Source of the DNA: Nitrospirales bacterium | GTDB lineage: Bacteria; Nitrospirota; Nitrospiria; Nitrospirales; UBA8639 | Assembly (NCBI GenBank): GCA_029261295.1 | Contig: JAJDBP010000009.1 | Location: 1-64,000 of the forward strand | Length of the DNA: 64,000 bases | Reading direction: 5' to 3' | Shown here: in pieces, positions 1 to 64,000 of the stretch | How the letters are laid out: every line of letters begins with the position of its first letter | Numbering within the stretch: position 1 is the stretch's first letter | Notes under the pieces: generated by a model | Seen by the model: the letters and a program-made list of their open reading frames with translations, nothing else | What the model was told of the DNA's origin: nothing | Database searches by the model: none | Made by a program: the position numbers and the translations under genes

Positions 1-134
1 GCATCGATTTGGCGAGGTATACGCAAGCCCAGCTCAATAAAGTGGCTCGGCAGTTGAACGAACGCCCAAGAAAAACCTTAGACTACGCAACACCAGCCGA
101 GACATTTCAAGCCTGTGTTGCAGCGACCAGTTGA
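1..134 (+). CDS. C-terminal end of an IS30-family transposase (cut by window edge)
   Basis: Reading from codon position 3, the last 43 residues of a protein are visible, ending at the TGA at 132-134. The stretch LNERPRKTLDYATPAETF matches the conserved C-terminal end of IS30-family DDE transposases, where the sequence NxRPRKxLxxxTPxE is typical. The start and the catalytic DDE residues lie outside the window, so it cannot be said whether the gene is intact. About 80 nt separate it from the next gene, and that stretch should contain the right end of the element, but its mate lies outside the window so I do not mark it. Together with the IS1182-type element at 1388 it shows this end of the window is a landing area for mobile DNA. 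Confidence 0.8.
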   Translation, partial: IDLARYTQAQLNKVARQLNERPRKTLDYATPAETFQACVAATS

Positions 135-215
135 ACTCACCACCTAAAGCGGACATTCAAAGATAGGGCTCTTATAATGATTAAACCTCATTAAGAACGC
201 AACAGAACCGTTGAT

Positions 216-857
216 ATGTTTCTCGTCAAATTGATCCCTCCAAGGCTGCTCTCCAGACAAGCTAGAAAACCATCCGGTTGGTTTGGACGTGTTGTGATGT
301 CACGAATTTTCAATAAGGGAAATGCCGAATTAAATAATTTCATCAAAGACCTCTTGGAACTGCAGGAACATGATACCGTTTTAGAGATTGGATTTGGTCC
401 AGGTTTGTTATTAAGTCAAATGGCTCAAATCACCACGAAAGGCTTTGTGGAAGGTATTGATTTTTCAGAAGCCATGGTGGCACAAGCTCAAAAAACCAAC
501 AAACACTACATTTCTCAGAAGAGAGTAAAAATACAGAAGGGTAATTGTCACAACTTGCCATATGGCCAGGAGTCATTCGATAAAGTCTGCACGTCAAATA
601 CCATTTACTTTTGGGGAAATCCAAAGGAAATCTTTACGGAAATATTCCGGGTGGTCAAACCGAATGGAAAACTGGTGATTGGATTTAGAGAGGCCGATCA
701 AATGAAAACCCTTCCCCTCAGTGAGGATGTATTCCATTTTTACACTGTAGATGACGTGCAAACCTTCCTGTCCAATGCAGGATTCTCTCACGTTCGCATT
801 GAAAAAAAGGAAGGTCGGCCATTGGTTTCTTATTGCGCCGTGGGTACAAAAGTCTAA
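216..857 (+). CDS. Class I SAM-dependent methyltransferase
   Basis: This 213-residue protein is about the usual length for a small class I methyltransferase. The glycine-rich SAM-binding motif I (VLEIGFGPG) lies near residues 55-63, the acidic residue ending strand 2 is in GIDFSEAM, and a motif similar to post-motif II appears as GNCHNLPY. The C-terminal part has the usual VVKPNGKLVIGF segment. The basic N-terminal part (RQARKPSGWFGR) is seen in a group of stand-alone methyltransferases of unknown substrate. The start is the ATG at 216; no strong ribosome binding site is visible. It sits alone between an IS30 remnant and a GNAT gene on the same strand. The substrate cannot be deduced. Confidence 0.8.
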   Translation: MFLVKLIPPRLLSRQARKPSGWFGRVVMSRIFNKGNAELNNFIKDLLELQEHDTVLEIGFGPGLLLSQMAQITTKGFVEGIDFSEAMVAQAQKTNKHYISQKRVKIQKGNCHNLPYGQESFDKVCTSNTIYFWGNPKEIFTEIFRVVKPNGKLVIGFREADQMKTLPLSEDVFHFYTVDDVQTFLSNAGFSHVRIEKKEGRPLVSYCAVGTKV

Positions 858-915
858 AAAAAATCACCACGCCGACTCTCAACCCATAGCCGACATTTTC
901 AGCAATGTTGTAGAA

Positions 916-1368
916 ATGAAAATTAAACCGCTTGCTGACCATAACGATGTATTACCCCTCCTGACTCGTTGGTATCAGACGGAGTGGGAGCCGTACTATG
1001 GAGTTGATGGACCTGGAGATGCACAGACAGATCTGGAGTCTCGCTGCAATTATGAAGAGTTTCCCATTGGTCTGGTGGCTATCGAGGAAGGCCAGGTGTG
1101 CGGAACGGTTGCGCTGGATCTCGATACAGCCACTAATCTGACACCTTCAGTGGTTGGCTTGCTGGTAGGCCGCGCCTATCGAGGACGAGGCATCGCAGCA
1201 GCACTCTTAAAATCGGCTGAAGATCTTGCGCGCAGGCTTGGTTACAGTCGCGTCTACATGAGCACAACTGTCCTAGGCGATCTACTTGAACGCATGGGGT
1301 GGCATAAGTCGGCGGAAGTCGAGTTCTTGAATGCCCAGCGGGGTTTGATTTATGTACGCGACTTTTGA
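916..1368 (+). CDS. GNAT-family N-acetyltransferase
   Basis: The 150-residue protein carries the acetyl-CoA-binding motif A of the GNAT fold: LLVGRAYRGRGIAAALLK fits the R/Q-x-x-G-x-G/A signature. It is followed by a helix and a strand (GYSRVYMST), as in the family. The open frame extends upstream to 751, inside the preceding methyltransferase gene, but that extension is only that gene read in another frame. The ATG at 916 starts at the typical first strand (MKIKPLADHNDVLPLL), so I chose it. It would transfer an acetyl group from acetyl-CoA to an amine; the acceptor is unknown. The IS1182-type element is inserted about 20 nt after its stop codon, so its natural downstream sequence has been displaced. 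Confidence 0.8.
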   Translation: MKIKPLADHNDVLPLLTRWYQTEWEPYYGVDGPGDAQTDLESRCNYEEFPIGLVAIEEGQVCGTVALDLDTATNLTPSVVGLLVGRAYRGRGIAAALLKSAEDLARRLGYSRVYMSTTVLGDLLERMGWHKSAEVEFLNAQRGLIYVRDF

Positions 1369-1387
1369 CCCTTTCGAGTCCGCTCCT

Positions 1388-1408
1388 GGCCCAGACTGTG
1401 TGAAAACT
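1388..1408 (+). repeat. Left terminal inverted repeat of the IS1182-type element
   Basis: The 21 bases pair with 3038-3058 on the opposite strand with two mismatches (an A/G at the eighth base and a G/A at the fifteenth). It lies about 44 nt upstream of the transposase start codon. Confidence 0.75.
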
Positions 1409-1451
1409 CCGCAAGAAGGTATACTCCCCCTTTCTAACGGAGGTGTGAGTG

Positions 1452-2879
1452 ATGAGCGGATTTATTCAAAGCGACGATCGCCGCCAAGTGACCTTATTCC
1501 CCGAACAATTAGATGACTACATTGCCGAGGACAACTCGGTGCGGGTCATCGATGTCTTCGTGGACGATCTGGATCTCTCAGGGCTTGGCTTCAAAACGCA
1601 TTCAGAGAAAACAGGCCGCCCCGCCTACCACCCAACGATCCTGCTCAAGCTCTATGTCTACGGGTATCTCAACCGGGTGCAGTCCAGTCGTCGCCTGGAA
1701 CGGGAAGCGCACCGCAACGTGGAGCTCATGTGGCTCACGGGCCGCTTAGCGCCGGACTTTAAAACGATCGCCGACTTTCGCAAGAACAATGGTGTTGCCA
1801 TTCGCTTGGTCTGTCGGGAGTTCATCATGCTGTGCAAGAAACTCAATCTATTTGCCGACGCCTTCGTCGCCATTGACGGCAGTAAGTTCAAGGCCGTGAA
1901 TAATCGAGACCGGAACTTTACGAAGGCCAAGATGCAGCGCCGGTTGCAACAGATTGATGAGAGCATTGCACGGTATTTGGGCCAAATCGCCAGCGCGGAT
2001 CGCCAGGAAGCGGCGGTGGCCACGGAGAACACTCAACGGCTGGAGGACAAGATCACGGCCCTGAAGACGGAAATGGCCCGCCTCAAGAAACTCGAAGGCC
2101 AGATGCATCACGCGCCAGACCACCAGATTTCATTGACGGACCCAGATGCTCGCTCGATGAAAACGAGGGGCACTGGCATCGTTGGGTATAACGTCCAGAC
2201 CGCTGTGGCCGTCGAACACCACCTGATTGTGGCCCATGAGGTGACCAATACCGGCAGCGATCGGCACCAGTTATACCACATGGCGCAACACGCGAAAGCA
2301 GCGATCGGATCGGAAACGCTCGAGGTGGTGGCCGACCGGGGATACTTCACTAGTGAAGAAATCCTGGCCTGTGAGCAGTCCCAGATCACAACCTATCTCC
2401 CCAAGCCTCAGACATCGGGAAGTACGAAGAAAGGCTTGTTTAGCAAACGTGACTTCATCTACCACGCGGAGGATAATGAATACACATGCCCAGCCGGGGA
2501 ACGCTTGATCTGGCGGTTCGAGACACAGGAAAAAGGCTTGACGCTCCACAAGTACTGGTCCTCCCATTGTCCGACCTGTCCCATCAAGGCACAATGCACG
2601 ACCGGGACCTATCGGCGAGTGACGCGATGGGAACATGAAGCCGTGCTCGAGGAAGCGGCAGCTCGCCTCGAGCGAGAACCCGAGCGGATGCGCACGCGAC
2701 GAGCCACTGTCGAGCATCCGTTTGGGACCTTGAAGTTCTGGATGGGGTACACCCACTTCCAAATGAAAACGCTCAAACATGTGGGCACCGAAATGAGTTT
2801 GCATGTGTTGGCATACAACGTCAAACGGGTGCTGTCGATTCTGGGCGTGAAGCCGCTCCTTCAAGCTCTTCAGACGTGA
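1452..2879 (+). CDS. IS1182-family transposase
   Basis: This 475-residue protein is of normal length for IS1182-family transposases. The N-terminal region (DRRQVTLFPEQLDDYIAEDN, then the stretch around RPAYHPTILLKLYVYGYLN) is the typical DUF772/transposase 5 domain. The DDE domain includes FVAIDGSKFKAVN with the first acidic residue near residue 142, a second acidic residue in the VVADRGYFTSEE segment, and the C-terminal R-x-x-VEHPFGTLK segment with the catalytic glutamate. A four-cysteine segment (CPTCPIKAQC) lies between them, as usual. A long charged coiled coil is inserted after the first catalytic aspartate. The start is the ATG at 1452, 8 nt after the GGAGG at 1439; a GTG at 1449 is also in frame. 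No frameshift or internal stop is seen, so the gene appears able to act. Confidence 0.9.
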   Translation: MSGFIQSDDRRQVTLFPEQLDDYIAEDNSVRVIDVFVDDLDLSGLGFKTHSEKTGRPAYHPTILLKLYVYGYLNRVQSSRRLEREAHRNVELMWLTGRLAPDFKTIADFRKNNGVAIRLVCREFIMLCKKLNLFADAFVAIDGSKFKAVNNRDRNFTKAKMQRRLQQIDESIARYLGQIASADRQEAAVATENTQRLEDKITALKTEMARLKKLEGQMHHAPDHQISLTDPDARSMKTRGTGIVGYNVQTAVAVEHHLIVAHEVTNTGSDRHQLYHMAQHAKAAIGSETLEVVADRGYFTSEEILACEQSQITTYLPKPQTSGSTKKGLFSKRDFIYHAEDNEYTCPAGERLIWRFETQEKGLTLHKYWSSHCPTCPIKAQCTTGTYRRVTRWEHEAVLEEAAARLEREPERMRTRRATVEHPFGTLKFWMGYTHFQMKTLKHVGTEMSLHVLAYNVKRVLSILGVKPLLQALQT

Positions 2880-3037
2880 GGCCCACCCTCATGCACACAA
2901 AAATTGGCACATGAGCGCCGCTGGTGACGTATCAGGTGGCTCGTCGTGACACAAAACGGAAATGCCAGACAAAACCCAGAACGATGAGGAAGTGGACTGA
3001 CGTGCCTCCTATCGCGGGGTTAGTGATGGGGTAGAAA

Positions 3038-3058
3038 AGTTTTTACACAGCCTGGGCC
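3038..3058 (-). repeat. Right terminal inverted repeat of the IS1182-type element
   Basis: On the minus strand the bases read GGCCCAGGCTGTGTAAAAAC and on, matching the left repeat at 1388-1408 in 19 of 21 positions. About 160 nt of non-coding DNA separates it from the transposase stop codon. Confidence 0.75.
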
Positions 3059-3120
3059 GAAAGACGAACTCTATTCCTGCCCATTTCCTTAATGTTCTAA
3101 TCTTCATCGAACATGGGAAA

Positions 3121-3156
3121 GCCCCTCCGAGAGGGTGGGCTCGGAGGGGCTTTTTT
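3121..3156 (+). terminator. Intrinsic terminator
   Basis: An 11-bp perfect GC-rich stem (GCCCCTCCGAG at 3121-3131 with CTCGGAGGGGC at 3140-3150) closes an 8-nt loop and is followed by six T residues at 3151-3156. It ends transcription on the plus strand. Only the IS element separates it from the GNAT gene, so it probably served that gene before the insertion. The minus-strand porin gene also ends next to it; read that way the stem is followed only by TTT, so action in that direction is weaker. Confidence 0.75.
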
Positions 3157-3210
3157 GTAGGACGACAGGAGAGGTACCTTTCGTCCCGATGCATGGTCGA
3201 GGTAGGTTTT

Positions 3211-4602
3211 CTAAAAGGAAACATCCCACTGTAGGCGAACGCGTTGTTCATGTTGGTCTCTACCGGCTTGTCGGTCGAGAGCAAGGTGGGAGGCGTCCAA
3301 GGTCAGTTTGTTCCGGTGTCCTGCAAAAAACCAATTGATTGCTCCTGTAAATTCTTGCAATTGGTCATTCTTGACGGACACGTTTGGATCAACGAAGGCA
3401 TATCGAAAGGCTATTTCTAATGGTTTGGGGATCACAGGAATGAGGTAATGGGGAAAATACCCAATTTGTGAATAACTTCCCATGAGGTTGGTTTTAGAAG
3501 GCATGGCACCCAAGGGAACGGCTGTTGTCGCTGATCTTCCCGTATCTTTGACCTGCTTCCAGTGATATTCATGTTGGATAGAAAGTCCTCGCCATTTCAA
3601 TGCGAATTCTTCCATCATGCCATCAACACGGAATTGGCTATCTGCTGCATTTCCGTCTGAGGTAAAGCCCGCACCCAACGACGAGGGAAATCCTAACGTT
3701 CCACAGCCACTTGAGGACCATCGGCTACATTTTCCAATCGTGGTATAAGCAGCAAAGGCTACACTGGCTGCAGGTTGCTTGTGGTATTTAATATCGCTTT
3801 GTGTCCACTTCAAATCGCGTCCAAAGAAATTCCATTGAAATCGACCCATCCACATCATATGGTCATCATCATTGGCTTCGCCTCTCCCGGAACCGGTCCA
3901 TACCCCGACATAATACCGAGAGTCAGCTAAGGTCCCTGGTGCGAGATGACCATAGACCATGGCCCCTACCTGGCGGTCAATCGTAAACACGCTATTGACG
4001 ATGGAGCGTTCCACAAATTGTTGTTTCCCAGAGGAGTCGACTCGTTCGCGATTATAATTGATTTTCCACTGACCAATTCGTAGTTGGAGCCATTTGTATT
4101 TTTCGAGCATGATGCGCCAGTCAATGAGTCGGGTATGCGATCCGCTTGTGCCAGCTGACCGCGTGGGTTGCCAGTCAACTTCGAAATAGTATTTGATCCA
4201 AGGTTGATAGCCATGTCCTCCCACTTTCATACGAACCCGACGAAGTTCGAAGGTACTTTCGGCATTGTCATTAAAATCTCCAAAGCTGTCAGCATCCCCT
4301 CTTTCAGGAAAAGAAAAGCGACCTTGAAACCGCCACTGAATGGCCGTCTTGAATAATCCGTCTCCTGTTTCCAGAGTAAACCCTTTTTTCCCCCAGCCGA
4401 CTTTGACGTCAGAAGCATCTTCTTTTTTAGCTGCCGCTTCGGCTTCTTTCTTTTCTTCAGCCGCCTGAATGCGAATCCAGTCTTCTTTGCTAATCATGCC
4501 CTTTTCTTTGAGGACATCGGACAGAGTGTCTCCAGCCCAAGCATTGCTTTGGAGCAAGAGGCCAAAACACACAAATGCGCCGATTAATTGCAGGACCTTC
4601 AT
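3211..4602 (-). CDS. OprP/OprO-like outer-membrane porin (Porin_O_P family)
   Basis: The 463-residue protein starts with a clear signal peptide (MKVLQLIGAFVCFGLLLQSNAWA, cleaved near residue 23) and a short helical segment with a charged coiled coil. The rest has alternating polar and hydrophobic strands typical of a beta barrel and ends in a terminal phenylalanine (WDVSF), the usual outer-membrane assembly signal. ELRRVRMKVGGHGYQPWIKYYFEVDW is characteristic of the phosphate-selective porin O/P family. An open frame extends 18 codons upstream, but the ATG at 4602 begins the signal peptide and follows a GGAGA site, so I chose it. It lies downstream of pstSCAB on the same strand, 156 nt after pstB, and probably lets phosphate or other anions cross the outer membrane. 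Selectivity cannot be read from sequence. Confidence 0.85.
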   Translation of the reverse strand: MKVLQLIGAFVCFGLLLQSNAWAGDTLSDVLKEKGMISKEDWIRIQAAEEKKEAEAAAKKEDASDVKVGWGKKGFTLETGDGLFKTAIQWRFQGRFSFPERGDADSFGDFNDNAESTFELRRVRMKVGGHGYQPWIKYYFEVDWQPTRSAGTSGSHTRLIDWRIMLEKYKWLQLRIGQWKINYNRERVDSSGKQQFVERSIVNSVFTIDRQVGAMVYGHLAPGTLADSRYYVGVWTGSGRGEANDDDHMMWMGRFQWNFFGRDLKWTQSDIKYHKQPAASVAFAAYTTIGKCSRWSSSGCGTLGFPSSLGAGFTSDGNAADSQFRVDGMMEEFALKWRGLSIQHEYHWKQVKDTGRSATTAVPLGAMPSKTNLMGSYSQIGYFPHYLIPVIPKPLEIAFRYAFVDPNVSVKNDQLQEFTGAINWFFAGHRNKLTLDASHLALDRQAGRDQHEQRVRLQWDVSF

Positions 4603-4758
4603 GAATACGGTCTCCTTTTGTTGAAATAGAATGTATGGTGGTAGAAAACGTTTCATGGTTGTTGAATATGATCCTAGCGGGAATGTGTTACGGCCGTGTT
4701 AAGAACAGGTCAAACTGCCGTAAACTTGCCGGGGAAAGAGTGAAGGAGGGCAAGAAGG

Positions 4759-5628
4759 TTAGCCGCGTGCCCCTGAGATATAGGCAGCGGTTAATTCATG
4801 TTGCGGTGAGTCAAAGATGGATTGTGCCGGTCCATATTCTAGAAGTTGCCCTTTTCCCTTGATGGACCAAAATACAGCCACATGATCAGCCATGCGACGT
4901 GCTTGGGCTAAATTATGTGTGACAATAACTATGGTCAACTGGCCACGTAGATCCATAATGAGGTCTTCCACGATCCCGCTTGATAGGGGATCTAACGCGC
5001 TACAGGGTTCGTCAAGTAGAAGAATTTCAGGTGAGAGGACTAAGGCGCGAGCGAGGCAGAGACGTTGTTGCTGGCCCCCAGATAACGCTTGAGCTGGCTG
5101 ATCTAGGCGATCTTTCACCTCATTCCATAGTCCCACTTGACTCAATGCGCTTTCAATCCGTGAGGATAACGTGGTCTTGTCTTTCCACCCATGTTCGCGA
5201 AGCGGAATTTCAAGATTTCTCTTAATAGAAAAAGGAAAAACCGCGGGTTTTTGAAAAATCATTCCAACCTTACGTCGCAGTTGTAAAAGATTGGCCGATG
5301 CGGCGAGGATATTGGTCCCTTTCAGCTCTAATTGACCGGAAACCTGACATCCTGGAATAAGGTCTGTTAAGCGATTGATGCTCATAAGGAAACTCGTTTT
5401 GCCGCAGCCAGAAGGTCCTACCAAGGCCGTAATGCATCCCTGATTGATGGCCAGGTTTACTTGTTGAAGCGCCATGCGTTGATGATAACGAATGGAAAGG
5501 TCTTTTGCGTGAATATGGAGGATTGGTTCACAACAGGGTTGGGTGGATTGATAGGGTCGCCATGATTGAATCCCAGAGAGCAATTCGTGGGGCGGTTTTA
5601 TGTCGGGAGTTGATTTTTTGTTGTCCAT
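4759..5628 (-). CDS. pstB: Phosphate ABC transporter ATP-binding protein PstB
   Basis: The 289-residue protein has all ABC ATPase motifs: Walker A GPSGCGKTS, a Q-loop in IFQKPAVFPFS, the signature LSGGQQQR, Walker B ILLLDEPCSALDP and the switch histidine in VTHNLAQARR. The Q-loop segment and the SALDP motif are typical of PstB. It is about 30 residues longer than the usual PstB (about 250-260) because of an N-terminal extension containing a Cys pair (QPCCEP). The start overlaps the end of pstA by 31 nt, indicating translational coupling. It powers high-affinity phosphate import through PstC and PstA at the inner membrane. The next gene on the strand is the porin. Confidence 0.93.
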   Translation of the reverse strand: MDNKKSTPDIKPPHELLSGIQSWRPYQSTQPCCEPILHIHAKDLSIRYHQRMALQQVNLAINQGCITALVGPSGCGKTSFLMSINRLTDLIPGCQVSGQLELKGTNILAASANLLQLRRKVGMIFQKPAVFPFSIKRNLEIPLREHGWKDKTTLSSRIESALSQVGLWNEVKDRLDQPAQALSGGQQQRLCLARALVLSPEILLLDEPCSALDPLSSGIVEDLIMDLRGQLTIVIVTHNLAQARRMADHVAVFWSIKGKGQLLEYGPAQSIFDSPQHELTAAYISGARG

Positions 5629-6452
5629 TGTTCAGCAATCCGTGAGGCAATGAGATTGATCATCATGAGGAGACCGACGAGAACAAGTGCCGTGGCATAG
5701 GCGTTGGGATTGCCTCCCGCCACGTTCATGGCCAGGTCGTAGATGTGAATGGAAAGAGCCCTTCCCGAATCCAACAGCGATGTGGGCATTCGATCGACAT
5801 ATCCACTGGTAAAGATCAAGGCGGCTGTTTCTGCCATGGCCCGTCCGAGGCCAAGAATAGATCCGACCAGGATGCCGGGTATGGCTGCCGGGAGTAGGAT
5901 GTATTGAATTGAGCACTTTTTGGAAAGCCCTAGAGCCGCGGCAGACAGTCGTTGATCTCGTGCAATGGCCCGAAAGCTTTCTTCGACGGTGCGGATCAAT
6001 ATGGGTAACACCATGCAGGCTAATGTCAGTCCACCGGAAAGAATGGAAAACCCTAACTCTAAAGTCTGACAGAAAAATGCATTGCCAAACAGTCCGAAAA
6101 TTATGGATGGCACACCAGCTAATACATCTAATGAGCCTCGCACCAATCTTCCACTCACTTGATCGTGGGGAGTGTATTCTGAAAGAAAGAGAGCTGCTCC
6201 AACTCCAATTGGCAGGGCAACGGCCATACAGACACCCACAATCAATCCGGTAGAAACCAGGATGGGCCCAATTCCGCCTTCTCGTCCGGCATTCTGAGGA
6301 ACGGCTAAAACAAAATTCAACGATAGGTGGTGCCAGCCATGCCACAGAAGATCTCCCACCAGCCAACAAAAAGGAATGGCGATGAATGTGGCCGCCGTCC
6401 AGACCAACAGCGTGGTACTTTTTTCACCGATCGTCTTACTTGACGCCAGCAT
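5598..6452 (-). CDS. pstA: Phosphate ABC transporter permease PstA
   Basis: This is a BPD_transp_1-type permease of 284 residues with about six hydrophobic segments. The cytoplasmic EAA loop appears as ESFRAIARDQRLSAAALGLSKK, and the preceding segment GVPSIIFGLFGNAFF is the PstA/PstC signature region. An open frame runs 13 codons further upstream, but the ATG at 6452 follows an AGGA site and overlaps the end of pstC by only 17 nt, so I use it. It forms the membrane channel with PstC and docks on PstB. Confidence 0.92.
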   Translation of the reverse strand: MLASSKTIGEKSTTLLVWTAATFIAIPFCWLVGDLLWHGWHHLSLNFVLAVPQNAGREGGIGPILVSTGLIVGVCMAVALPIGVGAALFLSEYTPHDQVSGRLVRGSLDVLAGVPSIIFGLFGNAFFCQTLELGFSILSGGLTLACMVLPILIRTVEESFRAIARDQRLSAAALGLSKKCSIQYILLPAAIPGILVGSILGLGRAMAETAALIFTSGYVDRMPTSLLDSGRALSIHIYDLAMNVAGGNPNAYATALVLVGLLMMINLIASRIAEQWTTKNQLPT

Positions 6453-7323
6453 AGGTCGTTTTCCTGCGTAGTGCTTCTGCCACGATAACAAAACATAATA
6501 CGAGACTCATGAGAAACAGACCGCTCATAAAGAGGGCTGCTCGATGATGGTCTAAGGCAAAGGCCATTTCTAGAGCGATGTTTGCTGTTAACGTGCGAAT
6601 GGGGTCAAAGACGTGTGAAGGGTATTGGACGACATTTCCGGAGACCATGAGAATCGCTAGTGTTTCTCCAAGGGCTCGAGCCAAGCCCAAGAATATTCCT
6701 GTCAATATTCCAATTCGAGACGCAGGAAGAACGATGCGCCAAATCACTGCCCATCGGTTGAGCCCTAATGCCACGGCACTATGAATGTAGGTGGTTGGGA
6801 CTTGACTGATACTGGAGTGGGTGATGAGCATAATGGTAGGAGTGATCATGAGAGTGAGGGTGAGAACGCCAGCTAACAGACTTGGGCCCGGAGGATGCCA
6901 TGATGAAATGAGTGGAACAAGCACGACTAAGCCCCAAAAGCCATACACGACAGATGGAATCCCAGCCAAGAGTTCGATCATGCGTCGATACCATCGTGCG
7001 AGAAGAGGTGGCGCATAAAAGTGACAAAATATTGCTGATAACATCCCAAGTGGAGTGGCCAAGATAATCGAACCGCCTGCGGACAATATTGTGCCCCAAA
7101 AAATGGGCGTGAGTTCATAGGATGCTTCCGTGGGAAACCACCCGTTGTCAGTAAAGAACCTTGTGAGTCCGATTTGAGTGAGGGCTGGCCAGGCTTCGTG
7201 CAGGATAAAGCTAATGACTAGCAGTAAAAGACTGCCCGCCAAAATTGAACATCCCCGTAGACTCCAGGAGAAATAGAGATCAGTTTTGGAGTGGGACGAA
7301 ATATTGTTGGAGGATAAGGTCAT
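6436..7323 (-). CDS. pstC: Phosphate ABC transporter permease PstC
   Basis: A permease of about 295 residues with six predicted membrane segments. GIPSVVYGFWGLVVLVPL is the PstC signature region, and the EAA loop is present around PTTYIHSAVALGLNRWAVIWRIVLP. The long periplasmic segment between the first two membrane spans (FFTDNGWFPTEASYELTPIFWG) is typical of PstC. The ATG at 7323 lies inside the 3' end of pstS, a 44-nt overlap. An alternative ATG at 7350 would lengthen the overlap to 71 nt. Neither has a strong ribosome binding site, so the start is uncertain. Confidence 0.9.
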   Translation of the reverse strand: MTLSSNNISSHSKTDLYFSWSLRGCSILAGSLLLLVISFILHEAWPALTQIGLTRFFTDNGWFPTEASYELTPIFWGTILSAGGSIILATPLGMLSAIFCHFYAPPLLARWYRRMIELLAGIPSVVYGFWGLVVLVPLISSWHPPGPSLLAGVLTLTLMITPTIMLITHSSISQVPTTYIHSAVALGLNRWAVIWRIVLPASRIGILTGIFLGLARALGETLAILMVSGNVVQYPSHVFDPIRTLTANIALEMAFALDHHRAALFMSGLFLMSLVLCFVIVAEALRRKTTYAGVK

Positions 7324-8128
7324 GAACCTGTGGCGATTGCGCAAATTCAATAAACGTTTTGGTAAGTCCCGTGGGTTGTGAATTCGTGACCAGGGTCAAT
7401 GGACGTGAAAGTGGGAAGAGACCGGTACGGACGGTGTCGATGGAGGCTGGAATCTGTTGTAAGGGAAGGAGGCGGATGGGAAGGCCATGTGAGACGTTGT
7501 ATTGTGCGGTACCAATCGAGACATATCCAATGGCATAGGGGTTTCCGGCGACCGTTTTGATCCCTTGTTCATTGTCTCCGATGACCACATGGGCACGAAT
7601 GTCTCGGTTTGTTAATTGAAAATATTCAAGAAATATGTCTAAGGTCGATCGCCCCTGAGCTTTATTGACGACAGTGATAGAGGCATCCGGGCCTCCTACC
7701 TGCTGCCAATTGGTAATCTTCCCGGTATAAATGGCTTGAATTTGGCTGTTCGATAATTCTGGAATGGGATTGGCGGTGTGAAGGATGATTCCAATACCAT
7801 CACGTGCAACCATGCTTCCAAAAAGGTGATCCTCTTGGGTTTTTAAGGCGCGAGAGGCCATCCCAATATCAGCTAGGCCTTTGACCGTGTCGACAATTCC
7901 ACGAGAAGATCCTCCTGTTTGCACATCGATTCTTGTATCTGGATGAACGGCTTCAAAGCGTTTTCCTATTTCTAATAAGAGGGGAGCCATGGTCGATGAC
8001 CCGGTGATCACCAATTTCCCTTCTTGGGCCTGAGCGAGAGAAAGAGAAAAGAAAATGGTGATGATAAAGACTAAGCTCATCAGCAGCGAAGGTGTGAAAT
8101 TGATTCGATAGTTCTTAGGGGTGGGCAT
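7280..8128 (-). CDS. pstS: Periplasmic phosphate-binding protein PstS (PBP-like 2 type)
   Basis: The 282-residue protein begins with a signal peptide: a basic start (MPTPKNYRINF), a hydrophobic core and a cleavage site near SLAQAQEG. The mature part begins LVITGSSTMAPLL, the phosphate-binding loop of the PstS family, and contains TGGSSRGI and QGRSTLDIFLEYF, which supply further phosphate contacts. The IYTGKITNWQQVGG segment is also typical. It captures phosphate in the periplasm and delivers it to PstC/PstA. It follows the arsR-type gene by 19 nt and so probably shares its promoter. Some members of this family discriminate poorly against arsenate; this cannot be judged here. Confidence 0.92.
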   Translation of the reverse strand: MPTPKNYRINFTPSLLMSLVFIITIFFSLSLAQAQEGKLVITGSSTMAPLLLEIGKRFEAVHPDTRIDVQTGGSSRGIVDTVKGLADIGMASRALKTQEDHLFGSMVARDGIGIILHTANPIPELSNSQIQAIYTGKITNWQQVGGPDASITVVNKAQGRSTLDIFLEYFQLTNRDIRAHVVIGDNEQGIKTVAGNPYAIGYVSIGTAQYNVSHGLPIRLLPLQQIPASIDTVRTGLFPLSRPLTLVTNSQPTGLTKTFIEFAQSPQVHDLILQQYFVPLQN

Positions 8129-8147
8129 AAAAAACTACGTCTTAGTG

Positions 8148-8447
8148 TTAATCGAAAGAAATCTTGCAGCAGCCTAAGTCTATTGCCTTGCCAATGGTGG
8201 AATCAGTTACGGATTCTGGTAATTGATAGATCATGGTTTTTCCCTCTCGATGCGCTTCAACTAATTCATGATTCCGAAGAATCGCTAAATGGTGAGAGAG
8301 CAAGCTTTGTTCGACCTGCAATTGTTCCATGAGTTCTCCTACATTTTGTGGCCCAGACATGAGGGTTTCCAGCACAGCTAAGCGAGTGGAATCTGACAAC
8401 ACCTTTAACTTATTGGCACATGTCGGAGAGATGTCTTTCGCCTTCAT
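8148..8447 (-). CDS. arsR: ArsR/SmtB-family transcriptional regulator
   Basis: A 99-residue winged-helix repressor. LKVLSDSTRLAVLETLM is the ArsR-family helix 2 region, ELMEQLQVEQSLLSHHLAILR is the helix-turn-helix, and the wing is VEAHREGKTMIYQL. The usual As(III) motif CVC in helix 3 is absent, but Cys10 and a C-terminal Cys93-Cys94 pair are present. Other ArsR proteins are known to bind arsenite through alternative cysteine sets near the termini, so As(III) or a soft metal is a possible ligand; this is an inference. It is the first gene of the pst block, 19 nt before pstS, with a matching operator-like palindrome upstream at 8484-8503. No phoB-type regulator is nearby. Confidence 0.9.
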   Translation of the reverse strand: MKAKDISPTCANKLKVLSDSTRLAVLETLMSGPQNVGELMEQLQVEQSLLSHHLAILRNHELVEAHREGKTMIYQLPESVTDSTIGKAIDLGCCKISFD

Positions 8448-8483
8448 CGTAGGTATGTCCTAAAAATGTAAGGAATATTACAA

Positions 8484-8503
8484 ATATGAATTAAAATTCA
8501 TAT
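8484..8503. promoter_or_regulatory. Candidate ArsR/SmtB-type operator
   Basis: ATATGAATT-AA-AATTCATAT is a perfect 9-bp inverted repeat around two bases, 37-56 nt upstream of the arsR-type start codon. Its core TGAA-N6-TTCA fits the 12-2-12 sites bound by ArsR/SmtB-family repressors such as SmtB and CadC. Its position fits autoregulation of the arsR-pst operon. The rest of the gap up to 8772 is AT-rich and I see no other feature in it. Confidence 0.6.
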
Positions 8504-8772
8504 GAAGTAGCTTTTATATAAAAATGAGGTTTGGGTCAAGTCATTTAGGGTGTGTTTTTGGTTGGCTGGTCAAAAGATGTAGACAAAAGGAGGAGCAATC
8601 CCAGTTTTTCTGTATAAAAACTTAGGAGAGAATTCTTTCAACAAATTCGTTCTTCAAGCTTATTCAATAAAGTCTAGGAATCAGAAAAAGATAGGTTCTG
8701 TTTGAGTGATAAAAAAGAGGGGGCAAACAATGGAAAAGATAATTTTAGGATTGAGGAATGTAAGGAAAAAGG

Positions 8773-9849
8773 CTATTCGATTTTTTCTCCTTCCGCTTTT
8801 TTAATCAAGGCATTAAGGCGTTCCTCCTCTTGCCGGATTTGAGTAATACGCCTTTCAATCCAAGGTCCAATGGTGTCTCCCTTGGCTTTAATTTGTGCTT
8901 GCAATCCAGAAATTTCCTCTCTTAATGATTCTCGCTGAGCACGCAATTCCTCTAGCTGAGCCACTGCGTCAGCTTTGTCAAAGATGAGGGATTCTGCTTT
9001 AGAGTCGGAATCTTCTACAGATGGTGCATAGGGTCCGGGCCTCTGAACAGGTAGGACGCGTACTGCGTTGTCCATTTGGCGTTGATTCATAAAGGAAGGT
9101 GAAACAATTTCAATTTCTGCTGTATGAAGGGTGGCTAACATTTTTGCTCGAAGTTTTGAGCGAGTGGTCAGGAGTTGTTTGACGTCACCAAGAAAGCCTG
9201 CCACTCGGTACGTGACCGAGTAATCACCTAATTCAAGGACGTGGACGAAGGGGTCAGTGAGTTTGGCTGCTGTGGCGGCTTCAACCAGTAAGGTTTCGAT
9301 AAGCTGGTGGGAAGTATCATACCCCAATGATACCGTGGCCGAGACAATGGTGCCTGAGGACCGAATAACGGTAAAGGGGTGAGAAACCAAAAATAAATTT
9401 GGAAGGGTTGTGAGATCCCGTTCTTCGGTTTGAATTTCGGTGTGAAATAATCCTCGTTCTGTGACGCGGCCAAATTGCTTTTCTACCCGAAGGAAATCTC
9501 CTAATCGAAAACTTTGCATTCCTCGTAACATGAACCCTGCCATGGCATTGGAGACAAAGGTTGTAGAAGACAAGGTAATGACAGCGGTGATCAGCAGGGC
9601 AAGAAGTTGAAAGAGGTCTTTATGTGTCTCTTGCTCGAGGGGAAGAGCCAAAAGAATCACCACAATTCCTAACCCAATTAATAGAAGCATTCCGACTCGT
9701 GCCGAAAAACGTGCTTCTTCCCTCAGCCCCCCATTGCGTAAAAAGAAAAACCAATACCCGGCCCAAATCCCAGTGCATACCAATGCCAGGGTCAGAAGGA
9801 CCGGCAAAAAGAGTGGCAGGGTTTCTATGAAGTTATCGATGAGATTCAT
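8773..9849 (-). CDS. Small-conductance mechanosensitive (MscS) channel-like protein
   Basis: The 358-residue protein has three hydrophobic segments in the first 110 residues, ending in a small-residue-rich helix (SSTTFVSNAMAGFMLRGMQSF) that corresponds to the pore-lining TM3 of MscS. It is followed by the beta domain (FRLGDFLRVEKQFGRVTERGLFHTEIQTEE) and the alpha/beta domain with NLFLVSHPFTVIR. The C-terminal 80 residues form a charged coiled coil not found in E. coli MscS. It would release solutes on hypo-osmotic shock. It stands upstream of the arsR-pst block on the same strand but is separated by 325 nt that contain a likely promoter, so it is probably a separate unit. Confidence 0.85.
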   Translation of the reverse strand: MNLIDNFIETLPLFLPVLLTLALVCTGIWAGYWFFFLRNGGLREEARFSARVGMLLLIGLGIVVILLALPLEQETHKDLFQLLALLITAVITLSSTTFVSNAMAGFMLRGMQSFRLGDFLRVEKQFGRVTERGLFHTEIQTEERDLTTLPNLFLVSHPFTVIRSSGTIVSATVSLGYDTSHQLIETLLVEAATAAKLTDPFVHVLELGDYSVTYRVAGFLGDVKQLLTTRSKLRAKMLATLHTAEIEIVSPSFMNQRQMDNAVRVLPVQRPGPYAPSVEDSDSKAESLIFDKADAVAQLEELRAQRESLREEISGLQAQIKAKGDTIGPWIERRITQIRQEEERLNALIKKAEGEKIE

Positions 9850-10334
9850 GAGAAATTACGTGAGAGGATATTGCATTATGCCCGAAGTCACAGAAAGGAT
9901 AAAGAAAAAAGATGAAGTGGCAAAAAGCAGGACGACTAACCTCTTTTGCCACAGGCCTAAGGTTGCAGAAGCTCTAGTGGTGTTGGGGAGTTGATTTCGG
10001 CACATGACGGAACCAAAAGGAAATGGTCTGAAATTATTGCCATTAAGCCTTTCGAGCTATGTTGGACGTGGTGGAGTGAGTGGCAGATTAATACCAGAGT
10101 TCTTGGGAGAGGTCCCATATTAGTGCGTTCTGTGACGAAGTAGGATAACCACTATAGGTGTGAAAGGGTATAACTCAATCAGATTCATTTGATTGGGAGA
10201 AGTTTTTACCCCTTTTTTTAATGCCGTTTGAGAGTAGGTACTTTCAAACGGCATTTATCTGGGTTGTAATTTACTCATATTTTTCTCTCAATCTGATTTT
10301 CTTTTCGATTGTTTTAAGTAATTTTCATTATTTC
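9850..10334. other. Non-coding region between the MscS-type gene and the chemosensory promoter
   Basis: No credible gene is seen on either strand. The promoter of the minus-strand channel gene should be at the left side. A strong hairpin at 10220-10255, listed separately, is the only clear structure. Confidence 0.5.
10220..10255. repeat. Long perfect hairpin, no T tract
   Basis: AATGCCGTTTGA (10220-10231) pairs perfectly with TCAAACGGCATT (10244-10255) around a 12-nt loop, and the pairing can extend a few bases into the loop. A T7 run precedes it on the plus strand and none follows on either strand, so it is not a standard terminator. It lies about 80 nt upstream of the sigma-28-like promoter. 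It could be a protein-binding site or part of a small RNA. Confidence 0.5.
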
Positions 10335-10361
10335 TAAAGGTTAAGTTCTAGTTCCCGATAA
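10335..10361 (+). promoter_or_regulatory. Sigma-28 (FliA)-type promoter
   Basis: TAAAGGTT, an 11-nt spacer, then CCCGATAA matches the FliA consensus TAAAGTTT-N11-GCCGATAA in 14 of 16 positions with exact spacing. Transcription would start near 10370 and read into the chemosensory operon. Chemoreceptor genes are commonly sigma-28 dependent, so site and context agree. Confidence 0.65.
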
Positions 10362-10723
10362 GAACATTGGGATTGAGTGTTAACAATACCAGAATGATTG
10401 AATCTAAAAGATTTGTATGAATATGGAGGAATGTATCCGGATAAGCTGTTTGACGGGTGCTTGAGGTGTACAGCAGCTAGGGGAGCTTTGAGTTTCCCGA
10501 TGGAATGTCTTAGACGTGGCAGTTCATCTCAATGAATCAGAGGGCTTATCCTCTCTGACTTTCTAGAGTGAAGATGGGTAATACATAAGGAACAGCCGAA
10601 TGAAAGTACCTCAACTACTATAGGTGTTATGACAATTCAGGGCTATCGAGTTGCCATTTTATTGAACCATCATGCATGCGGGAAGATTCAAATTTTTCTC
10701 CTGTCAGAACGAGGTCTAAACTC
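10362..10723 (+). other. Long 5' leader of the chemosensory operon
   Basis: If the sigma-28-like promoter is used, the mRNA has an untranslated leader of roughly 350 nt. I found no open frame with a good ribosome binding site in it and could not match it to a known riboswitch. A weak stem (TCAGAGGG ... CCTCTCTGA) is present near 10538-10560. It may hold a regulatory RNA structure, or a second promoter closer to the gene. Confidence 0.35.
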
Positions 10724-12334
10724 ATGGAAGCACTAAATGATCTAAATGAATTAAAAAAATTGCGAAAAGACCGGTCCAAAGGAAAAGGATCTACAGGAAA
10801 GATTGAGAATTCTGGGAAAAAGTATTCTGGGAAAACGTACAATGTACGTTTTCTCATTGGGCTTAGCGCCGCCGTCGTTGTTGCCGTCTGTGGCGGAGTG
10901 ATGTGGATGGTCAATTCCCATAATGTTGAGACGGTGGGGATCCACAAGGCCAAAGCCTTGGCCGATCAAGTGGTAACCTTACGGAATTTTTATACCCAGC
11001 AAGTCGTTTCTCGTGCTAAGGAAGGAGGGATGGATATTGATTATGATTGGGACGTGACTCCCAATACTCTTCCCTTGCCGGCGACGTTTACGAATGTGTT
11101 GGGTCAGCAAATTAAAAAAGAAAACCCTGGAACGGCTATTCGTCTCTATAGCCAATATCCGTTCCCTCATCGAAAAGCGACGGAAGTCTACGACCAATTT
11201 GAAACGGATGCGCTTAGAAAACTTCAGCGGAATCCCAAAACCCCTGTTTACAAAAAAGAAATTATCAATGGCAGATTGTCCATGCGTTATGCGATTGCAG
11301 ACGTCATGACGCAGGCCTGTGTTGATTGTCATAACTCTCATCCAGAAACGCCAAAAGTCGGTTGGGAAGTTGGGGACGTTCGTGGGGTTGTCGAAATTAT
11401 TACCCCAATAGATCAGGTAAACAAAGGTCTGTTAGAGGGGGCGATGATCCTCCTTGGCTGTGTTGCGGTTGGATTGCTCGTCGTGGCCTGGTTTAGTATT
11501 TTTATTATTAAAAAACCCCTGCACGAGGCCGTGATGGTCTTATCTTCCACTTCAGGACAACTTGCGGATGCCGCTGAGCAGCAGGAGCAATCAGCCATTT
11601 CACAATCTGGGGCAGCGAATGAAACAACGGCGACAATGGAAGAGTTAGGAGCGTCTACCACACGGATGGCCGAACAATCGGAAGTGGCGTCGACGGGGAC
11701 TCAGGCGGCGGCGACTCTCACTGAGCAAGGCTCGGGCATGATTGAGCAGGCTCGGGATGGAATTGATGTGATGCTAGAAAAAGTCGAGAAAATTGCTGAA
11801 GAAATTTTCCTTCTATCGGAGCACACCAGTCAAATTGAAAACATCACTCGGCTTGTCAGTGACTTAGCCAATCAGACGAATCTCTTGGCTTTGAATGCGG
11901 CAATTGAGGCCGTTCGTGCTGGAGAGCATGGTAAAGGTTTTGCCGTCGTGGCCGGAGAAATTCGGAAACTTGCGGATCAAAGTAAAGCGTCAGCTGAAAA
12001 AATTAATGTGCTGTTGCTTGATATTCAAAAAACAACAAAATCGACCGTCATGGTCACCAAAGAAGGAACGAAGACTGTTCAACAAGTGAAGGTTCATGCT
12101 CAAGGGGCCATAGATTCCTTTGCGAACGTCCGGACGGCTGTCGACAGTGCCTATCAAAGTGCCATGCAAATTACATTGAATGTGAAACAACAAGCTAAGG
12201 CTGTCCAACCGGTTATTGCCGCAATGAGTTCGCTCAATGCTGGAGCAAAGGAAACAGCCGATGGTATTCATGAAACCAAGGAGGGAGTGCAAAAGCTGAA
12301 AAAGATTGCTGATAATCTTCAGGGTATGGTGTAA
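10724..12334 (+). CDS. Methyl-accepting chemotaxis protein with a heme-c (Tll0287-like/DUF3365) sensor domain
   Basis: The protein (536 residues from this start) has a basic N-terminal cytoplasmic segment, a first membrane span near residues 41-63, a periplasmic domain of about 170 residues, a second span, and a cytoplasmic signalling domain. The periplasmic domain resembles the Tll0287-like (DUF3365) fold and contains [14 protein letters not shown], a CxxCH heme-c site near residue 199. The signalling tip ([38 protein letters not shown]) is that of chemoreceptors; one usual alanine (EAARAGE) reads valine. No clear HAMP domain is seen. The start at 10724 follows a GAGG site; an ATG at 10676 in the same frame would add 16 residues. 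It probably senses redox state or a gaseous ligand through heme and controls CheA. cheR starts 3 nt after its stop. Confidence 0.88.
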
Positions 12335-12337
12335 AGC

Positions 12338-13267
12338 ATGGTCCTGATGGAAGCGATTTCAGGGGGACAACCCTCGCAGGGTATCTCGTGTGAAATCGAG
12401 TCCATTATAGAGTGGTTAGGAGATCGAATGTCCTCTTTTTGTGGGATTCGAATTTCCCGAGAACAAACGCAAAAACTCGGTGAAATTGTTCGAACGAGGA
12501 TGACGGCTCTTACTCTGAAAGATCCCATGCAGTATTTTCAAGTGGTCGAATCTCAGTCGGAGGAAGGTGTCGAAGAATGGGAACAATTGCTTTCTTTCTT
12601 CATGAATGGGGAAACATTTTTTTTCCGTGATAGTGGTCAGATCACCCTTCTCAAAGAACAAATTCTTCCTACGTTGATTCATCGTCGAAAAGCCGTGCGG
12701 TCGCTTCGGATATGGAGTGCAGGCTGTTCGACAGGGGAAGAAGCGTACTCGCTAGCGATTCTAGTTGATCAACTCCTTCCTGATCGTCAGGATTGGGAAA
12801 TTGAAATTCTTGGAACCGATATCAACTTCCAATCTATTCAACATGCTCAGCAAGGTATTTATGGTCAATGGGCCTTTAGAAAGGTCGATTCAGAGCTCCA
12901 ACAGCGGTACTTCCAACAAAGAGGAAGCCAATGGGTTCTGAATGAACCCATTCGGAAAATGGTCACGTTTCGTAAGGGCAATCTATTTGCCGACAGGTTT
13001 TCTTCATCAGATTTAGGGATCTACGACCTGGACTTAATTATCTGCCGCAACGTCTTTCTCTATTTTCATAATAATGCTATCGAGCATGTGGTAAGAAAAC
13101 TGACCGAGGCCTTGACCAGTGAGGGATATTTTCTAACCGGTCATGGTGAATTGCCTCCTCGGGCGGTTGGTGCCTTACAAGCCAATGTCTTTCCAGATTC
13201 TGTCATTTACCAACGCCCCCAAAGGATGTGTGCCATGTCTTACGGAGACAGTCTGGTAAGGACATGA
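12338..13267 (+). CDS. cheR: Chemoreceptor glutamate methyltransferase CheR
   Basis: The 309-residue protein has the N-terminal helical CheR domain and the SAM-binding domain. Visible CheR motifs are GETFFFRDSGQ (usually NETxFFR), WSAGCSTGEEAYSLA for SAM binding, EILGTDIN and DLIICRNVFLYF. It adds methyl groups to glutamates of the receptor encoded just upstream, as part of adaptation. It follows the receptor gene with a 3-nt gap, so the two are co-transcribed. The asparagine of the usual NETxFFR motif is glycine here, the only notable deviation. A second in-frame ATG at 12347 could also be the start. Confidence 0.92.
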   Translation: MVLMEAISGGQPSQGISCEIESIIEWLGDRMSSFCGIRISREQTQKLGEIVRTRMTALTLKDPMQYFQVVESQSEEGVEEWEQLLSFFMNGETFFFRDSGQITLLKEQILPTLIHRRKAVRSLRIWSAGCSTGEEAYSLAILVDQLLPDRQDWEIEILGTDINFQSIQHAQQGIYGQWAFRKVDSELQQRYFQQRGSQWVLNEPIRKMVTFRKGNLFADRFSSSDLGIYDLDLIICRNVFLYFHNNAIEHVVRKLTEALTSEGYFLTGHGELPPRAVGALQANVFPDSVIYQRPQRMCAMSYGDSLVRT

Positions 13268-13373
13268 AAATTTGCGTTAACCAGGCTTCGAATTCAAGCG
13301 TAATTTCCATCTCAAAACACGCTCACTCTCGCCATTTGGTGATAATGGATTGAGCTCATACTGTGGGTAAATC

Positions 13374-16307
13374 ATGAACTGTTCTACTTCAATTTTGCCA
13401 ATCACCTCCGGATTTCATCTCGTATTTAATCGACATCGAACACGGTATGCCCTGCCTCTTCCTTTAGTGAAAGAGATCATCTGCCTCCCAGAGCTAGTCA
13501 CGATAGATAACATGCCAGATCATATCGTTGGGGTTTTTAACTACCATGGACACCGTGTCCCAGTGATGAATCTGGATAGTGCCTTAGGACACGTTTCCTT
13601 TCGGTACCAGATTAGTGACAATGTGATTCTTTTCGAATGTGATGGTTCTATTTGTGGATTGATTGTCGATGAAACACGAAATTTGTTGGATATTCAACCT
13701 GAAGAAATGGAATTAGAATCCCCGCAAGAAAGCCAATCTGACCAACTGAACCCTTTTATAGCCCATGTGGTGCGGCATGAGGATGGTGTCATCAATGTGT
13801 TGCATCCCCTCCCTTTACCCCGAGATCGAAATGCCATAAGGCAATTTATTCAAAACATATCTGGATCTGACAATGAGGGGAAGCTGAGTGATGCACCCAA
13901 TCTTATTCGTGGTATGACGCTGTTGGAACAATCCTTGTTGCGCGAGCGTACCACGAGTCTCATGGAATCTACCGAAGAAGATCTTTCGGCATACAATCAA
14001 CTCGTTGTCATCCGTATTGACCAAGAATATTTTGGGATTGATTTGGGTTTAATACGGGAATGTGCTGAACTTCGCCGTGTGGTTCCCATCTTCGGCTGTC
14101 CGGAGTTTATGGTCGGAGTGATAAATGTACGTGGAGAAGTGTTACCCATTGTTGACATTCGCGCCATACTCAATGTGCCGATCACTGAGTGCGAAAATTT
14201 CCACAAAGCTATCGTCGTCCAGTTTGAGAATATTTCTGTTGGAATTGTTGTTGAAGAAATTATTGAATCAGTGTTCCTTCAATCAAGTGACATGGTGTCT
14301 GGCTCTTTGACCGGCAGTGTGCAGGAAGAAGGATATATTCGTGGGATTGCTCAATTCCATGACCAGAAATTCCTTAAGGTGTTGGATTTGCAGAAGCTCC
14401 TGGTGAATGGAGAATTATCGGTTGACCAAACATTTTCTCAGGTAGCATCTGATCCCCAGCAGGCCATTTTGGAAGATAGTGGTGAGTCTGCTGGCGATGC
14501 GGGGAGTGAATTACGTGCCATATTTATGCGGGAGAGCAAAGAATCTCTGAAGGATCTCCGTGAATCGCTCGTGAACGTACGAGGTCATTTTTATGACACT
14601 GGAGATAGAAAGGACGATTCGGGTCTCACCGCGTTACAAAAAGCCTTCAATCAAGCCCACTTTCTGATGAGTGTCGCGAGAATGCTCGGAGCGAGAAAAA
14701 TGGAAATTGTCGCCCGCCGTGTTGAGGACTTGTTGCGATTGGCGAAGCGCGGACCGAATGTGTTGACCGAAAAATTTATTGACAACTTAGATCAAGGCAT
14801 CAATGGTGTTCATGTACTCTTTGCTGAATTTACAACAGGGGCCACGACAGATATTGATCCCCTTGATTATTGTAATGAGAGAGCTGTCGCTGAAACAGGA
14901 ATTGCCCATGAACCTATACAAGTAGAACAGGGCGAAGAAGTAAGTCCGGGAGGTCATGAAGGAACCCTCCTCGTTGAATCCGGCAGACTAGATGAATTGA
15001 TGATCCTGATCGAAGACCTTAAGGCGGTCATTTGCGGTCGGCAGGAATGTCTCGTTGATACGACACATCTAGTGGAGTTTTCCGATTCCTGGAGCCTGGC
15101 GGTCTTTGAGCACCGTGCTATTGGTCTCGGCGGGAGTCATTCAAAACAGCAAATGACCAGAGAAGATATGATGACCTTTTATAAACAGGAAAGTGAACGG
15201 CTTACTGCATTAACGAGTGTGGTTGGTCGTGTCGCCAGAACTGTCAATGATGATCAGCAGCGACTAGGTACGATTTCAGAGGCTGTGGAGGAACATATTC
15301 GTTCCATGCGTCTTCTGTCTTTTTCCTCATTTTTTCAGGACCTCCCAAAGATAGCTTCAGATATTGGTCGAGAAATGCATAAAGAGGTTGAGTTGAGTAT
15401 TGAAGGTGGGCATATGACGGTGGATATGCGAGTTTTGAAAGAAATAAAGGAGCCGTTACACCATCTCATTCGAAACGCCATTCAACACGGGATCGAATCG
15501 CCAAGTGAACGGATTCAGGCCAGTAAGCCAGTAAAGGGGGCTCTTCGGCTCTATATCTTTCAAATGGGAACCTACCTGCTTCTTGAGATATGGGACGATG
15601 GGAGAGGATTGGATATTGAAGCTATTAAACAGACTGCCGCAAAAGATCAATTGTTTTCTCGCGAGGAATTGAAAGCGATGCCGCTACCGCAGATTGAATC
15701 CTTAGTCTTCAATCCAGGCTTTTCCACTGGATCTTCTCTTCAAAGTGAGTCAGAAACGGGAATGGGATTAGACGTGGTCCAGTCGGCAGTCAAGCATCTT
15801 AAGGGCGCAGTGTATGTGGGATCGACTCCCGGTTCTGGTTGTATGGTCCAAATCCAGTTGCCAGGGCCCATGCCGCCTGTTCACCTGCTCATTATTTCCG
15901 TGGCCGGTCAGAGATATGGAATTTCCATTGATCAAGTTAAGACGACGACCCACATACAATCGAAGGGCCCACAGGCTTCCAAGAATCAAGAATTTGTGAG
16001 TGAGGATGGCCAAGTTGTTCCTCTTGTGACTCTTGCTGAGTTGTTGGATGTAAAAGAGCCGTTTAGTTCGGATCAATACTCTCTCTGTGTTGTTGTGGCA
16101 GTAGAGGGGAAATCACTTGGATGCCTCGTGGATGAAATTTTATTTGAGCAAGAAGTGAAACCTCAACCGCAGGGCCTTATTTTAAAAAGAGTACGGAATG
16201 TGTCAGGTTCTGCCATTCTTAATACTGGTGAGGTGTGTCTCATTCTGAACCCAGAGGATCTCATAAGAACTGCCGAAAAACATCTAACCGTTTCTCACTC
16301 TCTCTAA
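13374..16307 (+). CDS. cheA: CheA-type histidine kinase fused to three CheW domains
   Basis: The 977-residue protein reads, in order: CheW domain (about 10-150), second CheW domain (about 205-345), HPt domain (about 375-480), dimerisation region (about 515-650), HATPase domain (about 680-835) and a third, C-terminal CheW domain (about 840-965). The ATPase N box (LIRNAIQHGIES near residue 700), G1 (WDDGRGL near 740), F box (FNPGFSTGS) and G2 (ETGMGLDVV near 795) are intact. The HPt keeps the phospho-histidine (His429), but the usual HTLKGSAG that follows reads HFLMSVARMLG, losing the conserved Lys and Gly. CheW1 and CheW2 could replace separate adaptor proteins; none is encoded nearby. It lies in the chemosensory operon, about 100 nt after cheR. 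Confidence 0.88.
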   Translation: MNCSTSILPITSGFHLVFNRHRTRYALPLPLVKEIICLPELVTIDNMPDHIVGVFNYHGHRVPVMNLDSALGHVSFRYQISDNVILFECDGSICGLIVDETRNLLDIQPEEMELESPQESQSDQLNPFIAHVVRHEDGVINVLHPLPLPRDRNAIRQFIQNISGSDNEGKLSDAPNLIRGMTLLEQSLLRERTTSLMESTEEDLSAYNQLVVIRIDQEYFGIDLGLIRECAELRRVVPIFGCPEFMVGVINVRGEVLPIVDIRAILNVPITECENFHKAIVVQFENISVGIVVEEIIESVFLQSSDMVSGSLTGSVQEEGYIRGIAQFHDQKFLKVLDLQKLLVNGELSVDQTFSQVASDPQQAILEDSGESAGDAGSELRAIFMRESKESLKDLRESLVNVRGHFYDTGDRKDDSGLTALQKAFNQAHFLMSVARMLGARKMEIVARRVEDLLRLAKRGPNVLTEKFIDNLDQGINGVHVLFAEFTTGATTDIDPLDYCNERAVAETGIAHEPIQVEQGEEVSPGGHEGTLLVESGRLDELMILIEDLKAVICGRQECLVDTTHLVEFSDSWSLAVFEHRAIGLGGSHSKQQMTREDMMTFYKQESERLTALTSVVGRVARTVNDDQQRLGTISEAVEEHIRSMRLLSFSSFFQDLPKIASDIGREMHKEVELSIEGGHMTVDMRVLKEIKEPLHHLIRNAIQHGIESPSERIQASKPVKGALRLYIFQMGTYLLLEIWDDGRGLDIEAIKQTAAKDQLFSREELKAMPLPQIESLVFNPGFSTGSSLQSESETGMGLDVVQSAVKHLKGAVYVGSTPGSGCMVQIQLPGPMPPVHLLIISVAGQRYGISIDQVKTTTHIQSKGPQASKNQEFVSEDGQVVPLVTLAELLDVKEPFSSDQYSLCVVVAVEGKSLGCLVDEILFEQEVKPQPQGLILKRVRNVSGSAILNTGEVCLILNPEDLIRTAEKHLTVSHSL

Positions 16308-16399
16308 TATTGTGTTCCTTGATAAGGAACATATGGTTCTTTGTACACACCTGTTTTTCTATTTTCTGCTCGTAGTCTGTCCAGGACCTAAAGGGCACC

Positions 16400-17539
16400 A
16401 TGTCGAAAGTCCTAAGCTCATGTGCTGAGCAACGACCAATCCGAACTTTTCTTGTAGGCGAAGCCCTCGCCTCCCTCAGGCAGATGATTGCCACTTCATC
16501 AGAAATTGAAATTACCGGAACCGCGGACAATGGAAAAGAGGCTTTGGAACTCATTCCCAAGTCCAATGCACAAGTCATTTGTACAGAGTTGGAAATGCCC
16601 GTAATGGATGGCTTAGATTTCACAAGAGGCCTCATGGCAACTGATCCTCGAGCCATTCTTGTTGTGAGTCGTCCTGGTCAAAAAGAAGATCGCCGCAAGA
16701 TGTGCCAGCTATTTGAAGCCGGGGTTATTGAAATATTTTCTATGTCGGAAAATGAAAGCGAGTTGGCCTGTAATGCGAATGTGCAAGAATTGATTAAAAA
16801 GATCAAAATACTCTCTGGAGTTATTGTTTTGCGGAGGCGAGAGATTTTTCTGCATGTTGCTCTGGGGGCCAAACAGTCTCTTTCTGGTATTGCTTCTCAA
16901 GCGAAACCAGCGCTAGTTGTGATAGGAGCGTCGACGGGTGGGCCACAAGCCCTCAAAGAAATTTTGATTCAACTTCCGGCTGATTTTTCATCTCCCATTG
17001 TGTGTGTGCAACACATTAGCCAAGGATTCTTACAAAGTCTGGTAGAGTGGCTGGCAGTGGATTGTTCCCTTCCTATCGTTGTTGCGAAAGCTGGGGAGAG
17101 ACCTCAAGCGGGAACCGTCTATTTTCCTCCTGAATGTCGGCATCTGAAATTCGATGCCGATGGAAATTTTCTTGTAGCCATAGGGGCGAAAACTGATACC
17201 CACATTCCCTCTGTCTCAGTTACTTTTCAATCAGCTGCGTATTGTTTCGGAAGGCATGTCATTGGAGTTTTGCTCACAGGGATGGGGGACGATGGAGTTG
17301 ACGGTATGTTGGCAATTGTCGAACAAGGCGGAATCACCATCGCGCAAAACGAGCAAACCTGTGTGGTATTTGGTATGCCCCAACGCGCCATTGAAGCTAA
17401 AGCTGCCTCACATATACTTCCTTTACAGGATATTGCCTCTATGATAACCCGCGGTCTATGGAAAAATCCCACTGAAGAAAGTGCCTGGTGCCACCATGAG
17501 AAAAAACCAAGGGAAGAACCTCTTTGGCAGAACGAATAG
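16400..17539 (+). CDS. cheB: CheB-type methylesterase with a degenerate receiver domain
   Basis: The C-terminal methylesterase domain has the complete catalytic set: Ser in IGASTGGPQAL, His in CVQHISQGF and Asp in LTGMGDDGVDGM. The N-terminal receiver domain is recognisable by ELEMPVMDGLDF, but the phospho-acceptor aspartate is Glu63, the acidic pair at the start of the domain reads Gly20-Glu21, and no conserved lysine of the KP motif is visible. The domain probably cannot be phosphorylated in the usual way; Glu may mimic the phosphorylated state. The enzyme removes methyl groups (and amides) from receptor glutamates, opposing CheR. It is the last gene of the operon, about 90 nt after cheA. 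Length (379) is slightly above the usual 350. Confidence 0.9.
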   Translation: MSKVLSSCAEQRPIRTFLVGEALASLRQMIATSSEIEITGTADNGKEALELIPKSNAQVICTELEMPVMDGLDFTRGLMATDPRAILVVSRPGQKEDRRKMCQLFEAGVIEIFSMSENESELACNANVQELIKKIKILSGVIVLRRREIFLHVALGAKQSLSGIASQAKPALVVIGASTGGPQALKEILIQLPADFSSPIVCVQHISQGFLQSLVEWLAVDCSLPIVVAKAGERPQAGTVYFPPECRHLKFDADGNFLVAIGAKTDTHIPSVSVTFQSAAYCFGRHVIGVLLTGMGDDGVDGMLAIVEQGGITIAQNEQTCVVFGMPQRAIEAKAASHILPLQDIASMITRGLWKNPTEESAWCHHEKKPREEPLWQNE

Positions 17540-17799
17540 GAATCCTGAAAAGCCCCGTTGCCTGGACTGGAAATATTATATCGAGGCCACCTGGGAGTCC
17601 TGTACTTGTCCGGATCTTAAATGAAACGGGGAAGCCTAAGAGGAAAGCTAGAACGTTCCTTGTCTCATCTCAGTTGCTGCCAAGAATATTGAGCGGGTTT
17701 TGAATGGGATGTTGGAGGACGTTTCAGAATTGATTCAACCACGAAATATGAGTAAGTCATGAATAGTGAAACCGATCAATTAATGGACACATTACCTGT

Positions 17800-18927
17800 T
17801 TAGGACGACGAGGTAAGAGAGGTATATGCACTGAGACGGCCTTCCAAGTCTTTGACCTCGTCGCCTTTCTTTAATAGCTCATTATTTAATAATTGATTCT
17901 GGAGTTCCATATTTCGCAGGTCATCCTGCAGGCTTTGTAACTCAGGATGAAAGCTATCAAGTTTTTGCCGGGTTTCTAATACCTGACCAGTGAGTTGAGC
18001 CTTTGTCTCCTGTAATTCTTTGCCCAATTGCGCATTGCTGGCCACTAACCGCTGCATCTCTTGCGTGGGATTGGTTGGTGGTGCCTGTTTGGCTTGGGCG
18101 AGTTGGGTTTTGATCTCCTGTAACTCTTTGGTCAATTGCGTATTGCTCACCTGTAATGCCTGCATTTCTTGGGTAGGCTCGGTCGGTGGTGCCTGCTTGA
18201 CTTGGGTGAGTTGGATTTTAATCTCCTGTAACTCTTTGGTTAATTGTGCATTGCTGACCTGTAACGCTTGCATCTCTTGTGTGGGTTTGGTCGGCGATGC
18301 TTGATTGGCTTGAGCGAGTTGAGTTTTTGTGGCCTGCAGCTCTTCTGTCAAGTGGGCGTTGATATCTTTAAGATTCCAGATTTCTTGAATTTTCTCTGCC
18401 CGTAGCTTTGAGAAATCAGCTTCGATTTTCGTGGGTTCGGTCGGCGGTGCCTGTTTGATTTGATCGATTTGGGTTTTGAGTTCCTGCAACTCCTTGGTCA
18501 AGTCCGCTTGGCGGACTTGTAAGGTTTGTAGTTCTTGGGTGACCTCGGTCTTAGCCTGGATGGCTTGGGTCAGTTGGGTTTTTGTTTCTGGCAGTTCTTT
18601 GTTCAATTGTGCATTGCTGGCCTGCAACGTTTGCACCTTTTGTGTGAGTTCAGTATTCGCTTGCAAGGCTTGAGTCAGTTGGGTTTTTGTTTCTGGCAGT
18701 TCTTTGCTCAATTGTGTATTGCTGGCCTGTATCGTTTGCACCTTTTGTGTGAGTTCGGTGTTCGCTTTCAAGGTTTGGGTGAGTTGAGTTTCTTGTGCTC
18801 TAAGTTTGGTCAATTCAGGTTCGATTTTCTTCACTTGGTCTCCCAAGCTTGCTTTGTCGCTACACAAGGTCTGAGCAACGGCTTGAACTTCTTCTAGTAG
18901 TTGAAGAATATCTTTTTTGCCCTTCAT
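17800..18927 (-). CDS. Repetitive coiled-coil protein of unknown function
   Basis: The 375-residue protein is almost entirely heptad-like coiled coil rich in Gln, Thr, Leu, Lys and Glu. Two kinds of tandem repeats are seen: a unit of about 35 residues near residues 50-150 (NTELTQKVQT-QASN-QL-KELPETKTQLTQ) and a unit of about 40 residues further on (QEMQALQVSNAQLTKELQEIKIQLTQVKQAPPTEPT), the latter broken by short Pro-rich linkers. Repeats are similar in DNA as well, indicating expansion by duplication. No signal peptide or membrane span is present, so it is probably cytoplasmic. The open frame runs upstream to 18960; the ATG at 18927 follows an AAAGG site. It is convergent with cheB. Function unknown; a structural or scaffold role is possible. 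Confidence 0.75.
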   Translation of the reverse strand: MKGKKDILQLLEEVQAVAQTLCSDKASLGDQVKKIEPELTKLRAQETQLTQTLKANTELTQKVQTIQASNTQLSKELPETKTQLTQALQANTELTQKVQTLQASNAQLNKELPETKTQLTQAIQAKTEVTQELQTLQVRQADLTKELQELKTQIDQIKQAPPTEPTKIEADFSKLRAEKIQEIWNLKDINAHLTEELQATKTQLAQANQASPTKPTQEMQALQVSNAQLTKELQEIKIQLTQVKQAPPTEPTQEMQALQVSNTQLTKELQEIKTQLAQAKQAPPTNPTQEMQRLVASNAQLGKELQETKAQLTGQVLETRQKLDSFHPELQSLQDDLRNMELQNQLLNNELLKKGDEVKDLEGRLSAYTSLTSSS

Positions 18928-19660
18928 TTTTGTACTACCTTTCGCTTGACTGAAGATCACGTAATCCTTAACTGACTATTGCCGGGCACTTTTTAGGTTT
19001 CAACATGGGTTACTGCTTGAGAGTGTCCGATATGGTGTTCGCAAAATGTCTCATCAGCTACGTGCAGGGTTCCCTATTACCTGTTCGGTTTTTTTTCTCT
19101 AAATATTAAGGCCTTTTAACACAAAAAATGGTTCTTGATTGCCCCATTCATCTATTTTCAGCGCAGTTCTTTTGTGTTAAGCATCGGTAATTTTGAGTAT
19201 TCAGTAATTCATTTAGTAGGACTCACAATAGTTTTCAATTCTTTTAGGAAGTCTTTGGCAAAACCGTACGCGCATTCTTTCAATTATAGATGAAAGTAAT
19301 GCTGAAGAATTCTGTACTGAAGGAGGAGTGAGGAGCTGCAAGATGGAGAGGCTACGATTCTTGGCTGATGGGTTATGGCATTTTACCTAGGATACTGATC
19401 TCTCAGTAGTGGCATTTCAAGGACGTCGTACTTTGTATCAATGGAATGAATGGTAGGGGCAGGCCAGGAAATTTTCTTGATCTGACACAGATCTATCTGG
19501 GGGTATCTTTTCGGTGTTAGTTTGGAAGGAAATTTTTCTTAAAACCTCTTATTTCATAGGCCTTTATGGTATTTCATGAAGGATTTTAAATTCTCAGGTT
19601 AATATTAATAACGAAAGTTCCGATAATAGAAAATATACATCCTTAGCATGAGGAAATAGT
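18928..19660. other. Intergenic region without a recognised gene
   Basis: About 730 nt, AT-rich. It should contain the promoters of the divergent coiled-coil gene and lipoprotein gene. A short frame at 19343-19456 is broken by an in-frame TAG at 19388 and shows no family match, so it is not called. No hairpin with a T tract was found. Confidence 0.4.
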
Positions 19661-20095
19661 ATGAAATATTCTATAAATTTAATGATCGTTCTCCTATTTT
19701 TTTCAATTTCTGCCTGCTCGGAGACTGTTGATTCTGAATATTCCACTTTGAATGTAGCAACGAAGGAAAATGCTATTCGAACAGGGTTGATTCCAGAGTG
19801 GTTACCAACGACATCTCGGCAAATCACGGTAGCCTATGATATTAGTACTAATGAAAAAATTTTAGCGTTCCAATATAAGATCGCTGAAGGCTGGAACCCA
19901 CTGGAAATATGTGAGCAAATTGATCCCCTCGAACCACCAAAGCCTCAAATAAGTCGTCCCTGGTGGCCTACCGATGTTCCTGCCGACAACACTAATCCTC
20001 CTCGACATACTTTTTACACTTGTGAAAATGGAGAATCTTTTCTCGCGGCTCATCCAAAAATCGGACAAGTTTTTTATTGGAATACGAAGATTTAG
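19661..20095 (+). CDS. Small lipoprotein of unknown function
   Basis: The 144-residue protein starts with a lipoprotein signal peptide (MKYSINLMIVLLFFSISAC) with a fitting lipobox ISAC and lipidation at Cys19. The mature part has no family I can name; it contains a Trp/Pro-rich segment (SRPWWPTDVPADNTNPPRH) and two cysteines (in EICEQ and TCENGES) that could form a disulfide. The ATG at 19661 follows a GAGG site at good spacing. It is isolated, with 730 nt upstream and 295 nt downstream free of genes. Confidence 0.7.
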   Translation: MKYSINLMIVLLFFSISACSETVDSEYSTLNVATKENAIRTGLIPEWLPTTSRQITVAYDISTNEKILAFQYKIAEGWNPLEICEQIDPLEPPKPQISRPWWPTDVPADNTNPPRHTFYTCENGESFLAAHPKIGQVFYWNTKI

Positions 20096-20390
20096 CATCT
20101 TCAGATTCTAAAATTTATTAGAAAAAAGTCGCATAGTCACAGCAAGGGCTATGATGTCTAAGCTCTATCGAAGAAACGGGAATTCAGATGGTGTCCTGCC
20201 TCATCATTCATTGATCAGTTACCCTTAGCCATTGTTTCTCATGTGAATGCATTAGCTTCTGTTGTCCCCACACAGGTGAATCTGCTTATGATTCACTCCT
20301 CAACTTCAGTTTTGTAAGAAATCCATTCGGCTATCAATAACTTCATTGTGGATAGTTTCGGACCATCCATGGGAATGATTTTGGTGAGGA

Positions 20391-21176
20391 TTAGATAAAA
20401 GCTTTGCGCACAATCACGGAAGTAGTGGAGTGATACACCGTCCAATGAGAAGAGTCTTGGGAGAGCTTTACATATTGTTGAATATCGTCTGGTGAGCAAA
20501 GGCCGGTGCGGCAGTATTCTTGTTCTAAGACTAACGCCGATTCACCCATCACCCGTCCCATAGGTGAGTTGCCTGGGCAAAGATGCATGATGGATTGTGC
20601 CCGTTCAATGGCAAAGCCTACCTGTTCTAATTTTCGTGGCAGACTCAATGCATATGCTGGATCTAGTCCCGCGTTTCTGAACATTTGGCAAATGGCGCGA
20701 TTTACTCTTCCTTGAGAACTTTCAGTGGGGAGGTCGGTTAATGTGGCAGATGTGAAATCAGGTTCCTCAAAGAGGGCCACTCCCCCAGGCTTGAGAAGAG
20801 AAAACATTTTATGAAGAATATCCAGATCAGATTGATTATGAATGAGGACATATCTGCCATGAATGAGGTTGAAGGATTGAGTTATGGATACCTCTAGAAA
20901 TTGAATTTTTTGCACGTGAATCGGTGGAGACAGGTAGTCCTGGAGGTACGTGGTGTTTTTGTCGATCCCCACCGCCAAGCCTTCTGGTCCGACACGATTC
21001 CCTAGCCAACGCAAAATAGACCCTGCTCCTGCTCCCAATTCTAAACAGTGCCAGCCTGGTTGTATCCCTAGAGCTTGCAATAGGGCAATGGTTGTTGAAT
21101 CATTGGCTGCTTCGACCAATTGAAGCCGTCGAAATTCTCGTTCTTCCGATTTGTTTTCAAAAATATATTCACTCAT
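20391..21176 (-). CDS. Class I SAM-dependent methyltransferase
   Basis: The protein has 261 residues. The SAM-binding motif is CLELGAGAGSILRWL, and the acidic strand-2 end is GIDKNTTYL. A ubiquinone/menaquinone-methyltransferase-like core continues with MFSLLKPGGVALFEEPDF. The start is the ATG at 21176 after a GGA site; the longer open frame up to 21260 lies in the neighbouring flavoprotein gene. The stop of that gene at 21179 is 2 nt before this start, so the two form an operon. The substrate cannot be identified. Confidence 0.8.
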   Translation of the reverse strand: MSEYIFENKSEEREFRRLQLVEAANDSTTIALLQALGIQPGWHCLELGAGAGSILRWLGNRVGPEGLAVGIDKNTTYLQDYLSPPIHVQKIQFLEVSITQSFNLIHGRYVLIHNQSDLDILHKMFSLLKPGGVALFEEPDFTSATLTDLPTESSQGRVNRAICQMFRNAGLDPAYALSLPRKLEQVGFAIERAQSIMHLCPGNSPMGRVMGESALVLEQEYCRTGLCSPDDIQQYVKLSQDSSHWTVYHSTTSVIVRKAFI

Positions 21177-21178
21177 CT

Positions 21179-22450
21179 TTATTCCTTTTTTTGGGATTTT
21201 TCCCTGTGTGTATCGAGAGCCCCATGGGAGCCGGCGAGATGACCAGTAGCCCAAGCCCATTGAAAATTATATCCTCCAATGCGCCCATCACAGTCCAATA
21301 GTTCACCAATGAGATAGAGTCCAGGAACTTTTTTGGATTCCATAGTGGAAGGATTGATTTCTGTTAAAGGAATTCCCCCTGCCGTCACTTCAGCAAAATT
21401 CCAGCCTCGAGATCCAATGACCGGGAGTGACAGGTTGGTGAGAATTTGAACGAGGTTGTGACGCATGGTTTTAGGGAGATGGTTTACAGGTGTACGGGCA
21501 AGATTCGGTTCGAGAAATTGAGTAAATTGTGTGACCACACGATTAGGTAATCGTTCAGTTAATAGCCCGTGAATAGTTTTGTTCCCGGGGAGCGACATGG
21601 CATGAATGAGCCATTGTTCAATTTCTTGAGGGGCGGAGTCAGAAAAACAATTCAGATGAATTTGGGGTTGGTCCCCTTGTTCTGTTGCCAAAATCCAAAA
21701 CCGGCTGGCGTCCATGACCGCTGGTCCGCTGATCCCAACGTGTGTCCATAATAGACTCCCAGTCCGGCGATCAATGATCCGATTTTTCACTCGAGTGGTG
21801 AGCATGACATCATGGGAAATTCCAGAAAGATGGGCGTGGAAAAAATTGTCATCCAACAATAAAGGAACTAGAGCCGGGCAAGTTGCTGTTACCGTGTGGT
21901 TTAACTGTTGAGCCAGTAACCAGCCCGACCCGTTTGACCCAGTTTTTGGAAGGGAGCGCCCACCAGTAGCTAATATGACCTGCCTCGCCTGAAGACAGCC
22001 TTGGGAATGATGAATGGAAAATCGATTGCCTTCGTGAGAGATCGATTGCACCGAGTGCTGTGTTAAAAGAGGTATAGCCAATCTGTGACATTCGTCTAAA
22101 AGGGCATTCAGAATCGTTCGAGCCTTATTGCTGACAGGGAAAAGTTTTCCAGTATTTTCAGTTTTTAGAGGAACTCCGAGGGAATCAAACCACTGAATGG
22201 TGGCCTGTTCATCGAATCGTCTAAGGATTCGATCGATAATTTTTCGGTTGCCATGAAAATCAGATGCCGTGACTTTTTGATTGGTCACATTGCAGCGTCC
22301 TCCGCCAGAGACCAGAATTTTGGCCCCAATCGTTTTGGCGCCATCGAGAAGAACGATGTGAAGGGAAGGGTTGGTTTTGGCTGCGAAAATGCTTGCTGCT
22401 AAACCAGCTGCGCCCGCCCCTATGATGGCAATATCTGCAGTTTGAGGCAT
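21179..22450 (-). CDS. HI0933/YhiN-family FAD-dependent oxidoreductase
   Basis: The 423-residue protein begins with an FAD-binding Rossmann motif (IAIIGAGAAGLAASIFAAK) and has the family signature VSGGGRCNVTN. The C-terminal FAD motif is present as YLIGELLDCDGRIGGYNFQWAWATG. This is the HI0933-like (YhiN/BaiN) group of flavoproteins. Some members reduce bile-acid intermediates, but most have no known substrate, and none is claimed here. Length is normal. It is directly upstream of the methyltransferase gene and likely co-transcribed with it. Confidence 0.88.
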   Translation of the reverse strand: MPQTADIAIIGAGAAGLAASIFAAKTNPSLHIVLLDGAKTIGAKILVSGGGRCNVTNQKVTASDFHGNRKIIDRILRRFDEQATIQWFDSLGVPLKTENTGKLFPVSNKARTILNALLDECHRLAIPLLTQHSVQSISHEGNRFSIHHSQGCLQARQVILATGGRSLPKTGSNGSGWLLAQQLNHTVTATCPALVPLLLDDNFFHAHLSGISHDVMLTTRVKNRIIDRRTGSLLWTHVGISGPAVMDASRFWILATEQGDQPQIHLNCFSDSAPQEIEQWLIHAMSLPGNKTIHGLLTERLPNRVVTQFTQFLEPNLARTPVNHLPKTMRHNLVQILTNLSLPVIGSRGWNFAEVTAGGIPLTEINPSTMESKKVPGLYLIGELLDCDGRIGGYNFQWAWATGHLAGSHGALDTHREKSQKKE

Positions 22451-22482
22451 AGGAAATATTGAGACAATGGAGAATTAAGCAA

Positions 22483-22875
22483 TCATGGGTTTGGGGGAAA
22501 TTGCTCGAGCACTTCAAAGGCGTCATGCGTTAAGAGCCATTGGCCGTTTGATTGTTTTTCCCATTTTTCTAGGGTAATCACGCCTCTTCCGACATTCATC
22601 TTCCAATTAGCAGTGAGGTGCAGGGTCAATTCGTCAATGATTTGGAGTGCGACCTCGTGATATTCCAAGCCTGTGGCACCTGAGGAGACGAACGGGCGCC
22701 AAAATGCGTCAATCTCTTGAGTTCCCGTAAAAGTCCCAAAGGGTTTCGCTTCCATCACGGCATTTGGTACATAGGCTGCGACGCAAGCGTCAACATCTCC
22801 CTTATTAAAGTTGGCAATCCACTGTTGACTGGCCGTTAAGACTTCCCGACGAAGGACGGTTGAGTGATCATCCAT
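22483..22875 (-). CDS. SnoaL/NTF2-like protein
   Basis: About 130 residues with the pattern of the NTF2-like cone fold: an initial helix (TASQQWIANFNKGDVDACVAAY), then VPNAVMEAKPFGTFTGTQEIDAFWRPF and several strands ending WLLTHDAFEVLE. Such proteins serve as small enzymes or as binding domains, often for steroid- or polyketide-like compounds, but many have no known role. The frame also has a TTG start at 22884; the ATG at 22875 looks more likely. It lies 32 nt upstream of the flavoprotein gene on the same strand. Confidence 0.7.
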   Translation of the reverse strand: MDDHSTVLRREVLTASQQWIANFNKGDVDACVAAYVPNAVMEAKPFGTFTGTQEIDAFWRPFVSSGATGLEYHEVALQIIDELTLHLTANWKMNVGRGVITLEKWEKQSNGQWLLTHDAFEVLEQFPPNP

Positions 22876-22947
22876 ACGTTCCAAACCTTTCTTCCGAAAT
22901 CTTCATGAATCATCTATTCCACAAATAGTCTATAGAATACATGTTGG

Positions 22948-23601
22948 TTATTGTATTTCCGATGTAGGTGACTCTACCTTGGAAAACAACATGACGTCAT
23001 TATGGAAAAACTCTAATTTCGATTCCCATTGATCGGCTAGCCATTCAAACGTGGATCGGGAAAAAAAACAAACATGGGTGAGATCATTTTTGTAATGCCA
23101 TGTCGCAAAGGCTTCCTGGTCTCGCACGAGTTTAGTCATGAGCCCAAGGTATCCTCCTGCTTTCACGAGTGTCCAAAGTTGGGAGAGAATCGTGGCTGGA
23201 TCATGTAGATGTTCAACCACTTCTGTGGCCGTAATAAAGTCGTAGCTTTGGGATAAGGCGGAAGGGTTGTGGGCATAAAAATGGTCATACAACATAACGG
23301 CATGGCCCATTTCTTCAAACATGACTGAAAGTGTTGGGCCGGGGCCTGACCCAAAATCAAGGCCGTGACTGTTTGGAACAAGACGTTCTTGTAGAGGCAA
23401 GAAGAGGCGGCTTAGGAAGCGACGATACTCAGGGTCCGTTGGGGAGTTCTGATGATGATCGTAGGCCGTTTTTTCATCTACTTCTGATAAAAATTGTTCA
23501 GGTGGCACAAAAACAAGATGACATGTGTGACAGACAAAATATGTGCGTCGTTGGTCATGATAAAACTCGTCGTGGGTTTTTTCGTGGCACAGAGGACACA
23601 T
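22948..23601 (-). CDS. SAM methyltransferase with an N-terminal zinc ribbon
   Basis: The 217-residue protein starts with two CxxC pairs (MCPLC and CHTC, about 20 residues apart) that form a zinc ribbon, followed by a class I methyltransferase domain. Motif I reads GLDFGSGPGPTLSVM; the segment FITATEVVEHLHDP matches the post-motif region of Methyltransf_12/23-type enzymes. A CHxxC-type ribbon ahead of a methyltransferase is common in rRNA or small-molecule methyltransferases of unknown target. No signal peptide. It is upstream of the SnoaL-like gene by 73 nt and may be in the same transcription unit. Confidence 0.8.
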   Translation of the reverse strand: MCPLCHEKTHDEFYHDQRRTYFVCHTCHLVFVPPEQFLSEVDEKTAYDHHQNSPTDPEYRRFLSRLFLPLQERLVPNSHGLDFGSGPGPTLSVMFEEMGHAVMLYDHFYAHNPSALSQSYDFITATEVVEHLHDPATILSQLWTLVKAGGYLGLMTKLVRDQEAFATWHYKNDLTHVCFFSRSTFEWLADQWESKLEFFHNDVMLFSKVESPTSEIQ

Positions 23602-23746
23602 ATTATGAAGGGAAGTGGTTTTGGCAATCTATCTTGGAATATGATGCCATCTATAATAGAGGATAGAATAATTAAGGGATGTTCACACCGTGAAAAATTT
23701 GCTGGCTTGAAGCAAAAAGAAGACGATTCTTGCTCACGAATTTTTC

Positions 23747-24094
23747 TTATTTTCCTTGTTTTGCGCAATCAATGCACAAGGGGGCGGTTGGGTCGAACTC
23801 AAGCCGTTTAGCGTGAATGTTTTCCCCGCATCGTAGACAGAGTCCAAATATTCCTTTTTCGAGGCGTTGCAGACTTGCCGTAATTCGTTGTAATTGGAGT
23901 GTTCGCCGTTGTTGAGATTCTTTAGCCATGGCTTGCCCTTGTAGAGCATCCATGCGGGAGACCCGGCCGATCGTTGTTTGATCAAGCTCAACGGTTTGAG
24001 CGGCCTCTTGCCCAGATTGTTCTACCGCTTGGAGGTCTGATTGCAGTGCGAGCAAGGCCTGTTTGAAATGCTGTGTGTCAAAATCGTTCATCAT
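23747..24094 (-). CDS. TraR/DksA-family zinc-finger protein
   Basis: About 115 residues with an N-terminal helical pair and a C-terminal four-cysteine zinc finger (CLRCGENI ... CIDCAKQ). FGLCLRCGENIHAKRLEFDPTAPLCIDCA matches the DksA/TraR signature. DksA-like proteins bind RNA polymerase in the secondary channel; short members such as this are TraR- or YbiI-like. The usual acidic DxxD tip of DksA is not evident. The frame extends to a TTG at 24112, but the ATG at 24094 or 24091 looks more natural. It is divergent from the carbonic anhydrase gene. Confidence 0.82.
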   Translation of the reverse strand: MMNDFDTQHFKQALLALQSDLQAVEQSGQEAAQTVELDQTTIGRVSRMDALQGQAMAKESQQRRTLQLQRITASLQRLEKGIFGLCLRCGENIHAKRLEFDPTAPLCIDCAKQGK

Positions 24095-24213
24095 TGGAAG
24101 CGTCGAGCTCAACAGTTAGCTTGATGGGATATGTGGGGCAATGTACCCTACCTGAGTGGTAAAGGCCAATTATTCATTTTTACGCGAGATGAGAACCTAT
24201 ACAGGGAGGAGAC

Positions 24214-24852
24214 ATGATGGAAAAAGTATTAAAAGGGTTAGTCACATTTCAAAAGGAAGTATTTTCTAAAAAAAAGAAATTGTTTTCTTCCTTGTCAAAA
24301 CAACAGAAACCCAGTGTGTTGTTTGTGACCTGTTCTGACTCCAGGATTGATCCCTCTTTACTTACCCAGACAAATCCAGGTGACCTCTTTATTATTCGTA
24401 ATGCGGGGAATTTGATTCCCGCGTATGGTGCCGCTATGGGTGGAAGTACGGCAACGATTGAGTATGGTGTCTCTGTGCTTCAGGTAAAAGATATTATTGT
24501 TTGTGGCCACACCGATTGCGGAGCGATGACCGGGCTTTTGCACCCTGAAAAAGTGCAAGAGCTTCCTGCCGTTAAGGCTTGGTTGCAACATGCAGAGACG
24601 ACTACGCGAATGGTCAAAGATCACTGTGCGGATTTGAAAGGAGACGAATTGTTCGCGGCAACGATACGAGAAAATGTCCTGGTCCAATTAAATCATTTGA
24701 AGACTCATCCGTCCGTGGCGACCCGATTGCGTCGAGGAGATCTTCGCCTGCACGGGTGGGTCTATTCTATTGGAACTGGTGATGTGTGGGCCTATGATTC
24801 AGAGGAAAAAGATTTTGTTAACCCTTGTGTTCAAAAGAAAAAACGGAAATAG
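24214..24852 (+). CDS. Beta-class carbonic anhydrase
   Basis: The 212-residue protein has all beta-class zinc and catalytic residues: Cys40, Asp42 and Arg44 in TCSDSRID, and His99 and Cys102 in GHTDCGAM. It interconverts CO2 and bicarbonate. The C-terminal segment (LRLHGWVYSIGTGDVWAYD) is typical of the family. The ATG at 24214 follows a strong GGGAGGAG site. A partial second copy of its last 70 codons lies at 26208-26414, beyond two lipoprotein genes on the other strand. In an autotroph it would feed bicarbonate-using carboxylases; that link is an inference. Confidence 0.93.
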   Translation: MMEKVLKGLVTFQKEVFSKKKKLFSSLSKQQKPSVLFVTCSDSRIDPSLLTQTNPGDLFIIRNAGNLIPAYGAAMGGSTATIEYGVSVLQVKDIIVCGHTDCGAMTGLLHPEKVQELPAVKAWLQHAETTTRMVKDHCADLKGDELFAATIRENVLVQLNHLKTHPSVATRLRRGDLRLHGWVYSIGTGDVWAYDSEEKDFVNPCVQKKKRK

Positions 24853-24862
24853 TTGATGGTTT

Positions 24863-25396
24863 TTACTCCGTTAGGTATTCGATAACCCTTGCATCCTTGA
24901 ACATGGTTGCGACTACCCACATCAAGGATCCATCCACGCACCGAAAAAGGGGATTAACCCAACCGAAATTGCCAGTATGTTCCGTTTGGGAATAGCGGTG
25001 TGAATAGCCGTTGCCTAGGTCGATAGATATTGCTGTGGAGCATTGGAGCTTCCAACGACCGGGTAAATGATTGGCCTCAGTAATTGATAACTTTATGGAT
25101 TTTCCTGCTCCTTCGGAAACATCCATGCCATGTTTTTTTAGCTCATTTTTGGTCATCTCTATGGCAGCTTCTGTCCATTTATGAAGGTTAGCTGTCCAAT
25201 TTGTGAATTTGTTCACGGAGAATATTACTTCGGATGATGGAGATTGATTGTTAATAAGGGCAACGGAGGCGCTAGAGGTAAAGCCGGGAATGCCCTTCAG
25301 CGGAACGGCATTGGGGTCAGGCGTGTAATAACGTGTGCAACCAACACATAGCAATAAAAGGAGAATAATCAAAAATTTTAGTGGCTCAATAAGCAT
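24863..25396 (-). CDS. Lipoprotein of unknown function
   Basis: The 177-residue protein has a lipoprotein signal peptide with a Leu-rich core and lipobox CVGC (Cys20). The mature domain contains an alternating strand/helix pattern with two further cysteines (KLQCSTAI and FRCVDG). I recognise no family. It lies downstream of another lipoprotein gene on the same strand (29 nt gap), and the pair is inserted between the carbonic anhydrase gene and its broken copy. Confidence 0.7.
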   Translation of the reverse strand: MLIEPLKFLIILLLLLCVGCTRYYTPDPNAVPLKGIPGFTSSASVALINNQSPSSEVIFSVNKFTNWTANLHKWTEAAIEMTKNELKKHGMDVSEGAGKSIKLSITEANHLPGRWKLQCSTAISIDLGNGYSHRYSQTEHTGNFGWVNPLFRCVDGSLMWVVATMFKDARVIEYLTE

Positions 25397-25425
25397 AGTT
25401 TTTTCTTTTCGGAAGATTGCTGGTG

Positions 25426-25986
25426 TTATAAATTCCCGAGTCTAACGTTATTTCGTGGTTGTTTTAACCAAAGTGCGATGTCCTGCCCAAGAACTTTGGC
25501 GGTTTGCTCAAACACTGAACAAGTTCCTTTAAACCCTGACAAAAGCCCACCGATTGACCGCTCTCCTCCAGAAAAAGACCGCTTGAGTATTCCATTTTCA
25601 TAGAGTTGGCCATGTATTGTAGTAGTTTTGGAGTTATCGAGAAATGCTCCGCCTATGCTAATGGCATTAATTATTTCAACTACGAGCACAATGCCAGGTT
25701 TATGTGGGTCAACATGATCCACTTGATTGACAGGAATGCCCAGTCCAACTGAATAAGAATGGATATATTCTGATAGTTGTTGGGGAAGGTTACATTCTTG
25801 CCGAATGTTTAACGGTACCATGTTTTCATTTTGATAGGGAATAATGTAATCGATAGAAATAGGTCCTGGACCTAATGAACTCGTGAGGGATGGCTGGTTG
25901 GGATATATGGACGGCTCCACTCCGCTGTTAGGTTGACAAGCGGAAAGAAAAAGGAGGGTGCAAATAAACATTAGCCCAATTTTCAT
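25426..25986 (-). CDS. Lipoprotein of unknown function
   Basis: A lipoprotein signal peptide (MKIGLMFICTLLFLSAC) with lipobox LSAC is clear. The mature part includes VLVVEIINAISIGGAFLDNSKTT followed by GQLYENGILKRSFSGGER, a pattern seen in small outer-membrane lipoproteins that resist or modulate something unknown; no specific family can be named. Two additional Cys residues (ECNL, GTCSVF) may pair. The ATG at 25986 begins the signal peptide; an upstream in-frame ATG at 25998 adds four residues. It forms a two-gene unit with the lipoprotein gene downstream. Confidence 0.7.
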   Translation of the reverse strand: MKIGLMFICTLLFLSACQPNSGVEPSIYPNQPSLTSSLGPGPISIDYIIPYQNENMVPLNIRQECNLPQQLSEYIHSYSVGLGIPVNQVDHVDPHKPGIVLVVEIINAISIGGAFLDNSKTTTIHGQLYENGILKRSFSGGERSIGGLLSGFKGTCSVFEQTAKVLGQDIALWLKQPRNNVRLGNL

Positions 25987-26207
25987 TAAGACTCCCATTC
26001 AAATGCCAGAGGATGACAACAATGCTGGTGATCTTGAGAAGGATTTGTCATCCAATCAAGATGCTATGTAGATATTTCGAAAATAATATCAAACCTTCAA
26101 AAAAGTAGAAAGTTTTTGTCTATTTTGAAATTCAAGTGAGGCCATATTCGATTTCTTTTCTTTTTTTATGGTGCAGAGTTTCCGTTTCCTTCCCCTTGTA
26201 AAGATTC

Positions 26208-26414
26208 GAATTATTGGCAGCCACTCTACAGAAAAATGTCCTGGTGCAATTAGATCATCTCAAGACTCATCCATCTGTGGCCTCTCGGTTGAGGCAAGGA
26301 GATCTTCGCCTGCATGGCTGGGTCTATTCTATTGGAACGGGTGATGTGTGGGTGTATAACGACCAAAAGAAAGAATTTATGAATCTCAATAAAAGGGCCA
26401 GAAAAAAGTCGTAA
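26208..26414 (+). pseudogene. Truncated second copy of the beta-carbonic anhydrase 3' end
   Basis: The frame from the GAA at 26208 to the TAA at 26412 encodes ELLAATLQKNVLVQLDHLK and on, closely matching the last 70 residues of the carbonic anhydrase at 24214-24852 (ELFAATIRENVLVQLNHLK and on). Long runs of DNA are identical, for example around the codons for RLHGWVYSIGTGDVW. The zinc-binding two-thirds of the gene are missing and there is no credible start, so it cannot make an active enzyme. It points to a former tandem duplication, one copy of which was later cut. Confidence 0.85.
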
Positions 26415-26433
26415 CTCTTTCAGGGTGCCCGTC

Positions 26434-27021
26434 TTATGAAGATCGTGTCAAAGTATTGTGATCCGTGTGATGAAAGACCTCAGGGCGTTTGGCAATTTGT
26501 AATTGGGTGTCTTCTTTGTAACTAAATTTCCAAGGTTCGTGAATGGTTACCGTTAATTCATAGCGGACTGTTTTCATCTTTTCCTCCAAAAAGGGATTGG
26601 AGAGAATGCCATAGACTTCCGACCCCGCGTCGGCGGTCATGCAGAATTCTTTGGAATCTGGTTCGGAGGTTCCGCCTGCGTTCACCACCACGCCTCGTGG
26701 AACAATGAAGCATCGCATCACTTGTCTTTGCTCTGCATCCCATAGCCAATATCCCACTTCTTCGTGGAATGGTTGTTCCTGAATGAGAGGCCAAGCCATT
26801 GTGGAATATCGAAGGCCATATAAGGTTTGAGGCCCATTGACGACAGGCCCAATTGGATCAAACGTTAAGCGTTCTCGGAAATGTGTTTCTTTGGACCCGT
26901 CTTTTGTGGGAGCAATATCCACTCCCTCTTTCCCTTCCCAAATTCCAGCTAACGCTGCGAGAGGTCCAAGATGAGCGAGTATTTCAGGATCTGCGGATGG
27001 GGTATCGATATGGTCTGACAT
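26434..27021 (-). CDS. Nitrobindin-like heme-binding beta-barrel protein
   Basis: The 195-residue protein matches the FABP-like (THAP4 heme-binding/nitrobindin) family: GPLAALAGIWEGKEGVDIAP corresponds to the GxWxGxG motif at the first strand, followed by FRERLTFDPIGPVVNGPQTLYGLRYSTMAWP and a barrel of about ten strands. A His-rich C-terminal segment (VFHHTDHNTLTR) lies where the proximal heme histidine is expected. Nitrobindins bind ferric heme and react with NO or peroxynitrite; whether this one binds heme is not proven. The ATG at 27021 follows an AAGGAG site. Confidence 0.7.
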   Translation of the reverse strand: MSDHIDTPSADPEILAHLGPLAALAGIWEGKEGVDIAPTKDGSKETHFRERLTFDPIGPVVNGPQTLYGLRYSTMAWPLIQEQPFHEEVGYWLWDAEQRQVMRCFIVPRGVVVNAGGTSEPDSKEFCMTADAGSEVYGILSNPFLEEKMKTVRYELTVTIHEPWKFSYKEDTQLQIAKRPEVFHHTDHNTLTRSS

Positions 27022-27123
27022 ACGGGGTCTCCTTCATTAAAAAGGAATCGATCAGATAACAATCTATCAGGAAAGTAATTTCAATCAACCATATCAAAAG
27101 AACGTTCATTTTTAAACAACTTT

Positions 27124-27816
27124 TTAAGACAACCAGACACGGATCGATTGCATCCAACGGACTCCATAAAGAACAAAGCCTAACAATTTAGGGACACTAA
27201 GTTGGATTGGCTGGGTCTTTAGGCATTGGATGACATAGGTTGCAGCCTTCTCTGTGGTCATCATGAGCGGTTTCCATGAGGCCTTTGGTAATTTCGTATC
27301 GACATAGCCAAAGCGGATATTGGTAATGTGAATCCCTTTAGGTTTGAGCTTTAAGGCCATGGCGATAAGATAGTTGCTGAACCCCGCTTTTGATGCCGTG
27401 TAAGACGGTGCATCGGTATTATAAAAATCATCAGCTAAACTCGAGAGTCCAATAAAGTGTCCTCGGCCCTGTTCTATCCATCCTGGGGTAAGCCCTGCCA
27501 GTGTATGTACCATGGCGGTGAAGTTTACCTCGATAACATGGGCCTCTTGTGAGAGATCGGGAAGCGTGAGCCCCGATCCAATGGCCGCACAAAATATACA
27601 TGTATCAAACGGACCTTCCTCCACTAGAATACGGCCTAGTTTATCAGGGTAATCAGGGGCGGAAATATCTTGGACAATGTGTGTGGGTCCATGAGGTCCT
27701 AGTGGACTTGGGCTTCGAGACATACCGACAACCTGATCGCCTCGGGCAACGAGAGCCCGTGTAACGGCAGCCCCAATTCCATCAGAATTTCCAATCAGTA
27801 ATACTTTTTGTATCAT
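27124..27816 (-). CDS. Short-chain dehydrogenase/reductase (SDR)
   Basis: The 230-residue protein has the SDR cofactor motif (LIGNSDGIGAAV, in place of TGxxxGIG), a conserved Asp (VQDISAP), the Ser of the active site (IGLSSLAD) and the YTASK tetrad motif. The NAG motif region reads FCAAIGSG. It oxidises or reduces a hydroxy/keto group with NAD(P)(H). It is divergent from the operon starting at 27914, about 100 nt away, and may act on an intermediate of that operon; this is only a suggestion. The C-terminal end contains a hydrophobic, basic stretch (VRWMQSIRVWLS). Confidence 0.85.
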   Translation of the reverse strand: MIQKVLLIGNSDGIGAAVTRALVARGDQVVGMSRSPSPLGPHGPTHIVQDISAPDYPDKLGRILVEEGPFDTCIFCAAIGSGLTLPDLSQEAHVIEVNFTAMVHTLAGLTPGWIEQGRGHFIGLSSLADDFYNTDAPSYTASKAGFSNYLIAMALKLKPKGIHITNIRFGYVDTKLPKASWKPLMMTTEKAATYVIQCLKTQPIQLSVPKLLGFVLYGVRWMQSIRVWLS

Positions 27817-27913
27817 GGGATTTTGTTGAATGTTTTAATTTGATAGGCAGTATAAAATCCCCCAGGTTGGGGGAAATTGCTCTAAAAGAAAAATCCGGCT
27901 ACTCTTACTTTTA

Positions 27914-28201
27914 ATGAACCTTTCTCGTGATTCCTGGCTCTTGGTCGTTGGAGCGCAGCCTACAGAATCAATATTCGTTTTTTACGCGATGAGGGGAATT
28001 CTTGGGATATTTTATCTTATTTCCATCGTATGCCTATGGAAACTTTGGAAAAAGCCGATATCTGTTTTAAGCCGAGTGCTTTGGTCATTTGTCCTTCTTA
28101 TTCCTCTGATTGGGCCGATTCTTTACGGGGGCTTATTTCGGCCTCCTTCAATACAACCAGAAGATCAAAGAGCTCGTGGGCGATTTTATGGGGGAGGTTG
28201 A
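27914..28201 (+). CDS. Small membrane protein, PLDc_N-like
   Basis: The 95-residue protein has two hydrophobic helices (about 20-42 and 55-73) and the segment FVLLIPLIGPILYGGLFRPP, similar to the phospholipase D nuclease N-terminal (PLDc_N) membrane module. It starts the operon that runs to 32303. The next gene starts 2 nt after its stop. Function unknown. Confidence 0.65.
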   Translation: MNLSRDSWLLVVGAQPTESIFVFYAMRGILGIFYLISIVCLWKLWKKPISVLSRVLWSFVLLIPLIGPILYGGLFRPPSIQPEDQRARGRFYGGG

Positions 28202-28203
28202 AG

Positions 28204-28683
28204 ATGGAGCCTGGTGCGGCACACCAAGCGACATCTCGATTCTACGCAGGAGTCCTATTACTTCTGACAGGTCTTTTTGCCTGTCGAGTACTCGCGCAGC
28301 TCGTTCAGTTTGTCTATCCGGTAGATTTTCTTCCTCCCTATTCCGCTTGGCATAGCGGAGCCCTGCCCTATGGGTGGTTAGTGTGTGCACAAGGGGTGAT
28401 TCTTGGTGCATGTTTGCGCATTGTGTGGGGCCTGAAAAAGGGAACGATTTTTCCAGCTGAACGTAAGGGAAAAATTTTACTCACGCTGGGTACCATCTAT
28501 CTGGTAGGAATGTGCATCCGATTGATTGTCGGATTGACAATAGCCCCTGAACATTATTGGTTTGGAGCCTTATTGCCCACTGTATTTCATTTGGTGCTAG
28601 CTTCTTTTGTGCTGATCTATGGCCGGTTCCATGGTCAAGCTTTTCAGGTGCCAACACGAAATTCTCAAGGACAAACCCCATGA
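28204..28683 (+). CDS. Four-helix membrane protein of unknown function
   Basis: The 159-residue protein has four hydrophobic segments (starting with FYAGVLLLLTGLFACRVLAQLV) and no recognised domain. The ATG at 28204 follows a GGGGGAGG site and sits 2 nt after the previous stop. The longer frame from 28030 only reads across the previous gene and is rejected. Its end overlaps the next gene by 4 nt (ATGA). Confidence 0.7.
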   Translation: MEPGAAHQATSRFYAGVLLLLTGLFACRVLAQLVQFVYPVDFLPPYSAWHSGALPYGWLVCAQGVILGACLRIVWGLKKGTIFPAERKGKILLTLGTIYLVGMCIRLIVGLTIAPEHYWFGALLPTVFHLVLASFVLIYGRFHGQAFQVPTRNSQGQTP

Positions 28684-29561
28684 AGGTCGTTGTGCGGTAT
28701 GCGGGCTATCCCATGATGCTGGCATTCGGTATTGGTCTGCATTATGTCCTTCTCGCGAATCATGCGGGGGTTCAAGTCGCGACCTATCTGCCTGTTATTG
28801 TTGGGGCGGTAATGATTACTGGATTGGAATGGGCATATCCTTGTAAACAGCAGTGGTGGGCCAATAAACAGGAGATGGCTCAAGATGCTATTTTTATGAC
28901 GCTCATTCAAGGCGTTTTGCCAAAACTACTCGCTGCGGGCGTGATATTAGTGCTGTCAGAGAATTTTGATAAGCAGTATTTATTGGTAGAGGGTGTGTGG
29001 CCGACTCAATGGCCTGTTCCCTTACAAATGCTGTTGATGATGGTGCTTGCGGATGGCTTGCGGTATTGGTTACATCGTTGGGCACATGAATGGGAACCGC
29101 TTTGGCGTTTTCATGCGGTTCATCATTCTCCGCATAAATTGTATTGGCTCAATGTTGGACGATTTCATCCGATTGATAAGGGATTACAAGTCGTGTTTGA
29201 TACGTTGCCATTTTTATTCCTAGGAGTTGGGGAACAGGTGCTGGGTCTCTATGTTGTCTGTTATGCCATTAATGGCTTTTTCCAACATTGCAATGTGGAT
29301 CTGCGTCTCGGCATCTTGAATTACCTCATTAGTGGTCCAGAATTACATCGTTGGCATCATTCCAAATTGAAGCAAGAATCAAATCATAATTATGGGAATA
29401 ATCTCATCGTCTGGGACCTCCTGTTTGGCACATGGTATTTGCCCAAAGAACGGATGGTGGAGGAATTGGGCTTAGTGAATCGACAATACCCATCCGCTTT
29501 CCTAAAGCAGATGACGGTTCCTTTTATTCCAGGAGCAGATAAACAATCGGTATCAACATGA
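28680..29561 (+). CDS. Sterol desaturase/fatty acid hydroxylase-family membrane di-iron enzyme
   Basis: The 293-residue protein has several membrane helices and the three histidine clusters of the fatty-acid-hydroxylase superfamily: HRWAHE (HxxxH), HAVHHS (HxxHH) and HRWHHS (HxxHH), plus an isolated His in NHNYG. These bind a di-iron centre that hydroxylates or desaturates a lipid. The ATG at 28680 overlaps the stop of the previous gene (ATGA) and its own stop overlaps the next start in the same way, so translation is coupled. The substrate is unknown; the context suggests an acyl chain used by the GH3-type enzyme encoded next. Confidence 0.88.
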   Translation: MKVVVRYAGYPMMLAFGIGLHYVLLANHAGVQVATYLPVIVGAVMITGLEWAYPCKQQWWANKQEMAQDAIFMTLIQGVLPKLLAAGVILVLSENFDKQYLLVEGVWPTQWPVPLQMLLMMVLADGLRYWLHRWAHEWEPLWRFHAVHHSPHKLYWLNVGRFHPIDKGLQVVFDTLPFLFLGVGEQVLGLYVVCYAINGFFQHCNVDLRLGILNYLISGPELHRWHHSKLKQESNHNYGNNLIVWDLLFGTWYLPKERMVEELGLVNRQYPSAFLKQMTVPFIPGADKQSVST

Positions 29562-31198
29562 ATCGTTTCACTCTCGGACACAATCCGCAAATGCATGTGA
29601 AGATGTTGGAGCTAAAGCATCGATTGTGGAAGCCTTTTGTTAAGGATTCCCATAATCCTCAAGCCACGCAGCAAGCTCTGCTAGAACGTATTCTTTCCAC
29701 TCAAGCTCAGACGGAATTTGGGAAGAAATATCGATTGGCGCGTCTTCGTGGCTATCATGAGTTTAGATTGGGTGTCCCGATTCAGACGTATGAAGATTTG
29801 CGTCCATATATTCAAACGCAAGAAGACTTACAGGTGCCTCAGCTCAATAATGAACAACCTATAAGCTATGCGATGACCAGCGGAACGACGGGAAAGCCAA
29901 AAATGATTCCGATGCTTCATCGCACCATCCAGATGCTTCGGCGCTATCAAGGGTTGAGTACGTATGCGCAATACCAGGGAATTCCAAAGATCTTTCAAGG
30001 GAAGATGCTGGTTATTGCAGGCCAAGAAGCTGAAGGGCAGCTAGAGACAGGAACTTCTTATGGATCCATGTCCGGGTTCTTATCCGCTGCTCTCCCTTCG
30101 GTGCTTCAAGTTAAGCGGATTCTTCCAGAGGCTATTCACGATATCTCTGAGTACCAGAAAAAATATTTGTACTTAACAGCGTGGGCCTTATCAGAGCCAA
30201 ATCTTTTTGTGGTGGCCACGGCTAACCCGTCTACCTTTCTCAAGCTATTGGAAATAGGTCGTCAACATTTTTCTCAACTTGTCGAACAGTTGAAAGTGAA
30301 TTGTAAGAATTCACATGAAGGAGCAATTCCCGTTCCTTGTCCTACGCGGCGACGATTACAATTCCTAGAATCTTTTATTGGACATGAAGATCAGTTAACC
30401 GTGGAAGCACTATGGCCGAAGTTGAAGGCGGTAGTGACTTGGACCGGAGGAAGCTGTGGGGTATTGATTCCAAAGCTCAAATCTAGACTTTCAGCCAAAA
30501 CCGCCATTGTGGAAATGGGATATTTGTCCAGTGAGGTACTCGGAAGTCTGAATGTGGATGTCCAAACCAATCAATGTGTTCCTACCTTTCAAGAAAACTT
30601 CTTTGAATTCGTCGAACAGAATGATTGGGATGCCGATCGTCCCAATACGCTGACCCTTGAACAATTGGAAATTGGCAAACGATATTATGTGCTGGTGACT
30701 ACGATGAATGGGCTCTATCGCTATTTTATGAATGACCTCGTGGAGGTCACCGGGTGGTTTTATCAGACCCCTACCATTCGCTTCGTCCAAAAGGGTAAAG
30801 GGGTGACCAACTTGACTGGCGAAAAGTTGTATGAATTCCATGTGATGGCTGCTGTTGAGCGCATTCAACAGGAATATCAAATCATGGTGGATTTTTATGT
30901 CATGTTGGCCGATCCACTGACATTGCAATATACCTTATACCTTGAGCATCCACCGTTGGACTTTTTTGTCGGATACAAGCTGGAGCAACATATGGGAATA
31001 GCCAATGTGGAATTTCAATCCAAACGAGAGAGTGGAAGACTACAACCACTTATAATTGTGTATCTACAACCAGGGACGGGCGAAGCCTATAAGGCCCATT
31101 GTCTCCAGCAAGGTCAGCGGGATACTCAATATAAGGTGGTGCGATTACAATACGCCAGAGACTGTTCTTTTAACTTCCCTGCCTATGTGAGACCGTGA
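29558..31198 (+). CDS. GH3-family acyl-adenylating (acyl acid-amido) synthetase
   Basis: The 546-residue protein matches the GH3 family throughout. The ATP/AMP-binding P-loop is TSGTTGKPKMIP (residues 107-118), the TWTGGSCG segment corresponds to the acyl-binding region, and the later LTGEKLYEFHV motif is typical. Plant GH3 enzymes activate acyl acids with ATP and join them to an amino acid; bacterial GH3 proteins are largely uncharacterised. The length is normal. The start ATG overlaps the stop of the hydroxylase gene by 4 nt. In this operon it could form an amide between a modified fatty acid and an amine or amino acid. Confidence 0.85.
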   Translation: MNRFTLGHNPQMHVKMLELKHRLWKPFVKDSHNPQATQQALLERILSTQAQTEFGKKYRLARLRGYHEFRLGVPIQTYEDLRPYIQTQEDLQVPQLNNEQPISYAMTSGTTGKPKMIPMLHRTIQMLRRYQGLSTYAQYQGIPKIFQGKMLVIAGQEAEGQLETGTSYGSMSGFLSAALPSVLQVKRILPEAIHDISEYQKKYLYLTAWALSEPNLFVVATANPSTFLKLLEIGRQHFSQLVEQLKVNCKNSHEGAIPVPCPTRRRLQFLESFIGHEDQLTVEALWPKLKAVVTWTGGSCGVLIPKLKSRLSAKTAIVEMGYLSSEVLGSLNVDVQTNQCVPTFQENFFEFVEQNDWDADRPNTLTLEQLEIGKRYYVLVTTMNGLYRYFMNDLVEVTGWFYQTPTIRFVQKGKGVTNLTGEKLYEFHVMAAVERIQQEYQIMVDFYVMLADPLTLQYTLYLEHPPLDFFVGYKLEQHMGIANVEFQSKRESGRLQPLIIVYLQPGTGEAYKAHCLQQGQRDTQYKVVRLQYARDCSFNFPAYVRP

Positions 31199-31211
31199 AC
31201 CAAGATTTTCT

Positions 31212-32303
31212 GTGAAGCTCACGATCAAACAACTAGAAATCCCATTTAAGCAGGCATTTGCACATGCCACAGCCACCCGTTCCTGCACAGAAAGTGTCGT
31301 GGTGACAGCAGAATTTTCAAATGGGATACGAGGAGTAGGTGAGGGATGTCCAAGGAAGTATGTCACCGGAGAGTCGATTCAAACTGCCTTGGATTTTTTT
31401 AATTCGAATCGAGAGGAATGGGAAGAGTTTAATCGTTTAGAGGATCTTAAGGCATGGATGTCTTTGAATAGAGAATCGATCGATAATAATCCAGCCTGTT
31501 GGTGTGCAGTCGAGTTGGCCTTTTTAGATGGGTGGGGACAAGATAAGAGGCAATCAATAGAAAGTTTTCTCGACCTTCAGGCGTTAACTGGTGATTTCCA
31601 TTATTCTGCTGTGTTGGGAACGGAGAATCTCGCGAGCTTTGAAAAACAAGCTCAGCAATTTTCAGCACTTGGTTTTTGCGATTTTAAGGTGAAGGTCAAT
31701 GGGAAGATTGAAGAGGATCGACACAAAATTCAGTTTCTCACGAGTCTTCCTATTAATAATATTCGTATACGTTTAGATGCCAACAATCTCTGGAAATCCG
31801 CTGTCGAAGCCGTAAAGTATCTCAGTGCTCTTGAATATCCATTATTTGCGATTGAAGAGCCATTGCAGGTTGGAGATTATGACGGTTGCCGGCAAATCAA
31901 CCAAGAACGTGGCTGCCCGATGATACTGGATGAAAGCTTTTTGCGGATTGAACAGTTGGATGACCTACAAAAGGATCCTCAGTCTTGGATTATTAATATT
32001 CGAATTTCAAAAATGGGCGGCATGCTCCGATCCTTAGAAATTGCCAGACAGGCCCAAGCCATGGGTATTCAGATTATCATTGGAGCACAAGTCGGAGAGA
32101 CAAGTATTCTCACTCGAGCGGCACTCACCGTTGCTAATCAAAATCGTGACAATCTTCTAGCCCAGGAAGGGGCGTTCGGTACCTATCTTTTAGAACACGA
32201 CATCACTGACACCCCTCTCATGTTCGGCAAAGGTGGAACACTCGATCCTCAACCTCTCAGCAGTCAGCCTGGCCTTGGGTTGGTTCTCTCGCAATTGTCC
32301 TAG
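31212..32303 (+). CDS. Enolase-superfamily enzyme of the muconate-cycloisomerase/dipeptide-epimerase type
   Basis: The 363-residue protein has the capping domain (MKLTIKQLEIPFKQAFAHATATR) and a barrel domain with catalytic and metal residues: Lys159-Val-Lys161 in KVKVNG, Asp189 in RLDANN, Glu215 in AIEEPL and Asp240 in ILDES. At the sixth strand the sequence is INIRISKMGG, where relatives often read NIKxxKxGG, so the first of the two lysines is Arg. The family includes L-Ala-D/L-Glu epimerases and other dipeptide epimerases. The GTG at 31212 lies 13 nt after the GH3 gene. It would be a racemase, epimerase or cycloisomerase; the substrate is not known. Confidence 0.82.
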   Translation: MKLTIKQLEIPFKQAFAHATATRSCTESVVVTAEFSNGIRGVGEGCPRKYVTGESIQTALDFFNSNREEWEEFNRLEDLKAWMSLNRESIDNNPACWCAVELAFLDGWGQDKRQSIESFLDLQALTGDFHYSAVLGTENLASFEKQAQQFSALGFCDFKVKVNGKIEEDRHKIQFLTSLPINNIRIRLDANNLWKSAVEAVKYLSALEYPLFAIEEPLQVGDYDGCRQINQERGCPMILDESFLRIEQLDDLQKDPQSWIINIRISKMGGMLRSLEIARQAQAMGIQIIIGAQVGETSILTRAALTVANQNRDNLLAQEGAFGTYLLEHDITDTPLMFGKGGTLDPQPLSSQPGLGLVLSQLS

Positions 32304-32416
32304 TTTTTTTTCTGTTGAGTCAGAGGATCATATGATTGACTTCCTTTCCTTCTGTACATTTTCTGAGGGGTTGGCTAGGATGGTGGTCCAATCACCAAAT
32401 TCTTGAAAACTTGAAT

Positions 32417-32905
32417 ATGAAAAAGAAGATTGCAGTTTTTGTGTCTTTCGCTCGTGCTAATCGTGATTTGGCGACACGGTTTTTGAAAAAGTTCAAAGAG
32501 CAGGCCGCACCTTCCAAGCACTATCACTATGTCTTTTGGAGAGATGCGGATATTCTCGTTGGGGAAAAATGGCATGAGACCATTCAGAAAGCCTTAGGTC
32601 AATGTGATGTTGGGTTGGTGTTAATCAGTCCCGCGTTTTTGGGATCGCAATACATTCAGGATCATGAATTGCCAAAATTTTTGAAAAACAGAGGAAAGTC
32701 AGTTATTCCTGTTTTGCTCCAACCCATTGACTTAGATCGTCATGATCTAAAGGGATTGCAGCGCACGCAAATCTTTCGTTTGGATCGTCCGCGCTTTGCT
32801 TTCCCCAAGGCCTATGGAGAATGTTCCGGACCTCAACGCGATCAATTTGCGCTGGAGCTCTTTCGTCAGGTTGAAACTCGTTTGGATAAAGCCTTAAGCA
32901 AGTAG
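32417..32905 (+). CDS. Stand-alone TIR-domain protein
   Basis: The 162-residue protein is a single TIR domain: strand A is IAVFVSFARANRD, the BB-loop region is FWRDADILVGEKWHETIQKAL, and helix C region is LVLISPAFLGSQYIQDHELPKFL, whose Glu corresponds to the catalytic glutamate of TIR NADases. DPVLL-type strand D follows as VIPVLLQPID. An in-frame TTG at 32336 would add 27 residues with no TIR homology; I chose the ATG at 32417. It is 111 nt after the enolase-type gene and 128 nt before the DUF2130 gene. TIR proteins of this size act as NAD-consuming effectors or as binding modules in defence and signalling. Confidence 0.82.
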   Translation: MKKKIAVFVSFARANRDLATRFLKKFKEQAAPSKHYHYVFWRDADILVGEKWHETIQKALGQCDVGLVLISPAFLGSQYIQDHELPKFLKNRGKSVIPVLLQPIDLDRHDLKGLQRTQIFRLDRPRFAFPKAYGECSGPQRDQFALELFRQVETRLDKALSK

Positions 32906-32921
32906 GTTCGATTAAAAACCC

Positions 32922-32938
32922 CCGCCTTTGTAAGGCGG
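32922..32938 (-). terminator. Hairpin, terminator-like on the minus strand
   Basis: CCGCCTT and AAGGCGG form a perfect 7-bp stem with a 3-nt loop. On the minus strand it is followed by GGG and five T residues; on the plus strand no T run follows. It stands in the gap between the TIR and DUF2130 genes, both on the plus strand, so its role there is not clear. Confidence 0.4.
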
Positions 32939-33033
32939 AGATAGGGAAGTAGCGTTTCCCGTATGAGACAGTATTATTGTCGGACGCAATATCTTCTGGT
33001 AAGCCTTGGCCAATAAGAAAATCTATAAGTCCC

Positions 33034-34320
33034 ATGACCGAACCCACAATTACCTGCCCAAGTTGCAAGACAGAGATTAAACTCACCGAGTCGTTGGCGG
33101 CGCCGCTTATCGAAGCGACCAAGAGGGGCTATGAGCAGCGCCTTGTGCAACAAGAAGCGGAATCGGCTAAACGCGAAGTCAGGGTTCGTGAGCGTGAAGC
33201 GGCGTTAGCGAAATCGCAGGAAAATCTAGATGAACAAGTTGCTGACAAGCTGAAGGTTGAACGAACTCGAATTGTCGCCGAGGAATCCAAAAAAGCCAAG
33301 CTCGCGCTAGCCAATGACCTGGAACAAAAATCAAAAGATCTGATCGAGCTACAGGATATATTAAAGCAGCGCGATGAAAAATTAGCTGAAGCACAAAAAG
33401 TTCAAGCCGATTTACTTCGCAAGCAACGTGAACTGGATGATGCTAAACGTGAACTCGATCTCACCATCGAAAAGCGGGTGCAGGCTGGGCTTACCGCCAC
33501 ACGCGAGCAAGCCAGGAAAGAAGCGGACGACGCATCAAAGCTAAAGCTCATGGAAGCCGAACAGACAATTTTGGGTATGCAAAAACAAGTCGAGGAATTG
33601 AAACGTAAGGCTGAACAGGGTTCCCAGCAACTTCAGGGTGAAGTGCAAGAATTAGAATTGGAAGCACTTCTCTCTTCGAAATTTCCTCTGGATCACATTC
33701 AACCGGTTGCAAAGGGAGAGTTTGGAGGAGATGCCCTTCAGCGAGTCACGAGTCCGCTTGGCCAAGTCTGTGGGGCTATTCTTTGGGAGTCCAAGCGCAC
33801 TAAGCATTGGAGTGATGGTTGGTTGGTTAAATTGCGTGAAGATCAACGTCAAGCGAAAGCGGAATTGGCAGTGATCGTGAGTCAGACGTTGCCCAAAGAG
33901 ATTGATACTTTTGATCTCGTGGATGGAGTTTGGGTTACTCATCCTAAGGAGGCCATACCTTTGGCTATCGCTTTACGGCAGGGACTGATGGAAGTCGCTG
34001 CTGCGAAACAGGCCACCGAGGGTCAACAAACAAAAATGGAAATGGTCTATGACTATTTGATGGGACCACGCTTTCGTCAACGGGTGCAGGCCATTGTGGA
34101 GGCCTTCAGCACAATGCAGGAAGATTTGGATAAAGAACGCAAAGTCATCACGAAACAATGGGCCAAGCGAGAAGAACAAATTGGTCGAGTGATGCAGTCT
34201 ACCGTTGGTCTGTATGGAGATCTGCAAGGCATTGCCGGAAAAACCCTTCAAGAAATCGAAGGGTTAGAGCTACAGGCGCTTGAAGGTCCTCGGTCTGATG
34301 CGAAAGAAAAATTATTGTGA
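33034..34320 (+). CDS. DUF2130-family coiled-coil protein
   Basis: The 428-residue protein starts with a small zinc-ribbon-like motif (TCPSCKTEIKLTE), has a long charged coiled coil (residues 30-215) and then the DUF2130 domain. That domain contains GAILWESKRTKHWSDGWLVKLREDQRQAKAELAVIVS, in which the ExK motif resembles a PD-(D/E)xK nuclease core, with a preceding acidic residue in KGEFGGD. A second coiled coil ends the protein. The family is usually described as a predicted nuclease-like or chromosome-associated protein of unknown role. The ATG at 33034 starts the ribbon; the longer frame to 32977 lacks homology. The neighbour is a TIR gene. Confidence 0.82.
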   Translation: MTEPTITCPSCKTEIKLTESLAAPLIEATKRGYEQRLVQQEAESAKREVRVREREAALAKSQENLDEQVADKLKVERTRIVAEESKKAKLALANDLEQKSKDLIELQDILKQRDEKLAEAQKVQADLLRKQRELDDAKRELDLTIEKRVQAGLTATREQARKEADDASKLKLMEAEQTILGMQKQVEELKRKAEQGSQQLQGEVQELELEALLSSKFPLDHIQPVAKGEFGGDALQRVTSPLGQVCGAILWESKRTKHWSDGWLVKLREDQRQAKAELAVIVSQTLPKEIDTFDLVDGVWVTHPKEAIPLAIALRQGLMEVAAAKQATEGQQTKMEMVYDYLMGPRFRQRVQAIVEAFSTMQEDLDKERKVITKQWAKREEQIGRVMQSTVGLYGDLQGIAGKTLQEIEGLELQALEGPRSDAKEKLL

Positions 34321-34389
34321 TTTCTTCTTGGACTTGCTGGAAGTGATTGGAATCCAGGGGTTTGAAGGCTCAGCAGATTCAATAGTATC

Positions 34390-35025
34390 ATGAGCATGAA
34401 TGGCCTCGTCATCCAGCAGGTTCAAGAAGCGTTTTGTGAAACAGAGCATCCCGGTGATGCCTTTTTGATTGGAAGTCACGATGGCTGTGAGCCAGCAGAA
34501 GTGATCGCTCCGTTCCTGAATGTGACGAATTGGGCCGATGTTTCTATTGAGACATTAGATGAGAACTCTGCCGCGTTGAGTTTTTTCTCGGAAGGCGGGT
34601 TTCGTTTTTTCCTGCCTTCGTACCTGGTTGCGGATCTGAACGGGCATCTAGAGCATGCCGATCCTGTCTTTCATCTGACTTTCGGTTTTTCTGATCAGAC
34701 TGTTGAGGTTCCGGCTGGGGGGCATCTCCATGATCGATCGATTGGTGGATCTGCGTTGATCAATCCCAGGCGATATGGGGCCCTGACCTCATATGATTAT
34801 TCCCGCTTTCGTCTCTCCATTTTTACTCGAGAAGAGGCAGGAGCTATCGTCGCATATTTAACCTATCGACTGGACTCGGATACCGATGGGTTTGATACGG
34901 AGAGTATTGACGCTGCTCTGGCTAGCTTTTGGCGTGAACGGGCGGAAAACGCCGCGACTCATAGGTTGCTCAGGAAACATGCTGAGGCCGAAGCTGCGTA
35001 TTTTCGCGACCTAGAACGCTCATGA
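34390..35025 (+). CDS. DUF6714-like protein
   Basis: The 211-residue protein has an N-terminal helix (QQVQEAFCETEHPGD), then ALSFFSEGGFRFFLPSYLVADL, a segment resembling the DUF6714 family (FxFLPxYLxADL). The middle part (SYDYSRFRLSIFTREEAGAIVAYLTYRLDSD) and a charged C-terminal helix follow. No enzyme motif or signal peptide is seen. It follows the DUF2130 gene by about 70 nt on the same strand. Function unknown; the family name is given with moderate confidence. Confidence 0.6.
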   Translation: MSMNGLVIQQVQEAFCETEHPGDAFLIGSHDGCEPAEVIAPFLNVTNWADVSIETLDENSAALSFFSEGGFRFFLPSYLVADLNGHLEHADPVFHLTFGFSDQTVEVPAGGHLHDRSIGGSALINPRRYGALTSYDYSRFRLSIFTREEAGAIVAYLTYRLDSDTDGFDTESIDAALASFWRERAENAATHRLLRKHAEAEAAYFRDLERS

Positions 35026-35066
35026 TTTCTCAATTTTCCCTCTAGTAGTAATTCCTTCGTATTGGT

Positions 35067-35870
35067 CTAGATGACAAAGTTGAAGTGTCCGATTAATCCA
35101 TTCGCCTTTTTCTCTGATGGATCGGGTGCATAGTCCACAATTACGGCTTGTTGTTCTTTGGGGGTGAGTCCAGCATCTAAGATCACCACATCATTTGGCA
35201 GTAATTCTTGATTCAACGTGTTATTTGGGATCTCTTCTCCTCTGAAATAGAGTTGGGTGACGAAGATCGGTGTGTTGGGAGATAGAATTTTGAAATGTAG
35301 ATGTGACGGTCGATACAGACCAGCTCGAAGGTCTATGGGGTAAAATCCGGGTACGATAGTTTTAAACCAATACTCTCCTTGTTCATTGGTCACAGCTTTT
35401 CCCCAATATTGAAAATACTCGTCATGCGTCCGATGAATGATTTTGCCGGTTTTGGGATGGGGAAAACTGTTCGTTCCTTCGTCTCCTTTATGATTGTATC
35501 GTCCTGAAGCTGATGCGCTCCACATAATGAGGGTCGTATTTGGAATGGGTTGGCTTGTTTTGGCATCGAGCACCTGGCCGCTGAGGACAATCACCTGCCC
35601 CTTGGCTTTCCCCTTGCGACCTTTCACAAAGGTCAGGTCTTGATCGTTAGCCTGGCTGATTGGGATATTCGGATCAGGATTTTCACGAATAGCATCGACT
35701 TCATCTCTATCATCCGGGAAAAAAGGCCCTAACCCTTGTTCGGGTGTGGGCTTGGTAAGGAGCGCGGCCAAACTCGTGTAGGTGAATAGGCCGCTCATGA
35801 TCAATCCGACAAGTCCTGCACTTCGTGTTAACATCGTTCGTCGGGATAAGTATTCAAAGGGGAGTGGCAT
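35067..35870 (-). CDS. Tat-exported intradiol ring-cleavage dioxygenase-like protein
   Basis: The 267-residue protein has a twin-arginine signal (SRRTML followed by a hydrophobic core) and then a domain of the intradiol dioxygenase family. The four iron ligands expected in the family are visible: Tyr in ASGRYNHKGD, Tyr in VPGFYPIDL, and two His in RPSHLHFKI. Such enzymes cleave catechol-type rings with non-heme Fe(III). Export by the Tat route fits folding with metal in the cytoplasm before transport. The ATG at 35870 follows an AAGGAG site. It is 47 nt after a small gene on the same strand. The substrate is unknown; many secreted members act on plant- or humus-derived phenols. Confidence 0.82.
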   Translation of the reverse strand: MPLPFEYLSRRTMLTRSAGLVGLIMSGLFTYTSLAALLTKPTPEQGLGPFFPDDRDEVDAIRENPDPNIPISQANDQDLTFVKGRKGKAKGQVIVLSGQVLDAKTSQPIPNTTLIMWSASASGRYNHKGDEGTNSFPHPKTGKIIHRTHDEYFQYWGKAVTNEQGEYWFKTIVPGFYPIDLRAGLYRPSHLHFKILSPNTPIFVTQLYFRGEEIPNNTLNQELLPNDVVILDAGLTPKEQQAVIVDYAPDPSEKKANGLIGHFNFVI

Positions 35871-35917
35871 AGACGCTCCTTTCTTCAGAACAATATTGAA
35901 TGCTTCGGACGGTCTGC

Positions 35918-36232
35918 CTACTGGGTGGGGTCTGTGTCCGGACTATCAAGGAAATATTGCGGGCACTTGGTGCCTTCTGCTTCCAACTGTTGGTATTGGC
36001 AGGGAGGGATATCTTCTTTCAGACGACGGAGGAGAAGGCGGAATTTCATATTTGGAGGCATGTCGCATACCCAGACATGCATGCCTGTTTCCAGTTCTTC
36101 AAAATGTTTTTTCACTTGAAATCCTGGGCGCTCCATGAAGTAGGCGGAAAGAAATCCGGTAATGCCTTGAACCACCCAGGGGTGGTCTTTGATGTACCGA
36201 TAACTGGCTCGAAGTTCGACTGTTTCGTTCAT
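35918..36232 (-). CDS. Hypothetical small protein
   Basis: The 104-residue protein is soluble, with no signal peptide. It has a hydrophobic, aromatic-rich core (YRYIKDHPWVVQGITGFLSAYFM), a central segment with MHVWVCDMPPNMKFRLLLRRL and two cysteines later (PPCQY and GTKCPQY). I do not recognise the family. A plus-strand frame covers the same bases but reads as basic, low-quality sequence, so I favour this strand. It is upstream of and on the same strand as the dioxygenase-like gene. Confidence 0.55.
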   Translation of the reverse strand: MNETVELRASYRYIKDHPWVVQGITGFLSAYFMERPGFQVKKHFEELETGMHVWVCDMPPNMKFRLLLRRLKEDIPPCQYQQLEAEGTKCPQYFLDSPDTDPTQ

Positions 36233-36356
36233 AGATTGGTGAAGAGAGGTAATGGGGAATCTATAGATGGGTCGTCGTTTACCATGAATGCTTTGGCATC
36301 TTACCTACCTGGTCGATGAAAAGAAACGAATGCCAGTATGATAGGTCGAGGTTCGT

Positions 36357-36785
36357 ATGATTGAGCGTGTTTCTTGTGCGGTTTGTGAGAAAGCTTGGCC
36401 GCCTGATGATCATTATATTGGGGATCTTGGCCTGACAAAGGCGTATTTATTTGAAGATCAATTTTTTGCCGGCTGGACGGTCCTGATTCTTAAAGAACAC
36501 CGCACTGAATTGTTTGAATTGACTCGAGAAGAGCGAATGGGGTTGGTTGAAGAAGTGAGTCGGGTTGGGGAAGTTATGGCGAAAATTTTCGAGGTCAGAA
36601 AAATAAACTCAGAACTCTTGGGTAATCAGACCCCACATATTCATTGGCATGTGATTCCCAGGCTGATGTCCGACCCTGAGCCCTTGATGCCAGTATGGTC
36701 TGTGTTGCATGAACCTGCCTACCTGTCTCCCGATGTATTGAAAGAACGTCTTTCTCTATTTCGTCGAAGTTTAGGGATTTCCTGA
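36357..36785 (+). CDS. HIT-family hydrolase
   Basis: The 142-residue protein carries the histidine-triad motif as HIHWHVIPR, with the upstream asparagine region GNQTPH. A Cys pair near the start (SCAVC) is common in HIT proteins of the Hint/Ap4A type. It hydrolyses nucleoside phosphoramidates or dinucleoside polyphosphates. Start at the ATG at 36357 (MIERVSCAVC). It stands alone between the divergent small gene and a terminator for the minus-strand gene to its right. Confidence 0.9.
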   Translation: MIERVSCAVCEKAWPPDDHYIGDLGLTKAYLFEDQFFAGWTVLILKEHRTELFELTREERMGLVEEVSRVGEVMAKIFEVRKINSELLGNQTPHIHWHVIPRLMSDPEPLMPVWSVLHEPAYLSPDVLKERLSLFRRSLGIS

Positions 36786-36828
36786 AATAGGGATCTCCTC
36801 TCACTAAATTTTCTCATTTGTTTTATTC

Positions 36829-36864
36829 AAAAAAAGGCCGGGTGGCCCCGAACTCAGGCCACCC
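36829..36864 (-). terminator. Intrinsic terminator of the Spy-like gene
   Basis: On the minus strand GGGTGGCC (36864-36857) pairs with GGCCACCC (36847-36840) around a 9-nt loop and is followed by CGGCC and seven T residues at 36835-36829. It lies just beyond the stop of the LTxxQ-motif protein at 36887 and would end its transcript. The spacer between stem and T run is slightly long, but the stem can extend. Confidence 0.75.
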
Positions 36865-36886
36865 GAATCTGGTTGGTCAGCAATGA

Positions 36887-37336
36887 TTAATCGTGGTCTT
36901 TATCCTTGCCATGTTTCCCTTTTCCATGGCCTTTGCCTTTTTTGTGCTTGTCCTTGTACTCCTTCATCTTGGCCTTCCGTTCTTCCCTAGATTTTTGGAA
37001 TTTTTCTTTTTGCTCAGGAGTGAGTTGGGCTTCAACTTGAGCCATGGCATGTTGGCGTACTTCCTTCATTTGATTATGAAGGGCTTCCATTTTTTGATGC
37101 TTGTCTTGAAGAATTGGGAGAATCTTGTCTTGCTGCTCCTGGGTGAGCTCCAGTTTTTTAGTCAACTTTTCGAGTTTTGATTGTGGGTCATGTTTATGGC
37201 CATGCCCCTTTCCCCCGGCCAAGGCTTGGCCAGCACCTAGACTTAGGGCTATTCCCATTAGAATCGTGACGAATAGTCGAGATAGTGAATGGCTTACATG
37301 ATTTAGAGTCATCTGACCCTCTTTAGGATTGTTCAT
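36887..37336 (-). CDS. Spy/CpxP-like periplasmic protein with LTxxQ motifs
   Basis: The 149-residue protein has a signal peptide (hydrophobic core LFVTILMGIALSLGAGQALA) and a helical mature part with two LTxxQ motifs (LELTQEQQDKIL and QLTPEQKEKFQ), as in Spy/CpxP periplasmic chaperones. The C-terminal 35 residues are extremely rich in Lys, Gly and His (KGKGHGKGKHGKDKDHD), and another His-Gly run follows the signal peptide; these could bind metals. The first ATG (37336) has an excellent AGGAGG site, so I use it although the second ATG (37312) would also give a signal peptide. Expected role: protecting envelope proteins or sensing envelope stress. Confidence 0.82.
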   Translation of the reverse strand: MNNPKEGQMTLNHVSHSLSRLFVTILMGIALSLGAGQALAGGKGHGHKHDPQSKLEKLTKKLELTQEQQDKILPILQDKHQKMEALHNQMKEVRQHAMAQVEAQLTPEQKEKFQKSREERKAKMKEYKDKHKKGKGHGKGKHGKDKDHD

Positions 37337-37522
37337 TCAGTCCTCCTTGAAATGTGAAAAAGTAAATAGGAATTTTGGGGGCTAATTGCCAGTATATCAA
37401 ATTATCAAATAAGGAGGGAGTAAGGAGAGGAGAATTCCCTTTTTCTTACGAAGAGATATTTTAATTCAACTGCCTGGGAGTATGACTGGAAGGATGTAGT
37501 TCACAGAATAACACCAAGATCA

Positions 37523-37969
37523 TTACAGCTTTCCGCGACAAGTTGAGCTTCCACATTGACAGAACAAGGTCCCATTATGGTGCGAAGGGTGACAGTCGAC
37601 CGTGAGTTCTGTGCCAGCTTGAAGAGGGCGAAGGGTATAAAATTCAGCGCGTTCACCAATGATCCTCATAAAAGTATTGGGTGAACAGGAATGATTGATA
37701 AACCGAAAGCCTGAGGTTTCGTTCGTGGCGTCAAGAGAGAGTTGATGGTTTACTTCGACAATGGCAATCCATTTTCTCGTTTTCGCTCGTTTGCGCCCCT
37801 CGCGGTGAGAGATTCGTTCTCCGGTAAATTCGCCTATTTTTTGTCTAGCTCGTAAGGGGATCATTGTGAAAAGGCCTCGACCCTCAATGCGGCTCGCTTT
37901 GACGGTCATGGGTATGGGCCACTGATGGCCAACCGATCGTTGCTGATTCTTTTTGGTCCCTTTATTCAT
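37523..37969 (-). CDS. SET-domain protein with a changed catalytic tyrosine
   Basis: The 148-residue protein has the SET core: SRIEGRGLFTM (SAM-binding GxG), FINHSCSPNT (the NHS motif) and a post-SET cysteine cluster (CQCGSSTCRGKL together with the Cys at 126). The motif usually ending in a catalytic tyrosine (ELTxDY) reads ELTVDC, so residue 126 is Cys. SET proteins methylate lysines of proteins; with this substitution activity may be reduced or different. It lies 8 nt after a methyltransferase gene and is probably co-transcribed with it. Bacterial SET proteins of this small size are often of unknown target. Confidence 0.85.
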   Translation of the reverse strand: MNKGTKKNQQRSVGHQWPIPMTVKASRIEGRGLFTMIPLRARQKIGEFTGERISHREGRKRAKTRKWIAIVEVNHQLSLDATNETSGFRFINHSCSPNTFMRIIGERAEFYTLRPLQAGTELTVDCHPSHHNGTLFCQCGSSTCRGKL

Positions 37970-37977
37970 TCCAAATA

Positions 37978-38988
37978 TTATTTGATTGCAATGACCATGG
38001 AGTCAGGGCCGATTAGATGTTCAACGCGGGTTTCGCCAAATCCAGCTTCTTTGAGCCAGGCTGTACAATCGGCTCCTGTATAGTCAAATCCTCCAGTCAA
38101 TTCGATCAGCATATTCAGGCTCATGAGCAATCCGAAGGTATTTTCTCGGCGTTCGTCATCAATCAATGATTCAAAGATGATCAAGGCCCCTCCTTTGGGG
38201 AGAGCATCGTAGGCTTTGGCAATTAAGATTTTTTTCTCCTGAAGATTCCAATCGTGGAGAATATGTCCCATAGATAAGACATCGGCTTTGGGTAGAGGGT
38301 CAGTGAAAAAATTTCCAGGAATAAATTGGAATCGATTATTGAGATCAAAAGATTGGATATATTCTTCAAAGATCGGCCCTGTGGGAGGTAAATCAAAGCC
38401 ACCTCCCGTGATATGAGAATGCGTTAAGGCGACTTGGACCACAAGGCCGCCTTGAGCCGATCCGATGTCGAAAAAGGTTTGATATTGATTCCAGGGAAAT
38501 TGTTGCGCAATGGCTTTGCTGGCACCCATGCTCAATCCGGTCATGGACTGCAGGAAACTTTTGAGTCTAGCCGGGTCGGCATAGAGTGTGCCGAAAAAGT
38601 CTCCTCCTTCTTTGGTTTCATTTTGAGGGAGCCCGGTTTTCAGCCCTTCCGTGAGTGATCCCCAAAAACGGTAGAGCCGAGCATTCGCCATTTCTAAGAA
38701 ACCACCAATATAGGAAGGTTTGGCCTTGTCTAGAAATACATCCGTCTCAGGAGTATTGCGATAGACTCCATTCTCTTTTGTTAACATGCCTAATGAGACA
38801 AGGGCGTCAAAGAAGTCACACGCACTCCGGGAATGTAAGCCCAAGTGCATTTGTAAGGAAGGCGCATCCAATGGGTGGCGGGCGAGTTCAGTGAAGACTT
38901 CTAACTCAACGGCACTGAGGAGAGTTTTGGAACCCCAAAAGGCCATGCCGAGTTTCATGATATGTTCTGGTGAGGGCGATGAACTCAT
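37978..38988 (-). CDS. O-methyltransferase of the hydroxyindole/plant OMT type
   Basis: The 336-residue protein has an N-terminal dimerisation winged helix ([29 protein letters not shown]) and a C-terminal methyltransferase domain with [17 protein letters not shown] as SAM motif I. The catalytic histidine region appears in [34 protein letters not shown]. This is the Methyltransf_2 family that methylates hydroxyl groups of small aromatic compounds; in bacteria it is often tied to secondary metabolism. The ATG at 38988 follows a GGAG site. It is in a minus-strand run with the SET gene (8 nt downstream) and an acidic hypothetical protein (upstream). Confidence 0.87.
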
Positions 38989-39036
38989 CGGGTATCTCCA
39001 AGAGAAGGGAAAAAAGTTATGTCAGGGCAATCCCGG

Positions 39037-39468
39037 TTAATCGCCGCCTTGGAAGGCATCTTCTTCGTGTTCCTCAATGACTTCCTCGGTTTCAATGCCT
39101 AAGCCCCCTTGAAACGATTCTCGAATGGCCAGAATGTGTTGTTGGGTTGGCGTCCCGTCGATCTGTTTGCCAAATTGCTCCAGAAACCGGTTACTGGCAT
39201 CCAAGCCATGCTGGAAATATCGAGCTAATGGACCTTCGGTCACTTGTTGCCAGGTAATATAAATCAGATATTCGCGAAACCGTTGAGACTGAGGAAGTTT
39301 CTCCCCAAATTCTTGAAGCACTTCAAATGCTGCTGTGGCTTTCGGGCCTTGTACTGTGGAGAAGATCTCTTCGGCTTCCAGAATATCTGATTCAAAATCC
39401 CCTAGTTCTCCCTGTTCTTCGGCTTGTTGAAGGGCTTGGTGAGCAGCAATGGCTGGATCAAAGTTCAT
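39037..39468 (-). CDS. Acidic hypothetical protein
   Basis: The 143-residue protein is acidic and helical with no cysteine, signal peptide or recognised motif. Its end is Glu-rich (ETEEVIEEHEEDAF). The middle segment (FREYLIYITWQQVTEGPLARYFQHGLDASNRFLEQFG) resembles a helical bundle. The ATG at 39468 follows a GAAGGA site. It is the first gene of the run with the O-methyltransferase and SET genes. Function unknown. Confidence 0.65.
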   Translation of the reverse strand: MNFDPAIAAHQALQQAEEQGELGDFESDILEAEEIFSTVQGPKATAAFEVLQEFGEKLPQSQRFREYLIYITWQQVTEGPLARYFQHGLDASNRFLEQFGKQIDGTPTQQHILAIRESFQGGLGIETEEVIEEHEEDAFQGGD

Positions 39469-39680
39469 GGAATGGGTTCCTTCTCAGCAAAAAAGATTCA
39501 AGTTATTTGAAGGCCTAAATTGAAGAGTAAAGTGTAGCAGAAATTTAGTAGGTGTGAGTAGGAGCCAGCTTCAAATGGCCATAGGAGGGCGGTGGATTTT
39601 TTTTGAAACGACCAAATGAATGAGGAGAACTTTTGGTATTCTAAGGGAGGAGATCACTTGAGGAAATCCTGTTGGCGTAA

Positions 39681-40652
39681 ATGATGATGAAACACAATGA
39701 ACAATCTTCTGAAAGATGGAAGTTATTTTGTGCTTCCCGAATAGGGTATGTGACAGCTCTTGCTGAGACGGTCGAGCAAGGTTTCATTCGGCGAGATACG
39801 GAGCATCCGGCCTTTTGTGGCTGTATAGATTGGCATTCTAGTGTCCATGGTGCCTACGCCCTATTAGTGGCTTCTCGGTTAACCGGGGAGGATCATTGGG
39901 TAGAGGTTGTCGATGCTGCTCTTTCCTTTGAGGGCCTAGATGCGGAACTGGTTTCTCTCAGAAACGAGGAGCTGAATCATGAAATTCCTTATGGATTTTC
40001 TTGGTTTTTGCAATTGGCCATTGAACGGGAACGACGATGGGGAAAAACCGATTTGGTTCCCTTGGCTACCGAAATCGCCTCACGATTAGAGCAATGGATT
40101 TTTTCTCTTACGGCAGGGCAGGTTATTTCTCATTTGAAGGAGAGGGCATATGGCAATTTGTCATGGGCCTTGCTGAATTTATGGAAATGGAGTCAATGGA
40201 ACGCTAACCAAGCCTTGAGCGAAAAGCTCCTCACCTTTACACGTATGTGGGTTATTCTTCTTGATGAGACGTTACCCCCATCATATGATGACCTGACTGA
40301 TGAATTTTTTGCTGCGTCACTTCAACGGACCAGAACGATTCTGTCGATTCTTCCTCAAAAAGAATCTTTGCGGTGGCTTGAGGTATTTTGTCCAGACCGT
40401 CATTTTATGAAACCGATCCTTGCAGCCCCGACCCCACATTCCGGAGGGCTTAATTTTAGCCGAGCCTGGGGCCTTTGGACGCTCTTTCAATCCACTCAAA
40501 ATTTGGCATTTCGTGACATGTATGTCCATCACATCGTGACTCATGTCAATCTCCATGAGTACTGGCGAGAGGATTATCGTAAGCACGCCCATTGGGTTCC
40601 TCAATTCGGCATTTATGCCATTGCTTTAGGCATAGAGCAGAACCACGCATAA
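39681..40652 (+). CDS. DUF2891-family protein
   Basis: The 323-residue protein matches DUF2891: HPAFCGCIDWHSSVHGAYALL is the family signature (HPxFYGCxDWHSSVHG) and SGGLNFSRAWGLW corresponds to the later SHLPGLNLSRAW motif. The family is predicted to adopt an alpha/alpha barrel fold like glycosidases, with no established activity. Three tandem ATG codons (39681, 39684, 39687) could each be the start. It is flanked by convergent citrate synthase on the right. No signal peptide is visible. Confidence 0.8.
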   Translation: MMMKHNEQSSERWKLFCASRIGYVTALAETVEQGFIRRDTEHPAFCGCIDWHSSVHGAYALLVASRLTGEDHWVEVVDAALSFEGLDAELVSLRNEELNHEIPYGFSWFLQLAIERERRWGKTDLVPLATEIASRLEQWIFSLTAGQVISHLKERAYGNLSWALLNLWKWSQWNANQALSEKLLTFTRMWVILLDETLPPSYDDLTDEFFAASLQRTRTILSILPQKESLRWLEVFCPDRHFMKPILAAPTPHSGGLNFSRAWGLWTLFQSTQNLAFRDMYVHHIVTHVNLHEYWREDYRKHAHWVPQFGIYAIALGIEQNHA

Positions 40653-40816
40653 GAGTTTAACGCGTTTTAATGTACGGCGGGAGAGATTTCACGAGACGAT
40701 GGTCCATGAATGTGGAAGATGGGGCTGAAGATTACGTAAAGGTGTAATGGAAGGGAGTAAGTCGTGAAGAACACGATGGACTTCTTTCAACTCTTATTCT
40801 TTGTTTTCCTTGCTTT

Positions 40817-42004
40817 TCACTCTTCACATTGTCCTTTGATCCGTTCCTCTATCGGTTGATACGGGCGACGGTGTGGGCCATCGTAAATCTGGTCGGGACG
40901 AAAGAGATGATTCTCTTGATATTGTTCAAAGCAATGAGCCAGCCATCCGGCGACCCTGGCCATAGCAAAAATCGGTGTAAAAAGGTCGGTCTCGATTCCC
41001 ATGCGGTGGTAAATGATCCCTGAATAAAAATCTATATTAGGGCGAATGCCTTTCGGTCCCACTTGAGATTCCATTTCCCTTTCCAGTGCTCTCGCCAGCG
41101 TATAGAGAGACCGTGTGTCGTTGGGATTATCCAGCTGCTGAGCAAACTTTTGCATGACGATGGCACGCGGGTCTTTCACTTTATAGATTCGATGGCCAAA
41201 TCCCATAATTTTTTCTTTCTTGGATAGTTTGTCCTCTACAAACAGAGGAATATCTTTTTCCGAGTTGATCTCCTCCAACATATGAACCACGGCCTCATTC
41301 GCGCCACCATGAAGTGGGCCTTCTAAGGTTCCAATGGAGGAAGATATTACCGTATAGGGGGCGGCCAGAGTTGAGGCGGTCACCATGCCACTGAAGGTTG
41401 AGGCGTTCATCGTGTGCTCAGCATGCAAAATCAAGCAGACATCGAATATCTTTGTTAGCGCGAGATCTGGAACCTGTTCCGTTAGCATGTACAGGAAATT
41501 CTCGGCGTATGTGAGATCGTCGCGGGGTGGGATTGGTTCATCGCCCCGTCGTAGACGAGCAAATGCGGCAACAATGGTGGGAAGTTTAGCGATCAAACGA
41601 ATGGCAGTCAGATAACGTGTGGTTTCTTCCCGCACATCATGGACGGGATAAAACATTCCCAGGGCTGCAACTGCCGCTTGCAATGCGTCCATGGGATGCC
41701 CCTGCTCTGGGAGCGATTTCAAGAGATCAATAATGCGATATTTGATTCGACGGTGGTGAAAAATATTCCTGGTGAACTGGTCTAGTTCAAAGTTAGTTGG
41801 AAGATGATTGAAAAGTAAAAGGAATGCGGTTTCAAGAAAGGAGCTGTGTTCAGCCAATTCTTCAATGCGGATTCCGCGATATTCTAAAATTCCCTCGTGT
41901 CCGTCCACGAAGCTGATAGACGATTTTGCCGCAGGAATCCCGGCTAATCCAGGGAAGAAATCATGCATAAGTTTTCTGTTCCTGGTTTGTATGTTTGGAT
42001 CCAT
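40817..42004 (-). CDS. gltA: Citrate synthase
   Basis: The 395-residue protein is a short, type-I-like bacterial/archaeal citrate synthase. The catalytic residues are visible: His in LHAEHTMNAST, His in GPLHGGANE and Asp in NIDFYSGI. The MGFGHRIYKVKDPRA motif is the oxaloacetate-binding region. It condenses acetyl-CoA and oxaloacetate; a close relative, methylcitrate synthase, cannot be excluded from motifs alone. The ATG at 42004 is preceded by a short GGG. No partner genes of the TCA cycle are next to it. Confidence 0.92.
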   Translation of the reverse strand: MDPNIQTRNRKLMHDFFPGLAGIPAAKSSISFVDGHEGILEYRGIRIEELAEHSSFLETAFLLLFNHLPTNFELDQFTRNIFHHRRIKYRIIDLLKSLPEQGHPMDALQAAVAALGMFYPVHDVREETTRYLTAIRLIAKLPTIVAAFARLRRGDEPIPPRDDLTYAENFLYMLTEQVPDLALTKIFDVCLILHAEHTMNASTFSGMVTASTLAAPYTVISSSIGTLEGPLHGGANEAVVHMLEEINSEKDIPLFVEDKLSKKEKIMGFGHRIYKVKDPRAIVMQKFAQQLDNPNDTRSLYTLARALEREMESQVGPKGIRPNIDFYSGIIYHRMGIETDLFTPIFAMARVAGWLAHCFEQYQENHLFRPDQIYDGPHRRPYQPIEERIKGQCEE

Positions 42005-42369
42005 CCCATATACATGATTATAGCTCCCTGACTTTCTTCAACCCAATGAACAAAGCGCCGACTGGAAAAGCTGTATTTATTCTTCCAAGAAAGGGATCTA
42101 TCACTTGAATTTTTCCTCGTTAGGGTTTTCAGCCTCTGCACGATTCTCCCTACAGCTCTTTCTTGCATAATGTAGGTGGTGCCCTGCATGTTTTTGAGTC
42201 CATTCAAAGGCCATAAATCTTATAGATTTGTCGCAACTCATTGGATTTATTCTAAAAATCATAAGCGTAGATTAAACGGAACGACCTTTGCAATTCTTCC
42301 TGGTTATTATTCATTGAGAATGGTTGGATATCCAGTCTTGGTGGGCATCAAATGCAGAGGAGGTCGGCG
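42005..42369. other. Intergenic region
   Basis: About 365 nt between the divergent citrate synthase and a small exported protein; it should hold both promoters. An inverted repeat AAATCT-TAT-AGATTT is present near 42217-42231 but no known operator is recognised. A short reading frame here has no supporting features. Confidence 0.4.
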
Positions 42370-42720
42370 ATGAAACAGTTTGGCTATCTTTGTGCTTGGG
42401 TCTTGATTTTGGGGTGCCAAGGGGTGACGCCGAGTTTGGCTGGAGATTCACAATTGGGCGGTGCTCTGCTATTGAGCCAAAAAGGGATTCAAGCTCAAGG
42501 AACAGATCACGGACAGTCGACCACAAAATTTCAAAATGTGGAAGGCACGCTCAAAGAAATTCAAGGCAATGTATACGTAGTTGAAAAAGAATCGACAGAT
42601 CAGCGAATCCGAGTAGAGGTTGGACGAGATACGGCATTTCCAAATGGAGAAAAAGAGCCTGGACAATTGCTGCAGGCCTTAATTTCCACCAGTGACGGAC
42701 ATGCCTTAATTATTCGTTAA
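42370..42720 (+). CDS. Small exported protein of unknown function
   Basis: The 116-residue protein has a signal peptide (MKQFGYLCAWVLILGCQGVTPSLA); cleavage after SLA is more likely than lipidation at the LGC site because the residue at -2 is Leu. The mature part carries a beta-rich segment (NVEGTLKEIQGNVYVVEKESTDQRIRVEV) resembling small OB- or DUF-type domains that bind cations, but no family can be named. The ATG at 42370 follows a GAGGAGG site; an ATG at 42352 in the same frame is less well placed. Confidence 0.72.
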   Translation: MKQFGYLCAWVLILGCQGVTPSLAGDSQLGGALLLSQKGIQAQGTDHGQSTTKFQNVEGTLKEIQGNVYVVEKESTDQRIRVEVGRDTAFPNGEKEPGQLLQALISTSDGHALIIR

Positions 42721-42878
42721 TAAGGAATAGGAGATGAGTACCGGAAGATTATAGGAATGCGGGAGGGTCGGGCATTTCAGGACGTTCACTTTGTCACTTG
42801 GGGGAGATACGGTGAGAATCCTGAAGTGTTCGGACCTCCGCTATTTTTCAAATGTACCACGTATTGGAGGGGAAGCCA

Positions 42879-43100
42879 ATGATGAGGTGCGAAACGTGTT
42901 CTCATGAATGTACGATTGTTGATTTTGTGACGTTTCGGAATGTCTGTGAGCATTTGTATTTAGACTCGCTCGCTAAAAAATCGAATCCATTTATGGGTTC
43001 TACATCACGTTCTATGTATTGCGGGAATGGATTCCAGGGGTATCGGTTAAACACGGTGGAAAGCCGTCCTGTTGGTCCTGAACTGATGCCTCTCAAATAA
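42879..43100 (+). CDS. Small cysteine-containing protein of unknown function
   Basis: A 73-residue frame with a good ribosome binding site (GGAGGGG 7 nt before the ATG). It begins with CxxC and another Cys close by (MRCETCSHECTIVDF), with further Cys at NVCEH and MYCGNG, suggesting metal binding. No family is recognised. It is downstream of the small exported protein and convergent with lipA. The size makes this call uncertain. Confidence 0.45.
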   Translation: MMRCETCSHECTIVDFVTFRNVCEHLYLDSLAKKSNPFMGSTSRSMYCGNGFQGYRLNTVESRPVGPELMPLK

Positions 43101-43105
43101 TGAAG

Positions 43106-44029
43106 TTAGGGATTCCTGTCTGGAGTTCCCGAAGCTTGTTGTTCTGCGTGATAAGAACTTCTGACTAAGGGTCCAGATTCTACATGATGGAACCCGAGGT
43201 CTAAGGCGTCCTGTTTTAACCTTTCAAATTCTTCAGGTGTATAAAAACGTGCCACTGGGGCATGTTCCAATGTCGGTCGAAGATATTGTCCGATTGTGAG
43301 CATTTCACAGCCTCTCGTTCGAAGATCGTTCATTACCCCTCTAATTTCTTCTTCCGTTTCTCCCAAGCCAGCCATCAATCCTGATTTTGTTCGAGCTCCC
43401 ATTTCCTGAGCCCATTGCAGAATCTTGAGAGAGCGAGAATACTTGCCTTGGGGGCGAATTGAAGGAAAGAGGCGGGGAACGGTTTCAATATTGTGGTTCA
43501 GAATATTGGGATTCTGATTAATAATCGTGGAGAGATCTTTCTGGCTTCCTTGAAAATCAGGGATAAGGACTTCCACCGTACAATCTGGATTTGCCTTTTT
43601 CGTTTGAGCAATCGTTTCCGCAAAGACTGTTGCCCCGCCATCCGGAAGATCATCACGGTTGACTGATGTAATGACGGCATGCCGAAGTTTTAAGAGGCTA
43701 ATTGCTTCAGCGACGCGTTGGGGTTCGTGTAAGTCTAGTTCCAAAGGGCGCCCGGTCGTGACGGAGCAGTAATGACAGCGGCGTGTACAAATATCTCCCA
43801 GAATCAGGAACGTGGCGGTTCGATTATTCCAGCATTCCCACAGATTAGGACACCGTGCTTCTTCACAAATGGTATGTAGTTTGTGAGTCTTCGTAAGTTG
43901 GCGCAGTTCTTTATAATGCCGGCCAGGTCGTAATTGAATATTAAACCATGAAGGAAGAGATTTTTGTTTTGAGGATTTTCCCTGAGAACGATTGGAAGCC
44001 CTGATCTCGGTAGTAGGTATAAAGGTCAT
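43106..44029 (-). CDS. lipA: Lipoyl synthase LipA
   Basis: The protein, about 307 residues from this start, has both iron-sulfur motifs of LipA: the auxiliary cluster CEEARCPNLWEC (CX4CX5C) and the radical-SAM cluster CTRRCHYCSV (CX3CX2C). Further family motifs are TSVNRDDLPDGGA and MAGLGETEEEI. It inserts two sulfur atoms into octanoyl groups of carrier proteins, making the lipoyl cofactor of pyruvate and 2-oxoglutarate dehydrogenases and the glycine cleavage system. The open frame extends to 44107, but the ATG at 44029 gives a normal start; the ribosome binding site is weak. It stands alone. Confidence 0.92.
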   Translation of the reverse strand: MTFIPTTEIRASNRSQGKSSKQKSLPSWFNIQLRPGRHYKELRQLTKTHKLHTICEEARCPNLWECWNNRTATFLILGDICTRRCHYCSVTTGRPLELDLHEPQRVAEAISLLKLRHAVITSVNRDDLPDGGATVFAETIAQTKKANPDCTVEVLIPDFQGSQKDLSTIINQNPNILNHNIETVPRLFPSIRPQGKYSRSLKILQWAQEMGARTKSGLMAGLGETEEEIRGVMNDLRTRGCEMLTIGQYLRPTLEHAPVARFYTPEEFERLKQDALDLGFHHVESGPLVRSSYHAEQQASGTPDRNP

Positions 44030-44250
44030 GGATATGGTTGGTACTCGTTTACAGAAAAGAAAAATGAGAGAGATCGAGACTCGATCACATTCAAGAAAGA
44101 GCATCATAGCATGTAGAACCTGGCGGGCCTACCTGTCGGTATTTTTAGAAAATTCTATCGTGAGACAGTGCTGAATTGTTCTGTGAAGATTGGAAAAATG
44201 AATGATTGAGGAAAGAATGCCGAAGAGAGAATGAACGAGCCCCGGTTGTC

Positions 44251-45474
44251 CTAAGAAATCATAGGGGAGAATTGGTTCGCCCATTCAATAGATTCTAAGT
44301 AGAATTCACGAATGATGGATGGATCTAATCGTAAGTGTTTTAATTCCATCCATTCACCTTGTTCATAGGCCTTCACACAAGAGAACACTAATCCCATATC
44401 TCCGGTACCTTGGGTTAAGGCGGCGACAATATCATCAGGTAGGGGAAGTTTTGTGAGAATATCCTCCATGGGGGAACTATATAAGGCTTCTAAAACCGAC
44501 AGGAGGCCCATGGTGAAAAATTTTTCAGGGTTGGCGGCGCCTAGTTGATGCCCTAAACGTTCACACATCTTGGCTCGAACCAATGCAATGACTAAAATTT
44601 CATGGGCTTGAGTTTGACCGCTTGCCATAATAATAAGCGTGGCCCAGGTCCGAATGCGGTCAATACCGACCATGCAGGCAGCATGGTCGATGGAATCGAC
44701 ACGACGGGGAAGCCCGACATACGCAGAATTCACGTATCGAAGAACTTTATAACTTAAGGATAGATCGTTCCGGATGTGTTCGACGAGTCCTTTAAAGGGC
44801 ATATGCGGATCCTGAATTTTCCCCATCAATTCGAGAAGCGCCACGCGATTTGCTGGAATTTCTCGCCCTCGAATAATATCAGGACGAAAAAAGAAATAGC
44901 CTTGAAAATAAAAGAACCCGAGTTGTTTACACAGTCCATACATTTCTCGAGTTTCTACTTTTTCTGCTAGGAGACGTATCCGGGAATCTCGTAGCGGCGC
45001 GATCTCTTGTTCTAACTGTTTCTGACTTTTCCCTAATACATCAACTTTGACAATATCGGCAAAATCTAAAAATGCCTTCGTGCGCTCATCATAGACAAAA
45101 TCGTCGAGTGCAATGGTATAGCCTTTCACGGCTAACGATTCAAGAGAGTCTAGGATCTCTTGAGTTGGCTCAATATTTTCAAGGATTTCAAGGACGACGC
45201 GATTTTTCGGAAGGGCCTCACAATAGTTTTCAATGAGGAAGGGTTTAGGAATATTCAGAAAGGCCAGGTGGGAGCCCACGACATGTTCAAGCCCAATATC
45301 CAGATAGGTATTGAGAAGGACGGTGGCCGTGGCCACACTCTCGTCCGTAAATATGGCCTGACCAATTTCACAATTGCGATAGAGGACTTCATAGCCAACG
45401 GTTTTTAATGTAGGGCCAAGAATTGGCTGACGGCCGACAAACACGTCTCCATATTGAGCTAAGCTACTATTCAT
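44251..45474 (-). CDS. EAL-HDOD signalling protein (YuxH-type)
   Basis: The 407-residue protein combines an N-terminal EAL-like domain (about 1-200) with a C-terminal HDOD domain (about 205-390). In the EAL domain the motif reads YEVLYR rather than xEALxR, while the DDF motif (IALDDFVYDE) and EKVE (LLAEKVETRE) are partly kept; several catalytic acidic residues seem to be missing, so hydrolysis of c-di-GMP is doubtful. HDOD domains bind signals and regulatory partners without enzymatic activity. The YuxH family is tied to motility and adhesion control. It is convergent with nothing and lies 410 nt downstream of the GGDEF-EAL gene on the same strand. Confidence 0.85.
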   Translation of the reverse strand: MNSSLAQYGDVFVGRQPILGPTLKTVGYEVLYRNCEIGQAIFTDESVATATVLLNTYLDIGLEHVVGSHLAFLNIPKPFLIENYCEALPKNRVVLEILENIEPTQEILDSLESLAVKGYTIALDDFVYDERTKAFLDFADIVKVDVLGKSQKQLEQEIAPLRDSRIRLLAEKVETREMYGLCKQLGFFYFQGYFFFRPDIIRGREIPANRVALLELMGKIQDPHMPFKGLVEHIRNDLSLSYKVLRYVNSAYVGLPRRVDSIDHAACMVGIDRIRTWATLIIMASGQTQAHEILVIALVRAKMCERLGHQLGAANPEKFFTMGLLSVLEALYSSPMEDILTKLPLPDDIVAALTQGTGDMGLVFSCVKAYEQGEWMELKHLRLDPSIIREFYLESIEWANQFSPMIS

Positions 45475-45884
45475 TGGGTCGGCTCAGGCTACTCTTTTTC
45501 TATTTTTCATGAAAATATGACGAGGCACAAAAGGGCCGAGTCATCCTGTTAGTTCTTTCGGCAGATCACAACAAACAATTGAGATCTCAACAAAAGTTGG
45601 CAAAAGAAACACGATCAGATGCCAAAGTCACTAAGGTCATGGACTCAATTTTGTGATTCATTGAATTTGAAATAAAGAAGAGATGGACTTTGTTAGCGGC
45701 TGGTATAGAACGAATATTTTTTGTGTGTTGTTGGAAATTATTTTATCTTACTAGAGATTGTGTCAATGACAGGCTGTGGGATTAGGGAAGGACACTCATG
45801 AACAGTCAAGGAAAAGTGAAGTCGGACTGGGTAGAATAATTGTATCTAATATGGATTGATGGCTTAGTATGGTGAGAGTACCTC
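45475..45884. other. Intergenic region
   Basis: About 410 nt with no credible gene. It should contain the promoter of the EAL-HDOD gene and perhaps the terminator of the GGDEF-EAL gene, but I see no clear T-tract hairpin. Confidence 0.4.
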
Positions 45885-47726
45885 CTAGGTGTTTATGCCC
45901 ACTGGAATATTAATAAGCATGGCCGTGAGATCATCAGCAGGGATGGGTCGACTAAAGAAATAGCCTTGGTATTCATCACATTCCAGGCCAAGAAGCATTT
46001 CAAGTTGCTCTTTTTCTTCGACCCCTTCAGCAACGACTATCAAGTTGAATTCATGCCCCAAATAAATCATGGCCGAGATTAATGCTCGGTTTTCAAGATC
46101 CTCCGTCATACCCTCTAAAAAGGACCGATCGATTTTCAATTCATGGAGAGGAAGTTGCTTTAAATAACTGAGTGAGGAATAGCCCGTTCCAAAGTCGTCG
46201 ATGGAGAGTTTGACGCCAAGTGTGATGAGTTGATTGAGGGTTTCTAGTGCCTGTTCCGGATGTTCCATCACCAGGCTTTCAGTCAGTTCAAGCATCAAGT
46301 ACTGAGCATCCATTCTATAGATCGCCAAAGTATCTGTGACCATTTGGACAAGATTATTCGCATGGAATTGTTTCAGTGAAAGGTTCACCGAGATTTGAAT
46401 AGTGACCCCCTGCTCTTGCCATCGTGCCCATTGGGAGCATGCTTCTTTCAGTACCCACTCCCCAAGCGGCAAAATCAGGCCGGTCTCTTCGGCCAAAGGA
46501 ATAAATTGATCGGGAAAGACGAAGCTCCCATCAGCTTTTTGCCAGCGGACCAATGCTTCAACACCTTTGATTTGATTGCTCCGAATATCAACTTGCGGTT
46601 GGTAATGCAACACGAGCTGATCACTCTCTATCGCCTGGCGAAGTTCAGCTTCCAGTTGAAGGCGTTGTTGCCCTTTGGTATTCATTTCGCTTGAATAAAA
46701 TCGATAGCCGGTTTGGGCATTGGCCTGCGCGCTGGCTCCGACGGCACACTGAATCAAAGACATGACATCTGTGGCATCGTTGGGATAACTGGCAATTCCG
46801 ATGCTAGGGGGAAGGGAGACCTGGGTTCCTTGGGCATTGAACGGTTGCTGCATTATTTGAATAATGCGGGCACCCACTTTTACCGCATTTTCTGGATGAG
46901 TAATATTGGGGCAAACCACTGAGAATTCATCTCCGCTCACCCGAAACACGCAAGTGAAATCTTTTTCTTGGCCAAATCCCTGCCCAAGCACATCTGAACC
47001 TCGAATACAGGTCTGAATTCGATCAGCAATTTGCATGATGACCTGATCGCCTATCTGTGGCCCAAAGGTGGCGTTGATATTTTTGAAATGTGGCAGACTG
47101 ATATGGAGCATGGCGAGATATTCCTGATGCCGTTCTGCTCGTTCTAAAAACCACGTCAATCGGTCCAGGAATAAGTTCCGATTGGGCAATTTGGTTAACC
47201 CATCATAATACGCCAGTTGGTTCTGATAGGCTTTTGCAGCAAGGGTATTCCGGACCCGTAAAATTAATTCACTGGGATCCACAGGTTTAGCCAGGAAATC
47301 CGTGGCACCGCAATCTAGTGCTTTAAGTTTCGTTTCAGCATCAGAGGAAGACGTGAGAATAATGATGGGAAGATGTGATAAATGGGCATGAGCTCGCACC
47401 TGTTGTAGGATTTCAAACCCGGTCACTTCCGGCATCATCAAGTCAAGCAGCAAAATGTCGGGACGAAGCTTCTCAAGCTTATCCATAGCTTCTGAGGAAT
47501 TTTCTACCAACACAAAGCGTTGATATCCGGCATCCTCCAAAAAAGCTTGCATGACTTCTAGTGTCGTTCCCTCATCGTCAACCATCATAATCGTGGCTTC
47601 CGATAAGGAAGAAGAACTGTCTTTCAAGGTATTGGGGAGATGCGGTTCAATCAACGAAGGACTTTCAGATACTGATGCGTTGGAAGACTGCTGAGAGCTT
47701 TCTATATTTTGTGTCTTTGGGGTCAT
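45885..47726 (-). CDS. Response regulator with GGDEF and EAL domains
   Basis: The protein, about 613 residues from this start, has a receiver domain with the phospho-acceptor Asp in LLLDLMMPEV and the Lys in FLAKPVDPSEL, then a GGDEF domain whose signature reads RVSGDEFSVV (SGDEF), and an EAL domain with EALVRW, NLS, LDDFGTGYSSLSYL, LKIDRSF and VAEGVEE. The EAL domain keeps the residues expected for c-di-GMP hydrolysis. SGDEF variants can keep cyclase activity. The ATG at 47726 gives a normal start; the frame extends to 47822 without homology. It lies 215 nt downstream of the hybrid kinase gene on the same strand and is a likely partner. Confidence 0.9.
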   Translation of the reverse strand: MTPKTQNIESSQQSSNASVSESPSLIEPHLPNTLKDSSSSLSEATIMMVDDEGTTLEVMQAFLEDAGYQRFVLVENSSEAMDKLEKLRPDILLLDLMMPEVTGFEILQQVRAHAHLSHLPIIILTSSSDAETKLKALDCGATDFLAKPVDPSELILRVRNTLAAKAYQNQLAYYDGLTKLPNRNLFLDRLTWFLERAERHQEYLAMLHISLPHFKNINATFGPQIGDQVIMQIADRIQTCIRGSDVLGQGFGQEKDFTCVFRVSGDEFSVVCPNITHPENAVKVGARIIQIMQQPFNAQGTQVSLPPSIGIASYPNDATDVMSLIQCAVGASAQANAQTGYRFYSSEMNTKGQQRLQLEAELRQAIESDQLVLHYQPQVDIRSNQIKGVEALVRWQKADGSFVFPDQFIPLAEETGLILPLGEWVLKEACSQWARWQEQGVTIQISVNLSLKQFHANNLVQMVTDTLAIYRMDAQYLMLELTESLVMEHPEQALETLNQLITLGVKLSIDDFGTGYSSLSYLKQLPLHELKIDRSFLEGMTEDLENRALISAMIYLGHEFNLIVVAEGVEEKEQLEMLLGLECDEYQGYFFSRPIPADDLTAMLINIPVGINT

Positions 47727-47941
47727 TTTAGAATGGCAAAATCTTTTCAGAATGGCTTTGTGGTCTATAGTGAACGTGTGGTTCCTCGAATCCTGAAAAA
47801 GCTCGTAAGCACAAAAAACCAATCAATTTCACATAGACCATAAGGAGCTAAAAATTCCGTTATATTACTTTCGGTCATTGTTTATCCAATCCTAAGGAAT
47901 CTGCTGATTTTGCAGATATTTATTGAGAAATATCCATAAGG

Positions 47942-50467
47942 CTATTCTCGGGAGTCCAAGGATTCAGTCCCCGCAGAAACCGGAAGATCTGGAATAGATA
48001 TTCGCGCGGCTAAACTATAGATTTGCTGAATAATTAGCTCGATGGCGGGGAAATCTTCCGATTTTGCAGCTATTTCCAGTTCACTGGCTGGATCAAAAAA
48101 CTCATCAAAACCCACCGTTCCGGCAGCGCCTTTAAGCCAATGGGCCAATTTTGCGAGTTCATCATAATTTTGATCGGATACGGCAGTATCCATGGCATCC
48201 AATTGCTTTTCTAATCTGCCTACAAACCGAGAAATGACTTTGGTGAATTTTGGATTATTATTGCCAAGCCTTGAGGAAATGGGGCCCATCTCTTCCAGCG
48301 TTGAAGGGGTTGGTGTGGTGGAAATTGGATCGGTTGATGTGCGGACGGATACAGCAATTGGGCTGGCATGAAGGAGTGTAGCCAATTTCGAAAGGAAAAA
48401 ATCCAGGTTTATGGGTTTGCCCACATAGTCGGTATAGCCGGCCTCAACAAGTTCTTGTTCAAACCCTTTCATGGCGTTGGCTGTTAAGGCGATGATCGGC
48501 GTTTCTATCCCACGGTTCCGGATCGTCTTGGTAGCAGTTGGACCATCCATTTTAGGCATCTGGACATCCATGAGTATCAGGTCATAATTGGTGGTGGTGG
48601 CCATCTCAACAGCCGTAAGCCCGTTGTCTGCCTCGTCAATTTGAAGGCCATAGCCTTCAAGCACCGCTTTGACAAATTCTCTATTTTCCGGACCATCATC
48701 CACGACGAGAATTTTCGCTTCTGGAAAAACCCAGCCTGTTGTTTCTTCAATCTGAGGAGCATCCAGTAAAGTGACAGCATCCTCTGGGGTGATCCAGGCA
48801 ACCCCTTCAATGTCGCCTCCATCAAGCGTGACCTTAAACCGGCTGCCTTTCCCGGGTTGGCTCTCCACGGTAATGTCTCCATCCATAGCGCGAGCAAACT
48901 TTCGACTGATGGATAAGCCAAGGCCGGTTCCTCCAAATTTTCGGGTAGTTGAGGCATCGGCCTGCACAAAATCTTCAAAGATGCGACTACAGGCTTCATC
49001 TGTCATCCCTACGCCTGTATCAGTAATATAAACACAAAATTGAAGGTCACCATGGAGCCCGCGTTTGGCAGAGGCCGAGACCGTCACACTGCCGTGTTCG
49101 GTAAATTTCACCGCATTTCCCACGAGGTTTGTGACAATCTGCCGGATCTTTCCTGGATCGCTGGTAATGGTTGCTGGGACGCTGTCTTCTACCTGAAAAT
49201 CAAGGTTGATGCCCTTTTCCCCAGCTTGGAAACCAAGAACCTTCACGACCTCTATGATGACCGCATAAGGATTAAAGGGAATTCGTTCAATATCAAGTCG
49301 ACCGGATTCTACTTTTGAGAGATCGAGAATATCGTTGATCAATTCCAATAAATGTGTCCCGCTGGAGTGGATAATTTCCAATTGACTACGCGTCTTTAAG
49401 GGATCGCGTCCAAAATCACGTTTGAGTAATTCAGTAAAACCCAAAATTGCATTCATCGGTGTGCGAATCTCATGGCTCATATTAGCCAGGAAGACACTTT
49501 TGGCTTGATTCGCCGCTTCGGCGGCTTCTTTTGACTTGAGTATTTCGATCTCAGCTTCTTCCAATTGCGTCACATCGTCAAAACTGACCAACACGCCAAC
49601 ATGTTTGGCCCCACTACCAAGGATTGGGGAGCAATTGATCATGAGTGTGAGTCGGGTGTTGTCTGAACTGTGCAAGCGGACCCGTTTGTTTTTTTGCGCC
49701 TCTCCTGTTGCCAGGGCAATGTGCCAAGGAGAAGTCTCAGTCTCCAACAATTCCCCTTCCGTGTTAGACCATTGGAAATCGTTGACTCCTTGACCCAACA
49801 GCGCTTCGGGAGTAGTGGCTAAGAGGGTGGAAAACGCATGGTTGGCCAGAAGAATTTGTTCTTTCTGGTCAAGTACCAGGAGACCCTCTGCCATGGTATC
49901 CAATGCTGACCTTACGCGTTCAGGAACAGCTTGTGAGGGATCGAGTTGTTTCAACATTTTTCCTAAATATAGATAAAATCCTAAGAAGCACAGAAGGGCG
50001 ACAAAAAGAAGCAATTGTGAATGTTGGCCTGTCACCATGGCTAGCCATCCGTCGTTGACCAAGGGGGTAAATCGTAGTTCAACTCGCCCCCATGGAGCGT
50101 CTCCTTCCCAAATGGCTACGGACAGCTGGGTATTGGTCGAGGGGTCAGACTCTTCATCGTGCCAATATTTTTCATGGTCACCAATGGTGACGAGTCGTTC
50201 CCCGGATTCGGTGCGTATGGCGGCGGAAAGAAGGGCTTTGTTTCGGTTCACGACTAGTTCTAGAATTCCTTCCAATCGGTCGAGATCTTTTTGGGTAATG
50301 AAAATTGAGCTATTGGCCGCAATGGATTCGGCTAATGCCGCACGCCCTTCTCGGACCGGAGAAATTCGGTCTGGCATCAGACCCAAGAAACTGGCTGTGA
50401 GCAGAACGCTAATCAAAAGACTGACTTGTCCAAGGGCCAAGCGGGATTTTGTAGAAAGAATGGTCAT
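47942..50467 (-). CDS. Hybrid histidine kinase with PAS, receiver and HPt domains
   Basis: The 841-residue protein has an N-terminal membrane span, a periplasmic segment of about 110 residues, a second span, a PAS-like domain (about 195-310), HisKA ([18 protein letters not shown] with the phospho-His), HATPase_c ([25 protein letters not shown]), a receiver domain ([13 protein letters not shown]) and a C-terminal HPt domain ([14 protein letters not shown]). The start codon ATG at 50467 overlaps the stop codon of the DUF4347 protein gene by 4 nt (ATGA), so the two are translationally coupled; a longer frame to 50488 is less likely. It probably responds to, or controls, the surface protein encoded with it. 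Confidence 0.92.
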
Positions 50468-53400
50468 GATGTATGGCGTTGAAACCAACGAAAGCGACTC
50501 ATTTTTGAGGGCACCGGTGGCGAGGGTTCCGACGTTTCAGGTTCAGAATCCTGTTGGTCAAATATGGACTCAAGGGCCTGATCTTCCTTGTTCTCTTCCC
50601 CTTTCGTTCCAGCTTTTTTTGAAGCTGAAGGTAACACCAGAAGAGGATTCACAAACTGCCAAGCTGGGACGGAAGACAATAAAGCAGTCAGTAGGACTCC
50701 ACTTCGCAATAACCAAATCACGTAACCAATAGAGAGTCCACTAGACACGGCAATACTTGATGCCACATACGTTTTTTCAGTGGCCATCGTGTTGCTGAGT
50801 GCGTCACGAGCCTCATCAAGGCCCTTTAAAAACCCAGAAGTCTTTTGGAGGAGAGATTGCATTTGTTTTTTAAAGGTTGAAATATCCATGGGATTGCCTA
50901 GGATGCCCCATAATGATCCACTTGAACCATCAAGACTTTTTTTGCCGTTGAGCCATTGTATGAGCCCAAGATCCTTTCCTGTATTTTTCTCCAGAGGATC
51001 GCGTTTCTTTGCATCCAGAGTGGTTGAGGCGTGATTGCGATTTGAGAACAATCCTCTCCCTTGGGTAATGAGGTGTAACCCTCCGCCTGACAACTCTTTA
51101 TCGGTTCCTCCTTTGTCAGCAGGAGGCGAAGGGGAAGGTGAGGGACTTGGAGGTGGTGGGAGGACAACAATAGGGACATTGGGGGCCACTGTTAAGTTGA
51201 CCGTTACGGTGTTGGATGTCACACCTGAAAGATCTTCAATCGTATAGGTAAAGCTATCCGCTATTGTGGCTGACCCATTGTGCGTATAGGTTACGGTTCC
51301 ATCAGCATTCACGCTAACGATAGTGCCATTACTTGGTCCGGAAATAATGGTGATGCTTGCTACATTCAATCCATCGTCCGGATCAGTATCATTGCCAGCA
51401 AGGTTCAGGATTGTCGTTAAGCCATGTGTGACGGTCAACCCATCGGTTACAGCAGTGGGAGTGTCGTTCACTGGATTAACGTTGATAGTTGAGCGGGCCG
51501 CTGCACTGTCGGTCGTTCCGTCATTAACCGTGATGTCAATAAGTCGATTCCCATCTGTGGGGTTATTGGTATCAATATGCTGATACTGAAGAGCCGGAAT
51601 GAGCGTTTCGACTTCAGCTTCAGAAAACGTGCCCCCGCCTTGTTTGGTGATAGTCAAAGTGGCGGTGCCTGAACCTGGGGTAAGAATAACTCGGTATCTT
51701 CCTCCACTTGTGTCCTGACCAACAATGGCCGTAGCTAGAGCGAAAGTGTCGCTATCGAGAATAAGTGTTTCGGTATTACCATCTAATATCCCACTAATAG
51801 ATAGGGTCACATAGGCGAAGGTGGTACTGTCTGCGTCCATAAGATTGGTGTCGCCATCGGCAATTGAAATGGGGACACTGCCCTCCGAGAACGTGGTCGA
51901 AAAGTTATTCCCAGTGGCACCAGAGCTGTTATTTAGATCAAGATCGAGCGTAGGAGTAGCCGTGGCTCCAAATTGTCGGGCAAAAACATCGGTTTGAGCG
52001 CCATCGCTGCCGGTCCACACGACGACGAAATTATCGTGATCCAACATGACGACAGAGGCGCGGTCTTGACTGTTGGTCGTAGTTTGGTTGACTCGAAATT
52101 CGACACCAACTTTTGTGCCATTGGCCGCAATTTTTTGGGCAAAGACGCCATTTGCATCAATATGGCCTGCCTGATCTCCAGTCCCTTCCCACGCAACGAT
52201 GAAATCGCCCGCATCATTCATGCTGATAGAGGGATGCGTTTGGTTGCCCGCAATCGATGTGTTAATGATCTGAGGTAGAGCCACAGCAGCACCAGCTGCA
52301 TCGAATTGTCGAGCATACACCCCGAAGCCGATTCCGGTGGCTTTATAGGCCACAGCAAAACGGCCATCTCCAGCCATATCAACTGAGGCACTTCCAGCCG
52401 AAAACTGGAAGGCCACATCAACTTGTCCACCTGTCTGAGGGGTCCCCGCATTATTATATTGGAAAAAAAATACGTCACCTAGTCCATCATCCCAGGCCAC
52501 GACGAAATTTCCGGAATCAGCAATCCCTACTGAAGGATCTTGTGCAGTAGTGGAGGCATGAACTCTGATATCACTCCCGATAAGTCCACCCGCCATGCTG
52601 CCTTGTCGGACGAAAATGCCTTCGGCCCCTCCTATCCCGTCACCTTCCCACGCAATCACAAAGTTTCCTGCACCATTCATGTTGATTGATGCGTTGCGCT
52701 GAATATTTGCGGTGGCGACATTCACTTGGACGTCAGCCCCGTCAATTGCAGTGCCGTCGGCCATAAAACGTCGCATCAGAATATCATTGCCCTGTGTCCA
52801 GGCCACTACAAAATTTCCACTATCATCTATGGCCACATCAGCCCACTCATTATTTCCCCCGCTGGTATTGATTTGAAATTCTGCTACCGCGGGATTGCCA
52901 TCTTTATCTATGACGGTGGCAAATATAGCGCTATTGCCGGTGAAATCTGTCCACGCCACAACATAATCTCCATTGGGCGCGATATCGACAGCACGTTCGG
53001 CACCGCGCACGAGACCTTCCGTTTGCTGGTCAGTTCCAGATGCTGCGTGAACCAGGAATTCTCCTGTAGGCGCTAGGGGAGCTAGTAGGCTGTTCCAATT
53101 TTCCTGGGCCTGGGCATTAATGGCAAGGGGTGTATCAATCGTGCCGGTACTCACTTCTAAGTCCCAGTCGCCGCCTAACGCTTCCGCTCCCGTCAAGTCG
53201 TCACTCGCCGCAATATCCGCGCCGGTGAGTTCGGCCAGGAGAGAGGCCGCTTCTTGTCCACCCTCGCCTTCACCAAAGTTGCATCCATAGATAAGAAAAT
53301 CGGCCTCATCCGTTAAGGCCTTATTGATCGTTGCGAGTTCATCCGTGTATTCGCCTTGCATTGACCCAAGATTTAGCACGCCAGTCCCTAATCGCAATTC

Positions 53401-53976
53401 CCCCGAATCACCATGGGAAATAATATGGACCGCATCAATGTCGGTCCGTTCGCCAAGAATTTCCGCAATCTGTTCGATGCCATCACGAGTGGAATCGAGG
53501 AGAATGACTTCGGCATTGGGATCAATGCCTTCCATGAGGGTTTGAAAATCTTCGACACTCGTATCGATAAACACAATTTCTATCCGATCGGAAGGAGTGG
53601 ATACGGTTGATAAAGCGGAGTAAAGATCAATGCTTCCGGTTAGTGGATCGGCAGTTGATTCCTGATTATCAGGAGGAATGGTGTCTGGAAAGATGAAATC
53701 TTGAGGTGCTTGTTCTTGAAAAACTTCCGCCCCTGTCACGAATGCGGCTCCATCAAACATGATTCGAGGTTCTAGGGCCAGAAGTATTCCAAGACCCGGA
53801 GTGGGGTTGTGAGGCAAGTCGGGGATTGGGGAACCAGTAATTGAGGAAGTATTTCTCTTTGACCTATGGAGTTTCTTGCCTTTTCGTTTTTTTGTATGGA
53901 CGAAAGGGGTATGCTTTTTATTTGGCAGATTGATCGCGGTAAACCCACGAAGATTTTGTGTGGCACTATTGAACAT
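50464..53976 (-). CDS. Large LEPR-motif/DUF4347 surface protein with beta-propeller-like repeats and C-terminal membrane anchor
   Basis: This 1170-residue protein begins with a basic segment, then the LEPR-type motif ([14 protein letters not shown] near residue 66) and a DUF4347 domain (about 130-285). That domain has an ISHG motif with His188 and a YGCNFG motif with Cys232, resembling caspase-like (clan CD) peptidases. Seven repeats of about 50 residues, each containing a variant of DYVVAW/NFVVAW, follow (about 310-720) and suggest a seven-bladed propeller. Then come a cadherin-like/tandem-95 region ([20 protein letters not shown]), a Pro-Ser-rich linker, and a C-terminal hydrophobic pair ([20 protein letters not shown], then [18 protein letters not shown]) that looks like an inner-membrane anchor. 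Its stop codon overlaps the start of the hybrid kinase. Role: probably a cell-surface or membrane-held adhesin or sensor. Confidence 0.85.
53136..53580 (-). repeat. DUF4347 module, copy 1 of an inverted pair
   Basis: About 445 nt encoding the DUF4347 module of the first surface protein. The corresponding stretch at 62267-62711 on the plus strand encodes the same module with about ten amino-acid differences in 148, and the DNA is highly similar. The two copies face in opposite directions about 9 kb apart, with the secretion genes between them. They could recombine with each other. Confidence 0.8.
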
Positions 53977-54427
53977 CGTCGTTCCCTTTGTCCCAATTTG
54001 GGCGCATCTCTAGAACAGACTTCTCTTTATCTGTCTTTTCGGACGTCAAAAAGAAGATCTGGACATTTTGAAGGAAGTTTTCTCGGGTCACGTCTTTTTA
54101 TTGGACATTCTTTCGTTTTATAGGCCATTGATGTATTTCGGCATTGAAGCAGATTGGATACTAAAATCGTCTATTTAATTTGGGGGAACGGAAAACCGAA
54201 AAATTGAACTGTACTGTTGAAAATTTTAACAATTTGAAGTCATTAATCTGGAAAAATGTAGAAAGCAGTAGCGGAGGGAAGCAAAGAAAAAGCGGATTTG
54301 TATTTGCAAAACCCTATGGGGTTCGAGAGCTTGGGAATGAGAAAATTCCTTGCGAGGCAAGGACACTATCTCCAGGCGAGTCGATCAACAGGAGGGAGAT
54401 CGTCTCCTATGCACCTGGGATTTGCCA
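53977..54427. other. Divergent promoter region between the surface protein and the efflux cassette
   Basis: About 450 nt without a credible gene. It must hold promoters in both directions. A perfect small hairpin CCTTGC-GAG-GCAAGG lies at 54348-54362, about 65 nt upstream of the efflux gene start, within a GC-richer segment; it has no T run. I compared it by eye with c-di-GMP riboswitches and could not support a match. Confidence 0.45.
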
Positions 54428-56023
54428 ATGAAATTCAATGCAGTATTAGCGTGGCTTGGTAAGCCTATTGTTATGTTTGTGACATTCCCAAAAGTGATAG
54501 TGGTCATCGGTCTTATTGGACTGCTCATCGGTTCCACGGGATGTGCTATCACGCCCGTGCCTTTGACGTCTGAAGACCTTGAGCAACGTGTGCAACGCGA
54601 TCTTAGCAACCTCACGCAGTACCAGGAACCGGTGTCCCGCCCTATTACCTTGTATGAAGCGATGGCGAGGGCCTTGCGCTTTAATCTTGAGGCGAGGGTG
54701 CAAGGCCTCAAGGAGATGGTCGCACATCGTCAGTTAGACCTGGCACATTATGATTTATTGCCAAAATTGGTGGCGGATGCTGGCTATGCTGGGCGGAGCA
54801 ATTTTAGTGGGGCAAGCAGTCGGTCGTTAACCACAGGCCAGGAATCTTTGGAAGCTTCTACTTCAGCCGAAAAAAGTATTTATACCTCCAATCTGACCTT
54901 GAGCTGGGATGTGCTGGATTTTGGGTTGTCCTATGTGCGTGCCCAACAGGCATCAAATGATGTGCTCATTGCCGAAGAAGATAAGCGGCGAATCGCGAAC
55001 CGGGTGATTCAGGAGGTCCGTTCGGCTTTTTGGAAGGCCTTGGGGGCTGAGCGAGTCATGGGGCGGTTGTCCTTTTTGGACGATTGGGTGAGCCATGCGC
55101 TTTCAGAAGCCCAGATCATTCGAGCGCGTGCATTGGAGACGCCGCTCACATCACTTCAATATGAACGGGAACTTCTGCAAGCGCAACAGGAAATTCAACA
55201 ACTGCACCAAGATCTCTCTGTGTCAAGAATCCAACTGGGTGAATTAATGAATTTAGAGCCAGGGGAACCGTATGAATTGGTACAGCCAAAACGAACGCCA
55301 CCCGTTTCCAAAGTCAAAGAAAATCTCAGCGAGCTGGAGCGTCAAGCTCTTTTAAATCGACCTGAACTGCGAACAGTTGATTACCAAAAACGGATCAATG
55401 CGAATGAAACCAAAGTGGCCATTTTGGAATTGTTGCCCAGTCTCAACATGTATCTTGGAGGAAATTGGGACAGCAATAGTTTTCTCTTTAACCAAAACTG
55501 GCTAAGTTATGGTGCCAAGGTGAGTTGGAATCTCATGAATGTGTTTCGTCATCCTGCTCGATTGCAAGTCATTGATGCGCAAAAAGAAGTGTTGGATGTA
55601 CAAAGTTTAGCCCTCACGATGACCATCATGACGCAAGTGCATGTGGCCGTCGCACAATATGAAGCGGCGTTAGAAGATGTGAAACTGACTCAACGGTACT
55701 ACGAAACCCAAATGAAAATTGCCGATCATGTACATCAATCTTGGTCTTTGAATCGACTGAGTGAGCACATGGTCATTCGTGAAAAGGTTCAGGGGTTGTT
55801 GGCTGAACTGCGCTACGAAATGGCATTAGCAAAATTAGAAATGGCCTATGCCAATGTGTTGGCCGCGACTGGCGAAGATCCGTTCCCCGTCAATTTATCA
55901 GATGCAGAGATTGACACGTTGTCACAAGAATTGCAGCAGCGGTGGGAATGGTTAAGCCAACATGCAAAAGTCTCAAAAATCGAACCGAATCGAGAGCAGA
56001 AAGAAGGAGGCGTACAGCCATGA
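54428..56023 (+). CDS. TolC-family outer-membrane efflux lipoprotein
   Basis: The 531-residue protein has a hydrophobic signal with a lipobox ending GSTGC (near residue 40), followed by the TolC/OEP pattern of two similar halves of long helices and strands (for example LYEAMARALRFNLEARVQGL, and later ALLNRPELRTVDYQKRINANETK). The signal is long, so an in-frame ATG at 54473 could be the real start. It forms the outer-membrane channel of a tripartite exporter. Its stop overlaps the start of the adaptor gene (ATGA, 4 nt), so the pair is translated together. It leads the plus-strand cassette. Confidence 0.87.
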   Translation: MKFNAVLAWLGKPIVMFVTFPKVIVVIGLIGLLIGSTGCAITPVPLTSEDLEQRVQRDLSNLTQYQEPVSRPITLYEAMARALRFNLEARVQGLKEMVAHRQLDLAHYDLLPKLVADAGYAGRSNFSGASSRSLTTGQESLEASTSAEKSIYTSNLTLSWDVLDFGLSYVRAQQASNDVLIAEEDKRRIANRVIQEVRSAFWKALGAERVMGRLSFLDDWVSHALSEAQIIRARALETPLTSLQYERELLQAQQEIQQLHQDLSVSRIQLGELMNLEPGEPYELVQPKRTPPVSKVKENLSELERQALLNRPELRTVDYQKRINANETKVAILELLPSLNMYLGGNWDSNSFLFNQNWLSYGAKVSWNLMNVFRHPARLQVIDAQKEVLDVQSLALTMTIMTQVHVAVAQYEAALEDVKLTQRYYETQMKIADHVHQSWSLNRLSEHMVIREKVQGLLAELRYEMALAKLEMAYANVLAATGEDPFPVNLSDAEIDTLSQELQQRWEWLSQHAKVSKIEPNREQKEGGVQP

Positions 56024-56877
56024 AACACCTATCTCAGTGGGTATTTGGTTCTCTTATCGTCAGCCTGGTGCTGATGAATGGAGAGATGAGTATGGGGAAA
56101 AGCAAAGGGATTCAGTCATCAGATTTGAATGCGGTTCGGGGAGTGGTGAAACCAGCAGAAGAAGCCGTCATTTCCAGTGAATTGCAAGCTCGTGTCAAAC
56201 GGATGCCATTTCGTGATGGCCAATGGTTCAAAAAAGGAAATCTCTTAGTTGAATTTGACTGTGCCAGATATTGGGCGGAGCTGGCCGCCACAAAAGCCGA
56301 GCTTGAGGCGCGCGAAAAGACGGCCGCGAATAATCAAGCGCTCATGAAGCTGAATGGTATTGGGCAATTAGAAGTTGATGTGTCTGAATCAGAGGTGAAA
56401 CAAGCCAAAGCCGCCGTGAGGAGTGCGAATCTGGCTGTCAGGCATTGCAAAATTATTGCACCGTTTTCTGGGCGAGTGGTGAAAGCCCTGGTTCATCCCC
56501 ACGAGAGTGTGAATCCTTATGATGAAGTCGTGAGTATTTTAAATGACAAGACATTTGAGATTGAACTCATCTTGCCTTCAAGCTCATTGCGATGGGTCAC
56601 CAAAAAAAGTGCATTCAAATTTTTCATTGATGAAACGCAGGAACTCTATCTTGCTGAAGTCCTCGAAATTGGTGCTCGTGTAGATCCGGTGAGTCAGACC
56701 ATTCGGGTATTTGGAAAATTCACAGAACAACCCAAGCAGGTCTTAGCGGGAATGAGTGGTAGTGCAAGGTTTATGGGGCGAAAGGTGTCGTCTACCTCCA
56801 AAAAATCAAGATTTAAACCGAGCACCAGTCCTCTACCGGCAAGTGCATCAGCAACCGTCTCCAGTGCAATGAAATAA
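56020..56877 (+). CDS. HlyD/RND-type periplasmic adaptor
   Basis: The 285-residue protein has an N-terminal signal anchor (WVFGSLIVSLVLMNG), a barrel-sandwich (lipoyl-like) domain (RGVVKPAEEAVISSELQARV ... DGQWFKKGNLLVEFD), a helical hairpin, and the second half of the lipoyl domain (KIIAPFSGRVVKALVHPHE). The later beta-barrel region is shorter than in typical adaptors. A Ser/Thr-rich tail follows. The strong AGGAGG site ahead of the ATG at 56020 and the 4-nt overlap with the TolC-type gene show coupled expression. It bridges an inner-membrane partner and the TolC-type channel. Confidence 0.85.
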   Translation: MKHLSQWVFGSLIVSLVLMNGEMSMGKSKGIQSSDLNAVRGVVKPAEEAVISSELQARVKRMPFRDGQWFKKGNLLVEFDCARYWAELAATKAELEAREKTAANNQALMKLNGIGQLEVDVSESEVKQAKAAVRSANLAVRHCKIIAPFSGRVVKALVHPHESVNPYDEVVSILNDKTFEIELILPSSSLRWVTKKSAFKFFIDETQELYLAEVLEIGARVDPVSQTIRVFGKFTEQPKQVLAGMSGSARFMGRKVSSTSKKSRFKPSTSPLPASASATVSSAMK

Positions 56878-56928
56878 AGGGATGTATGTCAAGAATTCCC
56901 ATGCAAAGGCAATGTCCCTAACAGGCCT

Positions 56929-58386
56929 ATGAGTTCGGAGTTCCAACAAAACCGGCAGGCTTCAGGTGGAGCTCAAGTCATGGAAGCCCCTAAGGCCCCA
57001 ACTGCGCCCTCCTCTGCTCAAGAAACTGACACCTCGTCAGCGAAGAGCCAAGAAATCGATCCTCAACTTCTTGTCGCCTTGCTGCAATTAGAGAGTCAAG
57101 CCCGCACAGCCCAAACGGTCAAGGAACTATGTTTTCTCCTTGCCAATGAGACAAGGCGGATTATCGCCTTTCGGCAAGCATGCGTCTTTTCAATTGGTTC
57201 GCATCTTAGATCGGTTTGCCAGGTAGAAGTGGTGTCGAGTGTGGCGGTGGTAGATCGGAAATCTCCCATGGTGCAATGGATTGAGGAAGTGGTCACGAGC
57301 CTCTGGGAAAACCACGCCTTACAAGCACCTTGTCACTTAAATGTGGAACAATGCCCCAAACATTTACAAGCAGATTGGCGACGGTTTGCATTTCCTCATG
57401 TGTTGTGGTGTCCCATTATTTGGGGCAATGAATCAGTCATTGGTGGGATGTGGTTAGCCCGAGAACGTCCGTGGCAAGATGGCGAAATACAACTCATCAG
57501 GCGTTTTGGTGAAACGGTCGCCCATGCCTGGAATGCGTTGGAAAAAACAAAGACCTCCGTGAGAAGTTGGACGGTATCGAAACGCTGGCTGTGGGTAGGA
57601 TTGGCTTTCTTCATTGGGGTGATGTGTGTACCGGTTCATTTATCGACCTTGGCTCCGGTGGAAGTCGTGGCTCGGGATTCGGTTGTCGTGACGGCACCAC
57701 TTGATGGAGTGATTGCGGAAATCATCGTTCAACCCAATACGGTGGTCCAAGAAGGGGAAACGTTATTTTTGTATGAAGACACCAAATTTCGCAATGATTA
57801 TGATGTGGCAGAAAAAAACTTAGCGGTTGGCTTGATGGAGTACCGAAAGGTGACCCAAGGAGCATTTTTTGATGATGAATCGGGTGCCGGTATGCCTGTC
57901 CAAGCTTCCGAGGTTCGCTTAAAAGAAACCGAGCGAGACTATGCCTGGGAAGTCTTGCAACAGGTTGAGGTCAAAGCCACTCGACAGGGCATCGTTCTCT
58001 TTGGCGATAAGTCGGACTGGGTGGGAAAACCGGTGGTGATTGGTGAACGAATTATGGAGGTGGCCAACCCTCAAGAATATGAGTTGAAGATTGACCTGCC
58101 TGTTGAGGATGCCATTGTCCTGCGCGAAGGGGCCGAAATTGATGTGTACCTCAATGCTGACCCGTTAACAGCTATACCGGCTACGCTGACCCATGCCAGC
58201 TATCATGCAGAAGTGTTGCCCACCAATGAATTGGCCTATCGTGTGAAAGCCGAAGTGATAGAACCTCCAGAATCCATGCGAATTGGTTGGCAGGGAACGG
58301 CGAAGATTTATGGAGATCGCGTCTCTCTCTTTTTCTATTTGTTCCGCCGCCCATTGTCCGTTTTTCGCCAAACGATTGGTTGGTAA
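56929..58386 (+). CDS. GAF-domain protein fused to a HlyD-type adaptor
   Basis: The 485-residue protein starts with a Pro/Ser-rich segment, then a GAF-like domain (about 50-200, with VALLQLESQARTAQTVKELCFLLANETRRI and the segment LWCPIIWGNESVIGGMWLARERPW), one membrane span (about 222-240) and a HlyD-type region with a lipoyl-like barrel (VEVVARDSVVVTAPLDGVIAEIIVQPNTVVQEGETLFLYED). The orientation implies a cytoplasmic GAF domain and a periplasmic adaptor. GAF domains bind small ligands, so secretion may be gated by a cytoplasmic signal. Its TAA stop overlaps the next ATG by one base (TAATG). Confidence 0.85.
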   Translation: MSSEFQQNRQASGGAQVMEAPKAPTAPSSAQETDTSSAKSQEIDPQLLVALLQLESQARTAQTVKELCFLLANETRRIIAFRQACVFSIGSHLRSVCQVEVVSSVAVVDRKSPMVQWIEEVVTSLWENHALQAPCHLNVEQCPKHLQADWRRFAFPHVLWCPIIWGNESVIGGMWLARERPWQDGEIQLIRRFGETVAHAWNALEKTKTSVRSWTVSKRWLWVGLAFFIGVMCVPVHLSTLAPVEVVARDSVVVTAPLDGVIAEIIVQPNTVVQEGETLFLYEDTKFRNDYDVAEKNLAVGLMEYRKVTQGAFFDDESGAGMPVQASEVRLKETERDYAWEVLQQVEVKATRQGIVLFGDKSDWVGKPVVIGERIMEVANPQEYELKIDLPVEDAIVLREGAEIDVYLNADPLTAIPATLTHASYHAEVLPTNELAYRVKAEVIEPPESMRIGWQGTAKIYGDRVSLFFYLFRRPLSVFRQTIGW

Positions 58387-60518
58387 TGGTCCCCTCCTCA
58401 CCATCTCAAGAAGAGGTTGCCCTTCCTGTTCTGCGGGATGATTTACAAATTCTGTCAGGTACCCCAACGGCAGAAGGGGTTCCTACTTGGAATATCCTAG
58501 ATCCTGTTCGGCATCAATATTTCCAAATAGGCTGGGCTGCCTTTCAATTGCTTTCGCAATGGCACGCCGGATCAATTTCGCGTCTGATTGATGTCGTCTC
58601 TCGGTCAACGACAGCCAAGGTGACCCAACAGGATGTCATGGAACTGATACAGTTTTTGTACCGACATAATTTGACGCGAGATGCGCCGATGGGAGGAAGC
58701 CAAGGTCTTCTCGCACAGGCGGAGCAGGCCAAGCAACATTGGTTGCTCAAGCTCCTCCATACCTATCTCTTTTTTAGAATTCCCTTATGTAATCCTGATA
58801 GATTTTTGCAACGGACGTTGCCGATAGTTGCGCCCTTCTTTACCAAAACAGCCTTGTGTCTTGTTGTCGCACTCGGCGTGGTGGGATGTATTGGAGTGGT
58901 GCGGCAGTGGGAATCTTTCGCGAATACGTTTTTGTATTTTTTCTCTCCGCAAGGAATCACAGCCTATATGTTGGGGTTAGTGGGCATCAAGGTCTTGCAT
59001 GAATTAGGACATGCCTATACGGCTGCGAGATATGGATGTCAGGTTCAAACCATGGGAGTGGGATTTTTGATCATGGTCCCTGTCTTGTATACGGATACGA
59101 CCGATTCATGGAAACTGACCTCGCGAAAGCAGCGGGCCTCCATTGCAGCGGCTGGCACCGTCGTGGAATTAGGCATTGCCATGATCGCCACGTTTTTGTG
59201 GCATTTGTGTCCAGAAGGTGTGATGAAAAGTGTCTTGTTTGTTTTGGGAACGACAAGTTGGATTACCGGTGTCCTGATCAATTTAAATCCTCTCCTTCGT
59301 TTTGACGGGTATTACGTATTGTCGGATTGGTTGGGAGTGCCCAATTTGCAATCGCGGGCTTTTGCGTTTGGACAGTGGCAACTCCGTGAAGTGTTATTCG
59401 GATGGGGAGATCTTCCCCCTGAAGCCTTGCCTCGACCTCGTCAACGAGTTTTAACTGGATATGCTTGGGCGATTTGGGTCTATCGGGCTGTGATGTTTTT
59501 AGGAATTGCGGTCTTAGTCTATCACTTCTTTTTTAAGGTCTTAGGCATCATTCTCTTTGTTGTAGAAATCGGATGGTTTCTGGCATGGCCTGTGTACCAA
59601 GAGGCACAAGTGTGGTGGAAGCGGCGGGAAGAAGTCATGCAATCCTGGCGAGGGAGAACTATTGGGTTTGTGGTCGCGGTCATTTTCCTTTCAGGATTCA
59701 TTCCCCTTGATAGAATGGTGGCTATTCCCGGAGTCTTGGAGGCTCGTGATCGCGCCACGATTTTTTCGTCTGTGCCAGGGAGAATAGTAGAAGTGAATGT
59801 GAAAGAGGGGGATTCCGTCGAAATTGGCGACCGTCTCGTAATATTGGAATCGCCTCATTTAGACCAGCAGATTCATATGTTGGCAGAAAATTTTGCGGCT
59901 TTAGAAAGCCGGCTACAACGGGAGGCGGCCTACCAAAACGATCGTGATGACCATCAGGTCATCCTGGAGAGGCTTCAAGGGACCAGAAAGGAAATGGATG
60001 GCCTGCTCAAAATACGGGAGCAGCTTACCTTACGGGCACCATTCGCAGGCGAAATTACCGATATGGCGTCTTCGCTGCATCCTGGTCGCTGGGTGAATTC
60101 AGAACTTCCTCTTGTACATCTGATCAACCCCGAAGCGATGATGGTGAAGGCCTATGCCACTGAGGAACAACATATTCGATTAACGTCTGGGAGCGAAGGG
60201 TGGTTTTATGCGGATGATCCGGCACGAATCGCTCGACGTAGTCGGGTGCAGGATCTTCGTCAAGTGGATGAATCAGAATTTGCGTTGTCCTATCTCGCTT
60301 CGGTGTACTCTGGGCCTGTACCTGTGCGTCAAGACGAGAAGGGAAAATTAAAACCCGAAACCTCAATCTATCGAGTGACGATGGACGTGGATGAGGTGGG
60401 AGAAGAATGGCAACAAGCCGTGCGAGGGATCGCTCATGTTCAAGGTGAATCTCGAAGTGTGGTGCGGCAACTTTGGGAACATGTTGTGGCGGTCTTCATA
60501 CGAGAAAGTGGTATGTGA
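58386..60518 (+). CDS. PqqD-like / M50 metalloprotease / HlyD fusion protein
   Basis: The 710-residue protein has an N-terminal PqqD-like domain (YFQIGWAAFQLLSQWHAGS ... VTQQDVMELIQFLYRHN), then a multi-span membrane domain of the M50 (site-2 protease) type. The zinc motif is HELGH (His205, Glu206, His209) and the third ligand is probably Asp307 in NPLLRFDGYY. A periplasmic HlyD-like barrel (IPGVLEARDRATIFSSVPGRIVEV ... APFAGEITDMASSLHPG) and a long C-terminal domain follow. The predicted activity is intramembrane or membrane-near proteolysis coupled to export. The start ATG overlaps the previous stop by one base. Longer frames from 58287 read through the previous gene. It ends the cassette. 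Confidence 0.87.
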   Translation: MVPSSPSQEEVALPVLRDDLQILSGTPTAEGVPTWNILDPVRHQYFQIGWAAFQLLSQWHAGSISRLIDVVSRSTTAKVTQQDVMELIQFLYRHNLTRDAPMGGSQGLLAQAEQAKQHWLLKLLHTYLFFRIPLCNPDRFLQRTLPIVAPFFTKTALCLVVALGVVGCIGVVRQWESFANTFLYFFSPQGITAYMLGLVGIKVLHELGHAYTAARYGCQVQTMGVGFLIMVPVLYTDTTDSWKLTSRKQRASIAAAGTVVELGIAMIATFLWHLCPEGVMKSVLFVLGTTSWITGVLINLNPLLRFDGYYVLSDWLGVPNLQSRAFAFGQWQLREVLFGWGDLPPEALPRPRQRVLTGYAWAIWVYRAVMFLGIAVLVYHFFFKVLGIILFVVEIGWFLAWPVYQEAQVWWKRREEVMQSWRGRTIGFVVAVIFLSGFIPLDRMVAIPGVLEARDRATIFSSVPGRIVEVNVKEGDSVEIGDRLVILESPHLDQQIHMLAENFAALESRLQREAAYQNDRDDHQVILERLQGTRKEMDGLLKIREQLTLRAPFAGEITDMASSLHPGRWVNSELPLVHLINPEAMMVKAYATEEQHIRLTSGSEGWFYADDPARIARRSRVQDLRQVDESEFALSYLASVYSGPVPVRQDEKGKLKPETSIYRVTMDVDEVGEEWQQAVRGIAHVQGESRSVVRQLWEHVVAVFIRESGM

Positions 60519-60604
60519 GCAGATATTCCATGAAATTAAAAATCGGAAATGGCATTCTTTGAAAGTGAATCAAATTCGGTAGTTGGAAACCATAGCCGTG
60601 CCCG

Positions 60605-61519
60605 CTACCAGCCTCCACGGTCACGACGGTCTGTTTTTCGTCGATCCTGCGCTCGCCGGTTTTTGGCAACCTCGGTGCCATCCTCCTGAAAATATTTAAG
60701 AAACCGTTCACTCAATTTTACCATTTGAAGTGCAGGGACGCTATTGGGATTAATACAAACGATGGGTAATCGTTTAATGCTCGCCGTATGACATAATTCC
60801 GTGGCGGCAGGAATCAAGACCGGTGCTTCATGTCCAATGAGATCTTGAATGCCCTGGAGGCCATCTGTTGGTGGAATGCCAGAGCGATTCACGGGTGTGA
60901 GCAAGATCGGTATGGTGCCTTGGCTGTGAATAAATTCAATCTGGTTTTTGGCTAAAGTCAGACACAACGTATCGGTATCAAGGACGAGATCGAGAATGTG
61001 GCAATGATTCAGAAAAAGCAGAGAAGCTGCAGAAGGTTCTAGGGGAAAATCAAGAACAACGTAATCAGCGAGCCCTTGAAGTTCTTGTAATACTGCTGAA
61101 AATACATCAGGTGAAATAATCGAATCCTTTTCATGCGACCAGGGAGACAGGGACAAGACGTTAAGGCCTGTAGAATGTTGCATGAGCAATTGAGCCACAA
61201 AATTCTGATTAATGTCCTCAGGTCGGAGAGACGAATGTCCTAGAGCTGCTGTTTGAGACAATTGAAGTAGCCACGAGGCCGTGCCGCCATGAGTATTCAG
61301 TTCCACATAGATGACTTTCTGCCCAGCATGAATGAAGGCCATGGCCACATTGAGTGCCACGGTTGTTGTTCCCACTCCTCCCTTCGCGCCGACAAAGCCA
61401 ATCACCTGACAGGAAGAGGGTGTGTGGCCCTCGGAAGCTTCAGGGTCCTCAACGAATTGTCCTTGAGTCTCTTCCCCTTTTAATCGTTGAAGTGCGCTCA
61501 CCGTATTGTGTGAATCCAT
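60605..61519 (-). CDS. MinD/CpaE-like ATPase
   Basis: The 304-residue protein has the deviant Walker A motif GFVGAKGGVGTTTVALN and a ParA/MinD-type core (VIYVELNTHGGTASWLLQLS, then ADYVVLDFPLEPSAASLLFLN and ILLTPVNRSG). This is the CpaE/MinD-like group involved in positioning of pili or other polar structures, or in regulating them; no receiver-like domain is present at the N-terminus. The C-terminal tail is Arg/Lys-rich. It is convergent with the M50-HlyD gene, 86 nt away, and its promoter side faces the second surface protein. Its place between the cassette and the second DUF4347 gene suggests a role in placing the exported machinery. Confidence 0.82.
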   Translation of the reverse strand: MDSHNTVSALQRLKGEETQGQFVEDPEASEGHTPSSCQVIGFVGAKGGVGTTTVALNVAMAFIHAGQKVIYVELNTHGGTASWLLQLSQTAALGHSSLRPEDINQNFVAQLLMQHSTGLNVLSLSPWSHEKDSIISPDVFSAVLQELQGLADYVVLDFPLEPSAASLLFLNHCHILDLVLDTDTLCLTLAKNQIEFIHSQGTIPILLTPVNRSGIPPTDGLQGIQDLIGHEAPVLIPAATELCHTASIKRLPIVCINPNSVPALQMVKLSERFLKYFQEDGTEVAKNRRAQDRRKTDRRDRGGW

Positions 61520-61918
61520 CTCACTCTTCCTCTCTGCAAGGTTGATAGCGATTTTGAATCAGATGTTCCTTCATCGTGCCTAGCGGAAATGACCAAATGA
61601 GGCACGACTGAGTCATCATCAGAAAAATGCAAGTCTACAGGTGTGCTATCGGATGTTTTGCCCCATTCCTTGAAAAAGGCTTTGTCAAAGTGATGCTTGT
61701 CAAAAGCCTTGTGGGTTCAATGCCAACAATAGGGCCCTAGTCAAAATAATCTTCAATAATAAACAACAATAACGAGACGAACTCGACAATCACTTAAATA
61801 TATTCGTCAAGAGATTCGTGAAGCAGACGACAAAGGAGATAGGGAACCCCCTCTCTATGGGGGGCCAGGTTGGAGCCTGAAGCCCAAGCACTCATGTGGA
61901 AGATGGTTGAATGAAATC
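61520..61918. other. Divergent promoter region ahead of the second DUF4347 protein
   Basis: About 400 nt between the divergent ATPase and surface protein genes. No gene is supported. The frame of the surface protein is open for some distance upstream of 61919 but has no ATG or homology there. Confidence 0.4.
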
Positions 61919-64000
61919 ATGCGCAAGATGATCTGCAAGCCAGCGACGGTGGAGATTGGTTCGGAGAAGAAGAAAGCTCCGTCCACATCCAAGAAGACCA
62001 CATCGAAAAAGAAGAAGATACTTGAGCCGGAGCTTGAGGCTCCCTCGGGTGGGATCGGTCTGTTGGTCGCGCTGGAACCACGTATCATGTTCGATGGGGC
62101 TGCGCTGGCCACCGGGGCGGAAGTTCTGCAAGACACTGCGACCACAGAGCAAACTCAAATCCCAGGTATTGATGGCGACACCGCAACTGATTCCTCAACC
62201 ACCGAAGCATCTGATGATGCTCTCTGGACCTCAGGCCTTTCCCTCTCCGCTCCCTCTGATCGCAAAGAAATAGTGTTCATTGATACCAGTGTCGAGGATT
62301 TTCAAACGCTCATGGAAGGCATTGATCCCAATGCCGAAGTCATTCTGTTGGATTCCACGCGTGACGGCATCGAACAGATCGCCGAAATTCTTGGTGAACG
62401 TACCGACATTGATGCTGTCCATATCATTTCCCATGGGGATTCTGGTGAATTGCGCTTAGGCACCGGTGTGCTGAACATGGCGTCCATGCAGGGGGACTAT
62501 GCCGATGACCTGGCGACGATCAATCAGGCCTTAACCGACGAAGCAGATTTTCTCATCTATGGCTGTAATTTTGGGGAAGGAGCTGGAGGGCAGGAAGCGG
62601 CGACGCTGTTGGCTGAACTCACCGGCGCAGATATCGCTGCGAGTGACGATCTCACGGGAGCAGAAACTTTAGGCGGAGACTGGGATCTTGAAGTGCAGAC
62701 CGGCACGATTGAAAGTGCCGTGATCGTAGATACTCAGGCCCAAGAAGCGTTTGTGGGAGTCCTCGATATCACGACGGGGCTGGTCGGCAACTGGACGCTT
62801 GATTCGGATGCCACGGATTCGAGCGGGAACAGCTATGACGGCACGTTAACGGGTGATGCGGCGATTGACACGACGGATGCCACCGACATTGTGGGGGCAG
62901 GAAAGCTGTCGTTAGATGGTTCTGGGGATTATGTCAATCTGGATGCCCATGTTGCTGGGTTTAGTGGATTAACTGAAGGCACAATCGCTGGGTGGGTGAG
63001 AGTGACGGATGCTGGCGAAAACATCCTTTTCTCGGTTTCCGATAAAGACGACGCTCAAAGTGTGGCAAAGTTCGGGATTGAAGCCGGAGGGCAGGTAAAA
63101 TGGTTGGCATCTGAAGGAGGGCTTGACGTTCTCGCCTATAGCACTCAAACGGTGAATGATGGGGCGTGGCATCATATTGCCGTCACGGTTAATTCGGGTG
63201 GGAATACATTGTATATCGATGGGGTTGTCGCCAGTGTCAGTTACTCGGCTGGCAGCGCTGCGACCACAAACTTTTTTAATAACGTTTCGGATATTGATGC
63301 CGTAGACATTGGACGCTCGGTTCGTGCGGGGGCACCAGAAGGCGAATTTAACGGTCTTGCAGATGAAGTGCGTGTCTATGATCGAGCCTTATCAGTCGCC
63401 GACATTAACGAACTTGTCGCTCAGGCCCCTACGTCGGTTGGAGAAATTGGGCACTGGACGTTTGATGCCAATGCCAATGATTCGAGCGGGAATAACAATA
63501 ACGGGACGCTCACCAATGGGGCTGCCATTGATACGACAGATACGACGGATCAAGTTGGAGTGGCGAAATTGTCGTTGGATGGCACGAATGATTACGTCGA
63601 TCTTTCTGCCCATATCAACAACTTTGAGGACCTTACACAAGGAACGATTTCAGCATGGATTAAAACGACCGGAACGAACGAAGCCATTTTTTCCCTTTCA
63701 GGCAATGGTGATGCGGATAGTCATGCTACTCTGATGGTTGGGGCTACAGGATATTTGACGTTTGAGGTATGGGACAACGATTCACCGTTGTTGGCGGTGT
63801 ATAACGGAAATGGTCCGACGATTAACGATGGGGCCTGGCATCATGTGGCGGTTTCAGTTGATGCGTCTGGAAACAGTTTATATTTAGATGGAGTAAAAAT
63901 TTCAAACGGTGATCTCATTTACGATACGGGATCAAGCAATACAAGTGCGTTTTTTGATGAGATCGGGAGCCGAGATTCTCTAGCTATTGGCCGTACGGAG
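61919..64000 (+). CDS. LEPR-motif/DUF4347 surface protein with LamG-like repeats (cut by window edge)
   Basis: From the ATG at 61919 the frame stays open to the window edge, giving at least 694 residues. The order is: a Lys-rich N-terminus (KKKAPSTSKKTTSKKKK), the LEPR-type motif ([18 protein letters not shown], near residue 49), a DUF4347 domain with His172 and Cys216, and two tandem LamG/concanavalin-like domains, each about 220 residues (from about 62775 and 63435), with matching DSSGN-GTL-G and WHH-VTV motifs. The DUF4347 domain is almost identical to that of the protein at 50464-53976. It is probably another substrate of the export cassette next to it. The true C-terminus, and whether it also ends in a membrane anchor, lie outside the window. 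Confidence 0.82.
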   Translation, partial: MRKMICKPATVEIGSEKKKAPSTSKKTTSKKKKILEPELEAPSGGIGLLVALEPRIMFDGAALATGAEVLQDTATTEQTQIPGIDGDTATDSSTTEASDDALWTSGLSLSAPSDRKEIVFIDTSVEDFQTLMEGIDPNAEVILLDSTRDGIEQIAEILGERTDIDAVHIISHGDSGELRLGTGVLNMASMQGDYADDLATINQALTDEADFLIYGCNFGEGAGGQEAATLLAELTGADIAASDDLTGAETLGGDWDLEVQTGTIESAVIVDTQAQEAFVGVLDITTGLVGNWTLDSDATDSSGNSYDGTLTGDAAIDTTDATDIVGAGKLSLDGSGDYVNLDAHVAGFSGLTEGTIAGWVRVTDAGENILFSVSDKDDAQSVAKFGIEAGGQVKWLASEGGLDVLAYSTQTVNDGAWHHIAVTVNSGGNTLYIDGVVASVSYSAGSAATTNFFNNVSDIDAVDIGRSVRAGAPEGEFNGLADEVRVYDRALSVADINELVAQAPTSVGEIGHWTFDANANDSSGNNNNGTLTNGAAIDTTDTTDQVGVAKLSLDGTNDYVDLSAHINNFEDLTQGTISAWIKTTGTNEAIFSLSGNGDADSHATLMVGATGYLTFEVWDNDSPLLAVYNGNGPTINDGAWHHVAVSVDASGNSLYLDGVKISNGDLIYDTGSSNTSAFFDEIGSRDSLAIGRTE
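62267..62711 (+). repeat. DUF4347 module, copy 2 of an inverted pair
   Basis: The plus-strand partner of 53136-53580. Protein identity over 148 residues is about 93% by my count (ten differences), much higher than in the rest of the two proteins, whose downstream domains are different. This suggests recent duplication or gene conversion of the module. Confidence 0.8.

What the first reader, a model, noticed from the sequence alone, without database searches (positions are those of the whole stretch)
27914..32303. Five-gene operon of membrane proteins, lipid hydroxylase, GH3 enzyme and enolase-type enzyme
Seen: gaps of 2 nt, two ATGA overlaps and a 13-nt gap bind five genes into one operon. 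Known: GH3 enzymes make acyl-amino-acid amides; the di-iron family hydroxylates lipids; the enolase group includes dipeptide epimerases. Inference: a pathway making a hydroxylated N-acyl amino acid or a related membrane lipid. A divergent SDR may add a redox step.
Basis: partly seen in the sequence, partly recalled or inferred. Interest (0 to 1): 0.65.

Follow-up and report, generated by a model that had tools for sequence, protein, structure and literature searches.

The report
Conserved predicted acyl-amino-acid lipid gene cassette
Four genes in this operon travel together, and decay together, in Nitrospirota and Nitrospinota bacteria (two phyla known for nitrite oxidisers), and together they look like a pathway that joins an acyl acid to an amino acid and hydroxylates the product into an as yet unidentified lipid.

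Summary
The five genes and their spacing are as described (gaps 2, -4, -4, 13 nt). The real unit is the last four: a 4-helix membrane protein (g2), a di-iron hydroxylase (g3), a GH3 amide synthetase (g4) and an enolase-superfamily protein (g5). The same order was found in 16 Nitrospirota and 6 Nitrospinota genomes, with GH3 identity down to about 43% and different flanks. In 295 sampled Nitrospirota genomes, nine carry an intact set and one an interrupted one; one more is cut by a contig end, two hold decayed remnants, none an intact subset. The first ORF (g1) and the divergent SDR are not part of the unit. The likely pathway: GH3 makes an N-acyl amino acid, the enolase-type enzyme acts on its amino-acid part, and the OlsE-like hydroxylase finishes the lipid. 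It resembles OlsH/OlsE ornithine-lipid synthesis but fails both family cut-offs (87 of 620 and 200 of 475 bits); no OlsB or OlsI gene was found. The enolase keeps its metal site and KxK but has an invariant Arg (21 of 21) where five aligned solved relatives have Lys, so it is not a standard dipeptide epimerase. The product is unknown.

The parts
27914..28201 (+). g1: 95-aa membrane ORF, weak PLDc_N similarity; lineage-specific, not part of the conserved core
   Evidence: PLDc_N 17.4 bits, cut-off 23.3; open in L014 and L016, stop in L015, absent in L013, L018, L019
28204..28683 (+). g2: 159-aa integral membrane protein, four long helices, no known family; core gene 1
   Evidence: 21 homologues, 28 invariant columns including Q32, Q35, W49, R106, H129; AF2 pLDDT 82, helices 3-37, 56-79, 86-113, 119-155
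28680..29561 (+). g3: membrane di-iron hydroxylase of the fatty-acid hydroxylase superfamily, nearest named family OlsE; core gene 2
   Evidence: OlsE model 199.6 bits, cut-off 475; ten conserved His, 21/21
29558..31198 (+). g4: GH3-family acyl-acid amido synthetase (ATP-dependent adenylation); core gene 3
   Evidence: OlsH model 87 bits, cut-off 620; AtGH3.15 1.5e-28; motifs TSGTTGxPK 107-115, GYLSSE 321-326, GLYRYxxND 385-393
31212..32303 (+). g5: enolase-superfamily enzyme (MLE/dipeptide-epimerase-like) with K159, K161, D189, E215, D240 kept and Arg264 in place of the second catalytic Lys; core gene 4
   Evidence: R264 in 21/21; R264 follows strand 259-263

Best explanation
g2-g5 (28204-32303) are a biosynthetic cassette for a modified N-acyl amino acid, probably a membrane lipid. 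Shown: the four genes are one co-inherited and co-lost unit; g4 keeps all three GH3 nucleotide-binding motifs; g3 keeps the di-iron histidines; g5 keeps the Mg site and KxK but has Arg in place of the opposing Lys. Inferred: (1) g4 adenylates a long-chain acyl acid with ATP and transfers it to the alpha-amine of an amino acid, as OlsH does to make N-acyl-ornithine. (2) g5 acts on the alpha-carbon of the amino acid or of the N-acyl amino acid. Because the Lys/Lys pair is broken, it probably uses KxK as the main base with Arg264 as electrophilic or proton-donating partner, so it is an unusual epimerase or a one-base isomerase/eliminase. A diverged GH3-enolase neighbour pair without g2/g3 suggests this step does not need the hydroxylase. 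(3) g3, in the membrane, hydroxylates the head group or acyl chain of the product. (4) g2 is a membrane partner that holds or moves the lipid. A second acyl chain, if any, would come from a housekeeping acyltransferase, since none is in the cassette.
For: Gene order conserved in 16 Nitrospirota and 6 Nitrospinota genomes; block presence/absence and block decay; pairwise protein distances correlate, r 0.79-0.95; empty sites in cassette-free relatives; GH3 domains and motifs; g3 closest to OlsE, 35% identical over its full length to a protein that passes the OlsE cut-off; OlsH precedent (PMC12493201); GH3 next to an enolase of the same Arg type in G024.
Against: No substrate is known for any of the four proteins. 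g4 is as close to plant GH3 enzymes as to OlsH, so its acyl acid need not be a fatty acid; GH3 genes elsewhere sit in unrelated settings (polyketide and radical-SAM clusters). No O-acyltransferase is in the cassette and no OlsI over cut-off is in the genome. The GH3-enolase pair without g2/g3 is a single case. The function of g2 is a guess.
Confidence: 0.58

Rival explanations
1. The cassette makes a non-lipid amide: g4 conjugates a small or aromatic acid to an amino acid, and g3/g5 modify a secondary metabolite or signal rather than a membrane lipid.
For: Best solved relative of g4 is a plant GH3 (AtGH3.15), and plant GH3 enzymes use small hormone-type acids (established knowledge; PMC12493201); bacterial GH3 genes occur in polyketide and radical-SAM gene clusters; patchy distribution suits a specialised metabolite.
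Against: g3 and g2 are integral membrane proteins and g3 is closest to a lipid head-group hydroxylase; no transport, NRPS or PKS gene consistently accompanies the cassette.
Confidence: 0.2
2. A hydroxylated ornithine (or lysine) lipid made by a diverged OlsH/OlsE pathway, with g5 only supplying or salvaging the amino acid. This is a special case of the best explanation, in which the amino acid is ornithine or lysine.
For: g3 and g4 both have Ols enzymes as closest NCBIfam families; the genome has no OlsB-type N-acyltransferase, so another route would be needed.
Against: Both score far below the family cut-offs (87 of 620, 200 of 475), while a Bacteroides GH3 scores 430 on the same OlsH model; no OlsI over cut-off in the genome; no Ols gene set is known to me with an enolase.
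Confidence: 0.2
3. Quinone or other isoprenoid tailoring: g3 hydroxylates an isoprenoid and g4/g5 are MenE/MenC-like.
For: g5 has weak menC similarity (76.8 bits) and g4 weak menE similarity; in one Nitrospinota locus a UbiE-type methyltransferase overlaps the end of g5 by 4 nt.
Against: menC cut-offs missed by far (76.8 of 200.65); g4 is full-length GH3, not MenE; the UbiE neighbour occurs in one locus only; the cassette is patchy while quinone synthesis is essential.
Confidence: 0.05
4. The five genes are an ordinary operon of unrelated membrane and metabolic genes kept together by chance in one lineage.
For: g1 is lineage-specific and neighbouring genes (SDR, THAP4, TIR) are also syntenic within the family.
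Against: The order is kept across two phyla with different flanks, presence/absence is as a block, and no intact subset was seen.
Confidence: 0.03

Closest known systems
OlsH-OlsI(-OlsG) ornithine-lipid pathway of Singulisphaera acidiphila (PMC12493201)
   Same: A GH3-family enzyme in an operon, expected to make an N-acyl amino acid in an ATP-dependent way with no acyl-CoA or ACP; recognisably the same three nucleotide-binding motifs.
   Different: g4 scores 87 of 620 bits on the OlsH model; no OlsI-like acyltransferase or OlsG in the cassette; adds a di-iron hydroxylase, an enolase-type enzyme and a 4-helix membrane protein of no known family.
OlsE, ornithine-lipid head-group C4 hydroxylase of Rhizobiaceae
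   Same: Same superfamily, same length, full set of conserved histidines; about 35% identity over the full length to an Ensifer protein that passes the OlsE model.
   Different: 200 of 475 bits; lies in a GH3-enolase operon; substrate unknown.
L-Ala-D/L-Glu and other dipeptide epimerases / N-succinyl-Arg racemase (enolase superfamily, MLE subgroup; 1JPM, 3JVA, 2P88)
   Same: Fold, metal ligands D189, E215, D240 and the KxK motif K159/K161; TGE loop motif.
   Different: The sixth-strand catalytic Lys is Arg264 in all 21 members; none of the NCBIfam cut-offs is met; the partner gene is GH3.
Plant GH3 acyl-acid amido synthetases (AtGH3.15, JAR1)
   Same: Three-part GH3 architecture and nucleotide-binding motifs.
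   Different: Bacterial, operon-encoded with lipid-type enzymes; acyl acid and amine unknown.

Membership tests
GH3 acyl-acid amido synthetases | GH3 N-terminal, central and C-terminal domains | tested here: met
   158.5, 75.3, 44.3 bits, each over the cut-off of 23.6
GH3 acyl-acid amido synthetases | three nucleotide-binding motifs | tested here: met
   TSGTTGxPK, GYLSSE, GLYRYxxND conserved; for 21 members, few substitutions in Nitrospinota
GH3 acyl-acid amido synthetases | ATP-dependent amide formation | not testable with these tools
   needs an assay
OlsH (lyso-ornithine lipid synthetase) | score over the NCBIfam NF052613 cut-off (620 bits) | tested here: not met
   87 bits for g4, 81-100 for two relatives; Bacteroides GH3 430
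OlsH/OlsI pathway | OlsI O-acyltransferase present | tested here: not met
   best 44 bits of 385 in the whole genome; no alpha/beta-hydrolase is a conserved part of the cassette
OlsE (ornithine lipid hydroxylase) | score over the NCBIfam NF052566 cut-off (475 bits) | tested here: not met
   200 bits for g3; Ensifer control 493
Fatty acid hydroxylase (di-iron) superfamily | conserved histidine clusters HX3H, HX2HH, HX2HH | tested here: met
   His132, 136, 145, 148, 149, 163, 203, 223, 226, 227 in 21/21
Dipeptide epimerase (enolase superfamily) | KxK and three acidic metal ligands | tested here: met
Dipeptide epimerase (enolase superfamily) | second catalytic Lys at the end of strand 6 | tested here: not met
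   Arg264 in 21/21; Lys in all five aligned solved relatives
Dipeptide epimerase (enolase superfamily) | DxD motif on strand 8 (own knowledge of 1TKK) | tested here: inconclusive
   columns 330-333 read mostly D-(I/L)-x-x, but alignment and model are weak there
o-Succinylbenzoate synthase (MenC) | score over the TIGR01928/TIGR01927 cut-offs | tested here: not met
   76.8 of 200.65 and 75.2 of 130.55

The most novel reading that the evidence does not exclude
An undescribed class of bacterial amino lipid, found so far in two phyla that include major nitrite oxidisers, made by a GH3 synthetase working with a new type of enolase-superfamily enzyme (Lys/Arg instead of Lys/Lys) that changes the stereochemistry or structure of the amino-acid head group before membrane hydroxylation.
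Probability: 0.25. Interest if true: 0.75.

Novelty: new variant of a known kind. Interest (0 to 1): 0.5.

Why it matters
GH3-dependent amino-lipid synthesis was reported in 2025 in one planctomycete (PMC12493201), and its authors expected other bacterial GH3 enzymes to make other N-acyl amino acids. This cassette gives a defined, testable case in other phyla, with three accompanying genes that predict what else happens to the product. If it is a membrane lipid it could serve as a marker for part of the Nitrospirota/Nitrospinota. The Arg-type enolase is an active-site variant of a well-studied superfamily for which I found no characterised member.

Tried and rejected
SDR (27124-27816) as a pathway gene: it stays next to TIR/DUF2130 in cassette-free relatives and is absent beside the cassette in family f3 and Nitrospinota. 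TIR (32414-32905) as a cassette member: a conserved TGTACA-17-TAGGAT promoter-like element precedes it with or without the cassette. g1 as core. Recent transfer between phyla: the GH3 tree keeps Nitrospinota and Nitrospirota family f3 each in one group; f1 splits by one weakly placed row. G133 hydroxylase as an isolated g3: only about 30% identical, another member of the superfamily. G298 as an isolated g5: the cassette runs off the contig end. Fold search with g2: best Foldseek E about 1, VIA Z about 8 to long-helix proteins, which is uninformative. OlsB domain in own genome: none. Plasmids: only distant GH3 (up to about 30% identity over part of the query), no g2. Literature: no paper in the library was found that describes this gene set. 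The wide genome scan used single-protein patterns and finds close relatives only, so presence in other phyla is not excluded.

Full report
What was checked. Pfam and NCBIfam give a weak PLDc_N for g1, nothing for g2, FA_hydroxylase for g3 (nearest NCBIfam family OlsE), full three-domain GH3 for g4 (nearest NCBIfam family OlsH) and the enolase-superfamily C-terminal domain for g5. The GH3 in the window is the only one in its genome, a 4.06-Mb assembly. Named close relatives are 'Nitrospirota bacterium' and 'Nitrospirales bacterium' MAGs, and a Nitrospina MAG.

The unit is four genes. tblastn of the window's proteins against the GH3 loci of other genomes shows g2, g3, g4 and g5 together in the same order every time this type of GH3 occurs: eight genomes of the window's family, eight of a second Nitrospirales family, and six Nitrospinota. 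GH3 identity to the window falls from 81% to about 43%. Spacing stays operon-like: the 4-nt overlap between g2 and g3 is kept in 18 of 22 loci. g1 is open in the window, L014 and L016, has a stop in L015, and is absent from L013, L018 and L019. SDR, THAP4, TIR and DUF2130 flank the cassette only in the window's family. Elsewhere the flanks are unrelated.

It is present, absent and lost as a block. In an even sample of 295 Nitrospirota genomes, the same ten genomes give full-family matches to g3, g4 and g5. Nine look intact and one (G173) has an interrupted GH3. Three further partial matches were inspected. G298 is cut by a contig end. G168 has lost everything from the middle of g3 to the middle of g5. 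G213 has lost most of g4 and g5 and has frameshifted g3. No genome holds an intact subset. In Nitrospinota, 6 of 77 genomes carry both GH3 and enolase, in the same genomes. Within the window's family, cassette-free genomes have the SDR start 150-270 bp from TIR or DUF2130 in seven of eight cases. Pairwise distances of the four proteins correlate at r 0.79-0.95. This correlation is also expected of any genes inherited together, so the block decay is the stronger argument.

What each protein can do. g4 keeps the three GH3 nucleotide-binding motifs. In OlsH the Ser of the first motif is essential (S115A abolishes activity, PMC12493201). The corresponding TSGTT is invariant here. g3 keeps all ten conserved histidines in 21 of 21 members. 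On the OlsE model it scores 200 bits against a cut-off of 475. An Ensifer plasmid protein found as a roughly 35% identical full-length match passes at 493, so the test works. g5 keeps the metal ligands D189, E215 and D240 and the KxK pair K159/K161. The second catalytic Lys, which lies 24 residues after the last metal ligand in solved relatives, is Arg264 in all 21 members and also in the distant pair. An AlphaFold model places it just after strand 259-263, with fold matches to dipeptide epimerases and muconate cycloisomerases. The model is moderate (pLDDT 74, poor after residue 320). g2 is predicted as four long helices (pLDDT 82) with no informative relative in any library searched.

An informative outlier. 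Genome G024, of the same family, has a GH3 at 33-35% identity next to an enolase at 29-30% that also has the Arg, without g2 or g3, and with the enolase upstream. If this pair is functional, GH3 and enolase may be the older partnership, with the hydroxylase and g2 as additions. That argues that the enolase does not act on the hydroxylated product. It is a single case.

Mechanism. The most economical reading is ATP-dependent formation of an N-acyl amino acid by g4, alpha-carbon chemistry on the amino-acid part by g5, hydroxylation in the membrane by g3, and a membrane role for g2. The first step rests on the OlsH precedent (PMC12493201). The third rests on the OlsE resemblance. The second is the weakest, because the Lys/Lys pair of known racemases and epimerases is not there. 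No second-chain acyltransferase is in the cassette. The genome has no OlsB domain and only generic alpha/beta-hydrolase scores on the OlsI model (44 of 385 bits).

Compared with what is known. It works like, but is not a member of, the OlsH and OlsE families: both curated cut-offs are missed by a wide margin, whereas a Bacteroides GH3 reaches 430 of 620 on the OlsH model. It is not a dipeptide epimerase by the catalytic-Lys test. The OlsH authors state that bacterial GH3 homologues outside planctomycetes may use other amino acids, so a GH3-dependent amino lipid is an expected kind. The combination with an Arg-type enolase and a hydroxylase was not found in the papers searched.

Limits. Nitrite oxidation in the carrier genomes was not tested here; the link rests on general knowledge of Nitrospirales and Nitrospinota. 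Presence in other phyla is not excluded, because the single wide scan finds close relatives only. The GH3 tree gives no sign of recent transfer between the phyla, but deep forks are weakly supported.

Noticed in passing
window 32353-32382 and 32414-32905: A TIR-domain gene (weak ThsB-type match) preceded by a promoter-like element TGTACA-17-TAGGAT that is conserved upstream of the TIR gene in several cassette-free relatives; TIR and DUF2130 are neighbours in most members of the family.
   Followed up: partly
L023 7544-10962: A diverged GH3 next to an enolase with the same Arg substitution but without hydroxylase or g2, beside cyclic-nucleotide and histidine kinase/cyclase genes.
   Followed up: partly
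L094 1389-2643 and L095 1483-3096: Decayed remnants of the cassette with internal deletions.
   Followed up: yes
L051 5825-6556 and L050 5643-6293: SAM methyltransferases directly downstream of g5 in two Nitrospinota loci; the L051 one is UbiE-type and overlaps g5 by 4 nt. They could be head-group methyltransferases or chance neighbours.
   Followed up: partly
window 27858-27874: A G+C-rich hairpin (TCCCCCAGGTTGGGGGA) in the divergent SDR-g1 intergenic region.
   Followed up: no
L085 4073-5394: About 1.3 kb without cassette genes sits between SDR and TIR, where other cassette-free relatives have 150-270 bp; only a very weak 31-aa match to the g5 C-terminus (E 0.002) was seen.
   Followed up: partly
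window 17800-18960: A coiled-coil ORF with repeated units of the type TQEMQALQVSNAQLTKELQEIKTQLTQ..APPTEP.
   Followed up: no
window 1449-2879: A transposase-like ORF of 476 aa (by eye IS1182-type).
   Followed up: no
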